Assembly (NCBI GenBank): GCA_027483945.1
Contig: JAIXTM010000018.1
Span: 310,001 to 374,000, forward strand
DNA length: 64,000 nucleotides
From: Hyphomicrobiales bacterium
GTDB taxonomy: Bacteria; Pseudomonadota; Alphaproteobacteria; Rhizobiales; Beijerinckiaceae
Reading direction: 5' to 3'
Within the stretch, counting starts at the first letter, position 1. Each line of letters starts with the position of its first letter. Both the position numbers and the translations under genes were made by a program. The notes beneath the pieces were generated by a model. It was given only the letters and a program-made list of their open reading frames with translations, ran no database searches and was not told the origin of the DNA. Positions 1-64,000 of this stretch are shown piece by piece.

Positions 1-462
1 CTGAGCAAGGTCCGCGTCATCTCGGCTTCGGAGGAGCCGCAGAGCTACGATACCTATCTCGTCGCCACCAATCTCGACGCCGCGCAGGTGCGGCAATCGT
101 TCATGCCACCGGAATCGGTGCCCTTCTGGCAATTGTCCGACGTGATCGAGCGGACGGAGAAGTCGGGGCTGGATGCGACCCGCTACCGGCTGCACCAGGC
201 ATCGCTGTTCGCCAAGCCGCTTCTGCTGGTTGCGATGGTCCTCGTAGCTGCTTCGGTTTCCTTAAGATTTTTCCGTTTTGGTGGTGTAGCCAAGATGGTT
301 CTCGGTGGCGTGGCGGCCGGGTTCGTGCTTTATGTCGCCACGAAACTGATGGGGGATCTGGGAAGCTCCGGGCTGATCGGCCCGTCTGTGGCCGCCTGGT
401 TTCCCGCTGTCGTTGGTAGTTTGCTCGGCACCCTCGCCCTTCTGTACCAGGAGGACGGTTGA
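1..462 (+). CDS. lptG: LptG, LPS export permease (C-terminal part, cut by window edge)
   Basis: This reading frame is open from base 1, so the gene begins before the window. The visible 153 residues are the last part of LptG, one of the two inner-membrane permeases of the LptB2FG complex that extracts lipopolysaccharide from the inner membrane. The segment shows the end of the periplasmic domain (PFWQLSDVIE), then three hydrophobic helices (around LLLVAMVLVAASVSL, VLGGVAAGFVLYVATKL and VVGSLLGTLALLY), as expected for the C-terminus of the YjgP/YjgQ family. Its stop overlaps the next start (ATGA), which couples it to lptD. lptF is probably just upstream, outside the window. Confidence 0.9.
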   Translation: MSKVRVISASEEPQSYDTYLVATNLDAAQVRQSFMPPESVPFWQLSDVIERTEKSGLDATRYRLHQASLFAKPLLLVAMVLVAASVSLRFFRFGGVAKMVLGGVAAGFVLYVATKLMGDLGSSGLIGPSVAAWFPAVVGSLLGTLALLYQEDG

Positions 463-3020
463 TGGCGGGGTCCGGCCGGCTGGGAGTGCGTATGGGACGG
501 TTTAAGCGCACGATCGCACCGCTTGCGATCGCGGCCGCGGGAGCCTTGGCTTCCGCGAATGCGCCGGCGCAGACGCTCAACGACGCTCTCAACAACCGTG
601 CCCGCAACAGCGATTCGCGCCTGCTCGTCGAGGCGCGGGACATCGTCTACGACAACGACAAGAACACCGTCTCCGCCGTCGGCAATGTCGAGCTCTACTA
701 CCAGGGCCGCGTGCTGCAGGCCGACCGCGTCATCTACGACCGCAAGACCCAACGCGTGACCGCGACGGGCAACGCGCGACTGACCGAAGCCGACGGCACG
801 GTGGTCACGGGCGACCGGTTCGAACTGACCGAAGACTTCAAGAGCGGCTTCATCGATTCCCTGCGCCTGCGCCAGACCGGCCCGCAGGATGGGAAGACCG
901 TCACGACCCGCTTCACCGCGCCCCGGGCCGAGCGTACCGACGGCGAGGTCACGGTCTTCGAAAGCGGCACGTATACGGCCTGCGAACCCTGCGCGAAGAA
1001 CCCTGAACGCCCGCCGCTCTGGCAGGTCAAGGCCGCCAGGATCATCCACAACAACACCGAGCGGACGATCTATTACGAGAACGCGCGGCTGGAATTCGCG
1101 GGCGTGCCGATCGCCTACGTGCCGTATTTCTCGACGCCCGACCCGACGGTGAAGCGCAAGACGGGGTTCCTGACGCCGCGCTACATCGCGAACACCGCGC
1201 TCGGCTACGGCGTCGCGACGCCGTTCTTCTGGAATCTCGCGCCGAACTATGACCTGACGATCTCACCGGCCTTCCTGAGCCGCCAGGGCGTGCTCGGCCA
1301 GGTGGAGTGGCGGCATCGGCTGTCGAACGGCTCCTACAACATCCGCGCCGCCGGCATCTTCCAGCAGGACAAGGCGGCGTTCCTGCCGGCGCCCTACGGT
1401 CCCCGTGAGAAGGAATTCCGCGGCTCGATCGAGACCGCCGGCCGTTTCGCCATCAACGAGAAGTGGAATTTCGGCTGGGATATCGCCACCGTCACCGACA
1501 AGTGGTTCCTGAACAATTATCGGATTCGGTCAGAGAGCTTCAGTTCTACCTATGCCAAGGAGTCCATCTCCCAGATCTACCTGACGGGCCGCGGCGACAA
1601 CGGCTTCTTCGACCTGCGCAGCTATTATTTCAAGCCGCTGAGCTACCAGGACTGGCAGAAGCACCAGCCGGTCGTCCACCCGGTGCTGGACTACAATAAG
1701 CGGTTCCGGCATCTCGGCGGCATCGGCGGCGAGGTGTCGTTCGACTTCAATTTCACCAGCCTGTCGCGGGATGCGGCCCATTTCCAGCAGATCCCGTCGC
1801 AGCAGGTCACGCTCTTCAATTTCTCGCTGCCTGGCAGCCGCAACTACAACATCTTCGACACGTGCGCCGTGTTCCAGCGCGGCCAGTGCATCGTGCGCGG
1901 CGTCGGCGGCTCGGTCTCGCGGGCGACAGCCCAGGCGAGCTGGCGCCGGGACTTCATCGACCCGCTCGGCCAAGTCTGGCAGCCTTTTGCCTTCATGCGG
2001 GTCGATGGCATCTGGCAGTCGCCAAACACGAGCCGCTATCAGAACGCCAACGTTGCCAATTTCATCGATACCGATGCCGACTTCTTCGGGCGGGCGATGC
2101 CCGGTGTCGGCCTGACCTACAAGTTTCCGTTCGTTGCGCGTACCGCGAACTGGGGTACGCATATCTTCGAGCCGGTCGCGCAGATCATCGCCCGGCCCAA
2201 CGAGACACGGATCGGACGCCTGCCCAACGAGGACGCGCAGAGCCTCGTCTTCGAGGACACCAATATCTTCGAATGGGACAAGTTCTCGGGCTATGACCGC
2301 GTAGAAGGCGGCGTGCGGGCCAATTACGGCGCGCAGTATACGATCTCCACCGACCATGGGGCCTATGCAAACCTGTTGTTTGGGCAGTCCTATCACCTGA
2401 GTGGGCGCAACTCGTTCTCGAGGGGTGATCTCGCCAATACGGGCCTTGAATCCGGTCTTGAAACGCGCCGGTCCGATTATGTCGGCCGGTTCCACATCGC
2501 GCCGAACAAGAACCTGTCCTTCACGGCCCGCGGCCGCTTCGACGAGGAAGATCTCGACCTGCGGCGGCTGGAACTGGCGGTCAACGGCAATGTCGGCCCG
2601 GTGCAGACGAGCCTCGTCTATGCCCGCTACAGCGCGCAGCCGTCCCTCGGCATCGGTCAACGCCGCGAGGGCATCCTCGCTTCCGGACGGCTGAACATCA
2701 ACGAGAACTGGTACGTGAACGGCAACGTGCTGCTCGATCTCGACCAATACCTGACCGACCGGGCGCAGCTGATCGCCGCCGGACAGCCCGCGGGCAAGCA
2801 GGACCGGTTCACGGTCTCGTCCATGGGCCTCGGCTTCGGCTATGGCGACGAGTGCACGACGCTGCAGGTCGTCTACACGGCGAGCTTCAAGAACGCCGTG
2901 ACCGGTACCCGGCAGCGCGACCAGACGGTCATGCTCCGTTTGGAACTGACCACGCTCGGGCAGACCACCGTGACGCAGAACCTGTCGGGTTCGTCCTCGC
3001 AGGACGGCATCGGCCAGTGA
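459..3020 (+). CDS. lptD: LptD, outer-membrane LPS assembly protein
   Basis: An 853-residue LptD (OstA/Imp) that with LptE inserts lipopolysaccharide into the outer leaflet of the outer membrane. A signal peptide ends near APAQ. The periplasmic OstA-type jellyroll follows at about residues 50-160 (EARDIVYDNDKNTVSAVGN), then a long aromatic-rich beta-barrel ending in alternating strands (VVYTASFKNAV). The pattern YENARLEFAGVPIAYVPYFS is diagnostic of the family. The start at 459 overlaps lptG by four bases. A second in-frame ATG at 492 gives a neater signal peptide and may be the real start. It runs directly into pdxA with a GTGA overlap; the usual surA gene between them is absent. Confidence 0.95.
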   Translation: MMAGSGRLGVRMGRFKRTIAPLAIAAAGALASANAPAQTLNDALNNRARNSDSRLLVEARDIVYDNDKNTVSAVGNVELYYQGRVLQADRVIYDRKTQRVTATGNARLTEADGTVVTGDRFELTEDFKSGFIDSLRLRQTGPQDGKTVTTRFTAPRAERTDGEVTVFESGTYTACEPCAKNPERPPLWQVKAARIIHNNTERTIYYENARLEFAGVPIAYVPYFSTPDPTVKRKTGFLTPRYIANTALGYGVATPFFWNLAPNYDLTISPAFLSRQGVLGQVEWRHRLSNGSYNIRAAGIFQQDKAAFLPAPYGPREKEFRGSIETAGRFAINEKWNFGWDIATVTDKWFLNNYRIRSESFSSTYAKESISQIYLTGRGDNGFFDLRSYYFKPLSYQDWQKHQPVVHPVLDYNKRFRHLGGIGGEVSFDFNFTSLSRDAAHFQQIPSQQVTLFNFSLPGSRNYNIFDTCAVFQRGQCIVRGVGGSVSRATAQASWRRDFIDPLGQVWQPFAFMRVDGIWQSPNTSRYQNANVANFIDTDADFFGRAMPGVGLTYKFPFVARTANWGTHIFEPVAQIIARPNETRIGRLPNEDAQSLVFEDTNIFEWDKFSGYDRVEGGVRANYGAQYTISTDHGAYANLLFGQSYHLSGRNSFSRGDLANTGLESGLETRRSDYVGRFHIAPNKNLSFTARGRFDEEDLDLRRLELAVNGNVGPVQTSLVYARYSAQPSLGIGQRREGILASGRLNINENWYVNGNVLLDLDQYLTDRAQLIAAGQPAGKQDRFTVSSMGLGFGYGDECTTLQVVYTASFKNAVTGTRQRDQTVMLRLELTTLGQTTVTQNLSGSSSQDGIGQ

Positions 3021-4033
3021 CCGGCCCGGAGATCCTGCCGCTCGTCCTGACGATGGGCGATCCGGCAGGCATCGGCCCCGATATCGCCCTCATGGCCTAT
3101 GGTCGCCGCCGCGAGGCGCCGCTACCTCCCTTCGTCTTCGTAGGGAGGGCTGGCGTGCTGCAGGAACGCGCGCGCCTCCTCAAGCTGGACGTTCCGGTGC
3201 ACGTGGTCGATACGCCGGCGGCAGGATTGCGGGCCTTCGGCGATGCGCTGCCCGTCATCGACACCGGCGCTGCCCTGACCGTGCGCGCGGGTGCCCCGGA
3301 TCCGGCGAATGCACCAGCCACGATCGAGGCCATCGAGCGGGCCGTGGCGATGGTGCGGGACGGTCAGGCCGCGGCCGTCGTGACCAATCCCATCGCCAAG
3401 CACGTCCTGCACGATGCCGGCTTCGCCCATCCCGGCCACACCGAGTTCCTGGCCGCGCTGGTGGCGGACGGCGCGGACGTCCCGCTGCCGGTGATGATGC
3501 TCTGGTCACCTGACCTTGCGGTCGTTCCCGTGACGATCCACGTCGCCCTGCGACGGGTCCCGGACCTGTTGAGCACAGATCTCATCGTCCGCACCGCCAG
3601 GATCGTCGCGCGGGACCTGCGCGCGCGCTTCGGCATCGCGTCGCCGCGCCTGGCCTTGGCGGGCCTCAATCCCCATGCGGGCGAGAACGGCGCGATGGGC
3701 GTCGAGGACGATGCGGTCGTACGGCCGGCCGTCGAGATGCTGCAGGCGGAGGGCATAGCCGCGACCGGTCCCCATCCCGCGGACACGCTGTTCCGTGCGG
3801 CGGCGCGCGGCCGGTACGACGCGGCCTTGTGCATGTATCACGACCAGGCGCTCATCCCGATCAAGACGATCGCCTTCGATGACGCGGTCAACGTGACCCT
3901 CGGCCTTCCGTTCATCCGGACCTCGCCGGACCATGGCACGGCCTTCGACATCGCCGGTACCGGCCGGGCGCGCCCCGACAGCCTCATGGCGGCGTTGCGG
4001 CTGGCGGCGAGAATGGCGGGGAGCAGGGCGTGA
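3017..4033 (+). CDS. pdxA: 4-hydroxythreonine-4-phosphate dehydrogenase PdxA
   Basis: A 338-residue PdxA, the NAD-dependent enzyme that oxidises 4-phosphohydroxy-L-threonine in pyridoxal 5'-phosphate synthesis. Family motifs are clear: [11 protein letters not shown] near the N-terminus, [13 protein letters not shown], the metal/substrate site MYHDQALIP, and the C-terminal [16 protein letters not shown]. The GTG start overlaps the lptD stop (GTGA), and its own stop overlaps the rsmA start the same way. It is therefore the third gene of a translationally coupled lptG-lptD-pdxA-rsmA run. Reading upstream in frame would extend into lptD and is not real. Confidence 0.96.
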
Positions 4034-4878
4034 GCGACGGCCTGCCGCCGTTGCGAGAGGTCGTGCGCGCCCATGGGCTCGACGCGCGCAAGTCGCTCGG
4101 CCAGAACTTCCTCTTCGACCTCAACCTCACCGGCCGCATCGCTCGCGCCTCCGGATCGCTGCCTGGAGTCACCGTCATCGAGGTCGGTCCCGGTCCCGGC
4201 GGGCTGACCCGCGCGCTCCTGGCCGAGGGCGCGGCCAAGGTGATCGCCGTGGAGCGCGACCCGCGTTGCCTTCCCGCCCTCGCCGAGATCGCGGCTGCCT
4301 ATCCCGGCCGGCTGGACGTGGTCGAGGCGGACGCGCTGCAAGTCGACCTCGCTGCGTTGGCGGGAAACGGCCCGGCCCGCATCGTCGCCAACCTGCCTTA
4401 CAATGTCGGCACGGCGCTGCTGGTCCAGTGGCTGTCGGGTTCCGAATGGCCGCCCTTCTGGGATTCGCTGACCCTGATGTTCCAGCGCGAGGTGGCGGAG
4501 CGGATCGTCGCTGGCCCGTCGCGTCGCGCCGATTATGGCCGCCTCGGCGTTCTGTGCGGCTGGCGCACGACCGCGCGCATCCTGTTCGACGTGCCTCCAG
4601 CGGCGTTCACCCCGCCGCCCAAGGTCACGTCGTCGGTCGTCCGGCTGGAGCCGCGGCCGTCGCCCCTGCCCTGCCGCATCACGTCGCTGGAGGCGGTGAC
4701 GCAGGCGGCCTTCGGCCAGAGGCGCAAGATGCTGCGGCAGAGCCTGAAGGGCTTGGGCGTGGACCCGATGCGGATCCTGTCCGATGCCGGCCTGCCGGCG
4801 ACCGCGCGGGCGGAAGAAATCCCGGTGGAAGGCTTCGTCGCGCTCGCGAACGCATTCGACGCCGCGCGGGAAACCTGA
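4030..4878 (+). CDS. rsmA: 16S rRNA dimethyladenosine transferase RsmA/KsgA
   Basis: A 282-residue RsmA (KsgA), which dimethylates the two adjacent adenines in helix 45 of 16S rRNA late in small-subunit assembly. Visible motifs are the N-terminal [13 protein letters not shown] motif [17 protein letters not shown], the catalytic ANLPYNVGT (NLPY), and [16 protein letters not shown] toward the C-terminal domain. The GTG start overlaps pdxA (GTGA). The gene ends three bases from the convergent gmk stop, so no room is left for a conventional terminator between the two operons. Confidence 0.96.
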
Positions 4879-4881
4879 GCG

Positions 4882-5547
4882 TCAACCTTCCGCCAGCAAG
4901 GCGTCCACGAAGGCACCAAGACCGGTCTGGCGCTCGCGCTTCAGCCGTTCGGCAGCCAGGATCGACCGCAGTTCGTCATAGGTGCGGTCCAGATTGTCGT
5001 TGATGAGCACATAATCATAATCGACCCAGCGGGCGATCTCGGTCCGGGCATTCGTCAGGCGCTTGGCGATCACCGCATCGCTGTCCTCGGCCCGGCGGTC
5101 CAGGCGGTTCTTCAGCTCAGCCATAGAGGGCGGAAGGATGAAGACTGTGACCGTGTCCGCCCGCATGCGCTGCACGATCTGGCGGGTGCCCTGGTAATCG
5201 ATGTCGAAGAGCACGTCCTGGCCGGCAGCCAGGGCCGCCTCGATCGGTTTCAGGGGGGTCCCATAGAAATTGCCGTGGACCTCAGCCCATTCGATCAGTT
5301 CGCCGCGATCGCGCATGACGCCGAAATCGGCCTCGCTGATGAAGGTGTAATGGACGTTGTTGACCTCCGAAGGCCGCTTCTCCCGGGTCGTGACCGATAT
5401 CGAGAGCAGCAGATCCTGCCTGTTGTCCTCCTTCAGCGCGCGGGTCAGCGTGGATTTGCCGGCGCCGGAGGGCGAGGACAGGATGAGCATGAGCCCGCGG
5501 CGGCGGGGTGCCTCGGGTTGCGGCTTGGGGGTCTGGGCGCGGGTCAT
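4882..5547 (-). CDS. gmk: Guanylate kinase
   Basis: A 221-residue guanylate kinase that converts GMP and ATP to GDP and ADP. The P-loop [10 protein letters not shown] is at residues 24-33, followed by the GMP-binding region ([19 protein letters not shown]) and [11 protein letters not shown]. About 17 extra residues precede the usual start, including a Pro-rich stretch, which is common in this class. It is the last gene of the minus-strand fab-mltG-yicC-gmk run; its ATG overlaps the yicC stop (ATGA). Confidence 0.97.
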
Positions 5548-6431
5548 TCGACGTTCTGAACCTGTTCGCGGAACTGTTCCACCACCGCCTTGAGCTCCAG
5601 GCCAATGGCGCTGAGGGCGACGTCATTGGCCTTGGCGCAGAGCGTGTTCGACTCCCGGCCGAATTCCTGCGCCAGGAAATCGAGCTTGCGGCCGTTCGGC
5701 CCCGGTTCCGCCACAAGGGCGCGGGCCGCCGCCACGTGGGCGCGCAGCCGGTCCAGCTCCTCGCGGATATCGGCCTTGGCGGCCATGAGGACGGCCTCCT
5801 GGTGAAGGCGCGCCGGATCGAGCGAATGGCCGGTATCCAGCAGGGCGGCCACCTGCGCCGCGAGGCGCTGGCGGACGGCGTCGGCGGTACGGGACGGATG
5901 GGCGTCGGCCTGGCCGGTCAGTTCGGCGATGCGGTCGACCTGCGCGGACAGAACCGTCTGCAGCGCCTGGCCCTCGGATTCGCGCACGGTCGCGAGCGCG
6001 GCCAGCGCCCGGTCGAAGCCCGCGAGCATGTCGGCCTCGAGCCGCGCCTGCAGTTCCTGATCGTCGCTGTCATCTGCGGTCTCGACGATGCCTCGCACCG
6101 CCAGCAAGCCGTCGAGGGTCGGTGGAGGCAACGCAGAAGCCGCAGGAATGCGGGCGAGCGCATCCAACAGCGAACGGAGCGCATCCTCGTTGATCCTGAC
6201 GCGCGGCGCAGCTTCGTCGCGGGTCACGGTCAAGCCGATCTGGACCGAGCCGCGCTTGAGCGCGGAGCCGACCTTGCGCCGCGCGGCCTCGCCCACGGCG
6301 TCATAGCCGGGCGGCGTGCGCAGCCGGACGTCGAGCGTGCGGCCATTGACCGATTTCAGCTCCCACGCCCAACGGAACGGGGCGATGGCACCCGCCTCAC
6401 GGGCGAAGCCGGTCATGCTGGTCAGAGGCAT
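5544..6431 (-). CDS. yicC: YicC/YloC family endoribonuclease
   Basis: A 295-residue YicC-family protein. It begins [14 protein letters not shown] and contains [15 protein letters not shown], the hallmark N-terminal motifs. The C-terminal DUF1732 region is at about residues 210-295 ([19 protein letters not shown]). Members of this family are endoribonucleases in enterics and Bacillus; the substrate here is not known. It is translationally coupled to gmk by a four-base overlap and lies 98 bases downstream of mltG, a standard alphaproteobacterial order. Confidence 0.93.
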
Positions 6432-6529
6432 GCGAGGGCGCGGGTCAAGCGTGTCATGGTGCCGGCACTTCTAAGGGCACCGGCAGGCCCGCTCAAGCGC
6501 CAACGGCACGCAGACGGTGGATGAGCCGC

Positions 6530-7927
6530 TCAGGGACGGAGCGTCGGAACCGTGTGCGGCGAATTCAGATCGTAGGTCTGATTCAGCAGCGGATCGCGCG
6601 GCGTGCCCTCCGATGCATCGAAGGCCCGTCCGGCACGCGGCCCGCGGGCGGCCGCGGCGGACAGACGGGCCGCCGGCACGGGGTAGCTTTCCACGCCTCC
6701 CTCCACCGCCGCTGTCGTCGGCGGTGCCGGTAGGTCGCTGCGCTGACCGGCGGGCAGCGCCTCAGGCTCCACCCGGTCGACGGGCGTTGCAGCGGGGGCC
6801 GCGTCGCGGCGTTGGGTCTCGATCTGGCGCCAGCGCGAGACGTTGCGGTTATGCTGCTCCAGCGTCTCGGCAAAGGCGTGACCGCCGGAGCCGTCGGCGA
6901 CGAAGTACAGGTCGCGGGTGCGCGAAGGATTGGCGACGGCTTCCATCGCCGCCCGTCCGGGATTGGCGATGGGCGTCGGCGGCAGGCCCTCGATGACGTA
7001 TGTGTTGTAGGGCGTCGCCTGCTGGATCTCCGCGCGCATGATGCCGCGGCCGAGCGTGCCCTTGCCGCCCACGAGACCGTAGACGATCGTGGGATCGGAC
7101 TGGAGCTTCATCTTGCGCTGGAGGCGGTTGATGAAGACGCCGGCGACGCGGGTGCGCTCGTCGGCCCGGCCCGTCTCCTTCTCGACGACGGAGGCGAGGA
7201 TCACGAGGTCCTGCTGCGACTTGATCGGCAGGTCGTTCGAGCGGCGCGTCCAGATCTCGCCGAGGACGCGCTTCTGCTCGGAGGCCATGTGCTGGAGCAG
7301 GCGCTCGCGGGTCATGCCGCGAGCAAACTTATAGGTCTCGGGAAGGAGGGTGCCTTCGCGCGGCGTCTCCCTCACCTGCCCGGTGAGGATGTCGTTTTCC
7401 ATCAGGCGCTGAACGATCTGCTCGCTGGTCAGGCCCTCCGGGATCGTGAGCGAGTGAAGGACGGACTTGCCTTCAACCAGCGTCTGGATCGCCGCCTGCA
7501 TGCTGACATTGGCCTTGAACAGGTATTCGCCGGCATTGACCTTGAGGTTCTGGGCATAGATCGCCGCCTGGAACACGATCGGGTGGTCGATCACGCCCTC
7601 GCGCCTAAGCTGCTCGGCGATCTGGTCGACGCCGGCGCCGCTGCGGATGATGAGGACCTTGTCCGCGGCCAGCGGGCCGGGCTCGGCATATTCGCGCTTG
7701 AAGAAGGCAATGAGCCCGACGAGGACGAGGCCGGCGAAGAGCAGCACGGTAAAAGCGGCGCTCAGGCTGGCAAGCAGTCCGCCCCGTGGGCGGCGCTCGG
7801 GCGCGGGCGGCGGCGGGGCCGGCACAGCCTTGATGGCCTCGCCCGGACTGCGGGGCGCAACCCGTGGGATCAGCCGTCCGAAGCCGGACCGGGTTTCACC
7901 GTTGTCGGAACCGTCGTTCGCCATCAA
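6530..7927 (-). CDS. mltG: Endolytic murein transglycosylase MltG
   Basis: A 465-residue MltG (YceG family), an inner-membrane lytic transglycosylase that cleaves nascent glycan strands and so limits their length. A cytoplasmic N-terminal tail rich in Pro and Arg precedes one membrane helix (about residues 49-71, SLSAAFTVLLFAGLVLVGLI). A LysM-like subdomain and the catalytic domain follow. The catalytic glutamate is in ASVVEKETGRADER, followed by AGVFINRLQRKMKLQSDPT and LPPTPIANPG. The C-terminal 90 residues after the YceG core are low-complexity and Pro/Ala-rich. It lies between fabF and yicC. Confidence 0.95.
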   Translation of the reverse strand: MMANDGSDNGETRSGFGRLIPRVAPRSPGEAIKAVPAPPPPAPERRPRGGLLASLSAAFTVLLFAGLVLVGLIAFFKREYAEPGPLAADKVLIIRSGAGVDQIAEQLRREGVIDHPIVFQAAIYAQNLKVNAGEYLFKANVSMQAAIQTLVEGKSVLHSLTIPEGLTSEQIVQRLMENDILTGQVRETPREGTLLPETYKFARGMTRERLLQHMASEQKRVLGEIWTRRSNDLPIKSQQDLVILASVVEKETGRADERTRVAGVFINRLQRKMKLQSDPTIVYGLVGGKGTLGRGIMRAEIQQATPYNTYVIEGLPPTPIANPGRAAMEAVANPSRTRDLYFVADGSGGHAFAETLEQHNRNVSRWRQIETQRRDAAPAATPVDRVEPEALPAGQRSDLPAPPTTAAVEGGVESYPVPAARLSAAAARGPRAGRAFDASEGTPRDPLLNQTYDLNSPHTVPTLRP

Positions 7928-7995
7928 GCCCTCTCAGCGACAGCAACCTAACGCCCAATGTGGCGAAAGCGGGTCTGCCGGCCGTGCCGGAAACG

Positions 7996-9261
7996 CTAGC
8001 CCGCGACGCGCCGCAGGACCAGCGACGCGTTGGTGCCCCCGAATCCGAAGGAATTCGACAGGGCGACGTCGATCGTCTTGCGCTTCGCCTTGTGCGGAAC
8101 AAGGTCGACCGCGGTCTCAACCGACGGATTGTCGAGGTTGAGGGTCGGCGGCGCGATCCCGTCGCGGATGGCCAGCGTCGCGAAGATCGCCTCGACCGCG
8201 CCGGCGGCACCGAGCAGATGGCCGATGGCGGACTTTGTCGAGGACATGGTCAGACTGGACGCCTTGTCGCCCACGAGCCGTTCCACCGCCTTCAGCTCGA
8301 TCTCGTCGCCGAGCGGCGTGGAGGTGCCGTGGGCGTTCACGTAGTCGATCTCGCCCGGTGCGATGCCGGCACGCTTCAGCGCCGCGGTCATGCAGCGGAA
8401 CGCACCGTCTCCGTCCTCGGACGGAGACGTGATGTGATAGGCATCGCCCGAAAGGCCGTAACCGACGACTTCGGCGTAGATTCTCGCGCCGCGGGCCTTG
8501 GCGTGCTCGTATTCCTCGAGGACGACGATGCCGGCGCCCTCGCCCATGACGAAGCCGTCGCGGTCCTTGTCGTAGGGGCGCGAGGCCTTTTCGGGCGTGT
8601 CGTTGAAGCCGGTCGACAGGGCGCGGCAGGCGGCGAAGCCCGCCAGCGACAGCCGGTTCAGCGGCGATTCGCTGCCGCCGGCGACCATCACGTCCGCGTC
8701 GCCGAGGGCGATCAGCCGCGCCGCGTCGCCGATGGCATGGGCGCCGGTGGAGCAGGCCGTGACAACGGCATGGTTCGGGCCCTTGAGCCCGTGCTGGATC
8801 GAGACGTAGCCGGAGACGAGATTGATCAGGCGTCCGGGGATGAAGAAGGGCGAGATGCGCCGGGGTCCACGCTCCATGAGCGTGACCGAGGCCTCGAAGA
8901 TGCCGCCAGCGCCGCCGATGCCGGAGCCGATCAGGACGCCGGTCGCGTTTTGCTCGTCGGGTGTCGAAGGATGCCAGCCGGCATCGTCCAGTGCCTGCTT
9001 GGCTGCGGCGACGCCGTAGACGATGAACGGATCGACCTTGCGCTGGTCCTTGGCGTCCATCCAGTCGTCGGCGTTGAACGTGCCGTCGCTGCCGTCGCCG
9101 CGCGGAATCGAGCAGGCGATCTGGCAGGGTATGTCGGAAACGTCGAAGCTGGTGATGCGGCTCGCGCCGCTCCGCCCCTCGACGATGCGGGACCACGTGG
9201 TCTCCACGCCGCAGCCGAGCGGCGTGACCATCCCCATCCCGGTGATGACGACGCGACGCAT
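7996..9261 (-). CDS. fabF: 3-oxoacyl-ACP synthase II FabF
   Basis: A 421-residue beta-ketoacyl-ACP synthase II that elongates acyl-ACP with malonyl-ACP. The nucleophile Cys170 sits in VVTACSTGAHA. The two catalytic histidines are in VNAHGTSTPLGD and near IGHLLGAAG, and the C-terminal SNSFGFGGTNASL is intact. The start at MRRVVITGMG is chosen because it matches the family and follows acpP by 55 bases; the open frame further upstream has no family similarity. Confidence 0.97.
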   Translation of the reverse strand: MRRVVITGMGMVTPLGCGVETTWSRIVEGRSGASRITSFDVSDIPCQIACSIPRGDGSDGTFNADDWMDAKDQRKVDPFIVYGVAAAKQALDDAGWHPSTPDEQNATGVLIGSGIGGAGGIFEASVTLMERGPRRISPFFIPGRLINLVSGYVSIQHGLKGPNHAVVTACSTGAHAIGDAARLIALGDADVMVAGGSESPLNRLSLAGFAACRALSTGFNDTPEKASRPYDKDRDGFVMGEGAGIVVLEEYEHAKARGARIYAEVVGYGLSGDAYHITSPSEDGDGAFRCMTAALKRAGIAPGEIDYVNAHGTSTPLGDEIELKAVERLVGDKASSLTMSSTKSAIGHLLGAAGAVEAIFATLAIRDGIAPPTLNLDNPSVETAVDLVPHKAKRKTIDVALSNSFGFGGTNASLVLRRVAG

Positions 9262-9316
9262 AGCACGATGTCCGGAAAGGTGGCGGGCGGGCCGGAGGCC
9301 CGCCCGGCCGCCGGGA

Positions 9317-9553
9317 TCAGCCGGCGTTCTTCTGAAGGAACTTGATGGCGTCGCCGACCGTGACGATCGTCTCGGCCGCATCGTCCGGGATCTCGACGCC
9401 GAACTCTTCCTCGAAGGCCATCACGAGCTCGACGGTGTCGAGGCTGTCCGCGCCCAGATCGTCGATGAAGTTGGCGTTGTCGGTCACCTTCTCGGCTTCC
9501 ACGCCCAGGTGCTCCACCACGATCTTCTTAACGCGTTCGGCGATGTCGCTCAT
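9317..9553 (-). CDS. acpP: Acyl carrier protein
   Basis: A 78-residue acidic acyl carrier protein that carries growing acyl chains as phosphopantetheine thioesters. The attachment site is Ser37 in [19 protein letters not shown]. Length and sequence are typical of housekeeping AcpP. It lies between fabG and fabF, with a 251-base upstream gap holding its own likely promoter. Confidence 0.97.
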
Positions 9554-9674
9554 CGTTCAGGTCCTTGCAGTTCTCTTGTGTGTCGCGGCCCCGGAACGCG
9601 AGGTTCCACCGCATCTGGTTCAGTCGATCCCGGAGGGCCGCGGCATGGCCGCCGCCCCGGGGTCTTCCCCGCGC

Positions 9675-9703
9675 TCAAAACGCGACGACAGCCCGCCGGT
9701 CAA
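9675..9703 (-). promoter_or_regulatory. Candidate acpP promoter
   Basis: On the minus strand a CTTGACC -35 element (hexamer TTGACC) is followed after 17 bases by TTTTGA as the -10. Initiation would leave a leader of about 115 bases before acpP. CTTGAC is the usual alphaproteobacterial housekeeping -35; the -10 is weak. The rest of the 9554-9804 gap has no other recognisable feature. Confidence 0.4.
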
Positions 9704-9804
9704 GCCCCCGCGGCCCCTCGGGAGGCTTGTTAACATACTCATTCAGGTCTGGCGAGGGGGCCGGGCGCACCCTTACAAGGCCCGTCCGTTCCCGCCCAAC
9801 CCAT

Positions 9805-10542
9805 TCAGATCATTGCCATTCCGCCGTTGACATGAAGCGTGGCGCCCGTCACGTAGCCCGCCTCGTCGGAGGCCAGGTAGACGACGGCCGACGCGATGTC
9901 CGCTCCCGTACCGAGCCGGCCGGCCGGCACGCGCGACAGGATGCCGGCGCGCTGCTTCTCGTCGAGCGCGTCCGTCATCGGGGATTCGATGAAGCCCGGC
10001 GCGATGCAATTCACGGTGACGTTGCGGCTGGCGACCTCGGCGGCCAGCGACTTGGTCATGCCGATCAGGCCCGCCTTGGACGCGGCGTAATTGGCCTGGC
10101 CGGGATTGCCGGTCGTGCCTACAACCGACCCGATGCCGATGATGCGGCCGTGCCGGCGGCGCATCATGGTCTTGATCGCGGCGCGCGACAGGCGGAACGA
10201 GGCGGTGAGGTTCACCGCGATGACGGTGTCCCAGTCCTCGTCCTTGAGCCGCAGCGCAAGGTTATCCCGCGTCAGGCCAGCATTGTTGACCAGGATGTCG
10301 AGCCCGCCCATCGCCGCCTCGGCAGCCGGAACGAGAGCCTCCACGGCCTCGGCATCGGAGAGGTTCGCCGGGACGACATGGGCGTTGCCGCCGAGTTCCG
10401 AAGCGAGCGCCTCGAGCGCTTCCCTGCGGGTTCCGGAGAGGGCGACGACCGCCCCCCGGGCATGGAGCGCGCGGGCGATGGCACCGCCGATGCCGCCGGT
10501 GGCGCCGGTCACGAGGGCCTTGCGGCCGGTCAGGTCGAACAT
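9805..10542 (-). CDS. fabG: 3-oxoacyl-ACP reductase FabG
   Basis: A 245-residue classical short-chain dehydrogenase, the NADPH-dependent beta-ketoacyl-ACP reductase of fatty-acid elongation. The cofactor motif TGATGGIGG is at residues 12-20, NNAG at 86-89, and the catalytic Ser139, Tyr152 and Lys156 (NYAASKAG) are all present. A GGGAGG ribosome-binding site precedes the ATG. It follows fabD by 14 bases. Confidence 0.97.
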   Translation of the reverse strand: MFDLTGRKALVTGATGGIGGAIARALHARGAVVALSGTRREALEALASELGGNAHVVPANLSDAEAVEALVPAAEAAMGGLDILVNNAGLTRDNLALRLKDEDWDTVIAVNLTASFRLSRAAIKTMMRRRHGRIIGIGSVVGTTGNPGQANYAASKAGLIGMTKSLAAEVASRNVTVNCIAPGFIESPMTDALDEKQRAGILSRVPAGRLGTGADIASAVVYLASDEAGYVTGATLHVNGGMAMI

Positions 10543-10556
10543 CGGAGAAGCCTCCC

Positions 10557-11501
10557 TCAGGCTGAGAACGTGCCGCCGAGCGCGGCGATGTCGGAAGGCG
10601 TGCCGACGGCGGTGCCGGTCGCCTCGGGTGCGATGCGCTTGACGAGGCCGGACAGGACCTTGCCCGAGCCGAGCTCATAGAAGGCGCTCACGCCCTCGCC
10701 CGCCATGTAGGCGACGCTCTCGCGCCAGCGCACGGAGCCCGTCACCTGGGCGACGAGTCCTTCGCGGATCGCCTCGGGATGGGTGATCTCGACGGCATGG
10801 ACATTGGCGACGAGCGGCGCCGCTGGAGCCTTGATATCAACCTTGGCCAGCGCCTCGCGCATGGCGTCGGCGGCCGGCTGCATCAGGGAACAATGGAAGG
10901 GCGCGGAGACGGGCAGCAGGATCGCGCGCTTGGCGCCACGCTCCTGGGCGATGGCGATGGCGCGCTCCACCGCCGCCTTGTGGCCGGAGACCACGACCTG
11001 GCCGCCGCCATTGTCGTTGGCCGCGTCGCAGACCTCGCCCTTCGCGGCGTCGGCAACGACGTCGCGCACGGCGTCGATCTCCATGCCGAGGATCGCCGCC
11101 ATCGCGCCGACGCCGACCGGCACGGCGGCCTGCATGGCGTCGCCCCGGATGCGCAGCAGCCGGGCCGTATCGGTGACCGACAGCGAGCCGGCGGCGGCGA
11201 GCGCGGCGTATTCACCGAGCGAATGGCCCGCGACGAACCGCGCCTTCGCGACATCGAGCCCGGCCTCGGCCTCCAGCACGCGGACCACGGCGAGGCTAAC
11301 GGCCATCAGGGCCGGCTGGGCGTTGGCGGTGAGCGTCAGGGTCTCGGCCGGGCCCTCGAACATGATGTCCGACAGTTTCTGACCGAGCGCGGCATCGACC
11401 TCGTCGAACACGCCGCGGGCCTGCGGGAAGGCCTCGGCGAGCGCCTTGCCCATCCCGACGGCCTGGCTGCCCTGCCCCGGGAAAATCAGCGCGAATGACA
11501 T
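10557..11501 (-). CDS. fabD: Malonyl-CoA:ACP transacylase FabD
   Basis: A 314-residue malonyltransferase that loads malonyl groups onto AcpP. FPGQGSQ is at the N-terminus, and the nucleophile Ser94 lies in GHSLGEYAAL. The downstream catalytic His region PVSAPFHCSLM is present. The start MSFALIFPGQ is set by family alignment. It is the first gene of the fab operon and is divergent from rpoZ across 171 bases. Confidence 0.97.
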   Translation of the reverse strand: MSFALIFPGQGSQAVGMGKALAEAFPQARGVFDEVDAALGQKLSDIMFEGPAETLTLTANAQPALMAVSLAVVRVLEAEAGLDVAKARFVAGHSLGEYAALAAAGSLSVTDTARLLRIRGDAMQAAVPVGVGAMAAILGMEIDAVRDVVADAAKGEVCDAANDNGGGQVVVSGHKAAVERAIAIAQERGAKRAILLPVSAPFHCSLMQPAADAMREALAKVDIKAPAAPLVANVHAVEITHPEAIREGLVAQVTGSVRWRESVAYMAGEGVSAFYELGSGKVLSGLVKRIAPEATGTAVGTPSDIAALGGTFSA

Positions 11502-11538
11502 GAGCCCATCCCTCGTCCGGCTTTCGAAAGGTGGCGCG

Positions 11539-11567
11539 CAGTGGCACCGCCGGGGCCTGCGAGTCAA
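11539..11567 (-). promoter_or_regulatory. Candidate fabD promoter
   Basis: In the fabD-rpoZ divergent gap the minus strand has a CTTGACT -35 (hexamer TTGACT at 11562-11567), a 17-base spacer and a weak CCACTG -10. The -35 fits the alphaproteobacterial pattern; the -10 is poor, so this is only a candidate. Confidence 0.3.
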
Positions 11568-11598
11568 GCGCCGGGGCCGCCCGCGACCCACAAACGCA

Positions 11599-11627
11599 TT
11601 GCCATGCCGCCCCCCATCGTGTAGCAG
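11599..11627 (+). promoter_or_regulatory. Candidate rpoZ promoter
   Basis: The plus strand of the divergent gap has TTGCCA, 17 bases, then TAGCAG, placing initiation about 40 bases before the rpoZ ATG. This is a plausible housekeeping promoter judged only by hexamers and spacing. Confidence 0.3.
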
Positions 11628-11672
11628 CCTCCAACTTCGTCACATGCCTGAAGACTTGGGAAGGACCCGCTC

Positions 11673-12083
11673 ATGGCGCGCGTCACCGTCGAAGACTGCA
11701 TCGACAAGGTCGAGAACCGGTTCGAGCTGGTGCTGGTTGCCAGCCACCGCGCCCGCATGATCTCCCAGGGCGCGCCGCTCACCGTCGACCGCGACCGCGA
11801 CAAGAACCCGGTCGTCGCGCTGCGCGAGATCGCCGATTCCACGGTCGATCCCGAGGATCTCAAGGAAGACCTGATCCACTCGCTGCAGAAGCAGGTGGAC
11901 ACGGACGAGCCGGAGGCCGACACGGTGCCGCTGCTGGCCAACACGGCCGCCGCCGGCGCCGCCACCGCTTCGGGCGGCGAGGACGACGCGAACGTCGCCT
12001 TCGACCGGATGAGCGAGGAGGACCTGCTCGCGGGCCTCAACGAGCTCGTCCGCCCGGCCGACCAGGACGACGACGAGGGCTGA
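11673..12083 (+). CDS. rpoZ: RNA polymerase omega subunit
   Basis: A 136-residue omega subunit that helps assemble RNA polymerase and bind (p)ppGpp. The N-terminus [19 protein letters not shown] and the following [11 protein letters not shown] are diagnostic. The C-terminal half is a low-complexity acidic tail ending DQDDDEG, the usual alphaproteobacterial extension. Placement before rsh links the polymerase (p)ppGpp target to the (p)ppGpp enzyme. A hairpin terminator lies between the two genes. Confidence 0.95.
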
Positions 12084-12113
12084 CGGCCCCGCCATCCGGC
12101 ATTCTCGATCCAG

Positions 12114-12137
12114 AACCCGGCGCCTGCGCCGGGTTTT
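12114..12137 (+). terminator. Rho-independent terminator after rpoZ
   Basis: A nine-pair stem AACCCGGCG / CGCCGGGTT with a CCTG loop is followed by a short T run (TTTTG). It lies 30 bases past the rpoZ stop and before rsh, so rsh probably has its own promoter. Confidence 0.7.
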
Positions 12138-12266
12138 GTCGTTTCCGGCACGCGATTGGACGCAATTGTCCTTGCGGCAGCCGGGTTTGACCGCAATATC
12201 TCACCTATGGGTGACATAAGCCTGGCCGAGGCAGCCGAGACGAAGACGATGCGCGCGCCATCGCCG

Positions 12267-14462
12267 ATGATGCGCCAGTACGAGCTCGTCGATCGGGTCA
12301 AGGCCTACAACCCCAATTGCGACGAGGCCTTGCTCGACAAGGCCTATATCTACGCGATGAAGGCCCACGGCACGCAGAAGCGGGCCTCCGGCGCTCCCTA
12401 TTTCTCCCATCCGCTCGAAGTCGCCGCGATTCTGACGGACCTGCGGCTGGACGATGCGACCATCGTGGCGGCCGTCCTGCACGACACGGTGGAGGACACC
12501 GATTCCACCGTCGCCGACATCGAGCGCCTGTTCGGCGCCGAGATCGCCGCCCTCGTGGACGGGCTGACCAAGATCAAGAAGCTGGACTTCGTCTCGAAGA
12601 AAGCGACGCAGGGCGAGAATTTCCGCAAGCTTCTCCTGGCCGTTGCCGAGGATGTGCGCGTCCTTCTCGTGAAGCTCGCCGACCGGCTGCACAACATGCG
12701 CACGCTCCACTTCGTGCCACCCGCCAAGCGGGTGCGCATCGCTGAGGAGACGCTGGACATCTATGCCCCGCTCGCCGGCCGCATGGGCATGCAGGACATG
12801 CGCGAGGAGCTGGAGGACCTGGCCTTCCAGCACATCAAGCCGGACGCCTATCAGACGATCGGCGAGCGGCTCGACCGGCTGACGGCCGCCAGCACGGGGC
12901 TCATCACCGAGATCGAGAGCGTGCTGCAGGCGCGCCTCGTGGAGCGCGGCATCAGCGCGATGGTGAAAGGGCGGCGCAAGCAGCCTTATTCCATCTGGAA
13001 GAAGATGGAGCGCAAGTCCGTCTCCTTCGAGCAATTGTCGGACGTGTTCGGATTCAGGGTCATCGTCGACGACGTCGACGATTGCTACCGGGCGCTCGGC
13101 GTCGTCCACACGGCCTGGCCGATGGTTCCGGGCCGGTACAAGGACTATATCTCGACGCCCAAGCAGAACGATTACCGGTCGATCCACACCACCGTCATCG
13201 GCCCCGGCCACCAGCGCGCCGAGTTGCAGATCCGCACCCGGGCCATGGACCGCGTCGCGGAGTTCGGCATCGCGGCCCACGCGCTCTATAAGGACGGCGT
13301 CGATCCCGAGCGGCGGCCGCTGGACGATACGGCCGCCTATCGCTGGCTAAGGCACACGGTCGATCTCCTGGCCGAGAACGAGAACCCGGACGAGTTTCTG
13401 GAGCACACCAAGCTCGAACTCTTCCATGACCAGGTGTTCTGCTTCACGCCTAAAGGCCTGCTGATCGCCCTGCCTCGCGGTGCGACGCCGATCGACTTCG
13501 CCTACGCGGTGCACACCAAGGTCGGCAACACGGCGGTGGGCTGCAAGGTGAACGGGCGGATTGCGCCGCTCCTTTCGGAGCTGCAGAACGGCGACGAGGT
13601 CGAGATCATCCGCTCCGAAGGGCAGACCCCGCCCTCCGCCTGGGAAGCGCTCGTCGTCACCGGCAAGGCCCGCGCCGCCATCCGGCGCGCCACCCGTGCG
13701 GCCGTCCGGCGGCAATATGCGGGCCTCGGCCGGCAGATCGTCGAGCGCGCCTTCGAGCGCGCCGGACGCGCCTTCTCGGAGGACGCGCTGAAGGCCGCCC
13801 TGCCCCGCCTGGCCCGAACCAGCGTGGAGGACGTCCTGGCGGCAACCGGCCGCGGAGAAATGTTCTCCGGCGACGTGGTGCGCGCGGTCTATCCCGATCA
13901 CCTGGACGAGAAGAAGCCCGCGCCGATCCAGGCGCCCGCCGGCAAGGGGTGGTTCGGCCTGAAGAAAGGCAGCCACATGAAGTTCCGGCTGCCCGACAGC
14001 GAGCGGCCGGAAGCGATCCCGATCCGTGGGCTCAACGGCGATCTTCCTGTGACGCTGGCGCCGGACGGGGGTGCCGTGCCCGGCGACCGCATCGTCGGCA
14101 TCCTCAATCCTGGCGAGGGAATCACGATCTATCCGATCCAGTCGTCCGCGCTCGCCGCCTTCGAGAACGAACCAGACCGGTGGCTGGACGTGCGGTGGGA
14201 CATGGAGGAGGTCGGGCAGCAGCGCTTCCCGGCCCGCATCCAGCTCAAGTCGATCAACGAACCGGGGACGCTGGCGCAGATCACCCACGTGATCGCGGAG
14301 CATAGCGGCAATATCGACAACATCTCGATGGTCCGCCGCACGCCGGACTTCACGGACATGACGATCGATCTCGCGGTCTGGGACCTGAAGCACCTGAACG
14401 CGATCATCGCGCAGCTGCGCGGCAAGAGCGTGGTCAGCCGGATCGAACGCGTCATCGGCTGA
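12267..14462 (+). CDS. rsh: Bifunctional (p)ppGpp synthetase/hydrolase Rsh
   Basis: A long RelA/SpoT homologue of about 731 residues from the MMRQYELVDRV start, which matches rhizobial Rsh proteins. In-frame ATGs at 12249 and 12207 are alternatives. The domain order is HD hydrolase (HPLEVAAIL, AAVLHDTVEDT), synthetase (DVFGFRVIVD, GRYKDYISTPKQNDYRSIHT), TGS (GATPIDFAYAVHTKVG) and C-terminal ACT (IQLKSINEPGTLAQITHVI). The RYKD form of the synthetase motif is the type seen in bifunctional enzymes, so this is likely the sole housekeeping stringent-response enzyme. Two short palindromes precede it (12158-12171 and 12201-12214). Confidence 0.96.
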   Translation: MMRQYELVDRVKAYNPNCDEALLDKAYIYAMKAHGTQKRASGAPYFSHPLEVAAILTDLRLDDATIVAAVLHDTVEDTDSTVADIERLFGAEIAALVDGLTKIKKLDFVSKKATQGENFRKLLLAVAEDVRVLLVKLADRLHNMRTLHFVPPAKRVRIAEETLDIYAPLAGRMGMQDMREELEDLAFQHIKPDAYQTIGERLDRLTAASTGLITEIESVLQARLVERGISAMVKGRRKQPYSIWKKMERKSVSFEQLSDVFGFRVIVDDVDDCYRALGVVHTAWPMVPGRYKDYISTPKQNDYRSIHTTVIGPGHQRAELQIRTRAMDRVAEFGIAAHALYKDGVDPERRPLDDTAAYRWLRHTVDLLAENENPDEFLEHTKLELFHDQVFCFTPKGLLIALPRGATPIDFAYAVHTKVGNTAVGCKVNGRIAPLLSELQNGDEVEIIRSEGQTPPSAWEALVVTGKARAAIRRATRAAVRRQYAGLGRQIVERAFERAGRAFSEDALKAALPRLARTSVEDVLAATGRGEMFSGDVVRAVYPDHLDEKKPAPIQAPAGKGWFGLKKGSHMKFRLPDSERPEAIPIRGLNGDLPVTLAPDGGAVPGDRIVGILNPGEGITIYPIQSSALAAFENEPDRWLDVRWDMEEVGQQRFPARIQLKSINEPGTLAQITHVIAEHSGNIDNISMVRRTPDFTDMTIDLAVWDLKHLNAIIAQLRGKSVVSRIERVIG

Positions 14463-14486
14463 AGGCCGGGCAAAGGGGGCAGGACG

Positions 14487-15179
14487 ATGCGACTGTTTCG
14501 GATCATCGCCGTTCTGGCGATCATGGCGGTATCTGCGGGTCTTGGCCCGGATGCGCGCGCCGAGGAGGTCGTCGAACTGGGCGGCTTCAGCGGTCGGGCC
14601 CTGCTCAACAAGCCGGCCGGCAAGGCGCGGGTCGGCCTCGTCCTGCTCACCGGAGGCGACGGCTATGTCGGGATCGGTTCCGACGGCTCGGTCCAGAGGC
14701 AGGGCAACTGGATCATCCGCACGCGCGGCGCCTATGCCGGCCGCGGCATTGCCAGCTTGGCGGTGGATGGCGGAGCCGATGTGGGCCGGGCCATCGCCTA
14801 TATGCGGGGGATCGCGCCCAAGGTCGTGGTGGTCGCCATGAGTCGCGGCGCGCTCAAGGTCGAGCCCTCCCTGGCGCACCGGCCCGACGGGATCGTGCTC
14901 GCCTCAGCCATGCTGTCGGACGTGAAGTCCGCCGTGGGCGATCCGTCGCGCCTGCCGCCGACGCTCATCGTGCACCATCGTCGCGACACGTGCCGCGTGA
15001 CGCTGGCCGAGGACGTGGAACCCTTCGCGGCCTGGGCGGGCAGGCGCGCCCGCGTGGTCTGGATCGACGGCGGCACGTCCACCGGACCCGTCTGCCAGGC
15101 ACGCGCCTATCACGGCTTCATCGGCCGCGAGGGCCAGGTCGTCAGCGCGATCGCGAGCTTCGCCGCCGGGCTGCGGTGA
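14487..15179 (+). CDS. Secreted alpha/beta-hydrolase-like protein, function unknown
   Basis: A 230-residue protein with an N-terminal signal peptide (hydrophobic IIAVLAIMAVSAGL, likely cut after ARA). The rest reads as a small alpha/beta-hydrolase fold: a nucleophile-elbow-like AMSRGAL at about residues 117-123, an acid-loop candidate LIVHHRRDTCRVT, and a late His in AYHGFIG. The elbow is A-x-S-x-G rather than G-x-S-x-G, and two cysteines (DTC, GPVCQ) could form a disulfide in the periplasm. It sits 24 bases after rsh and 127 before pyrE. The substrate is unknown. Confidence 0.65.
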   Translation: MRLFRIIAVLAIMAVSAGLGPDARAEEVVELGGFSGRALLNKPAGKARVGLVLLTGGDGYVGIGSDGSVQRQGNWIIRTRGAYAGRGIASLAVDGGADVGRAIAYMRGIAPKVVVVAMSRGALKVEPSLAHRPDGIVLASAMLSDVKSAVGDPSRLPPTLIVHHRRDTCRVTLAEDVEPFAAWAGRRARVVWIDGGTSTGPVCQARAYHGFIGREGQVVSAIASFAAGLR

Positions 15180-15306
15180 CGCCAGCGCACCGTCGCAGGA
15201 AGCTGTCGGCAAGTCGCCCTCCGCCTGAGGTTTCAGGTCCGTTGCGGCTTGCCGTGCGCGCCGCTTCCTGCCATTGCCGGTTCCCGCATCAGGCGGGAGA
15301 CCAGAC

Positions 15307-15885
15307 GTGAACCAGGACGACGTCATCGCGGAATTCAGGGCGGCGGGCGCCCTGCTGGAAGGGCATTTCATCCTGTCCTCGGGCCTGCGCAGCCCGGTCT
15401 TCCTGCAGAAGATGTTCGTCTTCCAGGACCCAGCCCGGACCGAGCGTCTGTGCAAGGCATTGGCCGACAAGGTGCGCGCGGCGTTCGGCGAGATCGACAT
15501 CGTCGTGTCCCCGGCGGTCGGCGGCATCGTCCCGGGCTACGAGACGGCCCGGCATCTGGGCGCCAAGGCGATCTTCGTCGAGCGCGAGAACGGGCAGTTC
15601 GCGCTGCGCCGCGGGTTCGAAATCCCTGCCGGCGCGCGGGTCGTCATGGTGGAGGACATCGTCACGACGGGGCTGTCGTCCCGGGAATGCATTGCCGCGA
15701 TCGCGCAGCATCCGGGCAGGCTGGTGGGCGCCGCCTGCCTCATCGACCGGTCCGGCGGCAAGGCCGATGTCGGCCTGCCTCTCGTTTCGCTTGCCTCGCT
15801 GGATATCCCGACCTACAAGCCCGACAGCCTCCCAACGGAACTGGCCAGTCTGCCGCCGGTCAAGCCCGGAAGCCGGTCGCTTTGA
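15307..15885 (+). CDS. pyrE: Orotate phosphoribosyltransferase
   Basis: A 192-residue PyrE that joins orotate to PRPP to give OMP in pyrimidine synthesis. [16 protein letters not shown] is at the N-terminus, and the PRPP-binding motif [14 protein letters not shown] is clear. The GTG start is preferred because GGGAG lies eight bases upstream and the length matches alphaproteobacterial PyrE; an ATG 33 bases earlier would add residues without family support. pyrD, the preceding step of the same pathway, is at 27.6 kb. Confidence 0.95.
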
Positions 15886-16048
15886 CGCACACGCGACGGG
15901 AAAAATGGCAACGATGATCATTTGTGCCCAGTTCGGCATTTTGGTATCGTTCACGCAGCGTCACTGCACGGGGGCGGTCGGCGTATTCGCCGTGGCGACA
16001 CGGTAGCTTCATTGTCGACGCGCCATCCGGCGCGCATTGAGAGAAACG

Positions 16049-16669
16049 ATGCAGAACGCCCCCAAGATTGCTCTGTTCATTGACGGCGCCAATTTCTACG
16101 CGACGACGAAAGCCCTTGGAATCGACATCGATTACAAGCGCCTGCTGAAAGAATTCCAGTCGCAGGGCTACGTCATGCGCGCGTTCTATTACACGGCGCT
16201 CGTCGAGGATCAGGAATATTCGTCCATCCGGCCGCTGATCGACTGGCTCGATTATAATGGCTACCGCGTCGTCACCAAGCCGACCAAGGAATTCGTGGAT
16301 TCCATGGGCCGCCGCAAGGTGAAGGGCAACATGGACATCGAGCTCGCCATCGATGCGCTGGAGCTCGCCCCGCATATCGACCACATGGTTCTGTTCTCCG
16401 GCGATGGCGATTTCCGCTCGCTGGTCGAGGCCATGCAACGCCGGGGGGTACGCGTTTCGGTCGTTTCGACCATCGCCGTTCAGCCACCGATGATCGCCGA
16501 CGAGTTGCGGCGGCAGGTCGACGAGTTCATCGATCTGGCCCATCTGGCCCAGCGGATCGGCCGGGATCCGTCGGAGCGGCCTGCCCGCGACCCGGCGGAG
16601 CGGCCCCGGGTGGCGGTCGAGCGGCGCCATACGCTGCGCCAGGTGCCGCCGCCGGTCGACGCCGAATAA
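16049..16669 (+). CDS. NYN/PIN-like domain protein (LabA/DUF88 family)
   Basis: A 206-residue NYN-domain protein of the LabA/DUF88 type, a predicted metal-dependent RNase fold. The conserved acidic residues are in ALFIDGANFYATTK, VKGNMDIELAIDALEL and LFSGDGDFRSLVEAM. After about residue 165 comes an Arg/Pro-rich tail with the near-repeat RDPSERPARDPAERPR, which may contact nucleic acid. The ATG follows a GAGAGAAACG leader. It ends seven bases before the convergent methyltransferase stop. Its RNA target is unknown. Confidence 0.88.
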   Translation: MQNAPKIALFIDGANFYATTKALGIDIDYKRLLKEFQSQGYVMRAFYYTALVEDQEYSSIRPLIDWLDYNGYRVVTKPTKEFVDSMGRRKVKGNMDIELAIDALELAPHIDHMVLFSGDGDFRSLVEAMQRRGVRVSVVSTIAVQPPMIADELRRQVDEFIDLAHLAQRIGRDPSERPARDPAERPRVAVERRHTLRQVPPPVDAE

Positions 16670-16675
16670 GCCGCT

Positions 16676-17575
16676 TCAGATTTTCCGAAGCACCATGATG
16701 AGGCCGGGTACGTCCCGGCCTCCGTCGCGTCTGAGCACGGCGTCCTGCCGGACGAGGGGCGCGAACCGGCTCTCCGCGAGCCTATCCAGATAAATCCGCC
16801 CGTGGTGGAAGCGGCGGTCCTCGCCCAGGCGCCAGCCGGAAGGATCGAGGCTGTTGTCCTGCACCGAGAAGGCCAGGATGCCGCCCGGAGCGAGGGCCCG
16901 GTGTGCGGCTTCGACGCTTCGTTCCAGCGCCCCGACATAGACGAATACATCCGCTGCGACCGCGAGGTCGAGCGAGCCCGGCGCCTCGGCCTCCAGCGCG
17001 TCCTCCAGAGAGCGCGCGTCAAGCCGGTCGTAGAGCTTGCGCGCGCGGGCCTGCGCGACCATGGCCGGCGAGAGGTCGCAGCCCCCGAGCCAGTCGCACC
17101 GGCCGCGCAGGGCGGCGCCCATCAACCCCGTGCCGCAGCCGAGGTCGAGCGCGCGTGCGAACGGGCCGAAGCTCCGCAGGCTGTCCGCCAGGAGGGCCGG
17201 CGCGCGGTATTCGAGAGCCGAGAGGTGAGCCTCGAAGGTGGGGGCATAGGCGTCGAACAGGGAGGCGACATAGGCCCGGCTCATGGCGCCTGCCTCGCCG
17301 AGGGCGGCAAGCTCCAGCCCGGCGCCAAGCGTATCGTCCGGATCGGCGACCAGGGCCTGCCGGAAGGCGTCGGCGGCGGCGGTCGCGTCGCCCGCCTCCG
17401 CCAGCGCCCGGCCGAGAAGGTGCCAGGCCGGCGCCCAGGCGGGCACGAGTTCGAGCGTCTGGCGCGCGAGATCGGCTGCGCCCGCGGCATCGCCCTCACC
17501 GAGGATCGCCTGCGCATAGGCGTAGCGGCGGTCGGCGTTGGAGTCTCCGGACGTGGCGCGCGCGGTGAGCGTCAT
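16676..17575 (-). CDS. TPR-containing SAM-dependent methyltransferase
   Basis: A 299-residue protein with two to three TPR-like helical repeats in its first 100 residues (YAYAQAILGEGDAAGAADLA). A class I methyltransferase domain follows, with motif I ALDLGCGTGLMGAALRGRC and ADVFVYVGALE. The family is common in alphaproteobacteria and its substrate is not established. The MTLTARATSG start has AAGGGCGG just upstream. It is divergent from the His-rich peptide gene. Confidence 0.85.
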   Translation of the reverse strand: MTLTARATSGDSNADRRYAYAQAILGEGDAAGAADLARQTLELVPAWAPAWHLLGRALAEAGDATAAADAFRQALVADPDDTLGAGLELAALGEAGAMSRAYVASLFDAYAPTFEAHLSALEYRAPALLADSLRSFGPFARALDLGCGTGLMGAALRGRCDWLGGCDLSPAMVAQARARKLYDRLDARSLEDALEAEAPGSLDLAVAADVFVYVGALERSVEAAHRALAPGGILAFSVQDNSLDPSGWRLGEDRRFHHGRIYLDRLAESRFAPLVRQDAVLRRDGGRDVPGLIMVLRKI

Positions 17576-17721
17576 GGCCGCCCTTGAACGGGCCGGAAGC
17601 CCTTCCGTCAAGGCCGGGAGGGCGCGTGCGCGGCCGCACCGCAGGCTGGACGCGACAGGTTCATTCTCCAATCCATCGCCGAACGGTTCGGCGAGCGAAG
17701 CAGAAACGAGGGAGACGAGCC

Positions 17722-18048
17722 ATGAACGCGATGATGAAGAAGACCACGATCCTCGGCACGCTGGCAGCGGCCGTCCTGAGCGCCGGCATGATGGCGGCGC
17801 CCACCGCCGCCTCGGCCAAGCCGCTCTACTGGAAGGGCAAGTATGTCCATCCGCACAAGCACTATCCCCACAAGCACCACGGTTACGGCTGGGGTGCCGC
17901 CGGCCTCGGCGCGGGTCTCGCGCTCGGCGCCATCGCCGCCTCGGCCTACGCCGCCCCGGCTTATGCCGGTGACTGCTACACCGTCCGCCGCCGCGTCGTG
18001 AACGAGTTCGGCGACGTCTATATCCGCCGGGTGCGCGTCTGCGACTAA
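17722..18048 (+). CDS. Small secreted His-rich protein, unknown
   Basis: A 108-residue protein with a clear signal peptide (ILGTLAAAVLSAGMM, likely cut after ASA). The mature part has a histidine cluster (HPHKHYPHKHHGYGWG), a Gly/Ala-rich stretch that could span or insert in a membrane, and a C-terminal CYTVRRRVVNEFGDVYIR with two cysteines near the end. The ATG has a GGGAGA ribosome-binding site. The His cluster suggests metal binding, which is inference. Small Gly/Ala/Tyr-rich secreted proteins with a CYTVRRRVVN-like tail are frequent in Hyphomicrobiales. Confidence 0.75.
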   Translation: MNAMMKKTTILGTLAAAVLSAGMMAAPTAASAKPLYWKGKYVHPHKHYPHKHHGYGWGAAGLGAGLALGAIAASAYAAPAYAGDCYTVRRRVVNEFGDVYIRRVRVCD

Positions 18049-18152
18049 GCAGGTGCCTCCATGGTCGCTTGACGGGGCCTCGCCGAACAGCGGGGCCCTA
18101 GTCCATTGGGGGCTGCTGTCAAACCGCAGCGCGGCGCCTATCTGTTGAATCC

Positions 18153-19205
18153 ATGCGGCCGACCGACATCCTGAAGATCACGCCCCAAGGGCTGTATTGC
18201 GCGCCCGGCGACTTCCATATCGACCCGGTCCGGCCCGTTTCCCGCGCCCTGATCACCCACGGACATTCCGACCATGCCCGCTCCGGCCACGAAGCGGTGC
18301 TCGCCACCGCCGAGACGCTGCGAATCATGGCCGTGCGCTACGGCGAGGGCTTCTGCGGGAGCGCGCAGGCGGCGCGACTGGGCGAGCCTATCCGGCTTGG
18401 CGACGCACGCGTGACGTTCCGGCCCGCCGGGCACGTGCTCGGATCGGCCCAGATCCTGATCGAGGCGGGCGGACAACGCATTGTCGCCTCGGGCGACTAC
18501 AAGAGGGCGCGGGATCCGACCTGCCTGCCCTTCGAGCCGATCGCCTGCGACGTGTTCATCACCGAGGCGACGTTCGGCCTTCCCGTCTTCCGCCACCCGG
18601 ACATGAAAGGCGAGGTGCGCAAACTCCTCGATTCGCTCGCACTCTTTCCGGACCGGACCCACATCGTCGGCGCCTATGCGCTGGGAAAGGCCCAGAGGCT
18701 CATGGCCCTCCTGCGGGAGGCCGGCTACGACAGGCCGATCCATGTCCACGGCGCCATGGAACGGCTCACCGAGTTCTACCAGTCGGAGGGCATCCCGCTC
18801 GGCGACATCCGCAAGGTGGTCGCGGCCGAGCGCGGCAGGCTCGGCGGGGAGATCGTCATCTGCCCCCCGTCCGCGATCCAGGACCTGTGGGCCCGCCGTT
18901 TTCCCGACCCGGTCACGAGCTTCGCCTCCGGCTGGATGCGGGTCAGGGCCCGGGCGCGGCAGAAAGGCGTCGAGCTACCGCTGATCGTGTCCGACCATTC
19001 CGACTGGGACGATCTGTGCGCGACGATCCGGGAGACGGGCGCCGGCGAGATCTGGGTGACCCATGGCGAGGAGGACGCCCTCGTCCATTGGTGCCGCACG
19101 ATCGGTCTGGAGGCGCGCCCGCTCCACATGATTGGCTATGGCGACGAGGGTGAGGAATCCGAGGCCGCGGACCCCGGGGCTACCAGCGCGGAGACGGCGC
19201 CGTGA
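18153..19205 (+). CDS. Ligase-associated DNA exonuclease (MBL/beta-CASP fold)
   Basis: A 350-residue metallo-beta-lactamase-fold nuclease of the mRNA 3'-processing-factor-like group that accompanies ATP-dependent ligases. The metal site HGHSDH is at residues 36-41, with GHVLGSAQILIE, SGDYKRARDPTC and the beta-CASP region (IVGAYALGKAQRL, SDHSDWDDL) following. Its stop overlaps the ligase start by four bases, so the two are co-translated and likely act together in DNA repair. The Lhr-type helicase and PdeM phosphoesterase usually in this operon are not in the window. Confidence 0.9.
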   Translation: MRPTDILKITPQGLYCAPGDFHIDPVRPVSRALITHGHSDHARSGHEAVLATAETLRIMAVRYGEGFCGSAQAARLGEPIRLGDARVTFRPAGHVLGSAQILIEAGGQRIVASGDYKRARDPTCLPFEPIACDVFITEATFGLPVFRHPDMKGEVRKLLDSLALFPDRTHIVGAYALGKAQRLMALLREAGYDRPIHVHGAMERLTEFYQSEGIPLGDIRKVVAAERGRLGGEIVICPPSAIQDLWARRFPDPVTSFASGWMRVRARARQKGVELPLIVSDHSDWDDLCATIRETGAGEIWVTHGEEDALVHWCRTIGLEARPLHMIGYGDEGEESEAADPGATSAETAP

Positions 19206-20890
19206 ACCGGTTCGCCGCCCTCCTCGACCGCCTCGCCTACGAGCCGCGCCGCAACGCGAAGATCCGGCTCGCCGCCGCCTATCTGCGCGAGACGCCCGAC
19301 CCCGACCGCGGCTATGCGCTCGCAGCGATGACGGGCGGCCTGTCCTTCCGCAACGCCAAGGCCGGCCTCATCCGCGGGCTGATCGCGGAACGGACCGATC
19401 CGGTGCTGTTCGGCCTGTCCTACGATTATGTCGGGGATCTCTCCGAGACGGTCGCGCTGATGTGGCCTGCACCGCAGGCGGGCGGTACGGGCCATAACCG
19501 GCCCCCTGCCCCGACGCTGACCGAGGTCGTGGAGACGCTGGCGACTGCATCCAGGTCCGACCTGCCGGGCGTGATCGCCGGCTGGCTCGACAGCCTCGAC
19601 GAGACCGGGCGCTGGGCGCTGCTGAAACTCATCACCGGCAATCTGCGCATCGGCCTGTCGGCCCGGCTCGCCAAGACGGCGCTGGCCCAGATCGGCGGGA
19701 TGGAGCCGAACGCCATCGAGGAGGTCTGGCACGGGTTGAAGCCGCCCTATGCGGAACTCTTCGCCTGGGTCGAGGGACGCGGGGCAAGGCCGGAATCGGT
19801 GGACCCCGCTCCGTTCCGGCCGCCGATGTTGTCCCATCCGCTGGAGGACGTGGCGGATTTCCGCGCCGTGCTCGACCCGGCGGCTTTCTCCGCCGAATGG
19901 AAATGGGACGGCATCCGCGTCCAGGCGGTGGCGGGCTTCCACGAGGGGCGCAAGACGACCCGGCTCTATTCCCGGACGGGAGAGGAGATCAGCGGCGCCT
20001 TTCCGGACCTGATCGAGGCGCTGGACCGCGATCAGCGCTTCGTCGGCGCGGTGGACGGCGAGTTGCTGATCCTGCGCGACCGCCGGGTGCAGAGCTTCAA
20101 CGTCCTGCAGCAGCGGCTGAACCGGAAGACCATCTCGCCCAAGCTGATCCAGGACTTCCCGGCCCATATCCGCGCCTATGATCTCCTGGCAGAGGGCACG
20201 CAGGACCTGCGCACCCTGCCCTTCGCGGAGCGGCGCGCGCGGCTCGAGGCTTTCGCCGCTGGGCTCGATCCCGAGCGGATCGACGTCTCGCCCATCGTTC
20301 CCTTCGCGGATTGGGACGCGCTGACCGCCGCCCGGGCGGACCCGGCGCAGGCCGGTGCCGGCGTCGATGCCGAAGCCGTCGAGGGCGTGATGATCAAGCG
20401 CCTCGATTCGCCCTATGTGCCGGGCCGGCCCAAGGGGCTCTGGTTCAAGTGGAAGCGCGATCCGTTCGTGGTGGACGCGGTGCTGATGTATGCCCAGCGC
20501 GGCCACGGCAAGCGTTCGTCCTTCTATTCGGACTACACGTTCGGCGTCTGGCGGGACGGCGAGGCCGGGCTGGAGCTGGTCCCCGTCGGCAAGGCCTATT
20601 TCGGCTTCACGGACGAGGAACTCGCGCAGCTCGACCGTTTCGTGCGCAAGCATACGATTAACCGGTTCGGCCCCGTCCGCGAGGTGACGCACAGCGCCGA
20701 TACGGGGCTGGTGCTGGAGGTCGCCTTCGAGGGCCTGCAGCGCTCGACGCGCCACCGCTCCGGCATCGCTATGCGGTTCCCCCGCGTCTCGCGCATCCGT
20801 TGGGACAAACCCCCGCGCGAAGCCGACCGGATCGAGACGCTGGAGGCGCTCATCCGCGAATACGGCACCAATGAAGGGGAATCAGGATGA
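19202..20890 (+). CDS. ATP-dependent DNA ligase
   Basis: A 562-residue ATP-dependent DNA ligase. The N-terminal DNA-binding domain (about residues 1-200) precedes the adenylation domain with the AMP-accepting Lys234 in EWKWDGIRVQ. VDGELLIL, EGVMIKRLDSPY and WFKWKRDPFVVD correspond to nucleotidyltransferase motifs III-V, and an OB fold closes the protein. It lacks the polymerase and 3'-phosphoesterase domains of LigD, so it is the stand-alone type associated with the upstream exonuclease. The GTG start overlaps that gene. Confidence 0.94.
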   Translation: MNRFAALLDRLAYEPRRNAKIRLAAAYLRETPDPDRGYALAAMTGGLSFRNAKAGLIRGLIAERTDPVLFGLSYDYVGDLSETVALMWPAPQAGGTGHNRPPAPTLTEVVETLATASRSDLPGVIAGWLDSLDETGRWALLKLITGNLRIGLSARLAKTALAQIGGMEPNAIEEVWHGLKPPYAELFAWVEGRGARPESVDPAPFRPPMLSHPLEDVADFRAVLDPAAFSAEWKWDGIRVQAVAGFHEGRKTTRLYSRTGEEISGAFPDLIEALDRDQRFVGAVDGELLILRDRRVQSFNVLQQRLNRKTISPKLIQDFPAHIRAYDLLAEGTQDLRTLPFAERRARLEAFAAGLDPERIDVSPIVPFADWDALTAARADPAQAGAGVDAEAVEGVMIKRLDSPYVPGRPKGLWFKWKRDPFVVDAVLMYAQRGHGKRSSFYSDYTFGVWRDGEAGLELVPVGKAYFGFTDEELAQLDRFVRKHTINRFGPVREVTHSADTGLVLEVAFEGLQRSTRHRSGIAMRFPRVSRIRWDKPPREADRIETLEALIREYGTNEGESG

Positions 20891-21198
20891 GCAAGCAGGC
20901 GGGCTGGACGGTTGCACTGATCGCGGCGGCGCTCGTTCTCGTCGCCGCGATCGTCTGGGCGTCGATGACAGCCTCGCTGGCGCAGAGTTTCGCGGCCACG
21001 ATCGCCGATCCTTGGGGCGCCGTGATGCTCATCGATCTCTATGCCGGGCTGCTCGCAGCCGCGGCGCTCATCTTGATCGTCGAGCCGGACCGGCGCATCG
21101 CTTGGGCGAGCGCGCTGGCTCTGCCCTTCCTGGGCAATGTGGTGACGCTGATCTGGCTGGCGCTGCGTGGGCTGCCGCGCCTCCTCAGGCGCGGGTGA
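20887..21198 (+). CDS. Small membrane protein, unknown
   Basis: A 103-residue hydrophobic protein with about three predicted membrane segments (VALIAAALVLVAAIVWAS, VMLIDLYAGLLAAAALILI, LALPFLGNVVTLIWLALRG). The ATG overlaps the ligase stop (ATGA), so it is read from the same message. No family is recognised with confidence. Its last 14 bases overlap the convergent membrane gene downstream. Confidence 0.6.
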   Translation: MSKQAGWTVALIAAALVLVAAIVWASMTASLAQSFAATIADPWGAVMLIDLYAGLLAAAALILIVEPDRRIAWASALALPFLGNVVTLIWLALRGLPRLLRRG

Positions 21199-21583
21199 CG
21201 AGTTCGGCCAGAAGCGATAGGACAAGCAGCGCAGCAGCCGCGATGGCGTGATAGGCTGCGAACCGGTGCAGCTGCTGGCGCATGGCGGTGCCAATCATCC
21301 GCTGCGCGGCGCCCTCGTGCGGCCGCTCGTGCGGATCCAGCATGAGCCAGACTTCGGTCTGCCGGTAAGGCTTGGAACGCGCGCGCTGCGCCTTCAGGAG
21401 CAGCAGCACCGCCGTGAGCAGGATGGCATAGCCCCCCGCCCGGAGGCAGGCGGCCGGCTCGGCGGACAGGCCGATCATCAGGCATAAAGTGGCCAGGCCG
21501 GCAAACGCGCAGGCGCGGGCGACAGAGAGTTCCGCCCTCGCATCGAGCCGCCGTGCGATTTCGGATTCGCTCCAGTCCGTCAC
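21185..21583 (-). CDS. Small membrane protein, unknown
   Basis: A 132-residue protein with three likely membrane segments (ACAFAGLATLCLMIGLSA, AGGYAILLTAVLLLL, AIAAAALLVLSLLAELV) and a basic loop (KAQRARSKPYRQTEVW). The GTG start giving VTDWSESEIARR is chosen because GGAGGAGA precedes it; an ATG at 21616 is possible. It follows the next small membrane gene in the same direction and its end overlaps the plus-strand gene by 14 bases. No function is assigned. Confidence 0.55.
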   Translation of the reverse strand: MTDWSESEIARRLDARAELSVARACAFAGLATLCLMIGLSAEPAACLRAGGYAILLTAVLLLLKAQRARSKPYRQTEVWLMLDPHERPHEGAAQRMIGTAMRQQLHRFAAYHAIAAAALLVLSLLAELVTRA

Positions 21584-21618
21584 CTTCGCTCTCCTCCGCA
21601 TCCCGCGGAGAGCCATGC

Positions 21619-21969
21619 TCAGCGCGACGAGAACAATACCGGCAAGATCAGAATGACCACGCCTGCAAACCAGACAAGTAACGAGGCCGTGTCCGATCGG
21701 TTCCGTCCCGTGGCGCGCTCAAACAGCGCAGCCGGAACACCGGCCAGGATCACGCATGAGACCGAGACGAGGAGCGAGGTGAAGTAGTAGATCAGCACCG
21801 GCGAGGAGATGAAGAAGGCCGGCGCGAGCAGGAATTTCACCAGGATGAAGCCGGCGTCGAAATAAGGCGAATTGGCCATGCCGGCGAGCAGGGACGAGCC
21901 GGCGATGCCGATCATCAGTCCGTCCTGCTGGAGGGTGGCGCTGCGCTGTTCGGGTGTATCGTTGGTCAT
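21619..21969 (-). CDS. Small membrane protein, unknown
   Basis: A 116-residue protein starting MTNDTPEQRS, with hydrophobic segments around FILVKFLLAPAFFI, LLVSVSCVILAGVPAAL and LLVWFAGVVILILPVLF. No recognised family. It starts two bases after the yggT-like stop, so the two are almost certainly cotranscribed. Confidence 0.55.
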   Translation of the reverse strand: MTNDTPEQRSATLQQDGLMIGIAGSSLLAGMANSPYFDAGFILVKFLLAPAFFISSPVLIYYFTSLLVSVSCVILAGVPAALFERATGRNRSDTASLLVWFAGVVILILPVLFSSR

Positions 21970-21971
21970 CT

Positions 21972-22280
21972 TCAGGCTCCCGGCGCCGGCAGGACGCCGA
22001 GCATGCGGATCACGTAGAACAGGGCGACGCGCAGCAGGAACAGCCACACGACCGCGAAGAGATTGAGCAGCGGGATCGGCACGATGGCGGGCGTGACCGC
22101 ACGCGTCGCCGCCAGGACCGGATCGGTGACCTGCCGGAAGACCTTCCAGATGACCTTGTCGCTGTCGGGCGGGAAAAAGAGGGACAGGATGTAGCGGCCG
22201 ATCAATGTGTAGATCAGGGCCGCCAGCAATGTGTTGGGCACGTGGAAGGCCCAGAAGCCGATTTCGTCGTTCACCACCAA
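21972..22280 (-). CDS. YggT family membrane protein
   Basis: A 102-residue protein resembling the YggT family: two hydrophobic segments with the loop RQVTDPVLAATRAVTP, which matches the family core (TDP near the membrane, followed by a P-rich turn). The family is linked to membrane homeostasis and osmotic tolerance, but its biochemical role is unknown. It heads a minus-strand run of three small membrane genes. Confidence 0.75.
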   Translation of the reverse strand: MVVNDEIGFWAFHVPNTLLAALIYTLIGRYILSLFFPPDSDKVIWKVFRQVTDPVLAATRAVTPAIVPIPLLNLFAVVWLFLLRVALFYVIRMLGVLPAPGA

Positions 22281-22312
22281 CTCCCGCTCACGATACCGGT
22301 CTGAAACAGGAA

Positions 22313-22336
22313 AGGGCGGGACACAAGTCCCGCCCT
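22313..22336 (-). terminator. Terminator downstream of the symporter gene
   Basis: A ten-pair perfect stem AGGGCGGGAC / GTCCCGCCCT with a four-base loop lies 32 bases past the symporter stop on the minus strand and is followed by TTTCCTG. The stem is strong but the T run is short. Confidence 0.6.
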
Positions 22337-22367
22337 CCCATTGAGCCGTGGATGGGAAGGCTGGCCG

Positions 22368-24344
22368 TCAGGCCGCCTTCTCTTCCATGAGCGTCTGACC
22401 GCGCGGACGGCGGCAGGCGTCAATGAAGTCCTGCATCTCCTTGGAGGGAGCAGGCGTCATCAGCGACACGACAATCATCACCAGGAACCCGACCGGCAGG
22501 CCGAAGATCGCGGAGGAGATGTTGTTCATGTCGAACCAGCCGACCTTGGACGCCATCGGATGGGCGAGCGTCACCCAGGCGTCCATGGCGTTCGGAGCGG
22601 CCATGGCCTGAGCCAGGTTGACCAGCGGGGCGCCGGTCACCGGGTTGTACAGCGAGCTCATGCCCAGATACTGGACGCCGAAGCCGGGGAAGTACCGGGT
22701 GACGACCAGGTAGAGCATGGTCACGCCGAAGCCGGCGATGATGCCCGCGATGGCGCCTTCCTTCGTCGTACGCTTCCACCAGACGCCGAGCACCAGCGCC
22801 GGGAAGAGGCCGGCCGCCGCGAGCGAGAAGGCCCACGAGACCATGGCCAGGATGTCCGCCGGGCGCTGCGAGGCCGTCCACGCGGCCGCGATGGCCACGA
22901 TGACGAGCAGCACGCGGGAGACGATCAGACGACGGGCCGTCGGCGCGTCCTTGTCGATCATCCGGTAGTAGATGTCGTGCGAGAGCGCGTTGGCGATGGC
23001 CAGAAGCAGGCCGTCGGCGGTGGAGAGCGCGGCGGCGAGGCCACCGGCGGCCACCAGGCCGGCGATCACGTAAGGCATGCCCGCGATCTCGGGCGTCGAG
23101 ATCACGACCACGTCGGCGTTGATGCCGAAGTCCTGCAGACGAACCAGACCGGCATGGCCGGCCAGCTTGGCGCAGGCGGCCTGAACGGTCGCCAGGTCGA
23201 CGGCGTTGCCGCCGCAGATCTGCACAAGGCCGAGCTTGCCGTAGGTGTAGACCCAGGCCGGGAGGTCCGCGATGTTCTTGCCGATGAGGGTCGAATAGAC
23301 CTCCAGCTTCGAGAACGCCGCGTAGGCCGGCGCGGTGAAGTACAGCAGGAAGATGAACAGCAGCGACCAGGCCACCGACACGCGCGCCTCACGCACGGAC
23401 GGCGTGGTGAAGTAGCGCATGAGGACGTGGGGCAGCGACGCCGTGCCGACCATCAGGCAGAGGATCAGCGCGAAGTAGTTGGCCGGGCTGTAGGAGGTGA
23501 ACGGAGCCGCGTGCAGCTTCGCCGTGGCCGGGGCCAGGTTGTTCTGGATGAAGCCCTGCTCCAGCGAGGCGATCTGCGAGAGCGCCTGGCCGTAGGTGAG
23601 CTGCGGCAGCGGCAGCCCGAACTTCTTTGCCGACAGGATGATCACCGGGACCAGGTAGGCGACGATGAGCACGATGTACTGGGCGACCTGCGTCCAGGTG
23701 ACGGCGCGCATGCCGCCGAGCATCGAGCAGACCAGGATGCCGAGCAGGCCGACATAGACCGCGACGGTGAAGTCGAGGCCCAGGAAGCGCTGCGCGATCA
23801 GGCCGGTGCCGAAGATCTGCGCCACCACGTAGGTGAAGGAGCAGGCCAGGAGCACGATGACGCCCAGGAAGCGCGCGGTGTTGCCGCCGTAGCGGGCCGC
23901 GAGGAAGTCCGGAACGGTGTAGGCGCCGAACTTGCGCAGGAACGGCGCGACGAGCACCGCCACCAGCACGTAGCCACCGGTCCAGCCCAGCACGAAGGCG
24001 AGGCCGTCATAGCCGAGCAGGAAGAGCGAGCCGGCCATGCCGATGAACGAAGCCGCCGACATCCAGTCGGCGCCGGTCGCCATGCCGTTATAGATGGCAG
24101 GGACGCGCCGGCCGGCCACGTAATATTCCGACACCTGCATGGTGCGGGACACGATGCCGATGAAGGCGTAGACGAGGATCGTGAAGCCGACGAACAGGTA
24201 GCCCAGGACGCGGTTGGGCACGCCGAGCTGCTCCAGCAGCGCGACGAGAATGATGAAGGCGACGAAGCCGCCCGTGTAGATGCTGTAGACCTTGCCGAGG
24301 TTCGACGTGAAGTCGCTGCCGCCGGCCTGCGTTTGCGTTGCCAT
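22368..24344 (-). CDS. Sodium:solute symporter, acetate/short-chain carboxylate type
   Basis: A 658-residue member of the SSS (SLC5) family with about 13 membrane segments. SEYYVAGRRVPAIYNGMATGADWMS and ALSTADGLLLAIANALSHDIYY are characteristic of ActP-like transporters. Length and the DUF4212 partner place it in the VC_2705-like group thought to import acetate or related acids with sodium. The region at about residues 365-415 carries an inserted loop with two cysteines (LVQICGG, VQAACAKL). It follows the DUF4212 gene by 13 bases and is divergent from a response regulator. Confidence 0.88.
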   Translation of the reverse strand: MATQTQAGGSDFTSNLGKVYSIYTGGFVAFIILVALLEQLGVPNRVLGYLFVGFTILVYAFIGIVSRTMQVSEYYVAGRRVPAIYNGMATGADWMSAASFIGMAGSLFLLGYDGLAFVLGWTGGYVLVAVLVAPFLRKFGAYTVPDFLAARYGGNTARFLGVIVLLACSFTYVVAQIFGTGLIAQRFLGLDFTVAVYVGLLGILVCSMLGGMRAVTWTQVAQYIVLIVAYLVPVIILSAKKFGLPLPQLTYGQALSQIASLEQGFIQNNLAPATAKLHAAPFTSYSPANYFALILCLMVGTASLPHVLMRYFTTPSVREARVSVAWSLLFIFLLYFTAPAYAAFSKLEVYSTLIGKNIADLPAWVYTYGKLGLVQICGGNAVDLATVQAACAKLAGHAGLVRLQDFGINADVVVISTPEIAGMPYVIAGLVAAGGLAAALSTADGLLLAIANALSHDIYYRMIDKDAPTARRLIVSRVLLVIVAIAAAWTASQRPADILAMVSWAFSLAAAGLFPALVLGVWWKRTTKEGAIAGIIAGFGVTMLYLVVTRYFPGFGVQYLGMSSLYNPVTGAPLVNLAQAMAAPNAMDAWVTLAHPMASKVGWFDMNNISSAIFGLPVGFLVMIVVSLMTPAPSKEMQDFIDACRRPRGQTLMEEKAA

Positions 24345-24357
24345 GTGTCGCCCTCCC

Positions 24358-24615
24358 TTATTCGTCTTCGGCGACGCCGCATTCGCGGTCGATCTGGTCC
24401 TGCTTGCGCGCGAACCAGAAGAGCATCACCACGAATGCAATCAGGGACCCCTGCGAGGCCATGTAGAAGCCAAGCGGGAAGCCCAGGATCTTGATGTTGT
24501 TCAGCGGGACCACGAACATATGGACCAGGTATCCGAAGAATACCCACAGGACCATCATCGTGATCATGAGCTTACTGGTCTTGGACCAGTAAAGTTCGTC
24601 TTGCGATTGTTGCAC
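24358..24615 (-). CDS. DUF4212 family membrane protein (symporter small subunit)
   Basis: An 85-residue protein with two membrane helices (ITMMVLWVFFGYLVHMFVV, GFYMASQGSLIAFVVMLFWFA) separated by PLNNIKILGFPLGF, the usual DUF4212 signature. In this family the gene always precedes an SSS symporter and is thought to be its accessory subunit. The GTG start is chosen because GGGGAGAAA lies just upstream and the length fits. The upstream gap (24616-24921) holds no gene. Confidence 0.85.
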   Translation of the reverse strand: MQQSQDELYWSKTSKLMITMMVLWVFFGYLVHMFVVPLNNIKILGFPLGFYMASQGSLIAFVVMLFWFARKQDQIDRECGVAEDE

Positions 24616-24742
24616 GGCCGTTTCTCCCCGACTGCAGGCGTCATCTGACGGACGCCAGGTTGCCCGGACGCAAACGCCCCTTCGCCGGGGAGACTCGTCG
24701 GACGGTGGCGAAATTACGGCAGGCCGTCGGGATCGCAAACGA

Positions 24743-24766
24743 CGACTTAAGGATACCGACTTAAGG
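24743..24766. repeat. Tandem CGACTTAAGG direct repeat in the symporter/regulator divergent gap
   Basis: Two identical ten-base copies, CGACTTAAGG at 24743-24752 and 24757-24766, are spaced 14 bases apart, and each holds the palindrome CTTAAG. They lie in the 306-base gap between the DUF4212-symporter operon and the LuxR-type response regulator, so they may be binding sites for that regulator. This is inference from position. Confidence 0.4.
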
Positions 24767-24801
24767 CGATAATGTTGCCCACTAGACTTTCGTTTTACTT
24801 A

Positions 24802-24834
24802 TTGCGCCGCACCAAGTATTTTGCACCGCAGCAA
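24802..24834. repeat. Imperfect 14-base direct repeat near the response-regulator gene
   Basis: TTGCGCCGCACCAA (24802-24815) and TTGCACCGCAGCAA (24821-24834) match at 12 of 14 positions, offset by 19 bases, about 90-120 bases before the regulator ATG. This is a possible second set of operator half-sites. Confidence 0.35.
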
Positions 24835-24921
24835 GGGTAGCCCTGGGGCTTTCCTTCCGCGGGAAAACGCGCTTCAAATCCAAGGCTGGCCATCGTTCGG
24901 CCGGCGAAAGCAAAGGCTTGC

Positions 24922-25599
24922 ATGTCCGTGACTGCCGGGGCGGGAACCATCATCATCGCGGACGACCATCCGCTGTTCAGGGGCGCCCTGCGCCAGGCCA
25001 TCGAGACGATCCTTCCGGAGGCGTCCATCGTAGAGGCGGGTTCCTTCGAGGACACTGTGGCGGCGCTGGGCCGCCAGCACGATCCGGACCTCGTCCTGCT
25101 CGACCTGAAGATGCCCGGCGCCCAGGGCTTTTCCGGCCTCATGTATCTGCGCGCGCAATATCCCGGCGCGCCCGTCCTCGTGGTTTCGGCCAATGACGAC
25201 CCGTCCGTGATCCGGCGCTGCATGGAGTTCGGCGCGTCCGGCTTCATGCCCAAGACGCTGGACCCGGCCCGAATGGGCGACGTGCTCAAGGTCGTGCTGG
25301 GCGGCGGATCATGGACGCCGCCGGAGGTCGACCTGTCGACGCCCGCCGACAAGGAGATCGACGACCTCGTGAAGCGCCTCTCCAGCCTGACGCCGCAGCA
25401 GGTCCGGGTGCTGATGATGCTGTCCGAGGGCCTGCTCAACAAGCAGATCGCCTACGAGCTCTCGGTGTCGGAGGCGACGGTGAAGGCGCACGTGTCGGCC
25501 ATCCTGCAGAAGCTCGGCGTGGAGAGCCGCACCCAGGCCGTCATCACCGCCGCCAAGATCGCCGCCGGGCAATGGAACGACATCGGCGCGGCATCGTAA
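24922..25599 (+). CDS. LuxR/NarL-type response regulator
   Basis: A 225-residue response regulator. The receiver domain has the acidic pocket ADDHPLF, phosphoacceptor Asp in VLLDLKMPG, and FMPKTLD with the conserved Lys. The C-terminal GerE helix-turn-helix (about 155-215) reads LTPQQVRVLMMLSEGLLNKQIAYEL and VSEATVKAHVSAILQKL. No sensor kinase is adjacent. Its divergent placement from an acetate-type symporter resembles the CrbSR arrangement, where the regulator activates acetate uptake and use; that role is inferred. Confidence 0.92.
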   Translation: MSVTAGAGTIIIADDHPLFRGALRQAIETILPEASIVEAGSFEDTVAALGRQHDPDLVLLDLKMPGAQGFSGLMYLRAQYPGAPVLVVSANDDPSVIRRCMEFGASGFMPKTLDPARMGDVLKVVLGGGSWTPPEVDLSTPADKEIDDLVKRLSSLTPQQVRVLMMLSEGLLNKQIAYELSVSEATVKAHVSAILQKLGVESRTQAVITAAKIAAGQWNDIGAAS

Positions 25600-25607
25600 G
25601 GTCAGCC

Positions 25608-25874
25608 ATGAGCAACGGTCTGGAACGCTTCCTCGGCGGCTCGGCGGCATCGGTCGCGGTGAAGCTGATCTTCGTCTCCGTGCTGGTCGGCGCCGTCATG
25701 GCGATGCTCGGCATCAGCCCGACGGGCTTGGTACAGGGGCTCGTCGACCTCGTGCGGCGCCTGGTTGATACCGGCTTCGCCGCCATCGGCGAGGTCGGCT
25801 GGTGGCTCGTCAGCGGCGCGCTGATCGTCGTGCCGGTCTTCCTCCTGATGCGGTTGATGAAGTCCCGCTCGTGA
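25608..25874 (+). CDS. Small membrane protein, probable DUF6460 family
   Basis: An 88-residue protein with two membrane segments (VKLIFVSVLVGAVMAMLGI, WWLVSGALIVVPVFLLMRL) and the opening MSNGLERFLGGSAASV, which resembles the DUF6460 family of Hyphomicrobiales. Function unknown. It lies eight bases after the response regulator and overlaps the MATE gene start (GTGA), so all three are likely on one transcript. Confidence 0.65.
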   Translation: MSNGLERFLGGSAASVAVKLIFVSVLVGAVMAMLGISPTGLVQGLVDLVRRLVDTGFAAIGEVGWWLVSGALIVVPVFLLMRLMKSRS

Positions 25875-27208
25875 CCGCCGGCTCGAGGCCGGAGACCGCC
25901 CGCCCCATCGAGGCGACGCACCGGCGCGTTCTCGTCATCGCTATCCCGATGATGGTGTCGCATGTCACGACGCCGCTGCTCGGTTTCGTCGACGCTACGG
26001 TCATCGGCCGGCTGGGCGAGGCGCATCTGCTGGGCGCCGTCGCCATCGCGGCGGTGCTGTTCGACTTCCTGTTCTGGGCCTTCTCCGCCCTGCGCATGGG
26101 CACGGCCGGGCTGACCGCCCAGGCTTGGGGCGCCGGCCAGGATTCGGCGCTCGACGCCATCCTGGCCCGGGCGCTGCTATTGGCGCTGGCATGCGGGGTC
26201 GCCCTGGTCGTCCTGCAGAAGCCGATCGCGGCCCTGGCCTGGCCGCTCCTGGGGCCTGGCGAGCGGGTTCTGCCGCCCGCCCAGGTCTATTTCGAGATCC
26301 GGATCTGGTCCGCGCCCTTCGCCTTCGTCAACTACGCCGTCCTCGGCTTCGTTATCGGACGGGGCCGGACCGATCTGGGCCTGATGCTCCAGATCGGCAT
26401 CAACGTCGCCAATATCGTCCTGTCCGTGGCGCTGGTCACGGGTGCGGGCCTGGGCGTTGCCGGCACGGCCATCGGCACGCTCATCGCCGAGATCTGCGGC
26501 GCGGCGGCCGGCCTCGCGGTCGTGGCGCGCCTCGGCGCCAAGCCCTGGCGCGTCGGCGCCCGTGATCTCCTCGACCAGGCCGCGCTCGTCCGGATGATGA
26601 AGCTCAACGGCGACATCGCGATCCGGACGGTGGCGCTGCTCACCGCCTTCACCTTCTTCGCCTCCCAGGGCGCGCGCAGCGGCGACGTCACGCTGGCGGC
26701 CAATGCCGTGCTGATGAACCTCTTCCTCATCACCGGCTACGTGCTGGACGGGTTCGCGACCGCTGCCGAGCAGATGTGCGGCCAGGCCATCGGCGCCCGC
26801 GACGAACGCGGTTTTCGACGGGCGGTCCTGCTGTGCCTGGGCTGGTGTACCGGACTGGGCCTTGCCGCGACGGGCCTCGCGCTGGCAGGCGGCGGGCTGT
26901 TCGTCGACGTGGTCTCCACCCATGAGGGCGTGCGGCAGGCCGCGCGCGACTTCCTGATCTTCGCCGCGCTGACGCCGCTGGTAGGCGCCCTGCCCTTCAC
27001 CTTCGACGGCGTCTTCATCGGCGCCACGTGGTCGCGGGCCATGCGCAATCTGATGCTGGCTGCCCTGGGGGTCTATTTCGCCGTCTGGTGGCTGACACTG
27101 CCCTGGGGCAATGCCGGCCTGTGGACGGCGCTGCTCGCCTTCCTGGCGGCGCGCGGCATCGGGCACGCGGTCGCCTACCCGGTGCTGGCGCGCCGGACGT
27201 TCGGCTGA
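25871..27208 (+). CDS. MATE family efflux transporter (DinF-like)
   Basis: A 445-residue transporter with about 12 membrane helices and the MATE opening IAIPMMVSHVTTPLLGFVDATVIGRLG. FWAFSALRMGTAGLTAQAWGA and GYVLDGFATAAEQMCGQAIGA match the DinF-like branch. Substrates cannot be told from sequence; MATE proteins export cationic compounds in exchange for sodium or protons. The GTG start overlaps the preceding gene by four bases. Confidence 0.92.
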   Translation: MTAGSRPETARPIEATHRRVLVIAIPMMVSHVTTPLLGFVDATVIGRLGEAHLLGAVAIAAVLFDFLFWAFSALRMGTAGLTAQAWGAGQDSALDAILARALLLALACGVALVVLQKPIAALAWPLLGPGERVLPPAQVYFEIRIWSAPFAFVNYAVLGFVIGRGRTDLGLMLQIGINVANIVLSVALVTGAGLGVAGTAIGTLIAEICGAAAGLAVVARLGAKPWRVGARDLLDQAALVRMMKLNGDIAIRTVALLTAFTFFASQGARSGDVTLAANAVLMNLFLITGYVLDGFATAAEQMCGQAIGARDERGFRRAVLLCLGWCTGLGLAATGLALAGGGLFVDVVSTHEGVRQAARDFLIFAALTPLVGALPFTFDGVFIGATWSRAMRNLMLAALGVYFAVWWLTLPWGNAGLWTALLAFLAARGIGHAVAYPVLARRTFG

Positions 27209-27261
27209 AGGACCGGGACGCGTGCCACGCCCCGGCCGCCGGCCTTCGACGATACCGGATT

Positions 27262-27486
27262 TTAGTGGCGCTGGGCCGCGACCTCGCCGTGGGATGCCGC
27301 CTTCATCAGCGGCACGATCTGCCAAACCGCCGACAGGCCGACCAGCGTGTAGATGATCCGGGCGAAGCCGGAGTTCTGGCCGCCGAAAAGGGCCGCCACG
27401 AGATCAAATTGCAGGAGGCCGACCAGGCCCCAATTGATGCCGCCGATGATCACCAGAACGAGGGTGATGATGTTGATCGCCTTCAT
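27262..27486 (-). CDS. DUF378 family membrane protein
   Basis: A 74-residue protein with two membrane helices and the family core IIGGINWGLVGLLQFDLVAALFG, then ARIIYTLVGLSAVWQIVPL. DUF378 proteins are small and uncharacterised. It is a single gene, convergent with the MATE gene. Confidence 0.85.
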   Translation of the reverse strand: MKAINIITLVLVIIGGINWGLVGLLQFDLVAALFGGQNSGFARIIYTLVGLSAVWQIVPLMKAASHGEVAAQRH

Positions 27487-27568
27487 GCGTCTCTCCGTCC
27501 CGCTTGCGCCACATGGCTACGACGGCAACGGCGGCCCGGCGCCATCGTTCCTTGCGCGGCCGAAAAGC

Positions 27569-28651
27569 TCAGTCTGCCGCTAAGCTTAGCGCCTGCCGGC
27601 CGATGACGGGCGCAATGCTGGCCAGTCCTTCGGAGGCGAGCTTGTCGAGCAGGCCCTCCTTGATGCGGCAAGCGATGCCGGGGCCGCGATAGACCATGGC
27701 GCTGTAGAGTTGGACCAGGGTCGCGCCCGCCTCCAGCTTGGCCCAGGCAGCTTCAGCGGAATCGACGCCGCCGACGCCGATGAGCGGGCACGCCCCTTCC
27801 AGCCGCAGCCAGGCCCGGGCGAGGACGCGGGTGGAAAGGCAGAAGACCGGGCGGCCGGACAGGCCTCCCGTCTCGCGGGCTGTGGCCGCTTCCTTCAGGT
27901 CGGCGGGGCGCGAGATCGTCGTGTTGGAGACGATGAGTCCGTCGACGCCGCGGCGGCGCACGACGGCGATGATGCCGTCCAATTCGTCCTCGGACACGTC
28001 CGGCGCGATCTTGAGAAGGACCGGCTTGCGACCGGCTGTATCGGCAGCCGCGTCGCGGGCGGCGATGACGCGCGCCAGGAGATCGTCCAGCGCCGCCTCG
28101 TGCTGCAGATCCCGCAGGCCGGGCGTGTTGGGGGACGAGACGTTGACCGTGAAGTAGGAGGCGACCGCGGCGAAGGCGCGGATTCCGGCGACGTAATCGG
28201 CCGCACGGTCCGCCGCATCCTTATTGGCGCCGATATTGACGCCGACGAGGCCGGGCCGCCCTGTCCGTGCCATCAGGCGCCTGAGGCCGGCCTCATGGCC
28301 CTCGTTGTTGAAGCCGAGGCGGTTGATCACGCCCTCGTCCGCCGGCAGGCGGAAGATGCGCGGGCGAGGATTGCCCGATTGCGGGAGCGGCGTGAGCGTG
28401 CCGACCTCGGCGAAGCCGAAGCCGAGAGACAGGATGGCGTCCGGCACCTCGGCGTTCTTGTCGAAACCGGCGGCGAGGCCGACCGGATTGGGGAAGTCGA
28501 GCCCGAAGGCGCGGACGGCAAGACGCGGATCGTCCGGTGCGGGCCGGCCGGGCGGCTTCATGCGCAGGGCGGCGATCGCCATGCCATGGGCCGTCTCGGG
28601 ATCGAAGGCGTGGAAGAACGGCGTCGCCAGCCGGGCGATCGTGTCGAGCAT
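27569..28651 (-). CDS. pyrD: Dihydroorotate dehydrogenase (quinone), class 2
   Basis: A 360-residue membrane-associated class 2 enzyme that oxidises dihydroorotate and passes electrons to quinone. The N-terminal amphipathic region ([19 protein letters not shown]) is followed by [22 protein letters not shown], and the catalytic Ser loop [14 protein letters not shown]. The FMN phosphate region [20 protein letters not shown] is near the end. The ATG overlaps the stop of the upstream DUF952 gene by one base. Confidence 0.95.
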
Positions 28652-28992
28652 CAGTCCAGCTCCGGAAGGCGGTGGCGGCCATCGTCGCCGCGCGGCATGG
28701 GGCGCACGAAGCGCGCGGCCGATACGGGTAGCGGGCCGTAGAGATGGGGGAAGAGCGCGCCGCCGCGCGAAGGCTCGTAGACCAGCGCCGGGCCGAGCGC
28801 GGCATCGTCCACGCCGACCACGACGAGGTCGTCCTGTCCGGCAAAATGCTTCGCCACGGTTTCGGCCAGCTGGCCGCGGGTCGAGAAATGGATGAAGCCG
28901 TCGGCGAGGTCGACCGGAGCGCCGGTAAAGACGCCGTCGGCGGCGGCGCGGTCCCACATGCCGCGCGGGCAGACCTTGTAGATGAGAGCCAT
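28651..28992 (-). CDS. DUF952 family protein
   Basis: A 113-residue cytosolic protein starting MALIYKVCP, with the family motifs [16 protein letters not shown] and a late [13 protein letters not shown]952 proteins are small, have an ADP-ribosyltransferase-like fold and no proven role. It is translationally coupled to pyrD (TGATG) and divergent from the S24 regulator. Confidence 0.85.
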
Positions 28993-29067
28993 GGCGCCTC
29001 CGCCGGCTTGGTTACGTGGCGGCGAAGAGCGTTTCAAGCGGCGGCTGCAATCGCCCACAAGATAGGA

Positions 29068-29096
29068 TTGCATTTCGTATAAACTGGTTTTATTCC
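29068..29096 (+). promoter_or_regulatory. Candidate promoter of the S24 regulator with overlapping inverted repeat
   Basis: TTGCAT (29068-29073), 17 bases, then TATTCC (29091-29096) form a candidate promoter. An inverted repeat ATAAA-CTGGT-TTTAT at 29079-29093 overlaps the spacer and -10. A LexA-like repressor binding here would shut off its own gene. This is inferred from position and symmetry. Confidence 0.35.
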
Positions 29097-29142
29097 TACA
29101 CCGATCCTCCGCCGATGGTCAGGCGCGGTCAAGGGAATCACC

Positions 29143-29784
29143 ATGCTCACGCATCAACAGGTCTGGGCGGCGCTGGACGGGCTGGCGGAACGCCACGGCC
29201 TCTCACCATCGGGCCTTGCCAAGAAGGCCGGGCTCGACCCGACGACGTTCAACCGGTCCAAGCGCGTCGGCCCGGACGGGCGGCAACGCTGGCCGTCGAC
29301 CGAATCGATCGCCAAGGTCCTGGAGGCGACGAACGACACGATCGACGCCTTCATCGAGCTGATCGGCCAGGCCGGCGGGCGGATGAAGGCTCCGGCCCGG
29401 CGGATCATGCCGCTGATCGGCTTCGCCCAGGCCGGCCGCGGCGGCTTCTTCGACGACGGCGGCTTCCCCGCCGGCACCGGCTGGGACGAGGTGGAGTTCC
29501 CCGGCCGGCTGGACGAGAAGGCCTATGCCATCGAGGTGACCGGCGATTCCATGATGCCGCTCTACCGGGACGGCGACACGATCATCGTCGTGCCAGGCGC
29601 CACCGTCCGGAAGGGCGACCGCGTCGTCGTGCGCACCAAGGAGGGCGAGGTCCTGGCCAAGGAGCTGCGGCGCCAGACGGCCAAGACGATCGAACTGCGC
29701 TCGCTCAACCCGGACCACGAGGACCGGGTGTTCGAGGTCAAGGACCTGGACTGGGTCGCCCGCGTCGTCTGGGCGAGCCAGTAG
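29143..29784 (+). CDS. LexA-like transcriptional regulator (HTH + S24 peptidase)
   Basis: A 213-residue two-domain regulator. Residues 1-75 form an XRE-like helix-turn-helix (LSPSGLAKKAGLDPTTFNRS). Residues 85-213 are an S24 peptidase with the nucleophile Ser136 in TGDSMMPLYRDGD and the general-base Lys173 in VLAKELRR. A cleavage-loop-like Ala97-Gly98 is in GFAQAGRGG. The catalytic residues are intact, so RecA-stimulated self-cleavage is possible in principle. It is not LexA itself: the DNA-binding domain is of the phage-repressor type. It is convergent with lysK (four-base gap). Confidence 0.88.
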   Translation: MLTHQQVWAALDGLAERHGLSPSGLAKKAGLDPTTFNRSKRVGPDGRQRWPSTESIAKVLEATNDTIDAFIELIGQAGGRMKAPARRIMPLIGFAQAGRGGFFDDGGFPAGTGWDEVEFPGRLDEKAYAIEVTGDSMMPLYRDGDTIIVVPGATVRKGDRVVVRTKEGEVLAKELRRQTAKTIELRSLNPDHEDRVFEVKDLDWVARVVWASQ

Positions 29785-29788
29785 CGGA

Positions 29789-31504
29789 TCAGGACGCCTT
29801 GCGGGCGTCCATGAAGCGGGCATGGTCGGCGATGAGTTCGCCGGCCAGCGCCCGCGCGATCAGCGCCCGCGTGTTGGCGATCCCGTAGATGGCGGCGAAC
29901 GAGCCGAAGCGCGGCCCCTGATCCTCGCCGAAGAGCACCTGGTAGACCGCCTTCCACCATTCCCCCGACACGCCGGGCCGCTCCGGCGTCGCGCCCTTGG
30001 CGTTGAGGTTCTGGTAGCGGGGCACGGTTCGCGCCACGTCGAGCGCCGCGTCCTGCACCATTTCCGGCGTCGCGTCGGGAGCCAGCGCCGCCAGCGCCTC
30101 GCTCACCCGCTCCAGGGCGCCGCGCTCGGTCTCGTCCGGTGCGCGATAGGTCTTGGCCGGCTTCACGAAGTCCCGGAAATAGGCGATCGCATATCCCACC
30201 ATCGCGTCGAGCCGCGGATGGGTCTGCGGCGAGATGCCGGGCGCGTAGCGCCGCAAGAAACCCCACAGAACCGCCTTGTCCTCGGAATTGGCCACGGCCA
30301 CGAGGTTGAGCAGCATGGAGAGGGAGACGCTCGTTCCCGTCTCCGCGCCCGCCTGCGCCACCCGCTCCGGCGCCGGCGGATCGCCGGCATGGATGTGCCA
30401 GACCGGGTTGGACAGGCGCTGCCTGCCGTCCTGGCGGGTATAGCCGTCCAGGAACTGGACGTAGTCGTCGACCTGCCGCGGGATGACGTCGAAATGCAGG
30501 CGCTTGGCCTCGCGCGGCTTGTTGTACATGAACAGCGCGAGGCTCTCCGGGCTGCCATAGCTCAGCCATTGCTCGATGGTCAGCCCGTTGCCCTTGGACT
30601 TGGAAATCTTCTGGCCGTTCTCGTCGAGGAACAGCTCGTAATTGAAGCCCTCGGGCGGCACCGCGTCGAGCGCCCGCGCGATCTGGCCAGACAGTTTCAC
30701 CGAATCGATCAGGTCCTTGCCGGCCATCTCGTAGTCGATGCCGAGCGCGACCCAGCGCATCGCCCAGTCGGGCTTCCACTGGAGCTTGGCATGGCCGCCG
30801 GTCACCGGCGTCTCGAACCGCTCGCCCGTATCGGGGTCCCTCCAGACGATCGTGCCCGATGCGGGGCGCGTCTCGTCGATCGGCACCTGCATCACGATGC
30901 CGGTCTTCGGATGGATCGGCAGGAAAGGCGAATAGCTGCGCGCGCGCTCCTCGCGCAGGCTCGGCAGCATGACGGCCATGATGGCCTCGTAGCGCTCGAG
31001 CATGAGCCGCAGCGTGTCGTCGAACCGCCCGGCCCTGTAGCACTGCGTGGAGGACATGAACTCGTAGTCGAAGCCGAACGCGTCGAGGAACGCACGCAGC
31101 CGCGCGTTGTTGTGGGCGCCGAAACTGTCGTGGGTGCCGAACGGATCGGGCACCTGCGTCAGCGGCTTGCCCAGATGCCGCGCCATCATCTCCTTGTTCG
31201 GCACGTTGTCCGGCACCTTGCGCAAGCCGTCCATGTCGTCGGAGAAGGCGATCAGCCGGGTCGGGATCGTGTCGCCCGTCAACAGGCGAAAGGCGCGGCG
31301 GACCATGGAGGTGCGCGCCACCTCGCCGAACGTGCCGATATGCGGCAGGCCGGACGGGCCGTAGCCGGTCTCGAAGATCGCGCTCGTCCTGCCCGATTTC
31401 TGCAGCCGCGCCACCACTTTCCGGGCCTCCTCGAAGGGCCAGGCATTGGCGGTCTGGGCGATGTCGCGCAGGTCCGCGGCATCGGCGGCGGCGTCGGAAA
31501 CCAT
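29789..31504 (-). CDS. lysK: Lysyl-tRNA synthetase, class I
   Basis: A 571-residue class I lysyl-tRNA synthetase, the archaeal-type enzyme used by most alphaproteobacteria instead of the class II LysS. The HIGH-like motif is [13 protein letters not shown] and the KMSKS-like motif is [27 protein letters not shown] and [15 protein letters not shown] are family signatures. The ATG giving [12 protein letters not shown] is preferred over a TTG 33 bases upstream. Confidence 0.95.
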
Positions 31505-31605
31505 GGTTCTGTCGTCCTCGAGGAAGTCTTGCGGCAAGCGCCTGCCAAAGGCGGCGCACCGTAGAAAGACGGCGGCGGGAAATCAACGTGAAGCCGGCCT
31601 CCGGA

Positions 31606-32499
31606 TCAGTAGAAGCTGACCGGAAAGAACCGCAGGTAAAGCTGCGTATAGACCCCGCGCTCCGCCAGGACGCCGAGGGCGTAATCCAGCGAGCGGCGCA
31701 GGGCCTCGTCCTCCTGGCGCAGCACGAAGCCGACGCCCTCGCCGAAGAAGCGGGTGTCGAGATACGGCCCGCCGACGAAGCGGCAGCAATCGCGCGCCTC
31801 CGGCCCGGCGAGCCAGAGCGAGATGCCGAGCCCGTCGCCGAAGGCCAGGTCGGCCTCGCCGGCGCGGATCGCGCCGGTCAAGGCGGCGAAGGACATGCGC
31901 GGTTCCAGCACCGCGCCGGGGAAGTAGGCGGCGAGATAGGCTTCGTGCGCCGTGCCGCCGAGGACGGCGATGCGCTTGCCGGCAAGGCCTTCCGCAGTCA
32001 GCGGCGGCGGCTCCCGATCCTTCCGGCCGAGGAAGCGCGCCGGCGTCTTGTGGTACGGCGCCGTCACCGAGAAACGGCTGCGCAGGTCCGCGCTGATCGG
32101 CACGGCGGCGGCCACGGCATCGCCGCGCCCTTCCGACAGGGCGTCCAGCAGCGTGTCGAAACGGCGGGACTGGACGGTGCAGACCACGTCCAGCACCTCG
32201 CAGGCGGCCCGGGCGAGTTCCACAGCGAAGCCCGTGGGGACGCCGTCCGGCCCGTTGAAATGGAGGGGCGGATAATCGTCGTCGGTGAGGAAGCGGATCA
32301 CGCGCTGGCCGCCGACGCGCGGACGTTCGGGACGCGTGCGCGGATCCCAGAAATTCGGCACCGGAACGGAAAGCGCAGGCGGGTTGGCCACGCCCGGCGC
32401 GGTCTGGGCATGGGCGCGCCACGAACCCGCCGCAAGCAGCGCCAGGAGGACAAGGCAGGCGAGGCTCGCCAGACGGCGGCTTGCGGCGGCGGGGTTCAT
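31606..32499 (-). CDS. Periplasmic solute-binding protein (amino-acid ABC type)
   Basis: A 297-residue periplasmic binding protein of the SBP family 3 type. It has a signal peptide (LACLVLLALLAAGSW, cut near AHA) and then VIRFLTDDDYPPLHFNGPDG, GDAVAAAVPISADLRSRFSVT and LTAEGLAGKRIAVLGGTAHE. A Cys pair (DCCRF) is unusual for the family. No permease or ATPase gene lies next to it, so it is either an orphan subunit or a partner of a distant transporter. Its start overlaps nothing but is close to the divergent glycosyltransferase. Confidence 0.85.
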   Translation of the reverse strand: MNPAAASRRLASLACLVLLALLAAGSWRAHAQTAPGVANPPALSVPVPNFWDPRTRPERPRVGGQRVIRFLTDDDYPPLHFNGPDGVPTGFAVELARAACEVLDVVCTVQSRRFDTLLDALSEGRGDAVAAAVPISADLRSRFSVTAPYHKTPARFLGRKDREPPPLTAEGLAGKRIAVLGGTAHEAYLAAYFPGAVLEPRMSFAALTGAIRAGEADLAFGDGLGISLWLAGPEARDCCRFVGGPYLDTRFFGEGVGFVLRQEDEALRRSLDYALGVLAERGVYTQLYLRFFPVSFY

Positions 32500-32543
32500 G
32501 GTGCCCAATGTCCGGTGGGACGGGGGAGTTTCCGACTAGCGCG

Positions 32544-34469
32544 ATGGGCGGCTCAAGTCGAGAGAGCGGCGGATTTCCGCACGGCATGGGCGGCGATGGC
32601 GCGCGTGACCTCGCGCCGCCCCCGGAAATCTCCTTTCTGATGGCACAGGGCGTGCCGGCCTCGCAATTGATGCTGGCGACGCGCCGGGCGCAGGACTGGG
32701 GCGTTGGCGCGGAAGCCGCCCTGATTGGCCTTGGCATCCTGGACGAGGAAGCCTTCTACCGCGCCCTCGCCGCACATCTGGGCGTTCCCTATGCCCGACG
32801 CGACCCGCGCCCGTTGCCTGGAACGCGCCTCGGCGACGCGGTGGCCACCGGAATCCTACGGGTGGAGGGCGCAGGGCCGGGGCGCCGCTACGCCCTCGCC
32901 CCGGCGGGCATGGGATTGCGGCGCCTGATCGAGCGGCCCGGCCGCGTCCTGCCATCGGTGGTGATCGTGACGCCGACGCGCCTGCGGACGATGGCGCGGG
33001 GAGCCGATGCGGGTGGCGTCGCGCACCGCGCCTCCCACGACCTGGCCGATGCCGAGCCGGACTTCTCCATCCGCGATGCGCCGCCGCCCGCGGCCATCGT
33101 CCTTGCCATGGCCGCCCTGCCCTGCGCGGCCCTGGCCGCGGGACTGGCGCCGGCCGCGGTCGGCGCGGCCATCATGGCGCTCGCCAGCCTGCCGTTCCTC
33201 ACGCTGGTGCTGTTGCGCCTCGCAGCGGCAGCCGAGCCCTTCCGGCCGAACCTACCGCTCGCTTTCGCCTTCGGCCTGCGCGACCGGGACCTGCCGCGCT
33301 ACACGGTGCTCGTCCCCCTCTACCGCGAGGCGGCGATCCTGCCCCAGACCCTGCGGGCCATGCGCTCGCTTAATTACCCGCCCGCCCGTCTGGAGGTGAA
33401 ATTCCTGGTCGAGGCGGACGACGCGGAGACGCAGCAGGCCTTCGCGGCGCTGGAACTGCCGCCCCAGGCCGAGATCGTCGTCGTGCCGGACGGCCAGCCG
33501 CGCACGAAGCCCCGGGCCCTCAACGCCGCGCTCGAAGAAGCGACAGGCCAGCTTGTGGTCGTCTACGACGCCGAGGACGTGCCCGACCCGCTGCAACTAC
33601 GCTTCGCGGCGGCTTTGTTCCACACGCTGCCGGCGGACGTCGCCTGCCTCCAGGGCCGCCTCGTCATCGACAATACGGAGGACAGCTGGCTGACCCGGAT
33701 GTTCACCGTGGAATATGCCCAGCTCTTCGACGTGTTGAACCCCTTCCTGGCGCAGCACCGGCTGCCCGTGCCGCTCGGCGGGACCTCCACGCATTTCCGC
33801 ATGGAGGCGCTGCGCCGCGCCGGCGGATGGGACGCCTGGAACGTCACCGAGGACGCCGATCTGGGCCTCAGGCTCTCGACGCTTGGTTACCGGACGGCCG
33901 ACCTGCCGAGCGCCACGGTCGAGGAGGCGCCATCGACGCTGGGCCGATGGCTCGGTCAACGCACCCGCTGGTTCAAGGGCTGGGCGCAGGTCGCCATCAC
34001 GTTCTGGCGGGCTCCCCGGCGGCGGATCGCCGGCATGGGCGTGACCCGCTGGCTGGCGGGCCACATGCTGATCCTGGGCACGCTCGCCTCGGCCGCAGGC
34101 TTCCCGCTCTTCACCCTGGTCGCGATCGCGAACCTTGTCGGGACGTTCCAAACGCCGCCCTCATCCTGGCTCGGCAGCAGCGTCGCGGGCTATTTCGCCG
34201 TGCTGTTCGGGTCTGGCTTCGCCGCGATGGTCGTGCCGGCCTGGACAGCGATGCGCCGGCGGCGGCTTTCGATCCCGCTGCGCCACCTCGCATTGCTGCC
34301 GGTCTATTATCTCCTGATGTCCTGGGCGGCCTGGCGCGGCCTGTTCGAACTCGCCCATGCGCCGACGCGCTGGAACAAGACCGAGCACGGCCTGGCTCGC
34401 AGCTCCCGCACGGGAGCGCTCACGATAAGGCCAGAAGGTCCTTCGCCACCGCCTCCGGCGGACGCTTGA
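32544..34469 (+). CDS. GT2 glycosyltransferase with N-terminal GspE/MshE-like domain
   Basis: A membrane glycosyltransferase of about 641 residues. The first ~100 residues (GVGAEAALIGLGILDEEAFYRALAAHLG) resemble the T2SSE_N/MshEN fold. Two membrane helices follow (around 190-245), then a processive-type GT2 domain with LVEADDAE, VVYDAEDVPDP, TEDADLGLRL and QRTRWFKGW (the QxxRW site). At least four C-terminal helices complete it. Product unknown; a beta-glycan is likely. The start is uncertain (ATGs at 32544 and 32586). Its 3' end overlaps the SCO gene by 50 bases on the other strand. Confidence 0.88.
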   Translation: MGGSSRESGGFPHGMGGDGARDLAPPPEISFLMAQGVPASQLMLATRRAQDWGVGAEAALIGLGILDEEAFYRALAAHLGVPYARRDPRPLPGTRLGDAVATGILRVEGAGPGRRYALAPAGMGLRRLIERPGRVLPSVVIVTPTRLRTMARGADAGGVAHRASHDLADAEPDFSIRDAPPPAAIVLAMAALPCAALAAGLAPAAVGAAIMALASLPFLTLVLLRLAAAAEPFRPNLPLAFAFGLRDRDLPRYTVLVPLYREAAILPQTLRAMRSLNYPPARLEVKFLVEADDAETQQAFAALELPPQAEIVVVPDGQPRTKPRALNAALEEATGQLVVVYDAEDVPDPLQLRFAAALFHTLPADVACLQGRLVIDNTEDSWLTRMFTVEYAQLFDVLNPFLAQHRLPVPLGGTSTHFRMEALRRAGGWDAWNVTEDADLGLRLSTLGYRTADLPSATVEEAPSTLGRWLGQRTRWFKGWAQVAITFWRAPRRRIAGMGVTRWLAGHMLILGTLASAAGFPLFTLVAIANLVGTFQTPPSSWLGSSVAGYFAVLFGSGFAAMVVPAWTAMRRRRLSIPLRHLALLPVYYLLMSWAAWRGLFELAHAPTRWNKTEHGLARSSRTGALTIRPEGPSPPPPADA

Positions 34470-35004
34470 CGTCGATCGTGCGCAGGAAGCGGCCCTTGCC
34501 GTCCATCACGTAGACCGACGAGGTGTGGTCCATCGTGTAGCCGCCGTCCTTGAGCGGAACGCGGGTGGCGAGGGCCTTGTAGGCGCGGACCGTCGCCTTC
34601 ACCGCCTCGTCCGATCCGGTCAGGCCGACAATGCGCGGATCGAAACTCTGAAGATATTGCTTGAGCACCTCCGGCGTGTCCCGCTCCGGGTCGACGCTGA
34701 TGAAGAGCGCCCGCAGGTCCTTGCCGCGGTCGCCGGTGGCCCGCAGCGCCTCCGACAGCTCGAACAGGGTGGTCGGGCAGATTTCGGGGCAATGGGTGAA
34801 GCCGAAAAAGACCAGGAACGGCTTGCCGGCCACGTCCCGCTCGGTGAAGGCCTTGCCATCCTGGGAGACGAGGCTGAACGGTCCGCCGATCGTGACGAGC
34901 GTGGATTGCTGGCCCTGCGGCGCGGCGAAGGTGAGGATCGCGGCCACGGCCAGCGCGCCGAGGCCGGCCAGGGCCGCAAGGCCCGGAAGCAGGAAGCGTC
35001 TCAC
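34420..35004 (-). CDS. SCO1/SenC/PrrC family protein
   Basis: A 194-residue SCO protein with an N-terminal membrane anchor (LAALAGLGALAVAAILTFA) and a periplasmic thioredoxin-like domain. The copper/redox site is complete: Cys72 and Cys76 in FGFTHCPEICPTTL and His160 in YTMDHTSSV. SCO proteins help load copper into the CuA site of cytochrome oxidase or act as thiol-disulfide reductases. GTG start. The small membrane gene at 35024 precedes it in the same direction. Confidence 0.93.
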   Translation of the reverse strand: MRRFLLPGLAALAGLGALAVAAILTFAAPQGQQSTLVTIGGPFSLVSQDGKAFTERDVAGKPFLVFFGFTHCPEICPTTLFELSEALRATGDRGKDLRALFISVDPERDTPEVLKQYLQSFDPRIVGLTGSDEAVKATVRAYKALATRVPLKDGGYTMDHTSSVYVMDGKGRFLRTIDVKRPPEAVAKDLLALS

Positions 35005-35023
35005 GTCTTGTCGTCCCCGAGAG

Positions 35024-35209
35024 CTACATGCACCAGGCGATGGCCGCGGACATCAGGTCCGCGAAGATGCTCTCGCCATGGCGCGTCCACATCAGCGCCC
35101 CTGCCCCCAGCAGGCCGCCGAGACCCAGCAGCGTCAAGCCGCGCGCGACCCAGCGGCCCCGCCCGTCGGGCTGGCCATCCGTGCCGCTGATTGGCGTGGC
35201 TGCCGTCAT
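35024..35209 (-). CDS. Small membrane protein upstream of the SCO gene
   Basis: A 61-residue protein with a Gly/Arg-rich cytoplasmic start, one membrane helix (LTLLGLGGLLGAGALMW) and a short tail ending IAWCM. It lies 19 bases before the SCO gene on the same strand, so cotranscription is likely. No family is recognised. The single Cys near the C-terminus would face the periplasm if the helix is oriented N-in. Confidence 0.5.
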   Translation of the reverse strand: MTAATPISGTDGQPDGRGRWVARGLTLLGLGGLLGAGALMWTRHGESIFADLMSAAIAWCM

Positions 35210-35255
35210 GCGTGGCAGGATAAGCGCTCCCGTGCGCGAACGCCAATGCCAAAGG

Positions 35256-35335
35256 GTCGCGGAGGGAGGCCTGCCGGAGGGTTGCGGGATCGACCGGGAC
35301 AGGCGAAAGCCTCAGGCCAAACGCGACAGGGAGGC
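35256..35335 (+). promoter_or_regulatory. Possible structured leader upstream of the DapA-like gene
   Basis: GTCGCG (35256-35261) can pair with CGCGAC (35322-35327), enclosing a second helix GAGGC (35266-35270) with GCCTC (35309-35313). The 3' part, CTCAGGCCAAACGCGACAGG, resembles the 3' end of a glycine riboswitch aptamer, but the canonical GCCGAAGG-type core is not seen. The GGGAGG ribosome-binding site directly follows, so any fold could control translation. An alternative hairpin GGC-GAAA-GCC competes. Tentative. Confidence 0.2.
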
Positions 35336-35341
35336 ATGGAT

Positions 35342-36274
35342 ATGGCCGCGGGCACGAGCCGGCTCGATGAGACTGCCAGAGGCGTCTACGTCATCGCCGT
35401 CACGCCGTTCACCGACAGCGGCGAGCTCGACCTTGCGAGCACGGACCGGATGGTCGCCTTCTACGAGGAGCGCGGCGCGACGGGCCTCACGGTGCTCGGC
35501 ATCATGGGCGAGGCGCCAAAGCTGACGGCGGCCGAGTCGGCCGCCTTCGTGAAACGGGTCCTGAGCCGCGCGCGGGTGCCGGTGGTCGTCGGCGTCTCGG
35601 CGCCGGGCTTTGCCGCCATGCGCGAGCTCGCCGACGCGGTGATGGACATGGGCGCGGCCGGCGTGATGGTCGCCCCGCCCTCCAGCCTGCGCACGGACGA
35701 CCAGATCTATGCCTATTTCGAGGGCGTCGCCGAGACGCTGCGCGACACGCCGTTCGTGCTGCAGGATTATCCGCTGATCACCGGCGTCCAGATCGCGCCG
35801 TCCACGATCCTGCGCATCGTGAAGAACCTGCCGACCTGCGTGATGCTCAAGCATGAGGACTGGCCCGGGCTGAACAAGATCAGCGCCCTGCGCGCCGCCA
35901 GCGAGAATGGCGAGCGCCGCATTTCCATCCTGTGCGGCAATGGCGGGCTGTTCCTGCCGGAGGAGATGGGCCGCGGCGCCGACGGCGCCATGACGGGCTT
36001 CGCCTATCCGGAGATGATGGCGGGCGTCGTGGAGGCAGCTGCGCGCGGGGACGCGGAGCGCGCCCACGACATCTTCGACGCCTATCTGCCGCTCGCCCGC
36101 TACGAGCAGCAGCAGAATCTGGGGCTCCTGGTGCGCAAATACGTACTGGCCAAGCGCGGCGCCATCGGCTCGGCGGCGCTGCGCCGCCCCGCGGGCAAGC
36201 TCTCGGCCGGCGACGTCGCGGATGTGGAGCGGCTCATCGCGCGGCAGGACAAGCGACTGAAGGAGATCGGCTGA
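35342..36274 (+). CDS. Dihydrodipicolinate synthase family protein (DapA-like aldolase)
   Basis: A 310-residue class I aldolase-fold protein of the DapA/NanA superfamily. The Schiff-base Lys170 is in CVMLKHED and the conserved Tyr143 in LQDYPLI. The usual substrate loop reads LTVLGIMGEA instead of the GTTGE of true DapA, and TGVQIAPSTI replaces the typical contacts. It is therefore unlikely to be the lysine-pathway enzyme; a sugar-acid or keto-acid lyase is more probable. The start with GGGAGG seven bases upstream is chosen over one six bases earlier. The stop overlaps the SDR start (TGATG). Confidence 0.85.
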   Translation: MAAGTSRLDETARGVYVIAVTPFTDSGELDLASTDRMVAFYEERGATGLTVLGIMGEAPKLTAAESAAFVKRVLSRARVPVVVGVSAPGFAAMRELADAVMDMGAAGVMVAPPSSLRTDDQIYAYFEGVAETLRDTPFVLQDYPLITGVQIAPSTILRIVKNLPTCVMLKHEDWPGLNKISALRAASENGERRISILCGNGGLFLPEEMGRGADGAMTGFAYPEMMAGVVEAAARGDAERAHDIFDAYLPLARYEQQQNLGLLVRKYVLAKRGAIGSAALRRPAGKLSAGDVADVERLIARQDKRLKEIG

Positions 36275-37056
36275 TGGACCTCGGACTGACCGGAAAGCGC
36301 GCCCTCGTCCTGGGCGCCAGCAAGGGCCTCGGCGGGGCCATCGCCCAGGGACTCGCCCGCGAAGGCGCGACCGTGATCGGCGCGGCGCGCAACGTCGCCG
36401 CCATCGAGGGCTGGGCGGCGGAGCTCGGCGCCGCCGGCCGGCGCGTCACGGCGATGCCGCTCGACCTGTTCGACCTGGCTTCGGTGGAAGCGCTCATCGC
36501 GGCGGTGGTCGCGGAGGGGGGCGTCGACATCCTGGTCAACAATTCCGGCGGCCCGCCCCCAGCGGAGGCGCAGGAGGCCAAGCGCTCCGACTGGCTCGTC
36601 CAGTTCGAGGCCATGGCGGCGAACCTCTTCCATATCACGCAGGCTCTGCTGCCGCCGATGATCGAGCGCGGCCACGGCCGGATCATCACGGTCGCCTCCT
36701 CCGGCATCGAGCAGCCGATCCCGCGGCTCGCCTTGTCGAACGGCATCCGCTCCGCGGTGCGCGGCTGGTCGAAGACGCTGGCTTCGGAGGTCGCGCGCCA
36801 CGGCATCACCGTGAACATGATCCTGCCGGGCCGCATCCAGACCGAGCGCGTGGAACAGCTGGACAGGGCCAATTCGGAACGCTCCGGCCAGAGCGTGGAC
36901 GCGGTGAAGCAGGCCGCGCTCGCCACGATCCCCGCCGGTCGCTACGGCACGGCGGAGGAGTTCGCCAACGTCGCGGTGTTCCTGGCCAGCGACCGCGCGT
37001 CCTACGTCAACGGCGCGACGATCCGGGTCGACGGCGGGGCGACCCGCTCGGTGTGA
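36274..37056 (+). CDS. Short-chain dehydrogenase-like protein lacking YxxxK
   Basis: A 260-residue SDR-fold protein. The cofactor motif is GASKGLGG (residues 14-21), NNSGG is at 89-93, and Ser142/143 are in VASSGIEQP. The position of the catalytic Tyr and Lys is Ser155 and Arg159 (LALSNGIRSAV), so the usual proton relay is missing. This matches the BKR-like SDR subgroup with an incomplete active site. It is translationally coupled to the DapA-like gene, suggesting both act on one substrate class. Whether it is an active oxidoreductase is unclear. Confidence 0.88.
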   Translation: MDLGLTGKRALVLGASKGLGGAIAQGLAREGATVIGAARNVAAIEGWAAELGAAGRRVTAMPLDLFDLASVEALIAAVVAEGGVDILVNNSGGPPPAEAQEAKRSDWLVQFEAMAANLFHITQALLPPMIERGHGRIITVASSGIEQPIPRLALSNGIRSAVRGWSKTLASEVARHGITVNMILPGRIQTERVEQLDRANSERSGQSVDAVKQAALATIPAGRYGTAEEFANVAVFLASDRASYVNGATIRVDGGATRSV

Positions 37057-37087
37057 GCGGGGCCGCGGGGGGCGGTGCCTCAGGTCA

Positions 37088-37116
37088 TTGACTTGGGCAC
37101 CGAACCTTGTTGAATG
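37088..37116 (+). promoter_or_regulatory. Candidate tRNA-Gly promoter
   Basis: TTGACT (37088-37093), a 17-base spacer and TGAATG (37111-37116) place initiation about six bases before the mature tRNA 5' end. Good -35 and spacing, modest -10. Confidence 0.45.
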
Positions 37117-37127
37117 CGCGGCACGGC

Positions 37128-37202
37128 GCGGGTGTAGTTCAGAGGTAGAACGTCAGCTTCCCAAGCTGAATGTCGTGGGTTCGATTCCCATCGCCCGCTC
37201 CA
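37128..37202 (+). tRNA. tRNA-Gly (anticodon CCC)
   Basis: A complete cloverleaf: acceptor GCGGGTG pairs with CGCCCGC, the D-arm contains AGTTCAGAGGTAGAAC, and the anticodon stem TCAGC/GCTGA encloses the loop TTCCCAA (anticodon CCC). The T-arm contains GGTTCGATTCC. The discriminator base is T and CCA is encoded at 37200-37202. It reads GGG glycine codons. The neighbourhood shows no integrase or attachment-site duplication. Confidence 0.95.
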
Positions 37203-37218
37203 GTCCCTTCGCGAGAAC

Positions 37219-37246
37219 GGCGCCCTTTCGGGCGCCGCTGCGTTTT
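37219..37246 (+). terminator. Terminator after tRNA-Gly
   Basis: A seven-pair perfect hairpin GGCGCCC-TTTC-GGGCGCC is followed ten bases later by TTTT. It lies 16 bases past the tRNA and just before the convergent gene at 37246, so it could serve both directions. Confidence 0.6.
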
Positions 37247-37869
37247 CAGCCCGGCTTGCGGTAGACGACGAGCGACTTGTACGGCTCTTCCGCGATGAGG
37301 CCCTTGCGGGCGGCGAGCTCAGCGACGACGCCTTCGGCCGTCGGCCAGGCGAAGGAGCCGGGATAGAACAGGACGCGCCCGCCGGGTTTCAGTCTGTCCA
37401 CCAGCATCTCGCCGACTTCGAGATCGGTCAGGGCGTTGTAGAGGTCGTTCTTCTCGGTGCGGAACTCGCAGAGGTGGAACAGCGTCGCGAGGTCGAATTC
37501 CGGGAGCATCCGGGCGTCGAGCTGGTAGATGTCGCCGAAGAACACCTTGTAGAGGCGCCCCACTTCCGGCCGGTCGATGGTGAGCTTGACGTAGGTATCG
37601 TATTCGGCGGGCGAGGCCGTGATGCCGTAGACGGCATTGTTGCTGCCGACCTCCGCGATGCGCAGGCCCAGATGGTGGTGGCCGCCGGTGCCGAAATGGA
37701 AGACCGACGCGTCGCGGACGCCCTTGTCCTCCATGTAGTCGGTGAAATGGACGTCGCAGGGGCAGCGGTCCACCTCCAGCGCCCAGTAGGCGTCCCAGAA
37801 ATGCATGCCGCCTTCGCGGGTCTTGATGCCGCTCTCGGCGGCGATATTCCATCTCGATACGTCGCTCAT
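37246..37869 (-). CDS. Unknown protein with Rossmann/methyltransferase-like layout
   Basis: A 207-residue soluble protein with no confident family. It has VFHFGTGGHHHLGLRIAEVG, which occupies the place of a SAM-binding loop (strand, G-x-G, then helix), followed by NAVYGITASPAEYDTYV, an acidic strand (VFFGDIYQLDA), FDLATLFHLCEF and MLVDRLKPGGRVLFYPGSF, in class I methyltransferase order. The triple His in the loop is unusual. It sits 26 bases after the ABC-type membrane gene on the same strand, so a shared transcript is likely. Methyltransferase activity is only inferred. Confidence 0.6.
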   Translation of the reverse strand: MSDVSRWNIAAESGIKTREGGMHFWDAYWALEVDRCPCDVHFTDYMEDKGVRDASVFHFGTGGHHHLGLRIAEVGSNNAVYGITASPAEYDTYVKLTIDRPEVGRLYKVFFGDIYQLDARMLPEFDLATLFHLCEFRTEKNDLYNALTDLEVGEMLVDRLKPGGRVLFYPGSFAWPTAEGVVAELAARKGLIAEEPYKSLVVYRKPG

Positions 37870-37895
37870 TCCAAAGGTCCCGATCCGACGAGGCG

Positions 37896-39056
37896 CTAGA
37901 GGGAGGGCACGCCCGGCGCCAGCACGGGCGCGGGGCCGAGGGCGGGCATGGCGGGCTCCGCCTGTGTTTGCGGCTCAGGCGCCGGATCGAGCGTGTCGAT
38001 CGCGTCCGCCAGTTCCACGACGCGGCGCACCGAGGCATAGCATTCCGCGATGCGCCGGTAATTGTCCACGATCCACGAGATCGCGACCTGCACCTGCACG
38101 AAGGCCGCCACGATCTGCACGACCTCGCCGAGCGACAATTCCTCGGCGAGGAACTTGGGCGCGGCGAGCAGGAGCGGCACGACCGGGATCAGCGCGCCGG
38201 ACCCGTTCGTGATCCAGGTGATGCGCGCATTCTGCCGGACGACGGCGAGCCAGCGGCGCACGACCCGGTCATAGGTCTCGCCGAGCCCGGCCTGCTCGTC
38301 GCGGGCGCGGAAGCCGTCGTCGATGGCGGCGGCCTCGGTGCGCACGCGCGTCAGGGCGAAGCGGAGCGAGGCCTCAGCCTCGTTGCGGGCGCCGACGCGC
38401 CGCACCAGCGGCCTGCCCACATGCATCATCAGCAGCGAGGCGCAGGCGCCATAGGCGATGGCGGCGAGAACCATATAGGCCGGGATCGTCACGCCGCCGG
38501 CATGGAGCGAGCCGCCGATCGACCAGAGCACGCCCAGGAAGGTCGCCGCGCCGAGCAGCGCGGAGAGCAGGCCGATGGCGAAATCGACGATGGGCTCCAG
38601 CGCCATGCGCACGTCGTCGGCGATACGGTATTCGGGATTGGCCGGCTCGATGCCGCGCTCGGCGAGGCGCCGGTAGCCGCCGGTGGCGAACCAGCGCTCC
38701 ACCAGGGCCCGCGTCACCCATTCGCGCCAGCGCACCTGCAGCGTCTCGCGCGTCCACACGATGCCGACACCGACGGCTGCGACGAGCAGGAACAGCACGC
38801 CGAACAGCGCCACAAGCTCCAGCAGGACCTTGCCCTCGCGGTCCTCGAGCGCGTTGAAGAACCAGCGGTTCCAGGTGTTGACGGTGAACTGGATGGCGAC
38901 GTTCGCCAGGAGGCAGAAGGCGAGGCCGAAGGTCAGGAGCCAGGCGCGGCGGCTGGAATTGGCCCAGAATCCGGTGGTGAGATGCCAGAACCGGCGCACC
39001 ACGCGCAGGTCATAGGCATGCGCCGCATCATCACCTTCAGCATGGTGCCCTTGCAC
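37896..39056 (-). CDS. ABC exporter membrane domain (SbmA/BacA/YddA-like) without ATPase
   Basis: A 386-residue membrane protein matching the ABC_membrane_2/SbmA-BacA-like domain: VNTWNRWFFNALEDREG, VRWREWVTRALVERWFATGGY, NPEYRIADDVRM and VVQIVAAFVQVQVAISWIVDNYRRIAE. YddA-type relatives continue into a nucleotide-binding domain. Here the protein ends in a Pro-rich tail (PAPEPQTQAEPAMPALG) and no ATPase is encoded in any frame beside it. It may work like SbmA/BacA, driven by proton gradient, or be a degenerate exporter. Such proteins take up peptides and some antibiotics. Confidence 0.82.
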   Translation of the reverse strand: MQGHHAEGDDAAHAYDLRVVRRFWHLTTGFWANSSRRAWLLTFGLAFCLLANVAIQFTVNTWNRWFFNALEDREGKVLLELVALFGVLFLLVAAVGVGIVWTRETLQVRWREWVTRALVERWFATGGYRRLAERGIEPANPEYRIADDVRMALEPIVDFAIGLLSALLGAATFLGVLWSIGGSLHAGGVTIPAYMVLAAIAYGACASLLMMHVGRPLVRRVGARNEAEASLRFALTRVRTEAAAIDDGFRARDEQAGLGETYDRVVRRWLAVVRQNARITWITNGSGALIPVVPLLLAAPKFLAEELSLGEVVQIVAAFVQVQVAISWIVDNYRRIAECYASVRRVVELADAIDTLDPAPEPQTQAEPAMPALGPAPVLAPGVPSL

Positions 39057-39091
39057 GGCTTTACGCGTCCACCCCGACCCCTTGACGGAAA

Positions 39092-39120
39092 ATCTGCCCG
39101 TGCGGCAGGCCGGGCGTCAA
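39092..39120 (-). promoter_or_regulatory. Candidate promoter of the ABC-membrane gene
   Basis: On the minus strand CTTGACG (hexamer TTGACG at 39115-39120) is followed after 17 bases by GCAGAT, about 36 bases before the ATG. A second TTGACG faces the other way at 39082-39087, making an inverted pair. Confidence 0.3.
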
Positions 39121-39169
39121 GCGTGCTGCCAGGCTTTACGTCCAAATGCTGAGGGATCGATTCGGGACT

Positions 39170-40261
39170 TCAGCGGAAGTGCTTGGAAAGCTTCAGACTC
39201 TGGGCCTGGTAGTTAGATCCGGCACCGGCCCCGTAAAGCACTTTCGGCTGCTGCGCCATGCGCTCGTAGACCAGCCGGCCGACGATCTGCCCGTCCTCCA
39301 GGATGAACGGCACGTCGTGGGAGCGCACCTCCAGGACGGCGCGCGCGCCCTCCCCGCCGGCCCCGGCATGGCCGAAGCCGGGGTCGAAGAAGCCGGCGTA
39401 ATGGACGCGGAACTCGCCGACGAGCGGATCGAACGGCGTCATTTCCGCGGCCGTATGCGGCGGGACATGCACCGCTTCCTTGGAGGCGAGGATGTAGAAC
39501 TGTCCGGGGTCCAGGATCAGCGAGCCTGACCCGTCGGCGTGGATCGGCTCCCAGAAATCCGCCGTCCGGTAGCCACCGACCCGGTCGACGTCGATGAGGC
39601 CGGTATGCCGTTTGGCCCGGTAGCCCAACAGCGCGTCCGGCCCGAAGCCGGCGAGATCCACCGACACCGCGACGCCGCCCTGGATCGAGGGCTGGGCCGA
39701 GGTGACGAGGCGGTCATGGGCGTGGAGGGCGTGGAGGGCGGCATCGTCCAGACGGGCATGGCCGGAGCGGAACCGGACCTGCGAGAGCCGCGATCCGGTC
39801 CGCACCAGCACCGGAAAGGTGCGGGGCGAGATCTCGGCGAAGAGCGGCCCGTCATATCCGGCCTCGATCTGGTCGAATTCCCGCGAGCCATCGGTGATGA
39901 CGCGGGTGAACACGTCGAGCCGGCCGGTGGAGCTCTTCGGGTTGGCCGACGCCGCGACCGCGTTGGGCAGCGATAGGGATTCCAGGATCTCGGCGATGTA
40001 GACGCAGCCGGTCTCCAGCACAGCGTCCTGGGTCAGGTCGATCTCGTGGAGCGCGAGCCGTTCCAGCCGCTCGCGGACGGGCCGTCCCGGCCCGGGCAGG
40101 AAGCTCGCGCGGACGCGGTAGGCCCGGCGGCCGAGCCGCAGGTCGAGGCTCGCCGGCTGGATCTGGTCTGGATCGAGCGGGCGCTCGATCCGGATTGTGC
40201 CGTCGGCGACGAAGGCGGCGATGGTCTCTGCCGGCTGGATGCCGGAGGCGATGATGGACAT
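39170..40261 (-). CDS. dcd: dCTP deaminase, double-length form
   Basis: A 363-residue 2'-deoxycytidine 5'-triphosphate deaminase of the long form found in Hyphomicrobiales, about twice the usual ~190 residues. The N-terminal half carries IQPASLDLRLGRRAYRVRA and ANPKSSTGRLDVFTRV. The second half repeats trimeric dUTPase-like elements (FDPGFGHAGAGGEGARAVLE, DGQIVGRLVYERM). It makes dUTP for dTMP synthesis. The MSIIASGIQP start is set by family alignment. The downstream order with the CDP-alcohol gene has no obvious meaning. Confidence 0.9.
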   Translation of the reverse strand: MSIIASGIQPAETIAAFVADGTIRIERPLDPDQIQPASLDLRLGRRAYRVRASFLPGPGRPVRERLERLALHEIDLTQDAVLETGCVYIAEILESLSLPNAVAASANPKSSTGRLDVFTRVITDGSREFDQIEAGYDGPLFAEISPRTFPVLVRTGSRLSQVRFRSGHARLDDAALHALHAHDRLVTSAQPSIQGGVAVSVDLAGFGPDALLGYRAKRHTGLIDVDRVGGYRTADFWEPIHADGSGSLILDPGQFYILASKEAVHVPPHTAAEMTPFDPLVGEFRVHYAGFFDPGFGHAGAGGEGARAVLEVRSHDVPFILEDGQIVGRLVYERMAQQPKVLYGAGAGSNYQAQSLKLSKHFR

Positions 40262-40289
40262 GGAGGCCCCGGAACGCGCGTCCCCTGCT

Positions 40290-40940
40290 CTACGAAGTGC
40301 CGGGTCCGTCGCCAAGGCGCCCCGCCCGCTTGTCTACAGCAAAGGCCTGCCAGGCCAGCCAGCCGCGCGAGGCGGCGGTGACGAGGCACAGGGCGGCGAA
40401 GCCGTAGGCCAGCGGGTCGAACCAGTCGGGACGCAGGATCATCGCGGCGAAGACCGCGATGGTCTCGGTCCCTTCCGCCAGCCCCGCGGTGAAGTGGATC
40501 GATTTCGGGCCGCGGGCTTTGCTCTCCAGTCCGCGCCGGGCCGCCACCGCCGCATAGGCCAGGAAGGTCGCGCCGTTGACATAGAAGGCGAAGAGCAGCG
40601 CGCAGGCGGCGACCGCGGCTTCGGGGTCGCGCACGCCGAAGGCAAGCGGGACCGCGCCGTAGAAGGCGAAGTCGCAGACGATGTCGATGAAGCCGCCCCG
40701 GTCCGTGGCCAGCGTCCGGCGGGCCACGGCCCCGTCGAGGCCGTCGGCGATGCGGCCCGCCGCGAGCAGGATCAGCGCGATCGAAGCCGGCGCGTCGAGC
40801 GCGACGGCGAGCGCGCAGGCAAGGCCGGCCGCGAGGCCGAAGGCGGTCAGCGCATCCGCCGAAACGCCCCGCGCCGCCAGGGATCCGGCCACGGGTTCCA
40901 AGACCGGATCGACGAGCCGGCGGGCCCATCCGTCAAGCAT
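40290..40940 (-). CDS. CDP-alcohol phosphatidyltransferase family protein
   Basis: A 216-residue membrane enzyme with six or so helices and the CDP-alcohol motif: IADGLDGAVARR, then DRGGFIDIVCDF, which supplies the DG, AR, G and two Asp residues with one fewer spacer residue than PgsA. The family moves a phosphatidyl or similar group from CDP-diacylglycerol to an alcohol. The second substrate is not identifiable. It precedes the dcd gene by 28 bases. Confidence 0.85.
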   Translation of the reverse strand: MLDGWARRLVDPVLEPVAGSLAARGVSADALTAFGLAAGLACALAVALDAPASIALILLAAGRIADGLDGAVARRTLATDRGGFIDIVCDFAFYGAVPLAFGVRDPEAAVAACALLFAFYVNGATFLAYAAVAARRGLESKARGPKSIHFTAGLAEGTETIAVFAAMILRPDWFDPLAYGFAALCLVTAASRGWLAWQAFAVDKRAGRLGDGPGTS

Positions 40941-41020
40941 GACGCGCTCCGTTGACGCCTCACCGGCCTTGGCCTTACCACGGACGGCTCCGGCATGTCC
41001 CCGCCCCTCGCGGACATGCG

Positions 41021-41431
41021 ATGAAGCCGGGACGACCCGTGTACGAAGAGGCCACCCGCAACGTGCGCGTCCGTGTGACGCCCCGGTTCGTGCCGGACCA
41101 GTCGCAGCCGCGCGCGGGCCGGTACTTCTGGGCCTACACGATCGAGATCGCGAACGAGGGCGAGGAGGCGGTGACGCTGCTCGCCCGGCACTGGCTGATC
41201 GTGGACGGGCTCGGCCGGCAGGAGCGCGTCGACGGGCCGGGCGTGGTCGGCGAGCAGCCGGTCATCGGGCCGGGCGGCAGCTTCACCTATACGTCGGGAT
41301 GCCCCCTGACGACGCCGGACGGCATGATGGAAGGCGCGTACGATATGGTCTCGGCCTCGGGCGATGTGTTCCAGGTGCGCATCCCGGCCTTCTCCCTCGA
41401 CAGTCCCTATACGCAGCGGATCAGCCACTGA
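41021..41431 (+). CDS. apaG: ApaG (Co2+/Mg2+ efflux-linked protein)
   Basis: A 136-residue ApaG with the immunoglobulin-like fold. YFWAYTIEIANEGEEAVTLL, RHWLIVDG and PGGSFTYTSGCPLTTPDGMMEGAY are the conserved core. Its biochemical function is unresolved. The ATG at 41021 (MKPGRPVYEE) is preferred over an upstream in-frame start. It lies one base before argE. Confidence 0.93.
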   Translation: MKPGRPVYEEATRNVRVRVTPRFVPDQSQPRAGRYFWAYTIEIANEGEEAVTLLARHWLIVDGLGRQERVDGPGVVGEQPVIGPGGSFTYTSGCPLTTPDGMMEGAYDMVSASGDVFQVRIPAFSLDSPYTQRISH

Positions 41432-41432
41432 C

Positions 41433-42602
41433 ATGACCGGACAACGCTTCACGCCGCTGGAAATGCTGGCGCGCCTCGTCTCGTTCGACACCGAGAGCGC
41501 CAGATCCAACCTCGTGCTGATCGACTTCGTGGAGACCTATCTCCAGGGCTGGGGCGTACCGACGGTGCGGGTGCCGAACGCAGCCGGCGACAAGGCGGCG
41601 ATCCTCGCCACGATCGGCCCCGCCGACCGGGGAGCGGTGCTCCTGTCGGGCCATACCGACGTGGTGCCGGTCGCCGGCCAGGCCTGGACGACCGATCCCT
41701 ACACGCTGCGCGTGGAAGACGGCCGCGCCTATGGACGGGGCGCGGTGGACATGAAGGGCTTCGGCGCGCTGGCCCTGGCGCTCGTGCCGGACTTCCTCGC
41801 GGCAGACCTGAAGACGCCGATCCAGATCCTCCTGTCCTACGACGAAGAGACCACCTGCCTCGGCTCCACCGGCATCATTGCCCGCTTCGGCAGGGACCTG
41901 CCGCCGCCGGTCGGCGTCATCGTCGGCGAGCCGACCGAGATGGAGGTCGCGGACGCCCACAAGAGCGTCGTCACCTTCGACACCACGGTCCACGGTTTCG
42001 AGGCCCATTCCTCCAAGCCCAATCTCGGCGCCAACGCGGTCATGGCCGCCTGCCAGCTCGTCGCCGAGCTTGGCCGGATCGAAGAGGACATGCGGGCGCG
42101 GGGCGATGCGTCAGGGCGCTTCGATCCGCCTTACACGACGGTGCAGGTCGGTGTCATCGCCGGCGGGACGGCGCGCAACATCCTTGCCAAGGAATGCCGC
42201 TTCTCCTGGGAGTTCCGCGGCCTGCCGGACCTCGACGAGGCGGAAATCCCGGCGCGGCTGGAGCGGTTCGCAGAGGAGCATGTCCTGCCCTGGATGCGCG
42301 CCGCCGCGCCCTCGGCCCGCATCGAGACCGTGAACGAGGTCAACGTGCCGGGACTGGCGCCGGCGCCGGGCTCGGCGGCGGAGCGGCTGGCCCTGCGGCT
42401 CGCCTCGCGCAACCGGACGGTGACCGTGCCCTACGGGACCGAGGCCGGCCATTTCCATCTGGCGGGCATCCCGACGGTGGTCTGCGGGCCTGGCTCGATC
42501 AACCAGGCGCACCAGCCGGACGAGTATATCCGGCTGGAGGACCTGGCCTCGGGCGAGGCTTTCATGCGCCGGCTGATGGAAACCTGCCGCGCCGGCCTGT
42601 GA
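41433..42602 (+). CDS. argE: Acetylornithine deacetylase ArgE
   Basis: A 389-residue M20-family metallohydrolase that removes acetyl from N2-acetylornithine. Metal-binding segments LLSGHTDVVPVAGQAW, YGRGAVDMKGFGALAL and SYDEETTCLGSTG are in order, and the late AGHFHLAGIPTVVCGPGS fits ArgE. It is convergent with hslO. The argF and argD genes of the same pathway are on the other strand nearby. Confidence 0.93.
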   Translation: MTGQRFTPLEMLARLVSFDTESARSNLVLIDFVETYLQGWGVPTVRVPNAAGDKAAILATIGPADRGAVLLSGHTDVVPVAGQAWTTDPYTLRVEDGRAYGRGAVDMKGFGALALALVPDFLAADLKTPIQILLSYDEETTCLGSTGIIARFGRDLPPPVGVIVGEPTEMEVADAHKSVVTFDTTVHGFEAHSSKPNLGANAVMAACQLVAELGRIEEDMRARGDASGRFDPPYTTVQVGVIAGGTARNILAKECRFSWEFRGLPDLDEAEIPARLERFAEEHVLPWMRAAAPSARIETVNEVNVPGLAPAPGSAAERLALRLASRNRTVTVPYGTEAGHFHLAGIPTVVCGPGSINQAHQPDEYIRLEDLASGEAFMRRLMETCRAGL

Positions 42603-42605
42603 GCC

Positions 42606-43580
42606 TCAGCCTTCCGGCTGCTCGATCTCGGCGGGCGCGAAGATATAGGCGCGAGAGCAGAACTCGCAGGTGACGCCGATCATGCCGTCGTCGGCGACCA
42701 TGTCGCGCCGTTCCTCCGGCGAGAAGCGGGACAGCATCGTCTGGACGCGCTCGCGGGAGCATCGGCACTCGTCGCGCAGCGGCATGGCGTCGAAGACGCG
42801 GGCGCCGCGCTCGTGGAACAGCCGGTAGAGCAGCCGCTCGGACCCGACCATGGGATCGAGGAGCTCGTGGTCCTCGACCGTCTCGACGAGGGACCGCGCC
42901 TCGACCCAGGCATCGTCCTCGGCCACGACATGGACGACATGGCCCTCAGGCGCGTCGCCCGGATCGATATCCGCCTGCCGCGCCCGCTCGGGCGAGGTCG
43001 GCAGGAACTGGACCATGACGCCGCCGGCGCGCCAGGCATGGCGGCCGCCGCCGCCCAGCACCTCGCCGACGGCGAGGCGGATGCGGGTCGGGATCTGCTC
43101 CGATTGCTGGAAATAACCGTGGGCCGCCTCTTCCAGGCTCTGGCCCTGCAGCGCGACGATGCCCTGGTAGCGGGTGTTGGCGACGCCCTGCTCCACGGTC
43201 ATGGCGAGGTGCCCGCGCCCGAGAAGCTCGCCGGTCGTGGTCGCGCCCGCCGCGATGGCGGCGGCCACGACATCCGCGTCGAAGCGTGCATAGCCTCGCA
43301 TGGAGCCCGGCGCCTCGAAATCCACGACGATCATGCCGAGCGGCCCGTCGGACTGCGTCTGGAGCTGGAAGCGCCCGGCATCCTTGAGCGCGGAGCCCAG
43401 GAGCGCGGTGAGCGCCAGCGCCTCGCCGACGACGCGGGCGACCGGCGCCGGATAGGCGTGGCGAGCCAGGACGGCATCGGCGAGCGGGCCGAGGCGCACG
43501 GCCCGGCCCCGGACGTCCAAGGCCTCGACGGAGAACGGCAGGACGCTGTCGTCGGCGCCCTCGAAATCGGCGCCGCTCAT
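42606..43580 (-). CDS. hslO: Hsp33 redox-regulated chaperone
   Basis: A 324-residue Hsp33 holdase that is switched on by oxidative unfolding. The zinc-binding cysteines are CRCSRERV (CxC) and [10 protein letters not shown] (CxxC) near the C-terminus, and the N-terminal domain has [20 protein letters not shown]. Its ATG overlaps the argF stop (ATGA), a common alphaproteobacterial argD-argF-hslO coupling. Three bases separate it from the convergent argE stop. Confidence 0.95.
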
Positions 43581-44512
43581 GCGTCCACGGCACCGAGCGC
43601 CCAGGCGAGGACGCCCTTCTGCGCGTGGAGCCGGTTCTCGGCCTCGTCGAAGACGACCGACCAGCGCCCGTCCATCACCTCGTCCGTCACCTCCTCGCCG
43701 CGATGGGCGGGGAGGCAATGCATGAACAGGGCGTCAGGCCGGGCGGCCTGCATCAGCCGCTCGTTGACCTGGTAGCGCTTGAGGAGGTTGTGGCGGTAGC
43801 GTGCTTCCTCCTCGTCGCCCATCGAAACCCAGCAATCGGTGACGACGCAGTCCGCGCCGTCCACCGCCGCGAAGGGATCGCTGACGATCTCGACCGACGC
43901 GCCCTGCGCCCGCGCCCAGTCCACCGCGTCGGAGCGGGTGACGAGTTCCTGGGGCGTGGCGATGCGGATCGAGAAGTCGAAGCGCGCCGCCGCGTGGATC
44001 CAGGACGACAGGACGTTGTTGAAGTCGCCGGTCCAGGCGATCGTGCGCCCGCCGATCGTGCCGCGATGCTCCTCGAAGGTGAGGATGTCGGCCATGATCT
44101 GGCAGGGATGGGACCGCTTGGTCAGCCCGTTGATGACGGGGACCGTGGCATGGGTCGCCAGCTCCTGCAGGTCGTTGTGATCGAGGACCCGGATCATGAT
44201 GGCGTCGACATAGCGGGAGAGCACGCGGGCCGTGTCGGCGATGGTCTCGCCGCGGCCCAGCTGCATCTCGGCGCCCGTCAGCATCACCGTCTCGCCGCCG
44301 AGCTCGCGCATGGCGAGGTCGAAGGAGACGCGGGTGCGCGTGGACGGCTTGTCGAACACGGTGGCCAGGACCTTGCCCTCGAGCGGGCGCTCGGGCGAGC
44401 GCACGCCCTTGCGGCGCTTGGCCTTCAGCGCCTTGGAGACCTCGATCAGGCTCCGCAGCGTCTCGGCCGGCAGGTCGGTGAGGTCGAGGAAGTGCCGGGG
44501 GGCTGAGGCCAT
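43577..44512 (-). CDS. argF: Ornithine carbamoyltransferase
   Basis: A 311-residue enzyme that makes citrulline from ornithine and carbamoyl phosphate. The carbamoyl-phosphate loop [14 protein letters not shown] and the [11 protein letters not shown] motif with the catalytic Cys are intact. The start [14 protein letters not shown] overlaps the argD stop by one base (TGATG), and its stop overlaps the hslO start by four. Confidence 0.96.
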
Positions 44513-45708
44513 CACGCGGCCCCCCGCGCATCGAGCTTCGCCTCGAGGGCGGATGCCGCCGCATCGAGCCGGGCGAAGGCCTCGCCGACTTCCGCCTCCG
44601 TGATGTTCAGCGGCGGCAGGAGGCGCACGACGTTGTCGCCGGCCGGGATGACGATCATCTTCGCGTCGCGGGCCGCGGCGGTGAACTCGCCGTTGGGCAC
44701 GGCGAGCTTGAGCCCCAGCATCAGGCCGGCGCCGCGCACCTCGGCGATCACCCGCGGATGGCGGTCGCGCAACTCCGCCAGGCGCTGCTTCATCAGGAGG
44801 CCCATCTTCTCCACGTGCTGCGTGAAGCCGTCGGCGAGGACGACGTCCAGCACGGCGTTGCCCACCGCCATGGCGAGCGGGTTGCCGCCGAAGGTGGTGC
44901 CGTGGGTTCCGGCCGTCATGCCCTGCGCCGCCTCCTCGGTGGCGAGCACGGCGCCGAGCGGGAAGCCGCCGCCGATACCCTTGGCGACCGCCATGATGTC
45001 CGGCGTGATGCCAGCCCATTCATGGGCGAAGAACCGGCCCGTCCGGCCGACGCCGCTCTGCACCTCGTCCAGGACGAGGAGGATGCCCTTCTCGTCGCAC
45101 AGTTCGCGCAGGCCGCGCAGGCACTGGTTCGGCACCGTGCGGATGCCGCCCTCGCCCTGCACCGGCTCGATGAGGATGCCGGCGGTGGCGTCGGTGATCG
45201 CGGCGCGCAGCGCCTCGTGGTCGCCGAACGGCACCTGGTCGAAGCCGTCCATCTTCGGGCCGAACCCTTCCAGGTACTTGGCCTGGCCGCCGGCGGCGAT
45301 GGTCGCCAGCGTGCGGCCGTGGAAGGCACCCTCGAAGGTGACGAGGCGGAACCGTTCCGGATGGCCCTTCACCGCATGGTACTTGCGGGCCATCTTGATC
45401 GCGCCTTCCAGCGCCTCGGCGCCCGAATTGCAGAAGAAGACCCTGTCCGCGAACGTGTTCGCGACCAGCCGGTCGGCGAGCTTCTCGCCGCCGGGGATCC
45501 GGACGAGGTTCGAGGTGTGCCAGATGCGCTGGGCCTGGTCGGCGAGCGCCTGCACCAGGTGCGGATGCGCGTGGCCGAGGGAATTGACCGCGATGCCGGA
45601 GCCGAAATCGAGATATCGCTCGCCTCGCTCCGTGACGAGCCAGGGGCCTTCGCCCCGCTCGAACACGACATCCGCCCGGGCATAGGTAGGCAGGAGCGAC
45701 GACGACAC
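44512..45708 (-). CDS. argD: Acetylornithine/succinyldiaminopimelate aminotransferase
   Basis: A 398-residue class III PLP aminotransferase. [33 protein letters not shown] and the PLP lysine region [17 protein letters not shown] are clear. It gives N-acetylornithine in arginine synthesis and may also serve lysine synthesis. It is the first gene of argD-argF-hslO. Confidence 0.96.
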
Positions 45709-45765
45709 GGTCCATCTCCCTTTCGAGTGGGACGCTGCCGGGCCACCATGACCCGAAAATCAAAT

Positions 45766-45783
45766 GCCGCCCTGCGGGGCGGC
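45766..45783 (-). terminator. Possible terminator after deoB
   Basis: A seven-pair stem GCCGCCC / GGGCGGC with a four-base loop is followed on the minus strand by ATTTGATTTT. It lies about 68 bases past the deoB stop and before argD. The T run is interrupted, so the call is moderate. Confidence 0.45.
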
Positions 45784-45850
45784 ACTCGCGGCAGCGTCCA
45801 ACATGCTGCTGAGGATGTTAAAAATATCCGTGCCGCCGCTGGCCGTCAAA

Positions 45851-47074
45851 TCAGCGCCGCAGGAAGGACGTGCCCGCATCGTCGGGCTGGATGCCCAGAT
45901 GATCCAGGACGGTGGCGCCCACATCGGCGAAGGTGGGGCGCGTGCCGATGGACCCGGCCCCGATCCCCGGCCCGAAGGCCAGGACAGGCACCTTCTCGCG
46001 CGTGTGGTCGGTGCCGGACCAGGTCGGATCGTTGCCGTGGTCGGCGGTGATGATGGCGAGGTCGCCGGGCTTGAGAACCGCCTCGATCTCCGGCACGCGC
46101 CGGTCGAAAGCCTCCAGCGCGGCGGCATAGCCCGCAACGTCGCGGCGATGGCCGTACTCGCTGTCGAAATCGACGAGATTGCTGAAGACGAGCCCGCCAT
46201 CGGGCAGGGTCCGCATGGCGTCGATCGTGGCGTTGAGCACCGCCTCGTTCCCGTGCGGCTTGATCTCGCGGCCCGTTCCCGAATGGGCGAAGATGTCGCC
46301 GATCTTGCCGACCGTGACGATGGCGCGGGCCTGGCGGGTCAGACGGTCGAGGATCGTCGGGCTCGGCGGGCGGACCGAATAATCCTTGCGGTTGCCGGTC
46401 CGCCGGAAATCCGCCGCGGCGGAACCGAGGAACGGCCTCGCGATGACCCGGCCGATGTGGAGGGGGTCGCAAAGCCGGCGGGCGATGACGCAGAGCGCAT
46501 AGAGCCGCTCCAGCCCGAAGCGCTCCTCGTGGGCGGCGATCTGCAGCACGCTATCGACCGAGGTATAGAGGATCGGCTTCCCTGTCCTCAGGTGCTCCTC
46601 GCCCAGGTCCTCGATGACGGCCGTGCCCGAATCATGGCGGTTGCCGAGGATGCCCGGCAACCCGGCCTCGGCGATGATCGCATCGGTGAGCGCCTGTGGC
46701 AGCGCCGGCACGGTCCTGGGGAAATAGCCCCAGTCCCAGGTCACCGGCACGCCGGCCAGTTCCCAGTGCCCGGAGGGCGTGTCCTTCCCGCGGGAGGTCT
46801 CCACGGCGCAGCCATGCAGCGCGCGCGAGGCCGCGCCCTCCAGACCGGGGGGGACTTCTCCCGTCGCCTCGCGGCAGGCGGCGCCGAGGCCCATCGCCGT
46901 CAGGTTCGGCAGGACGAGCGGGCCGCTGCGCAGGCCTTCGCTGTCGGCCGCGCCGGCCGCGCAGGCACGGGCGATGTGGCCGACCGTGTCGGCGCCCTCA
47001 TCGCCATAGGCCGCCGCGTCGGGCGCGCCGCCAACGCCGACCGAATCGAGAACAATGAGGAGGGCACGAGTCAT
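45851..47074 (-). CDS. deoB: Phosphopentomutase
   Basis: A 407-residue phosphopentomutase of the alkaline-phosphatase superfamily, which interconverts (deoxy)ribose 1- and 5-phosphates in nucleoside salvage. [20 protein letters not shown] is the N-terminal metal site with the family's conserved Asp. SGHWELAGV and the late [13 protein letters not shown] with [13 protein letters not shown] complete it. Single gene with respect to pathway: no other deo gene is in the window. Confidence 0.96.
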
Positions 47075-47191
47075 GGCGTTTTCTGTCGTCCGGGCGGTGA
47101 ACAGAAGCGACCCTCGTTGGCCGCGTCAAATGCCGCCTTGCCTGCGGCTGAGCGGAAACGTGTCATGAAACGTAGGCCTGCGCGAGTTGGA

Positions 47192-48816
<1,625 letters not shown>

Positions 48817-48820
<4 letters not shown>

Positions 48821-49935
48821 TGGAACGTCTTCCGCGGGTCGAAGGCATCACGCACAGCCTCGCCGATGAAGACGAGGAGGGAGAGCATGAGCGCGATGAC
48901 CGTGAAGCCGGCAAGGCCGAGCCACGGCGCCTGCACGTTGGACTTGCCCTGCGCCAGAAGCTCGCCGAGCGAGGGCGAGCCGGGCGGCAGGCCAAAGCCG
49001 AGGAAGTCCAGGGAGGTCAGCGTCGTGATCGACCCGTTGATGACGAAAGGCAGGAAGGTCAGCGTCGCCACCATGGCGTTCGGCAGGACGTGGCGCACCA
49101 TGATGCGCGCATCGGAGACGCCGAGCGCCCGGGCCGCGCGGACATATTCGAAGTTGCGGGCGCGCAGGAACTCGGCGCGCACCACGCCGACCAAAGCCAC
49201 CCAGGAGAACAGGAGCAGGATGCCGAGCAGCACCCAGAAGCCGGGCGTCACCACGGCGGAGAGGATGATGAGGAGGTAGAGCGCCGGGACAGCCGTCCAG
49301 ATTTCGATGAAGCGCTGCATCAGGAGGTCGGTCCAGCCGCCGAAATAGCCCTGCACGGCACCGGCCGCGATGCCGATCACCGACGAGACGCCGGCCAGGA
49401 TCAGCCCGAACACGACCGAGATGCGGAAGCCGTAGATGATCCGCGCCAGGACGTCCCGGCCCTGGTCGTCGGTGCCGAGCCAGTTCCACTCGATGCCGGC
49501 GCAGCCACCGCTCCGGCCTATCCGGGCCGCGTGCGCGGCGCATTCGGCATCCGAGAGCAGCCAGGTCGGCTTGGACGGCGCAGGTGTCGGCAGGTCGAGA
49601 TTGTGCGTGTCGTAGGAGAAGCGGATCGGCGGCCAGAGCGCCCATCCGTTCGCCTCGATCTCGCGGACGATGACCGGGTCGCGATAGTCCGTATAGGCCA
49701 GGAACCCGCCGAACTTCTCCTCCGGATAGTCCTTCAGGACGGGGCTGAGGATCTCGCCCTTGTAGGAGACGAGGATCGGCCGGTCGTTGGCGATGAGCTC
49801 GGCGAAGAGCGAGAGGACGCACAGGCCAAGGAAGAGCCAGAACGACCAGTAGCCGCGGCGGTTGGCGCGGAAATTGGCAAGCCGCCGCCGGTTGAGCGGC
49901 GACAGGAGCGGGCGGCGGGGCACGGTCGCGTCCAT
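48817..49935 (-). CDS. yejE: Peptide ABC transporter permease (YejE)
   Basis: A 372-residue permease with an N-terminal helix (WSFWLFLGLCVLSLFAELIA), a long periplasmic loop (GFLAYTDYRDPVIVREIEAN) typical of YejE, and then the BPD transport domain with the EAA-like loop (ARALGVSDARIMVRHVLPN). WNWLGTDDQGRDVLARIIYG is the standard DppC-type lead. Three bases separate it from yejB. Confidence 0.94.
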
Positions 49936-49938
49936 GGC

Positions 49939-51021
49939 TCAGACCTCCCGTGTCTCGAAATCGATCCGCGGATCGATCCAGACATAGGTGAGGTCGGAGA
50001 TCAGCCCGACGATGAGCCCGACCAGCGAGAAGATGTACAGGCTGCCGAACACGACCGGGTAGTCGCGGTTCACGATGGATTCGAAGGACAGGAGCCCCAG
50101 CCCGTCCAGCGAGAACACGGTTTCGATCAGCAGCGCGCCGGTGAAGAAGGCGGCGATGAAGGCGGCCGGAAAGCCCGCGACGACGATGAGCATCGCGTTG
50201 CGGAAGACGTGGCCGTAGAGCACCCGCCGCTCGCTCAGGCCCTTCATCCGCGCGGTCAGCACGTATTGCTTCCTGATCTCGTCGAGGAACGAGTTCTTCG
50301 TCAGCAGCGTGGACGCCGCGAAAGCGCCGAGCGTCATCGCCGTGACGGGCAGGATGAGGTGCCAGGCATAGTCCACGACCTTGCCGGCGAGCGACAGGTC
50401 CGCCCAGTTCTCGGAGGTGAGGCCGCGCAGGGGGAATATCTGCCAGAACGACCCGCCGGCGAAGAGCACGATGAGCAGGATCGCGAAGAGGAAGCCCGGC
50501 ACCGCGTAGCCGACAACGATGATGCCGGAGGTCCAGACATCGAAGCGCGAGCCATCTCGCACCGCCTTGCGGATGCCGAGCGGAATCGAGATCGCGTAGG
50601 ACAGGAGCGTCATCCAGAGCCCCAGCGAGATCGAGACGGGCAGCTTCTCGGCGATGAGGTCGATGACCGGCGCATCGCGGAAATAGGATTTCCCGAAATC
50701 GAAGCGGGCATAGTCGCGCAGCATCTTGAGGAAGCGCTCCAGCGGCGGCTTGTCGAAGCCGAATTGCTGCTCGAGCTGCTTGATGAAGGCCGGATCGAGC
50801 CCTTGCGCGCCGCGATAGGCGGAGTTCCCCTCCCCGCGCAGCGCGTCCGCGCCGCCGGACCCGATGCGTGCGGTCGCCGCCGTATCGGTGCCTTCCAGCT
50901 GGGAGAGGATGCGCTCCACCGGTCCGCCCGGGGCGAACTGCACGATGACGAAGGTGACGAGCAGGATCCCGATCAGCGTCGGGATCATCAGCAGCAGGCG
51001 GCGGGCGATATAGGCGAGCAT
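49939..51021 (-). CDS. yejB: Peptide ABC transporter permease (YejB)
   Basis: A 360-residue DppB-type permease. The N-terminal helix [20 protein letters not shown] is followed by the PGGPVER motif, a loop with [28 protein letters not shown], and a BPD domain with [20 protein letters not shown]. It pairs with YejE to form the membrane pore. It starts seven bases after the yejA stop. Confidence 0.94.
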
Positions 51022-51028
51022 GGCCGCG

Positions 51029-52903
51029 TCAGCTCCGCTTCACGCGCTGGGTCTTGTCGGGGCTGAACCACCACGTGCCGGGCGCGCCGGACGAATAGAC
51101 AGGCTTGCGCTGCGGGCGGTCGTAAAGGTCCCAATAGGCGACGAGGTCGTTGGGATTCCACCACATGGGAATCCAGTAATGGCTGGCGCGCAGCACCCGG
51201 TCGAGGGCGCGGGCGAGCACGCGGACCTCGTCGAGCGTGGCTGCCCGGCCGATCCGGTCCAGCAGGTCGTCGATGCAGGGATTGTCGATGCCGGCGATGT
51301 TGCGCCCGCTCGGCACCTTGCCCGCTTCCGACCCGTAGACCGACTTCAGCGACTCGCCCGGGATCGAGGATCCGCCGATGGCGCGGCTGACGATGTCGAA
51401 CTGGAAGTCCTGGACGCGGCGCTGGTACTGCTGCGCGTCCACGAGGCGCGTATAGGCGCGGATGCCCAGACGGCGCAGGTTCACCTGGAACGGCCGCGTA
51501 TGGGGCTGCAGCGTGCCGGTGGAGTCCAGGAACTCGATCTCGAAGGGCCTGCCGTTCGGCAGCAGCAGCCGCGAGCCGTCCCGGCGGCAGCCGGCGGCGA
51601 TCAGGAGGTCGTGCGCCTTGCGCAGGAGCGCGCGGTCGCGGCCCGACCCGTCCGAGACGGGCGGCACGAAGGGCTCTCCGAAGGCCGCATCGGGGATCCT
51701 GCCGCGCCATGGCTCCAGCAGGGCCAGTTCTTCCGGCGGCGGCGGGCCTTTCGCCTGGAACTCGGAGTTCTGGAAGTAGGACACCGTCCGCCTGTACAGC
51801 GAGTACATGACGTTGCGGTTCGTCCATTCGAAGTCGAAGGCGTAGTTCAGCGCCTCGCGGATGCGCGGGTCGCGGAACATCTCCCGCCGCGTGTTGTAGA
51901 TCCAGCCCTGCGAGCCGACGGGCGCGGTCCGCGGCAGGCCCTCGCGCACCACGCGGCCGTCCCGCATGGCGGGGAAATCGTAGCCCGTCGCCCAGTTCCG
52001 GGCGGTGAACTCCTCGTTGAAGGTGATGATGCCGCTCTTGAAGGCCTCGAACGCCACCTGACGGTCGCGGAAATATTCGTAGCGGACGATGTCGAAATTG
52101 TTGGTCCCGAGATTCACCGGCAGGTCTTTCGCCCAGTAATCGGCGACCCGCTCGAATTCGATATAGCGGCCGGGCTCGAAGCGGCCGACGCGGTAGGGGC
52201 CGGAGCCCAAGGGCCGCTCCAGCGTCGCGGCCTCGAAGTCCCGCCCCTGCCAGTAGGCGCGCGGGAAGATCGGCAGGCCCGCGACGATGAGGTGGAGCTC
52301 GCGGCTGCGACGCGGCGACAGCTCGGCGACGAAGACGTCGTCGCTTTCAGCCCGCGCGCCCACGACCTCGCGCAGCAGCAGCCGGTAGAGCGGATGGCCC
52401 TTCGTCTTCAGGATGTCGACGGAGAAGGCGACGTCGTGGGCCGTCAGGCGGGTGCCGTCGTGGAATCGCGCCTCGGGCCGCAGGCGGAAGCGGTAGGTCA
52501 GCCGGTCGGCGGAGATCTCGACCTCGCGGGCGACCAGCCCGTAGACCGAGCCCGGTTCGTCGCCGGAGCCGGACATCAGCGTGTCGTAGAGCGCGTCGAT
52601 GCCCGCCGCCCCGTCGCCGCGGGCGGTGTGGATGTTGAGCGTGTTGAACGTCTCGAAGTTCTGGTTGCCGGCGGCCTGCTTGATCTGGATGACCAGCCGC
52701 CCGCCCTTGGGCGCCTTGGGATTCACGTAGGCGAAATGCGGGAAATCCGGCGCTTCCTTGAGATCGCCGAAGATCGACAGGCCGTGGGAGACGACGGGAC
52801 CTCCCTGCGGCGCCGGGACGGCCGGGGCTTGCGCGGGCGAAGACGGCGCCTGCTGCGCGCCCGCCGGCCAGATGCCCGCGCCGGCCCAGGCGGCGCTGCT
52901 CAA
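51029..52903 (-). CDS. yejA: Peptide-binding protein YejA (start uncertain)
   Basis: A solute-binding protein of at least 624 residues, SBP family 5, with [40 protein letters not shown] and [14 protein letters not shown]. The only usual start in frame is TTG at 52903, which leaves [17 protein letters not shown]. Upstream the open frame continues to a TAG at about 52975 and encodes [10 protein letters not shown], a Tat-like signal n-region with twin Arg, but contains no ATG or GTG. The true start may be CTG, ATC or another rare codon, or a base has been lost. Binds and delivers peptides to YejBEF. Confidence 0.88.
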
Positions 52904-53037
52904 CAGAAGGGTTCGGCGGTCGAGGATCGTCGGGCTCCAGGCTGTGGCGGGTGGCGGCCGGCAGAGGCCAGCCTAGCCATACATGGGCGCCGTGTCATAC
53001 CCGAACAGATGCCGCACCGACGAAAAAGCCGGGCATG

Positions 53038-53062
53038 AAAAAGCCGGACACTTGGCCCGGCT
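53038..53062 (-). terminator. Terminator after the cytochrome c gene
   Basis: On the minus strand AGCCGG, a nine-base loop and CCGGCT are followed by TTTTT. It lies about 28 bases past the cytochrome c stop; a second T run just beyond (after CCCGGC) could back it up. Confidence 0.6.
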
Positions 53063-53089
53063 CGTTCGAAGCGGCGATGCGCGATGCGC

Positions 53090-53644
53090 TTACTTGGCGG
53101 CCTCGGGGGCCGGCAGCGGCGCGGGCGAGCCTGCCAGCGAGCGCATGTAGAGGATGATGTCGGCGCGCTCTTCGGGCTTGGCGATGCCGGCGAAGGCCAT
53201 GATCGTGCCCGGGATGGACTTGCGCGGGTTCTCCAGGAACTCGTCCAGGTGCTGGTAGTCCCAGTTGCCGCCCTTGGCCTTCAGCGCCGCGGAATAGTTG
53301 AAGCCCGGATGCGAGGCGAGCGGGCGGTTGACCGTCTCGTAGAGGTTCGGACCGACCTTGTTGGGACCGCCTTGCGTGAAGTCGTGGCAGGCGCGGCACT
53401 TGGCGGCGGCCTTGTCGCCGCGGGCGACATCGGCCTTGGCCAGGCGCGCGGCGATGGGCTCGGCGGCAGGAGCGGCGGCGCCGGCACCGGCGGCGGACGC
53501 CTCGGGCGCGCCGGGAAGATCGTAGCCGGGGATGGCGGGCTTGGCCGGGCTGAAGACAATCTCGGAGACGATGTTGAGGCCCATCACCAGGAGCAGCGTG
53601 CCCAGCACCGCGCCGAAGATCTTGTTGAGCTCGAACGAATCCAT
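53090..53644 (-). CDS. cycM: Membrane-anchored c-type cytochrome (CycM-like)
   Basis: A 184-residue protein with an uncleaved N-terminal helix (IFGAVLGTLLLVMGLNIV), a Pro/Ala linker (GAPEASAAGAGAAAPAAEP), and a class I cytochrome c domain. The haem site is Cys83-x-x-Cys86-His87 (CRACH), with the late Met in PGTIMAFAG as axial ligand. Such CycM proteins pass electrons from the bc1 complex to cytochrome oxidase. It is divergent from kdsB. Confidence 0.92.
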   Translation of the reverse strand: MDSFELNKIFGAVLGTLLLVMGLNIVSEIVFSPAKPAIPGYDLPGAPEASAAGAGAAAPAAEPIAARLAKADVARGDKAAAKCRACHDFTQGGPNKVGPNLYETVNRPLASHPGFNYSAALKAKGGNWDYQHLDEFLENPRKSIPGTIMAFAGIAKPEERADIILYMRSLAGSPAPLPAPEAAK

Positions 53645-53730
53645 GAACCGGCTCCGGTCCCGAAGGACGTGACATGCGAAACGATCCGGCAACCCGCGCT
53701 GGATTCCGGCGGCGCCTGATTAGCCGCTTT

Positions 53731-53758
53731 GCCGATGGGTTTGCAACTCGTATAAGCG
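53731..53758 (+). promoter_or_regulatory. Candidate kdsB promoter
   Basis: TTGCCG (53731-53736), 16 bases, then TATAAG (53753-53758) lie about 41 bases upstream of the kdsB ATG. The -10 is good. Confidence 0.4.
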
Positions 53759-53799
53759 CGTCGCGTTTGTGACCTTTCGCCGCTTCGCGCAGGCTTCCG

Positions 53800-54540
53800 A
53801 TGTCCGATCCCCTCGTCCTGATCCCGGCCCGGATGGCGGCGACCCGCCTGCCCGACAAGCCCCTGGCCGACATCCACGGCGCGCCGATGATCGTGCATGT
53901 CTGGCGCCGCGCCATGGAGGCGGGCCTCGGCCCCGTCGTCGTCGCCACCGATTCGCCGGCCATCGTCGCCGCCATGGAGGACGCCGGCGGTCGCGCGGTC
54001 CTCACCCGCGCCGATCATCCGTCCGGCTCCGACCGCATCCACGAGGCGATGGAGCTGGTGGACCCGGAAGGCGCGCACGACGTCATCGTCAACGTGCAGG
54101 GCGACCTGCCGACGATCGACCCGCGCGCCATCGCCGCCGCCGCCCTGCCCCTGTCGGACCCGGCGGTGGATATCGCCACCATCGCCGCGACGATCACCCG
54201 CGAGGCGGAGCGGACCGATCCCAACGTGGTCAAGATCGTCGCCAGCCCGATCTCCGACGGGCGGCTGCGGGCGCTCTACTTCACCCGCGCCACCGCCCCC
54301 TGGGGCGAGGGACCGCTCTTCCACCATATCGGGCTCTACGCCTATCGCCGGCGGGCGCTGTCGCGCTTCGTCACGCTGCCGCCCTCCCCGCTGGAAACGC
54401 GGGAGAAGCTGGAGCAGCTGCGCGCGCTGGAGGCCGGCATGCGCATCGACGTGACGCTGGTCGAGGACGTGCCGCTCGGCGTCGACACCCCCCACGACCT
54501 CGACAGGGCGCGCGAAATCCTCGCGGCCCGGAAAGCCTGA
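53800..54540 (+). CDS. kdsB: CMP-KDO synthetase KdsB
   Basis: A 246-residue 3-deoxy-manno-octulosonate cytidylyltransferase that activates KDO for lipopolysaccharide core synthesis. [38 protein letters not shown] and [13 protein letters not shown] are family motifs. pheA begins two bases after its stop. It links to the lptD/lptG genes functionally rather than by position. Confidence 0.96.
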
Positions 54541-54542
54541 CC

Positions 54543-55409
54543 ATGTACGACATGACACCCCGCGTGATCTCGTTCCAGGGCGAGCCGGGCGCCAATTCCC
54601 ACATCGCCTGCGCCGAGGTCCTGCCGGACTGGACGCCGCTGCCGAGCCCGACCTTCGAGGACGCGTTCGCGGCCGTGCAGGAGGGCGAGGCGGGCCTCGC
54701 CATGATTCCGATCGAGAATTCGATCGCGGGGCGTGTCGCGGACATCCATCACCTCCTGCCGACCTCCGGCCTCCACATCGTGGGCGAGCACTTCCTGCCC
54801 ATCCATTTCCAGCTCATGGCGATCGAGGGCGCCGATCTCGGCACGATCCGCAGCGTGCACAGCCATGTCCATGCGCTCGGCCAGTGCCGCAAGATCATCC
54901 GCAAGCTCGGGCTGAAGCCGGTCGTGGCCGGCGACACGGCGGGCTCGGCGCGGGAGGTCTCCGAATGGAAGGACCCCACGCGGGCCTCCCTCGCCCCGCG
55001 CATGGCGGCCGGCGTCTACGGCCTCAAGATCCTCGCCGAGGATGTGGAGGACGAGGCCCACAACACGACGCGTTTCGTCATCCTGTCGAAATCCGAGCTG
55101 TGGACCGCCCGCGACGCGGGGCCCTGCATCACCAGCTTCGTGTTCCAGGTCCGCAACGTGCCGGCGGCGCTCTACAAGGCGATGGGCGGGTTTGCCACCA
55201 ACGGCATCAACATGACCAAGCTGGAGAGCTACCAGCTGGAGGGCCGGTTCACCGCGACGCAGTTCTACGCGGAGGTCGACGGCCATCCGGAGGACCGGTC
55301 GCTGAAGCTGGCCCTGGAAGAACTCGCCTTCTTCTCCAAGGAATTTCGGATCCTGGGCGTCTATCCTGCCCATCCGTTCCGGGCGAGCATCGCCGAGGCG
55401 GCGGAATAA
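54543..55409 (+). CDS. pheA: Prephenate dehydratase
   Basis: A 288-residue prephenate dehydratase for phenylalanine synthesis, without a chorismate-mutase domain. ISFQGEPGANSHIACAEV, AMIPIENSIAGRVADIHHLL and NTTRFVILSK cover the catalytic domain. A C-terminal ACT domain (SFVFQVRNVPAALYKAMGG, INMTKLESYQLEG) is the likely Phe feedback site. An ATG nine bases further in is an alternative start. Confidence 0.96.
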   Translation: MYDMTPRVISFQGEPGANSHIACAEVLPDWTPLPSPTFEDAFAAVQEGEAGLAMIPIENSIAGRVADIHHLLPTSGLHIVGEHFLPIHFQLMAIEGADLGTIRSVHSHVHALGQCRKIIRKLGLKPVVAGDTAGSAREVSEWKDPTRASLAPRMAAGVYGLKILAEDVEDEAHNTTRFVILSKSELWTARDAGPCITSFVFQVRNVPAALYKAMGGFATNGINMTKLESYQLEGRFTATQFYAEVDGHPEDRSLKLALEELAFFSKEFRILGVYPAHPFRASIAEAAE

Positions 55410-55529
55410 GATCCAAGCCGCTTCGATTATCGCCGCGGCAAGACCTCTTTATCGCAAGGTTCCGGTCGTCTTCTGGCCCCGATTGGCCGGCAGGGTCTCC
55501 CCAAATCGCCGAAACGATGGGGAGGTACC

Positions 55530-56168
55530 ATGACCATCATCCGCAGCGCCCATCCCGCCGACATCCCGGCCATCGCCCGCATCCATGTGGCGGCCTGGCA
55601 CGAGACGTATCGCGGCACGCTGCCCGATGCGACGCTGGCATCCTTGAACGTCCGGGACCGGGAGCAGGTCTGGCGCCAGGCCCTGACCGACCAGCCGGGC
55701 TTCCGGGATGTCGTGGTCGCGGAGCGTAGCGGCCGAGTGATCGGCTTCGCCTCGGGCGGCCTCGCCTGGGACGCCGCGCTCGGCATGGAGGCCGAGATCG
55801 AGGCGCTATACGTCCTGAAGCGCGAGCAGCTTCGCGGCGCCGGCACCCGGCTGATCGGCGCCCTCGCCCGCTCGCTGGCCGATCACGGCCTGCGTTCGGC
55901 CGGCCTTTGGGTCGCGCGGGACAACCTGGCGGCCATCGCCTTCTACCGCACGCTGGGCGGGCGCGTGGTGGGTTCGGCGATCAGGGCCTTCGGCGGCGTC
56001 GCCGTGCCCTCCATCGCAATCGTCTGGCCGGATATCGAGGAACTGGCGCTGTGGGACGATCCGCAGCCCGTCAGGCTCGCCCCTCGGCGAAAGCCCGCAG
56101 AAGGTGATGGGCGATGGCAAGGGGCGGCGGGGCGCGCAGGCCTGCGGGATGCCCGCCCCGCAGCATGA
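55530..56168 (+). CDS. GNAT family N-acetyltransferase
   Basis: A 212-residue acetyltransferase with AARIHVAAW-like opening (IARIHVAAWHETYRG), the acetyl-CoA loop LKREQLRGAGTRLIGAL and LWVARDNLAAIAFYRTLGG. The substrate is unknown. The last ~33 residues run into the convergent nudC gene (98-base overlap) and have no family similarity, so the functional domain probably ends near residue 175 and the tail exists because no stop occurs earlier. Confidence 0.85.
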   Translation: MTIIRSAHPADIPAIARIHVAAWHETYRGTLPDATLASLNVRDREQVWRQALTDQPGFRDVVVAERSGRVIGFASGGLAWDAALGMEAEIEALYVLKREQLRGAGTRLIGALARSLADHGLRSAGLWVARDNLAAIAFYRTLGGRVVGSAIRAFGGVAVPSIAIVWPDIEELALWDDPQPVRLAPRRKPAEGDGRWQGAAGRAGLRDARPAA

Positions 56169-56997
56169 GGGCGACCTCGTCCCGCGTGAACCAGCGTCCA
56201 TCCTCCAGCTCGCCGAGATCGAGGGTCACCTCGCCTCCGGCGGCGTCGGCGACGCAGCCGATCATCAGCGAGGACGGGAACGGCCAGGGCTGCGAACAGA
56301 GATAGGCCACCGCGCCCGAGGCGAGCCCGGCCTCCTCCATGACCTCGCGGCGCACCGCGTCCTCCAGCGTCTCGCCGGGCTCCACGAAACCGGCCAGGCA
56401 GGAATAGACGCCGGGCGCGAAGCGCGCCTGCCGGGCGAGGAAGCAGGCATCGCCCCGGCGCACCAGCATGATGACGACCGGATCGGTGCGCGGGAAATGC
56501 TGGGCGCCGCAGGCGGCGCAGTCCCGCCTCCAGCCGGCGGGGCTTTGCGCCGTCTCCGCCCCGCATCTGGCGCAGAAGCGATGATTGCGGTGCCAGGACA
56601 GGAGCGACTTGGCCTGCGCCAGCGCGCCGAGGACGTCCTCGCCCAACCGCCCCTCCGCCGCCAGCGCCCGCAGGTCTCCGACGACGAGACCGTCCTCCGT
56701 CTCGGCCGTTCCCTGGGGAAGTTCGTCTCGCGCGGTGGCGAAGACCGGACGGCCGTCCGGCATCAAGCCGAGGAAGACGCTCTCGCGGCCGCCACCACCC
56801 GCGCTTGCCGCGGGCAGGAGGCCGGCGAGGCCGTCTCCCTGCACCTTGAGCAGCGGCTGGTCTCCGGCGAAGAGGGCATGGAGCGCGTCCGGCGCGGCGC
56901 GCCAGCGCGCCTGCAGCGCCGGGTCCTCGCGGTCGTTTCCGCGTCTGTCGAGGCGATTCCCGGCAAAGCCCTGGATCGCCGACAGGTCGAGGCTCAC
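56071..56997 (-). CDS. nudC: NAD(H) diphosphatase NudC
   Basis: A 308-residue Nudix hydrolase that cleaves NAD(H) and can remove NAD caps from RNA. A zinc ribbon FCARCGAE / DCAACGAQHFPRTDP precedes the Nudix box GFVEPGETLEDAVRREVMEE. The NADH-specific SQPWPFPSSLM motif is exact. The GTG start overlaps the HIT gene stop (GTGA). Confidence 0.96.
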   Translation of the reverse strand: MSLDLSAIQGFAGNRLDRRGNDREDPALQARWRAAPDALHALFAGDQPLLKVQGDGLAGLLPAASAGGGGRESVFLGLMPDGRPVFATARDELPQGTAETEDGLVVGDLRALAAEGRLGEDVLGALAQAKSLLSWHRNHRFCARCGAETAQSPAGWRRDCAACGAQHFPRTDPVVIMLVRRGDACFLARQARFAPGVYSCLAGFVEPGETLEDAVRREVMEEAGLASGAVAYLCSQPWPFPSSLMIGCVADAAGGEVTLDLGELEDGRWFTRDEVALMLRGGHPAGLRAPPPLAIAHHLLRAFAEGRA

Positions 56998-57416
56998 GCG
57001 TAGAGCCTCATCTCGCTCTTGATCTGGGCGATGCGCGTGTCCCGCAGCCGGCTGTCATAGGGGCGGCGCGTGCCGCCGGCGCCCCAGACCGGCCGGGGCC
57101 AGGCATCGTCGATGCTGCGCCGGCCGACGACGTGGATATGGAGCTGCGCGACGAAATTGCCGAGGATGCCAACATTGAGCTTGTCGTAGCCGGCGATGGT
57201 CTTGATCGTCTTGGCCGCGAGCCGCACCTCGGTCATCAGTGTGGCGGTCTCGAACTCGTCGAGATCGGTCACCTCCACCAGTCCCGGCTTGCGGGGAACG
57301 AGGACCAGCCATGGAAAGCGCGTGTCGTCCATCAGCAGCACGCGGCTGAGCCCCAGGTCGCCGACGAAATGCGTGTCGTTGGCCAGGCGGGGGTCGAGCT
57401 CGAAGGATGGGGTCAT
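56994..57416 (-). CDS. HIT domain protein
   Basis: A 140-residue histidine-triad-family nucleotide hydrolase. QLHIHVVGRRSIDDAWP carries the first two His of the triad, but the third is Val, followed by Gly-Arg. This pattern is seen in a subset of proteobacterial HIT proteins. LVPRKPGLVEVTDL is the other conserved segment. It is coupled to nudC by a GTGA overlap, so a shared role in nucleotide clean-up is plausible. Confidence 0.88.
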   Translation of the reverse strand: MTPSFELDPRLANDTHFVGDLGLSRVLLMDDTRFPWLVLVPRKPGLVEVTDLDEFETATLMTEVRLAAKTIKTIAGYDKLNVGILGNFVAQLHIHVVGRRSIDDAWPRPVWGAGGTRRPYDSRLRDTRIAQIKSEMRLYA

Positions 57417-57543
57417 GGCGTTGTCTTATGCTCTCTCTTCCTCCGTCATAGCCCCGATTTGCCGCTGCGTCAGCGTCAAAAGGCGGCGCGAACGGCGCGG
57501 CCGGGCCGCGTCAACCTGGCGGGGGTAAGCGCGCCCTGCGGCC

Positions 57544-57572
57544 TTGCGCGACGGCCCTTCATCGCCGATATA
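57544..57572 (+). promoter_or_regulatory. Candidate SRP RNA promoter
   Basis: TTGCGC (57544-57549), 17 bases, then GATATA (57567-57572). The predicted start about seven bases later coincides with the first pair of the SRP RNA end stem, which supports both calls. Confidence 0.45.
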
Positions 57573-57577
57573 GCGGG

Positions 57578-57674
57578 CGGGAGGTTGGCGGGGGACGTTC
57601 CACTCGCCAACCGGGTCAGGTCCGGAAGGAAGCAGCCCTAACGAGACCGGGCGGGTTCTTGTCCAGCCTCCCAC
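57578..57674 (+). ncRNA. ffs: Bacterial small SRP RNA (4.5S RNA)
   Basis: The core GGTCAGGTCCGGAAGGAAGC, followed by AGCCCTAACGAGACC, is the conserved SRP54-binding hairpin and GGAA tetraloop of 4.5S RNA. GGGAGG (57579-57584) pairs with CCTCCC (57667-57672) to close the molecule. About 95 bases. It lies immediately before dnaX, the usual proteobacterial place. With Ffh it targets nascent membrane proteins. Ends are estimated to within a few bases. Confidence 0.95.
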
Positions 57675-57698
57675 CTCAAGCCATCCATCCGGGGCGCG

Positions 57699-59528
57699 AT
57701 GACCGACCAGCCGGGCCCGATCGACCAGGACGAGCCCGGCCTGCCGGGCTTTCCGCCTCCGGCGCCGCCGGCCGGCGCGGCCGGCTACCGGGTGCTGGCG
57801 CGCAAGTACCGCCCGCAGAGCTTCGACGACCTGATCGGCCAGGAAGCGATGGTGCGCACCATCGCCAACGGGTTCGAGGCCGGCCGCATTCCCCAGGCCT
57901 GGATGCTGACCGGCGTGCGCGGCGTCGGCAAGACGACGACCGCCCGCATCCTCGCCCGGGCGCTGAACTACAAGACCGACAGCATCGACCGTCCCACGAT
58001 CACGATGCCGGAGCCCGGCATTCATTGCCAGGCCATCATGGAAGGCCGGCACATCGACGTGCAGGAGATCGACGCGGCTTCCAATAACGGCGTCGACAAT
58101 ATCCGCCAGCTCAACGATGCGGTTCGCTATGCCCCGGTCTCGGCGCGGTACAAGGTCTACATCGTGGACGAGGTCCACATGCTCTCGACCGGCGCCTTCA
58201 ACGCGTTCCTGAAGACGCTTGAGGAGCCGCCGCCCCACGCCAAGTTCATCTTCGCCACCACCGAGATCCGCAAGGTGCCGGTGACGATCCTGTCGCGCTG
58301 CCAGCGCTTCGACCTGCGCCGCGTGGAGACGGGGCGGCTGGTCCAGCACCTGGCCCGGATCTGCCAGGCGGAGGCCGTCTCGGCGCAGGACGACGCGCTC
58401 GCCGCCATCGCCCGGGCGGCGGAGGGCTCGGTGCGCGACAGCCTGTCGATGCTCGACCAGGCCATCGCCCACGGCGCCGGTGCGGTCACGACCGAAGCCG
58501 TGCGCGACATGCTGGGCCTCGCCGACCGGGCGCGGATCATCGATCTCTTCGACGCGGCGATGCGCGGCGACATGCCGACCGCCCTCAACCTTCTGCGCGA
58601 CCAGTACGACGCGGGCGCCGACCCGGCTTCCGTCATCGCGGACCTTGCCGCCTTCACCCATCTCGTCACGCGGCTCAAACTCGTGCCGGAGGCCGCGCGC
58701 GATCCGGCCCTGTCGGAAGCGGAGCGGGTGCGCGGCGCCGATTATGCGGGCGCCCTCACGGTCCGGGTCCTGTCGCGCGCCTGGCAGCTCCTGACGCGGG
58801 CGCTGCCCGAAATCCAGGGCGCGGCCAAGCCCCTCCCCGCAGCGGAGATGGCGCTGGTGCGTCTGGCCTATGCCGCCGACCTGCCGACGCCGGACGAGGC
58901 CTTGCGCATGCTGCGGGACGGGTCCGGCGCGGTGTCCGGCGGCGCTCCCGCCCCTGCCGCGGCCCCGTCCGCTCCCGCCCGCGCGCCGATGGCGCCGGGT
59001 TCCGGCGCCCCGCAGGCCCGCGCCATGGTCCAGCCTTCCGCCCGGGCCGAGCCGGCACCGGATGCGGCGCTGCGCTTCGCGCGGTTCGAGGACCTCGTCG
59101 CCTATGCGGGCGAGCAGAAGCTGATCGGCATCAAGGCGGCGCTGGAGCGCGACGTCCGGCTGGTGCGCTTCGAGGACGGGATGCTCGAATTCGCGCTGGA
59201 GGACGGCGCCTCGCGCACGCTGGCCGCCGACCTGTCGCGGATATTGCAGCAATGGACCGGCCGCCGCTGGATGGTCGCGGTCTCCTCCGAGGCGGGCCAG
59301 CCCACCCTGCGCGAACAGGCCCGGGCGCGCGAGGCGGCGCGGGCGAGCGACGCGGAGAACCACCCGGCGGTCCGGGCGGCGCTGGAGCGCTTCCCCGGAG
59401 CACGGATCGTCAACATCGTCGAGCGCGTTCCCGAGGAGCAGGCCGAAGCGGAGGCCGCCGCCGAAGCGCCTCTGCCGCCGGCGCCGGAAGCCGGCGACGA
59501 CGAAGACCCGTATACGCTCGACGACTGA
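57699..59528 (+). CDS. dnaX: DNA polymerase III gamma/tau subunit
   Basis: A 609-residue clamp-loader ATPase. YRPQSFDDLIGQEAMVRTI, the P-loop GVRGVGKTTTARIL, VDEVHMLSTGAFNAFLKTLE and the sensor region TILSRCQRFDLRRV are typical. The N-terminal zinc-module cysteines are largely replaced (only GIHCQ remains), as in other alphaproteobacteria. Domain III is followed by a Pro/Ala-rich linker at about residues 410-455 and a tau-specific C-terminus. No obvious slippery run for a gamma frameshift was noticed. It lies 24 bases after the SRP RNA. Confidence 0.95.
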   Translation: MTDQPGPIDQDEPGLPGFPPPAPPAGAAGYRVLARKYRPQSFDDLIGQEAMVRTIANGFEAGRIPQAWMLTGVRGVGKTTTARILARALNYKTDSIDRPTITMPEPGIHCQAIMEGRHIDVQEIDAASNNGVDNIRQLNDAVRYAPVSARYKVYIVDEVHMLSTGAFNAFLKTLEEPPPHAKFIFATTEIRKVPVTILSRCQRFDLRRVETGRLVQHLARICQAEAVSAQDDALAAIARAAEGSVRDSLSMLDQAIAHGAGAVTTEAVRDMLGLADRARIIDLFDAAMRGDMPTALNLLRDQYDAGADPASVIADLAAFTHLVTRLKLVPEAARDPALSEAERVRGADYAGALTVRVLSRAWQLLTRALPEIQGAAKPLPAAEMALVRLAYAADLPTPDEALRMLRDGSGAVSGGAPAPAAAPSAPARAPMAPGSGAPQARAMVQPSARAEPAPDAALRFARFEDLVAYAGEQKLIGIKAALERDVRLVRFEDGMLEFALEDGASRTLAADLSRILQQWTGRRWMVAVSSEAGQPTLREQARAREAARASDAENHPAVRAALERFPGARIVNIVERVPEEQAEAEAAAEAPLPPAPEAGDDEDPYTLDD

Positions 59529-59555
59529 TCGAGACCGATTCTCAAGGAGATCGCG

Positions 59556-59879
59556 ATGCGCGACATCATGGGCCTGATGAAGCAGGCACAGCAGATGCAG
59601 CAGAAGATGCAGGCGCTGCAGGAGGAACTGGAAGCCATCGAGGTGGAAGGTGCCGCCGGCGGCGGCGTGGTGAAGGTCGTCATGGCGGCCAAGGGCGCGG
59701 TGAAGTCCGTCACCATCGACCCTTCGCTGATGGTGCCCGGCGAGCAGGAGATCGTGGAAGACCTCGTCGTCGCGGCGCTCAACGACGCCCGCGGCAAGGC
59801 CGAGCGCCTGCTGCAGGAGCGCACCGCCGAACTCACCAAGGGCCTGCCGCTGCCGCCCGGCATGAAGCTGCCGTTCTAG
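59556..59879 (+). CDS. YbaB/EbfC nucleoid-associated protein
   Basis: A 107-residue YbaB-family DNA-binding protein. The start [19 protein letters not shown] forms the coiled-coil opening and the core includes [20 protein letters not shown] and [20 protein letters not shown] lies just upstream. The dnaX-ybaB-recR order is conserved across proteobacteria. Confidence 0.95.
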
Positions 59880-59898
59880 GGCGCAAAGGACTTCGCGC

Positions 59899-60501
59899 GT
59901 GGCCGATCCCGCCGGTCCCGAAATCCAGCGCCTGATCCAGCTCCTGGCGCGCCTGCCGGGCCTCGGGCCCCGGTCGGCGCGGCGCGCCGCCCTGCATCTC
60001 ATCAAGAAGCGCGAGCACCTGATGGGCCCGCTGGCGGAGGCGATGGCCCTCGCGGCCGAGCGCGTCGTCACCTGCTCCCATTGCGGCAATGCCGACACCA
60101 GCGATCCCTGCACGATCTGCCGCGACCAGCGGCGCGATCCGTCGACGATCGTCGTGGTGGAGGACGTCTCCGACCTCTGGGCGCTGGAGCGGGCCGGCGC
60201 GGTCTCGGGCCGATACCATGTGCTCGGCGGCGTCCTATCGGCGCTGGACGGGGTGCGGCCCGAGGACCTCGCGATCCCCAGACTGGTGGAGCGGGCGGCC
60301 TCGGAAGGCGTGCGGGAGGTCGTGCTGGCGCTGAACGCCACGGTCGACGGCCAGACGACCGCTCATTACCTCACCGACGCGCTCTCGCACCTCAACCTGA
60401 AGGTGACGCGCCTCGCCCATGGCGTGCCGGTCGGCGGCGAACTCGACTATCTCGACGAGGGAACCCTGGCCGCCGCCATGCGCCAGCGGACGACCTTCTA
60501 G
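59899..60501 (+). CDS. recR: Recombination mediator RecR
   Basis: A 200-residue RecR, which with RecF/RecO loads RecA on gapped DNA. A helix-hairpin-helix ([18 protein letters not shown]) comes first, then a zinc finger ([16 protein letters not shown]), a Toprim domain ([15 protein letters not shown]) and a C-terminal Walker-B-like region ([20 protein letters not shown]). GTG start. Confidence 0.96.
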
Positions 60502-60572
60502 GCGCTATCCACGAGCCGGTTTGGACACCCTCGCCGCTTCCCCGCACCGGAACGGCGGACTAGTCTGTCCAC

Positions 60573-60582
60573 GGAACGTTCC
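60573..60582. promoter_or_regulatory. Perfect ten-base palindrome upstream of puuD
   Basis: GGAACGTTCC is a perfect palindrome 20 bases before the puuD ATG. Its position would suit an operator or an RNA hairpin near the ribosome-binding site. No binding protein can be named. Confidence 0.3.
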
Positions 60583-60601
60583 ACGAGCCGAAAAGCCGCC
60601 G

Positions 60602-61840
60602 ATGATCGACCCTTTCCTGTCCGAATGGATCAGCTTCGGCCTGCGCTGGCTGCACGTGATCACCGCCATCGCCTGGATCGGATCGTCGTTCTACTTCATC
60701 CACCTGGACCTGAGCCTTCGGAAGGCGCCGACCCTGCCGCCGGGTGCCGGCGGCGAGGCCTGGCAGGTCCATGGCGGCGGTTTCTACCACATGCGCAAGT
60801 ACCTTGTGGCGCCACCGGAATTGCCGGCGGAGCTGACCTGGTTCAAGTGGGAGAGCTATGCCACCTGGCTGTCAGGCTTCTTCCTCCTGGTCTGGGTCTA
60901 TTATCTCGGCCACGAGCTCTACCTCGTCGATCCGCAGGTGCGGCCGCTGACGGGCTGGCAGGCGGCGGCCTTCGGCATCGGCGGCCTCGCCTTCTTCTGG
61001 CTGGTCTACGAGGCCCTATGCCGCTCGCCGCTGGGCCGCAGCGACGCGGGCCTCCTCGGCGCCGGACTTATCGTCATCATGGCGGCGGCCTGGCTGTTCG
61101 GGCAGGTCTTCGGCGGGCGCGGCGCCATGCTGCATACGGGCGCGATGATCGCGACCTGGATGTCGGGAAGCGTCTTCGCCGTCATCATCCCCAACCAGAA
61201 GAAGGTCGTGGCGACGCTGCTGGCCGGCGGCACGCCGGACCCACGGTTGGGGGCACAGGCCAAGCAGCGCTCGCTGCACAACAATTACCTGACGCTACCT
61301 GTCGTCTTCCTCATGCTTTCCAACCATTATCCCCTCGCCTACCAGTCGCGCTGGAACTGGCTGATCGCGGGGCTGGTCGTGGTGGCGGGCGCGCTGATCC
61401 GCCATTTCTTCAACCAGCGCCACGCACACAGGCCGACGCCCTGGTGGACCTGGGCCGCCGCGGCCGTGGCGCTCGCGATCGCCGCCGCCCTCTCGCTCGA
61501 CGGCGCTCCGTCGCGGGCGATGGCCGCGCCCCGGGCTGCGGAAATGACGAATCTCGCCGCCCATCGCGAGGAAGCGCTCGGCCTCCTGCGGGCACGCTGC
61601 GCCATGTGCCATGCCCGCGAGCCGGGCTGGGAGGGCATCGCGGCCCCGCCCAAGGGCGTGGTGCTCGAAACGGAATCGGATATCGAGCGGCAGGCGCCGG
61701 CCATCCGCGTCCAGTCGGTCCTCACCCACGCCATGCCGCCGGGTAACCTGTCGGACATGTCGCTGGACGAGCGGCGGCGGATCGCGCTCTGGCTCGCAGC
61801 CCGCGACACGGCCTTGCACAAGGGAGAGACAAGCCGATGA
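60602..61840 (+). CDS. puuD: Urate hydroxylase PuuD (membrane, with cytochrome c domain)
   Basis: A 412-residue inner-membrane protein of the PuuD type. The N-terminal Urate_ox_N region has about nine helices, with LRWLHVITAIAWIGSSFYFI, WFKWESYATWLSGFFLL and NQKKVVATLLAGG. A periplasmic cytochrome c domain has its haem site at residues 333-337 (CAMCH) and a late Met in HAMPPGN. PuuD oxidises urate to 5-hydroxyisourate and passes electrons to the respiratory chain. No other purine-degradation gene is in the window. ATGA overlap with the next gene. Confidence 0.92.
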   Translation: MIDPFLSEWISFGLRWLHVITAIAWIGSSFYFIHLDLSLRKAPTLPPGAGGEAWQVHGGGFYHMRKYLVAPPELPAELTWFKWESYATWLSGFFLLVWVYYLGHELYLVDPQVRPLTGWQAAAFGIGGLAFFWLVYEALCRSPLGRSDAGLLGAGLIVIMAAAWLFGQVFGGRGAMLHTGAMIATWMSGSVFAVIIPNQKKVVATLLAGGTPDPRLGAQAKQRSLHNNYLTLPVVFLMLSNHYPLAYQSRWNWLIAGLVVVAGALIRHFFNQRHAHRPTPWWTWAAAAVALAIAAALSLDGAPSRAMAAPRAAEMTNLAAHREEALGLLRARCAMCHAREPGWEGIAAPPKGVVLETESDIERQAPAIRVQSVLTHAMPPGNLSDMSLDERRRIALWLAARDTALHKGETSR

Positions 61841-62265
61841 ACCTGAAGCTCAAGGCGGCGCAGAAGATCGCCGCGGCGGCGCTGCGCCACGCCCGCGATG
61901 CCAATCTCAAGCCGCTCGCGGTCGCGGTGCTGGACGGGCGCGGGGCGCTCAAGGCCTTCGCCGCCGAGGACGGCTGCAGCCTGAAGCGCGGCGAGATCGC
62001 CATCGGCAAGGCCCATGGCGCGGTGGCGCTCGGCGTCGGATCCCGCGCCATCGGTAAGATGGCGGTCGAGCGACCCCATTTCGTGGCGGCCGCCAACCAG
62101 GCGGTGGGCGCGCTCATCCCGGTGCCGGGCGGCGTCCTGATCCGCGACGCCAAGGGCGTGGTCGTCGGCGCGGTCGGCATCTCGGGCGACACGTCCGACA
62201 ACGACGAGGCGGCGGCCCTGGCCGGGATCGCGGCGGCCGGGCTCGCCGGCGACCCGGGAGCCTAA
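61837..62265 (+). CDS. GlcG/HbpS family protein
   Basis: A 142-residue protein of the GlcG/HbpS (DUF336) family: AVAVLDGRGALKAFAAEDG, SLKRGEIAIGKAHGAVALG, IPVPGGVLIRDAKGVVVGAVG and ISGDTSDNDEAAALAGI. Some members bind haem or cobalamin-related ligands; the role of most is unknown. Here it has no signal peptide and is translationally coupled to puuD, a haem protein, so a haem-related role is conceivable but inferred. Confidence 0.88.
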   Translation: MNLKLKAAQKIAAAALRHARDANLKPLAVAVLDGRGALKAFAAEDGCSLKRGEIAIGKAHGAVALGVGSRAIGKMAVERPHFVAAANQAVGALIPVPGGVLIRDAKGVVVGAVGISGDTSDNDEAAALAGIAAAGLAGDPGA

Positions 62266-62283
62266 GTCGCTGCTGCCCCCGTC

Positions 62284-62868
62284 TCAGGCCTTGGGCCTGA
62301 AGGCGGTGCAATGGTCCGGATTGGTCTCCAGGCGCGGCCCGCCGATGAGGTCGATGCAGTAAGGAACCGCAGCGAAGACCGCGTCGAGGCAGGTGCGGAT
62401 CGCGGACGGCTTGCCCGGCAGGTTGATGATGAGCGAGGCACCCCGCGTGCCGGCGACCTGACGTGAGAGAATCGCCGTCGGCACCTCTCTCAGGCTGGCG
62501 CGGCGCATCTCTTCGCCGAACCCGTCGAGCAGGCGGTGGCAGACCTGGCGCGTTGCCTCGGGCGTCACGTCCCGAAGCGCGGGGCCCGTGCCGCCGGTCG
62601 TCAGGATCAGCGGGCACGATGCGACGTCGGCGAGTTGGATAATGGCGGCGGCGATGGCGTCGGTCTCGTCGGCCACCAGGCGCCGTTCGGGACGCCAGGG
62701 CGACGCCAGAAGTTCCGCAAGCGCCGCCTCGATGCCAGGGCCACCACGGTCCTCGTATTCGCCGCGGCTCGCGCGGTCGGACACGGTGACGACGCCGATG
62801 GGAACGGGGACCACTGGAACCTCCGGATGAACGTTCCGGAACATCCCCGTTCCGCCTCCATTCATCAA
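62284..62868 (-). CDS. mogA: Molybdopterin adenylyltransferase MogA
   Basis: A 194-residue MogA/MoaB-type enzyme that adenylates molybdopterin before metal insertion. VTVSDRASRGEYEDRGGPG and ILTTGGTGPALRDVTPEAT are the substrate-binding motifs, and LIINLPGKPSAIRTCLDAV follows. The first ~18 residues (MMNGGGTGMFRNVHPEV) are not typical, and a later start is possible. No other moa/moe gene is nearby. Confidence 0.9.
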   Translation of the reverse strand: MMNGGGTGMFRNVHPEVPVVPVPIGVVTVSDRASRGEYEDRGGPGIEAALAELLASPWRPERRLVADETDAIAAAIIQLADVASCPLILTTGGTGPALRDVTPEATRQVCHRLLDGFGEEMRRASLREVPTAILSRQVAGTRGASLIINLPGKPSAIRTCLDAVFAAVPYCIDLIGGPRLETNPDHCTAFRPKA

Positions 62869-62925
62869 GCACGGCGTATCGGTGTAGACGAAGCGGGACC
62901 ATTCCCGCCGACAGAGGACGATTCG

Positions 62926-63282
62926 ATGGGCTTTAAGCTGATGCTTGCTACGCTGGCGCTGGGCGCGGGTCTCGCCGCCGGCACCGCTTCGGCGCAGAAC
63001 TCTTACGATCCGCAGCCAGGCCCAGGATGGTCACCGGGCTATCGCGGGCCAAGCTACGATCCCCGCCCGCGCCGCCCTCCGCCGCAGCGCTACGACCGAT
63101 ACGACCGTTATGACCGCTACGACGGGTATGGACGCGGCTATGGCGGCGGTTACCGGCGGTCCGCCGGTCGTGTCTGCGTGACCTCGCGCGGCACCTGCCG
63201 AATCTTCTATGCGGCGCCTTCCGGCGCGCCATGCCGCTGCGAGATTCCCGGCTTCGGCGACAAGAGGGGCGTGGTTCGATAA
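62926..63282 (+). CDS. Small secreted Arg/Tyr/Gly-rich protein, unknown
   Basis: A 118-residue protein with a signal peptide (LMLATLALGAGLAAGTASA). A Pro/Tyr/Arg-rich stretch includes four tandem RYD-type units (RYDRYDRYDRYDGYGRGYG). A C-terminal region with four cysteines follows (VCVTSRGTCRI, GAPCRCEIPGFGD), which may form two disulfides. Similar short secreted proteins occur in Hyphomicrobiales but have no known role. A clear terminator follows. Confidence 0.75.
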   Translation: MGFKLMLATLALGAGLAAGTASAQNSYDPQPGPGWSPGYRGPSYDPRPRRPPPQRYDRYDRYDRYDGYGRGYGGGYRRSAGRVCVTSRGTCRIFYAAPSGAPCRCEIPGFGDKRGVVR

Positions 63283-63285
63283 TAG

Positions 63286-63311
63286 AAAAGGCCGGCGCGA
63301 GCCGGCCTTTT
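63286..63311. terminator. Bidirectional terminator
   Basis: AAAAGGCCGGC, loop GCGA, GCCGGCCTTTT is a perfect symmetric hairpin with A and T tracts on both sides. It lies between the convergent secreted-protein gene and the LysM gene and should stop transcription from both. Confidence 0.85.
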
Positions 63312-63332
63312 CCGTGGTCACGAGCAGCCTCG

Positions 63333-63779
63333 TCAGAGCGGGGGGATCCGCAACACCCAGCCCGGCTGGATCAGGTCCGGATCCTTCACCGGCGGCGTGT
63401 TCGCCTTCACGATCTCGGTGTACTTGGCGCCCTGCCCCTTGCCGTAATGCGCCTCGGCGATCTTCCAGAGCGTGTCGCCCTTCTTCACGGTGTACATGGT
63501 GGACGACTTGGTCTCCTTGACCACCGCTAGGTCTCCGGTGTCGACCTCAGCGACGCCGACGAGATTGCCGAGCGACAGGATGATCTTCTCGGCCGCCTCC
63601 GTGGAGGCCGCCTGACCGCCGACCTTGACCTTGTCGCCGTCGACGCTGATCGCGAGCCCACCCGCGTCGAGGCCGTGGTCGGCCACCGCCTTCTTCAGGT
63701 CGTCGGCCGTCGCGGCCTTGGCCTCGCCACCGCCGAAAAGCTTGGCTCCAGCGTCTTTCAGGAACTTGAAAATGCCCAT
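63333..63779 (-). CDS. BON-LysM protein (Kbp/YgaU-like)
   Basis: A 148-residue protein with a BON domain (KVKVGGQAASTEAAEKIILS) and a C-terminal LysM domain (YTVKKGDTLWKIAEAHYGKG, ILRI-type end VLRIPPL). It begins MGIFKFLKDAGAKLFGG with no signal peptide, like E. coli Kbp, a potassium-binding protein. Potassium binding here is inferred from the family. Confidence 0.92.
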   Translation of the reverse strand: MGIFKFLKDAGAKLFGGGEAKAATADDLKKAVADHGLDAGGLAISVDGDKVKVGGQAASTEAAEKIILSLGNLVGVAEVDTGDLAVVKETKSSTMYTVKKGDTLWKIAEAHYGKGQGAKYTEIVKANTPPVKDPDLIQPGWVLRIPPL

Positions 63780-63898
63780 CGTGAACCTCCGTGGCCCGGC
63801 AGATGCGCCGGCGGAGCCTTGAACTTAGCGGGGCGGCGGGCGGCTTCAAGGCCAAGCCGGCATGGACGGGCGATCGTGCGGCGTCCTATCCTGACGCC

Positions 63899-64000
63899 AT
63901 GGAATACGCCCTCTCCGCCGTCGCCATCCTCGCCATGATCTTCCTCATCGGCCGGGGCATACCTGGCCGCCAGATGGGCCTGACCATCGCGGTCGTCCTG
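63899..64000 (+). CDS. Membrane protein, N-terminal fragment (cut by window edge)
   Basis: An ATG at 63899 opens a frame to the window end giving 34 residues: a hydrophobic helix (ALSAVAILAMIFLIG) then RGIPGRQMGLTIAVVL. The gene continues outside the window. Too little is visible for a family call. It is divergent from the BON-LysM gene. Confidence 0.45.
   Translation, partial: MEYALSAVAILAMIFLIGRGIPGRQMGLTIAVVL

Follow-up and report, generated by a model that had tools for sequence, protein, structure and literature searches.

Two overlapping genes in a 64,000-nucleotide stretch of the genome of a Hyphomicrobiales bacterium (the window, meaning the whole of the DNA that was analyzed) encode a DHDPS/NAL-family Schiff-base lyase and an SDR that lacks the YxxxK motif. 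Our hypothesis, adopted tentatively and at somewhat less than even confidence, is that they form a catabolic module that treats a 2-oxo acid in two steps: a Schiff-base dehydratase comes first, and an SDR that reduces a C=C bond follows. We infer both reactions, their order, the direction of the cofactor and the substrate from the coupling of the two genes, their conservation, key residues, folds and neighbors. A search of the open-access literature found no report on the chemistry of such a lyase-SDR pair.

The lyase gene, on the forward strand at 35342-36274 (PF00701, 96 bits; a further in-frame ATG lies at 35336), runs into the SDR gene at 36274-37056 of the same strand (product P0002; PF13561, 158 bits), the two having in common a single A of the stop/start overlap TGATG (36272-36276), just as an earlier note on this DNA had read it; taken as a whole, the observation made in that note is confirmed in part. 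Lyase residues are numbered here from the ATG at 35336 (P0001), whereas the Lys170 and Tyr143 of the earlier note were counted from 35342. Upstream of the pair lies a SCO1/SenC gene on the opposite strand, and about 70 bp downstream a tRNA-Gly(CCC) gene (37128-37202). Directly behind this tRNA gene, the collinear blocks of the sister species are about 2.7 kb further apart, and the spot may be an insertion site. Two reverse-strand ORFs follow, one of 207 aa (37246-37869) with no Pfam or NCBIfam match at E 0.001, and one of 386 aa that is SbmA/BacA-like (37896-39056), its sole Pfam matches being the ABC membrane region and SbmA_BacA. No pathway genes were recognized adjoining the window pair, no gene near it falls within any neighbor cluster common to three or more genes, a sigma-70 promoter scan gave no match, and Rfam returned the tRNA only.

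The residue signature of the lyase looks like that of a Schiff-base dehydratase and not that of an aldolase. Three residues are invariant among the 173 aligned lyases (the window included; identical sequences were entered once, and L157, which shares its contig with L144, was excluded): Gln143 (codon 35762-35764), which occupies the position of DapA Tyr133; the Schiff-base Lys172 (35849-35851), which the earlier note had correctly picked out as Lys170; and Glu174 (35855-35857). The region around Lys172 is taken from the profile alignment because the pairwise alignment with DapA is poor there. The claim that the enzyme is an aldolase keeping its catalytic tyrosine is not supported: the residue named, Tyr145 in P0001 (35768-35770), stands two residues past the DapA Tyr133 position, and the tyrosine that precedes the Schiff-base lysine in class I aldolases is absent, with Gln143 in its place. 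A catalytic role for Tyr145 is unlikely, since the 93 lyases compared differ at this position (43 Tyr, 47 Phe, 3 His). The changed substrate loop that had been noticed is real and was understated, as Thr44/Thr45 of DapA are replaced by Ile56/Met57 and Arg138 by Ile148 (pairwise alignment). From DapA the enzyme differs by the replacement of the Thr pair, Tyr133 and Arg138 and by a TIGR00674 score of 104.9 bits, under the cut-off of 206.15; another gene of the genome, with TTGE, matches DHDPS far better, at 303 bits. The fold, the Schiff-base lysine and the many aldolases in the DHDPS/NAL family do speak for the original view, in which a class I retro-aldolase whose proton relay has been altered passes its aldehyde product on to the SDR; with the catalytic Tyr turned into an invariant Gln, the Thr pair and the Arg lost and a dehydratase Glu gained, we consider this unlikely.

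The nearest solved structure to the lyase is 3dz1 (E 1.5e-99), followed by L-2-keto-3-deoxyarabonate (L-KDA) dehydratase, and L-KDA dehydratases are also the closest enzymes of known function (E 2e-26 and 8e-26; by profile 3e-38 and 4e-38). A review (PMC9795676) describes the A. brasilense enzyme as performing dehydration without aldol cleavage, with Lys171 forming the Schiff base, Gln143 replacing the aldolase Tyr, Glu173 acting as the base for the C3 proton and Glu200 as the base for the C5 proton, and it states that no other DHDPS/NAL enzyme conserves Glu173. With residues counted along the profile alignment, Gln143, Lys171 and Glu173 of the L-KDA dehydratase structure 3fkk lie opposite Gln143, Lys172 and Glu174 of the window lyase, and the alignment with Glu173 makes Glu174 the candidate C3 base. 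Opposite Glu199/Glu200 of L-KDA dehydratase, by contrast, are Asn202 and Gly203 (codons 35939-35944), Asn being present in 173 of 173 lyases and Gly in 168. The first half of the dehydratase chemistry thus looks to be kept and the second half not, and because of the Asn/Gly replacement the full reaction of L-KDA dehydratase is not to be assumed for the lyase. Relatives of the lyase were found in Alpha- and Betaproteobacteria.

In the SDR, Met114 (36613-36615), Ser142 (36697-36699), Ser155 (36736-36741, together with the following Asn156) and Arg159 (36748-36750) stand at the N-S-Y-K positions of FabG from the same genome, and the YxxxK position reads S155-N-G-I-R159. The earlier note was right to place Ser155 and Arg159 where Tyr and Lys should be, and right that the cofactor motif and the serine are kept, the glycine motif and Ser142 both being present; the replacement of the fourth classical residue, Asn, by Met114 had gone unmentioned, and no other Tyr/Lys pair for the active site emerges from the alignment. 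Every one of 43 SDRs (the window included), and every one of 28 from a set of named GTDB loci (the named set), has S142, S155, N156, R159 and K167; Met114 is found in all 43 and in 27 of the 28, the exception having Leu. Invariant Lys167 is no substitute for the missing Lys, because it is aligned with a lysine of ordinary FabG. The Rossmann fold and the glycine motif are present (model pLDDT 91.9; Z 34.6 to 5vps). Position 17 of the glycine motif is Arg or Lys in 31 of the 43 SDRs, and the titles of three solved relatives (5va8, 5vps and 5idy) include NADP(H); the two observations point to NADP(H) as the probable cofactor and hence to reduction as the probable direction.

The replaced residues bear on two further alternatives. 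SDR 4-dehydrogenases of 2-keto-3-deoxy acids are classical YxxxK enzymes. If the lyase were the same kind of dehydratase and the SDR a carbonyl reductase or dehydrogenase using Ser/Arg, its substrate being for example a C4 alcohol if it acts ahead of the lyase or a semialdehyde if it follows, the pair would find a parallel in such 4-dehydrogenases, which are known (PMC6336799) and of which one, 8y11, is among the structure matches (Z 32.3); in addition, a Devosia locus (L158) has the order IlvD/EDD, Amidohydro_2, lyase, SDR, with a dehydratase and an Amidohydro_2 protein ahead of the pair. We regard this as possible and rather improbable, given that Tyr and Lys, and Asn as well, are replaced in every SDR examined. 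The SDR might also be no enzyme at all, being instead a cofactor-binding or structural partner of the lyase, as three of its four classical catalytic residues are replaced and the gene overlap suggests equal expression. We give this reading only a slim chance, because so specific a set as S142, S155, N156 and R159 is invariant in both samples and because some SDR genes have no lyase within 6 kb of them, for example beside RraA.

The solved chains nearest to the SDR (5va8, 5vps, 5idx and 2z1n) carry general names only, and the profile search scored 1o5i, annotated as FabG, at 202.2 bits, AerF at 192.5, L-sorbose reductase at 181.1, the best other FabG at 176.2 and YwfH at 157.7, below many FabGs. 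Among solved relatives with a name beyond plain SDR or dehydrogenase, AerF (identified by structure titles) is thus second, after 1o5i; structure comparison gave Z 34.0 for AerF, 33.5 for YwfH and 32.9 for FabG, with no clear separation. Structure titles describe AerF as crystallized with NADPH and 4-hydroxyphenylpyruvate, a 2-oxo acid. We know of no reaction for the Tyr-less SxxxR SDRs, of which structures have been solved. The SDR of PMC12810213 is a classical YxxxK enzyme.

The pairing of the two genes is more than chance. In a survey of 297 genomes of the order (presence being E <= 1e-60), in which counts are lower bounds because the best 7 or 8 candidates per genome were scored in most genomes, the lyase is present in at least 94 genomes and the SDR in at least 71; at least 56 of the 94 lyase genomes have both, as against an SDR in at least 15 of the 203 without lyase (odds ratio 18.5, kinship ignored). 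Lyase and SDR lie within 8 kb of one another in at least 36 of the 297 genomes, the SDR follows the lyase on the same strand by 60 bp or less at no fewer than 24 places, and a lyase is linked to the SDR at no fewer than 38 of its 81 places. The named set, 80 loci chosen by the lyase, includes an SDR in 28, of which 25 have it within 60 bp downstream; 52 are without an SDR nearby (3 of these have fewer than 800 bases downstream), and on the lyase tree (FastTree) the presence of the SDR changes at least 29 times. Where the earlier note had considered that the pairing might be unique to this genome, the genome search found that it recurs across genera with an invariant motif. In the sister species, represented by one other genome of the genus, the pair lies in a collinear region, the lyase being 89% and the SDR 92% identical, and Nei-Gojobori dN/dS is 0.078/0.526 = 0.15 for the lyase and 0.054/0.567 = 0.095 for the SDR. 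Purifying selection on the altered SDR is therefore at least as strong as that on the lyase, which speaks against decay; the active-site change is a fixed one.

The same genome carries a second lyase, 80% identical to that of the window. It sits in a row of genes resembling an operon, together with a D-hydantoinase (TIGR02033 at 517.5 bits, cut-off 393.25) and a racemase of the Asp/Glu/hydantoin type (PF01177, 196.5 bits). No SDR is present in this row, next to which lie a GntR/FCD regulator and an oligopeptide-type ABC transporter; the genome's best carbamoylase-type gene is on another contig. The arrangement around the second lyase is the same in the sister species (L145), and no hydantoinase or hydantoin racemase was found in the 18 kb around the sister-species pair (L144). 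On the FastTree phylogeny, the sister copy falls closest to the window lyase; next come the copies of this genus that are linked to hydantoinases, along with a cluster from Microvirga in which the lyase and SDR are accompanied by a Zn-dependent hydrolase, a racemase and an FAD-binding oxidoreductase, strong support being limited to the sister grouping. We tentatively read the window pair as a diverged and relocated relative of hydantoinase-racemase-lyase-SDR clusters. Some variable positions of the lyase track the gene context: at position 56, hydantoinase-like loci mostly have Met (48 of 50), IlvD/EDD loci Gln (12 of 19) and RraA loci Ile (20 of 22); the window and sister lyases have Ile56 and Tyr145, and because their own hydantoinase-linked copies have Met and Phe at these positions, the window copy may have changed its substrate.

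Neighbors within 3.5 kb were counted in the named set and in a sample of 80 loci from the order, two sets that overlap (L209/L046 and L220/L049). By raw counts in the named set, a hydantoinase-like amidohydrolase and/or racemase is found in 24 of 80 loci (12 with SDR), IlvD/EDD in 12 (9 with SDR) and RraA in 11 others (none with SDR), while 33 loci (7 with SDR) have none of these; in the order sample, the corresponding raw counts are 16 (8 with SDR), 7 (4), 10 (5) and 47 (17). The hydantoinase-like class stands for four amidohydrolase queries, of which only one is known to be over the D-hydantoinase cut-off, one is ErtD-like and two come from Labrenzia with no annotation beyond amidohydrolase family; the neighbor class termed DAO combines FAD oxidases of two unrelated families. 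As many as 193 of the 297 genomes of the order have a match to the D-hydantoinase model, which by itself is weak evidence. Use of pyrimidines was rejected as a reading, as among the best matches listed only those of G037 and G113 lie beside a listed lyase, and so was use of ergothioneine, the ErtD-like neighbor amidohydrolase (L114) falling under its curated cut-off (498 against 600 bits).

RraA lies about 0.8-1 kb behind the lyase (centre to centre) in 12 of the 80 named loci, none with SDR (p 0.006, kinship ignored); the loci with RraA at the usual place of the SDR are L186, L189, L195, L200, L204, L208, L215, L217, L219, L221, L227 and L230. RraA and SDR occur together in 5 loci of the order sample, and SDR-RraA pairs without a lyase in the stretch were seen in L130 and L131. 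Elsewhere, an SDR without lyase has a racemase, a dihydropyrimidinase and an FAD oxidoreductase in its vicinity, L130-L132 being lyase-free. Five further loci (L100, L109, L110, L117 and L121) have the lyase among PxpA/B/C-like (5-oxoprolinase) genes, all with a hydantoinase/carbamoylase-family amidase and the first four with an agmatinase-like gene in addition.

Where a racemase occurs, beside this genome's second lyase or in other genomes, it is a separate neighbor gene. Of the small catabolic or racemising pathway proposed in the earlier note, a conserved and coupled small-molecule pathway has held up, given the recurrent overlap, co-occurrence, purifying selection and catabolic neighbors elsewhere, racemases included; a racemising role for the pair itself has not. 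Racemases, and in some loci a DAO-type oxidase, also suggest reading the pair by its likeness to a deaminase that belongs to the DHDPS superfamily and whose pathway also includes an epimerase and a DAAO (PMC4113996); as the two neighbor racemases that were scanned are PF01177 and not proline racemases, we hold this to be quite improbable.

In the dehydratase-reductase module that we propose, Lys172 of the DapA-like enzyme would form a Schiff base with the C2 carbonyl of a 2-oxo acid, and Glu174, held by Gln143, would take the C3 proton, so that the C4 group, most likely OH, would leave by elimination and not by retro-aldol cleavage. The NADP(H)-type SDR, which resembles AerF and is without a Tyr proton donor, would then add hydride to the conjugated C=C of the 2-oxo-3-enoate to give a saturated 2-oxo acid, the net result of both steps being removal of oxygen from C4. 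Such a model would join two otherwise odd active sites in one series of steps. Several observations weigh against it: Asn/Gly in place of Glu199/Glu200, the 52 of 80 named loci that lack an SDR, the 29 or more changes in SDR presence on the lyase tree, RraA behind the lyase in 12 named loci, Z scores that set AerF and YwfH little apart from FabG, a profile score of YwfH under those of many FabGs, and AerF lacking counterparts of Ser142 and Arg159. The IlvD/EDD family makes 2-oxo-3-deoxyaldonates, which are 4-hydroxy-2-oxo acids, and for this reason the model fits the IlvD/EDD context; a hydantoin context alone is no predictor of a 4-hydroxy-2-oxo acid and leaves the source of the C4 hydroxyl unexplained. 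A bolder proposal, which we find conceivable and no more than about half as probable as not, is that a widespread dehydrate-then-reduce module deoxygenates C4 of 2-oxo acids, made up of an unrecognized second branch of Gln/Glu-type non-aldolase DHDPS enzymes and an SxxxR ene-reductase SDR, and serving hydantoin, sugar-acid and other routes, its variable residues close to the active-site motifs differing from one route to another.

All 12 of the lyase-bearing plasmid records examined name the lyase "dihydrodipicolinate synthase family protein", a label that, judged by the residues, points to the wrong chemistry. The Gln/Glu signature is now seen in a large second family beyond L-KDA dehydratase, and through the repeated pairing the Tyr-less SxxxR SDRs acquire a definite partner and, with it, a class of substrates that can be tested.

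Among known systems, DapA (4-hydroxy-tetrahydrodipicolinate synthase) has the fold and the Schiff-base Lys in common with the window lyase. L-KDA dehydratase (PDB 3fkk, 3fkr, 7c0c-7c0e) resembles it further in having Gln for Tyr and a Glu at Lys+2, at 28% identity by structure alignment; because Glu199/Glu200 are replaced, the window lyase is best regarded as a sister type and not as L-KDA dehydratase itself. Closer still is 3dz1 from Rhodopseudomonas palustris (Z 46.1 and 55% identity by structure comparison), which belongs to the same subfamily and has the same Gln/Lys/Glu; its name, "dihydrodipicolinate synthase", is an annotation at odds with residues that carry the putative dehydratase signature, and a literature search under that PDB code found no paper. 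On the SDR side, 5va8, 5vps, 5idx/5idy and 2z1n are 39-40% identical to the window SDR (structure alignment) and like it have Ser at the Tyr position, Asn after that Ser and Arg at the Lys position (SNxxR). AerF (6jh7, 6jha, 6jhb) likewise has the SDR fold without YxxxK, with Ser in place of the Tyr and Asn in place of the Lys (S..N, as opposed to S..R in the window SDR); unlike the window SDR, it has no Ser at the Ser142 position and no equivalent of Arg159. YwfH/BacG (3u49, 3u4c), which reduces a conjugated C=C in a 2-oxo acid by hydride transfer, shares the SDR fold and is titled an NADPH-dependent reductase of bacilysin synthesis, and is thus biosynthetic rather than catabolic.
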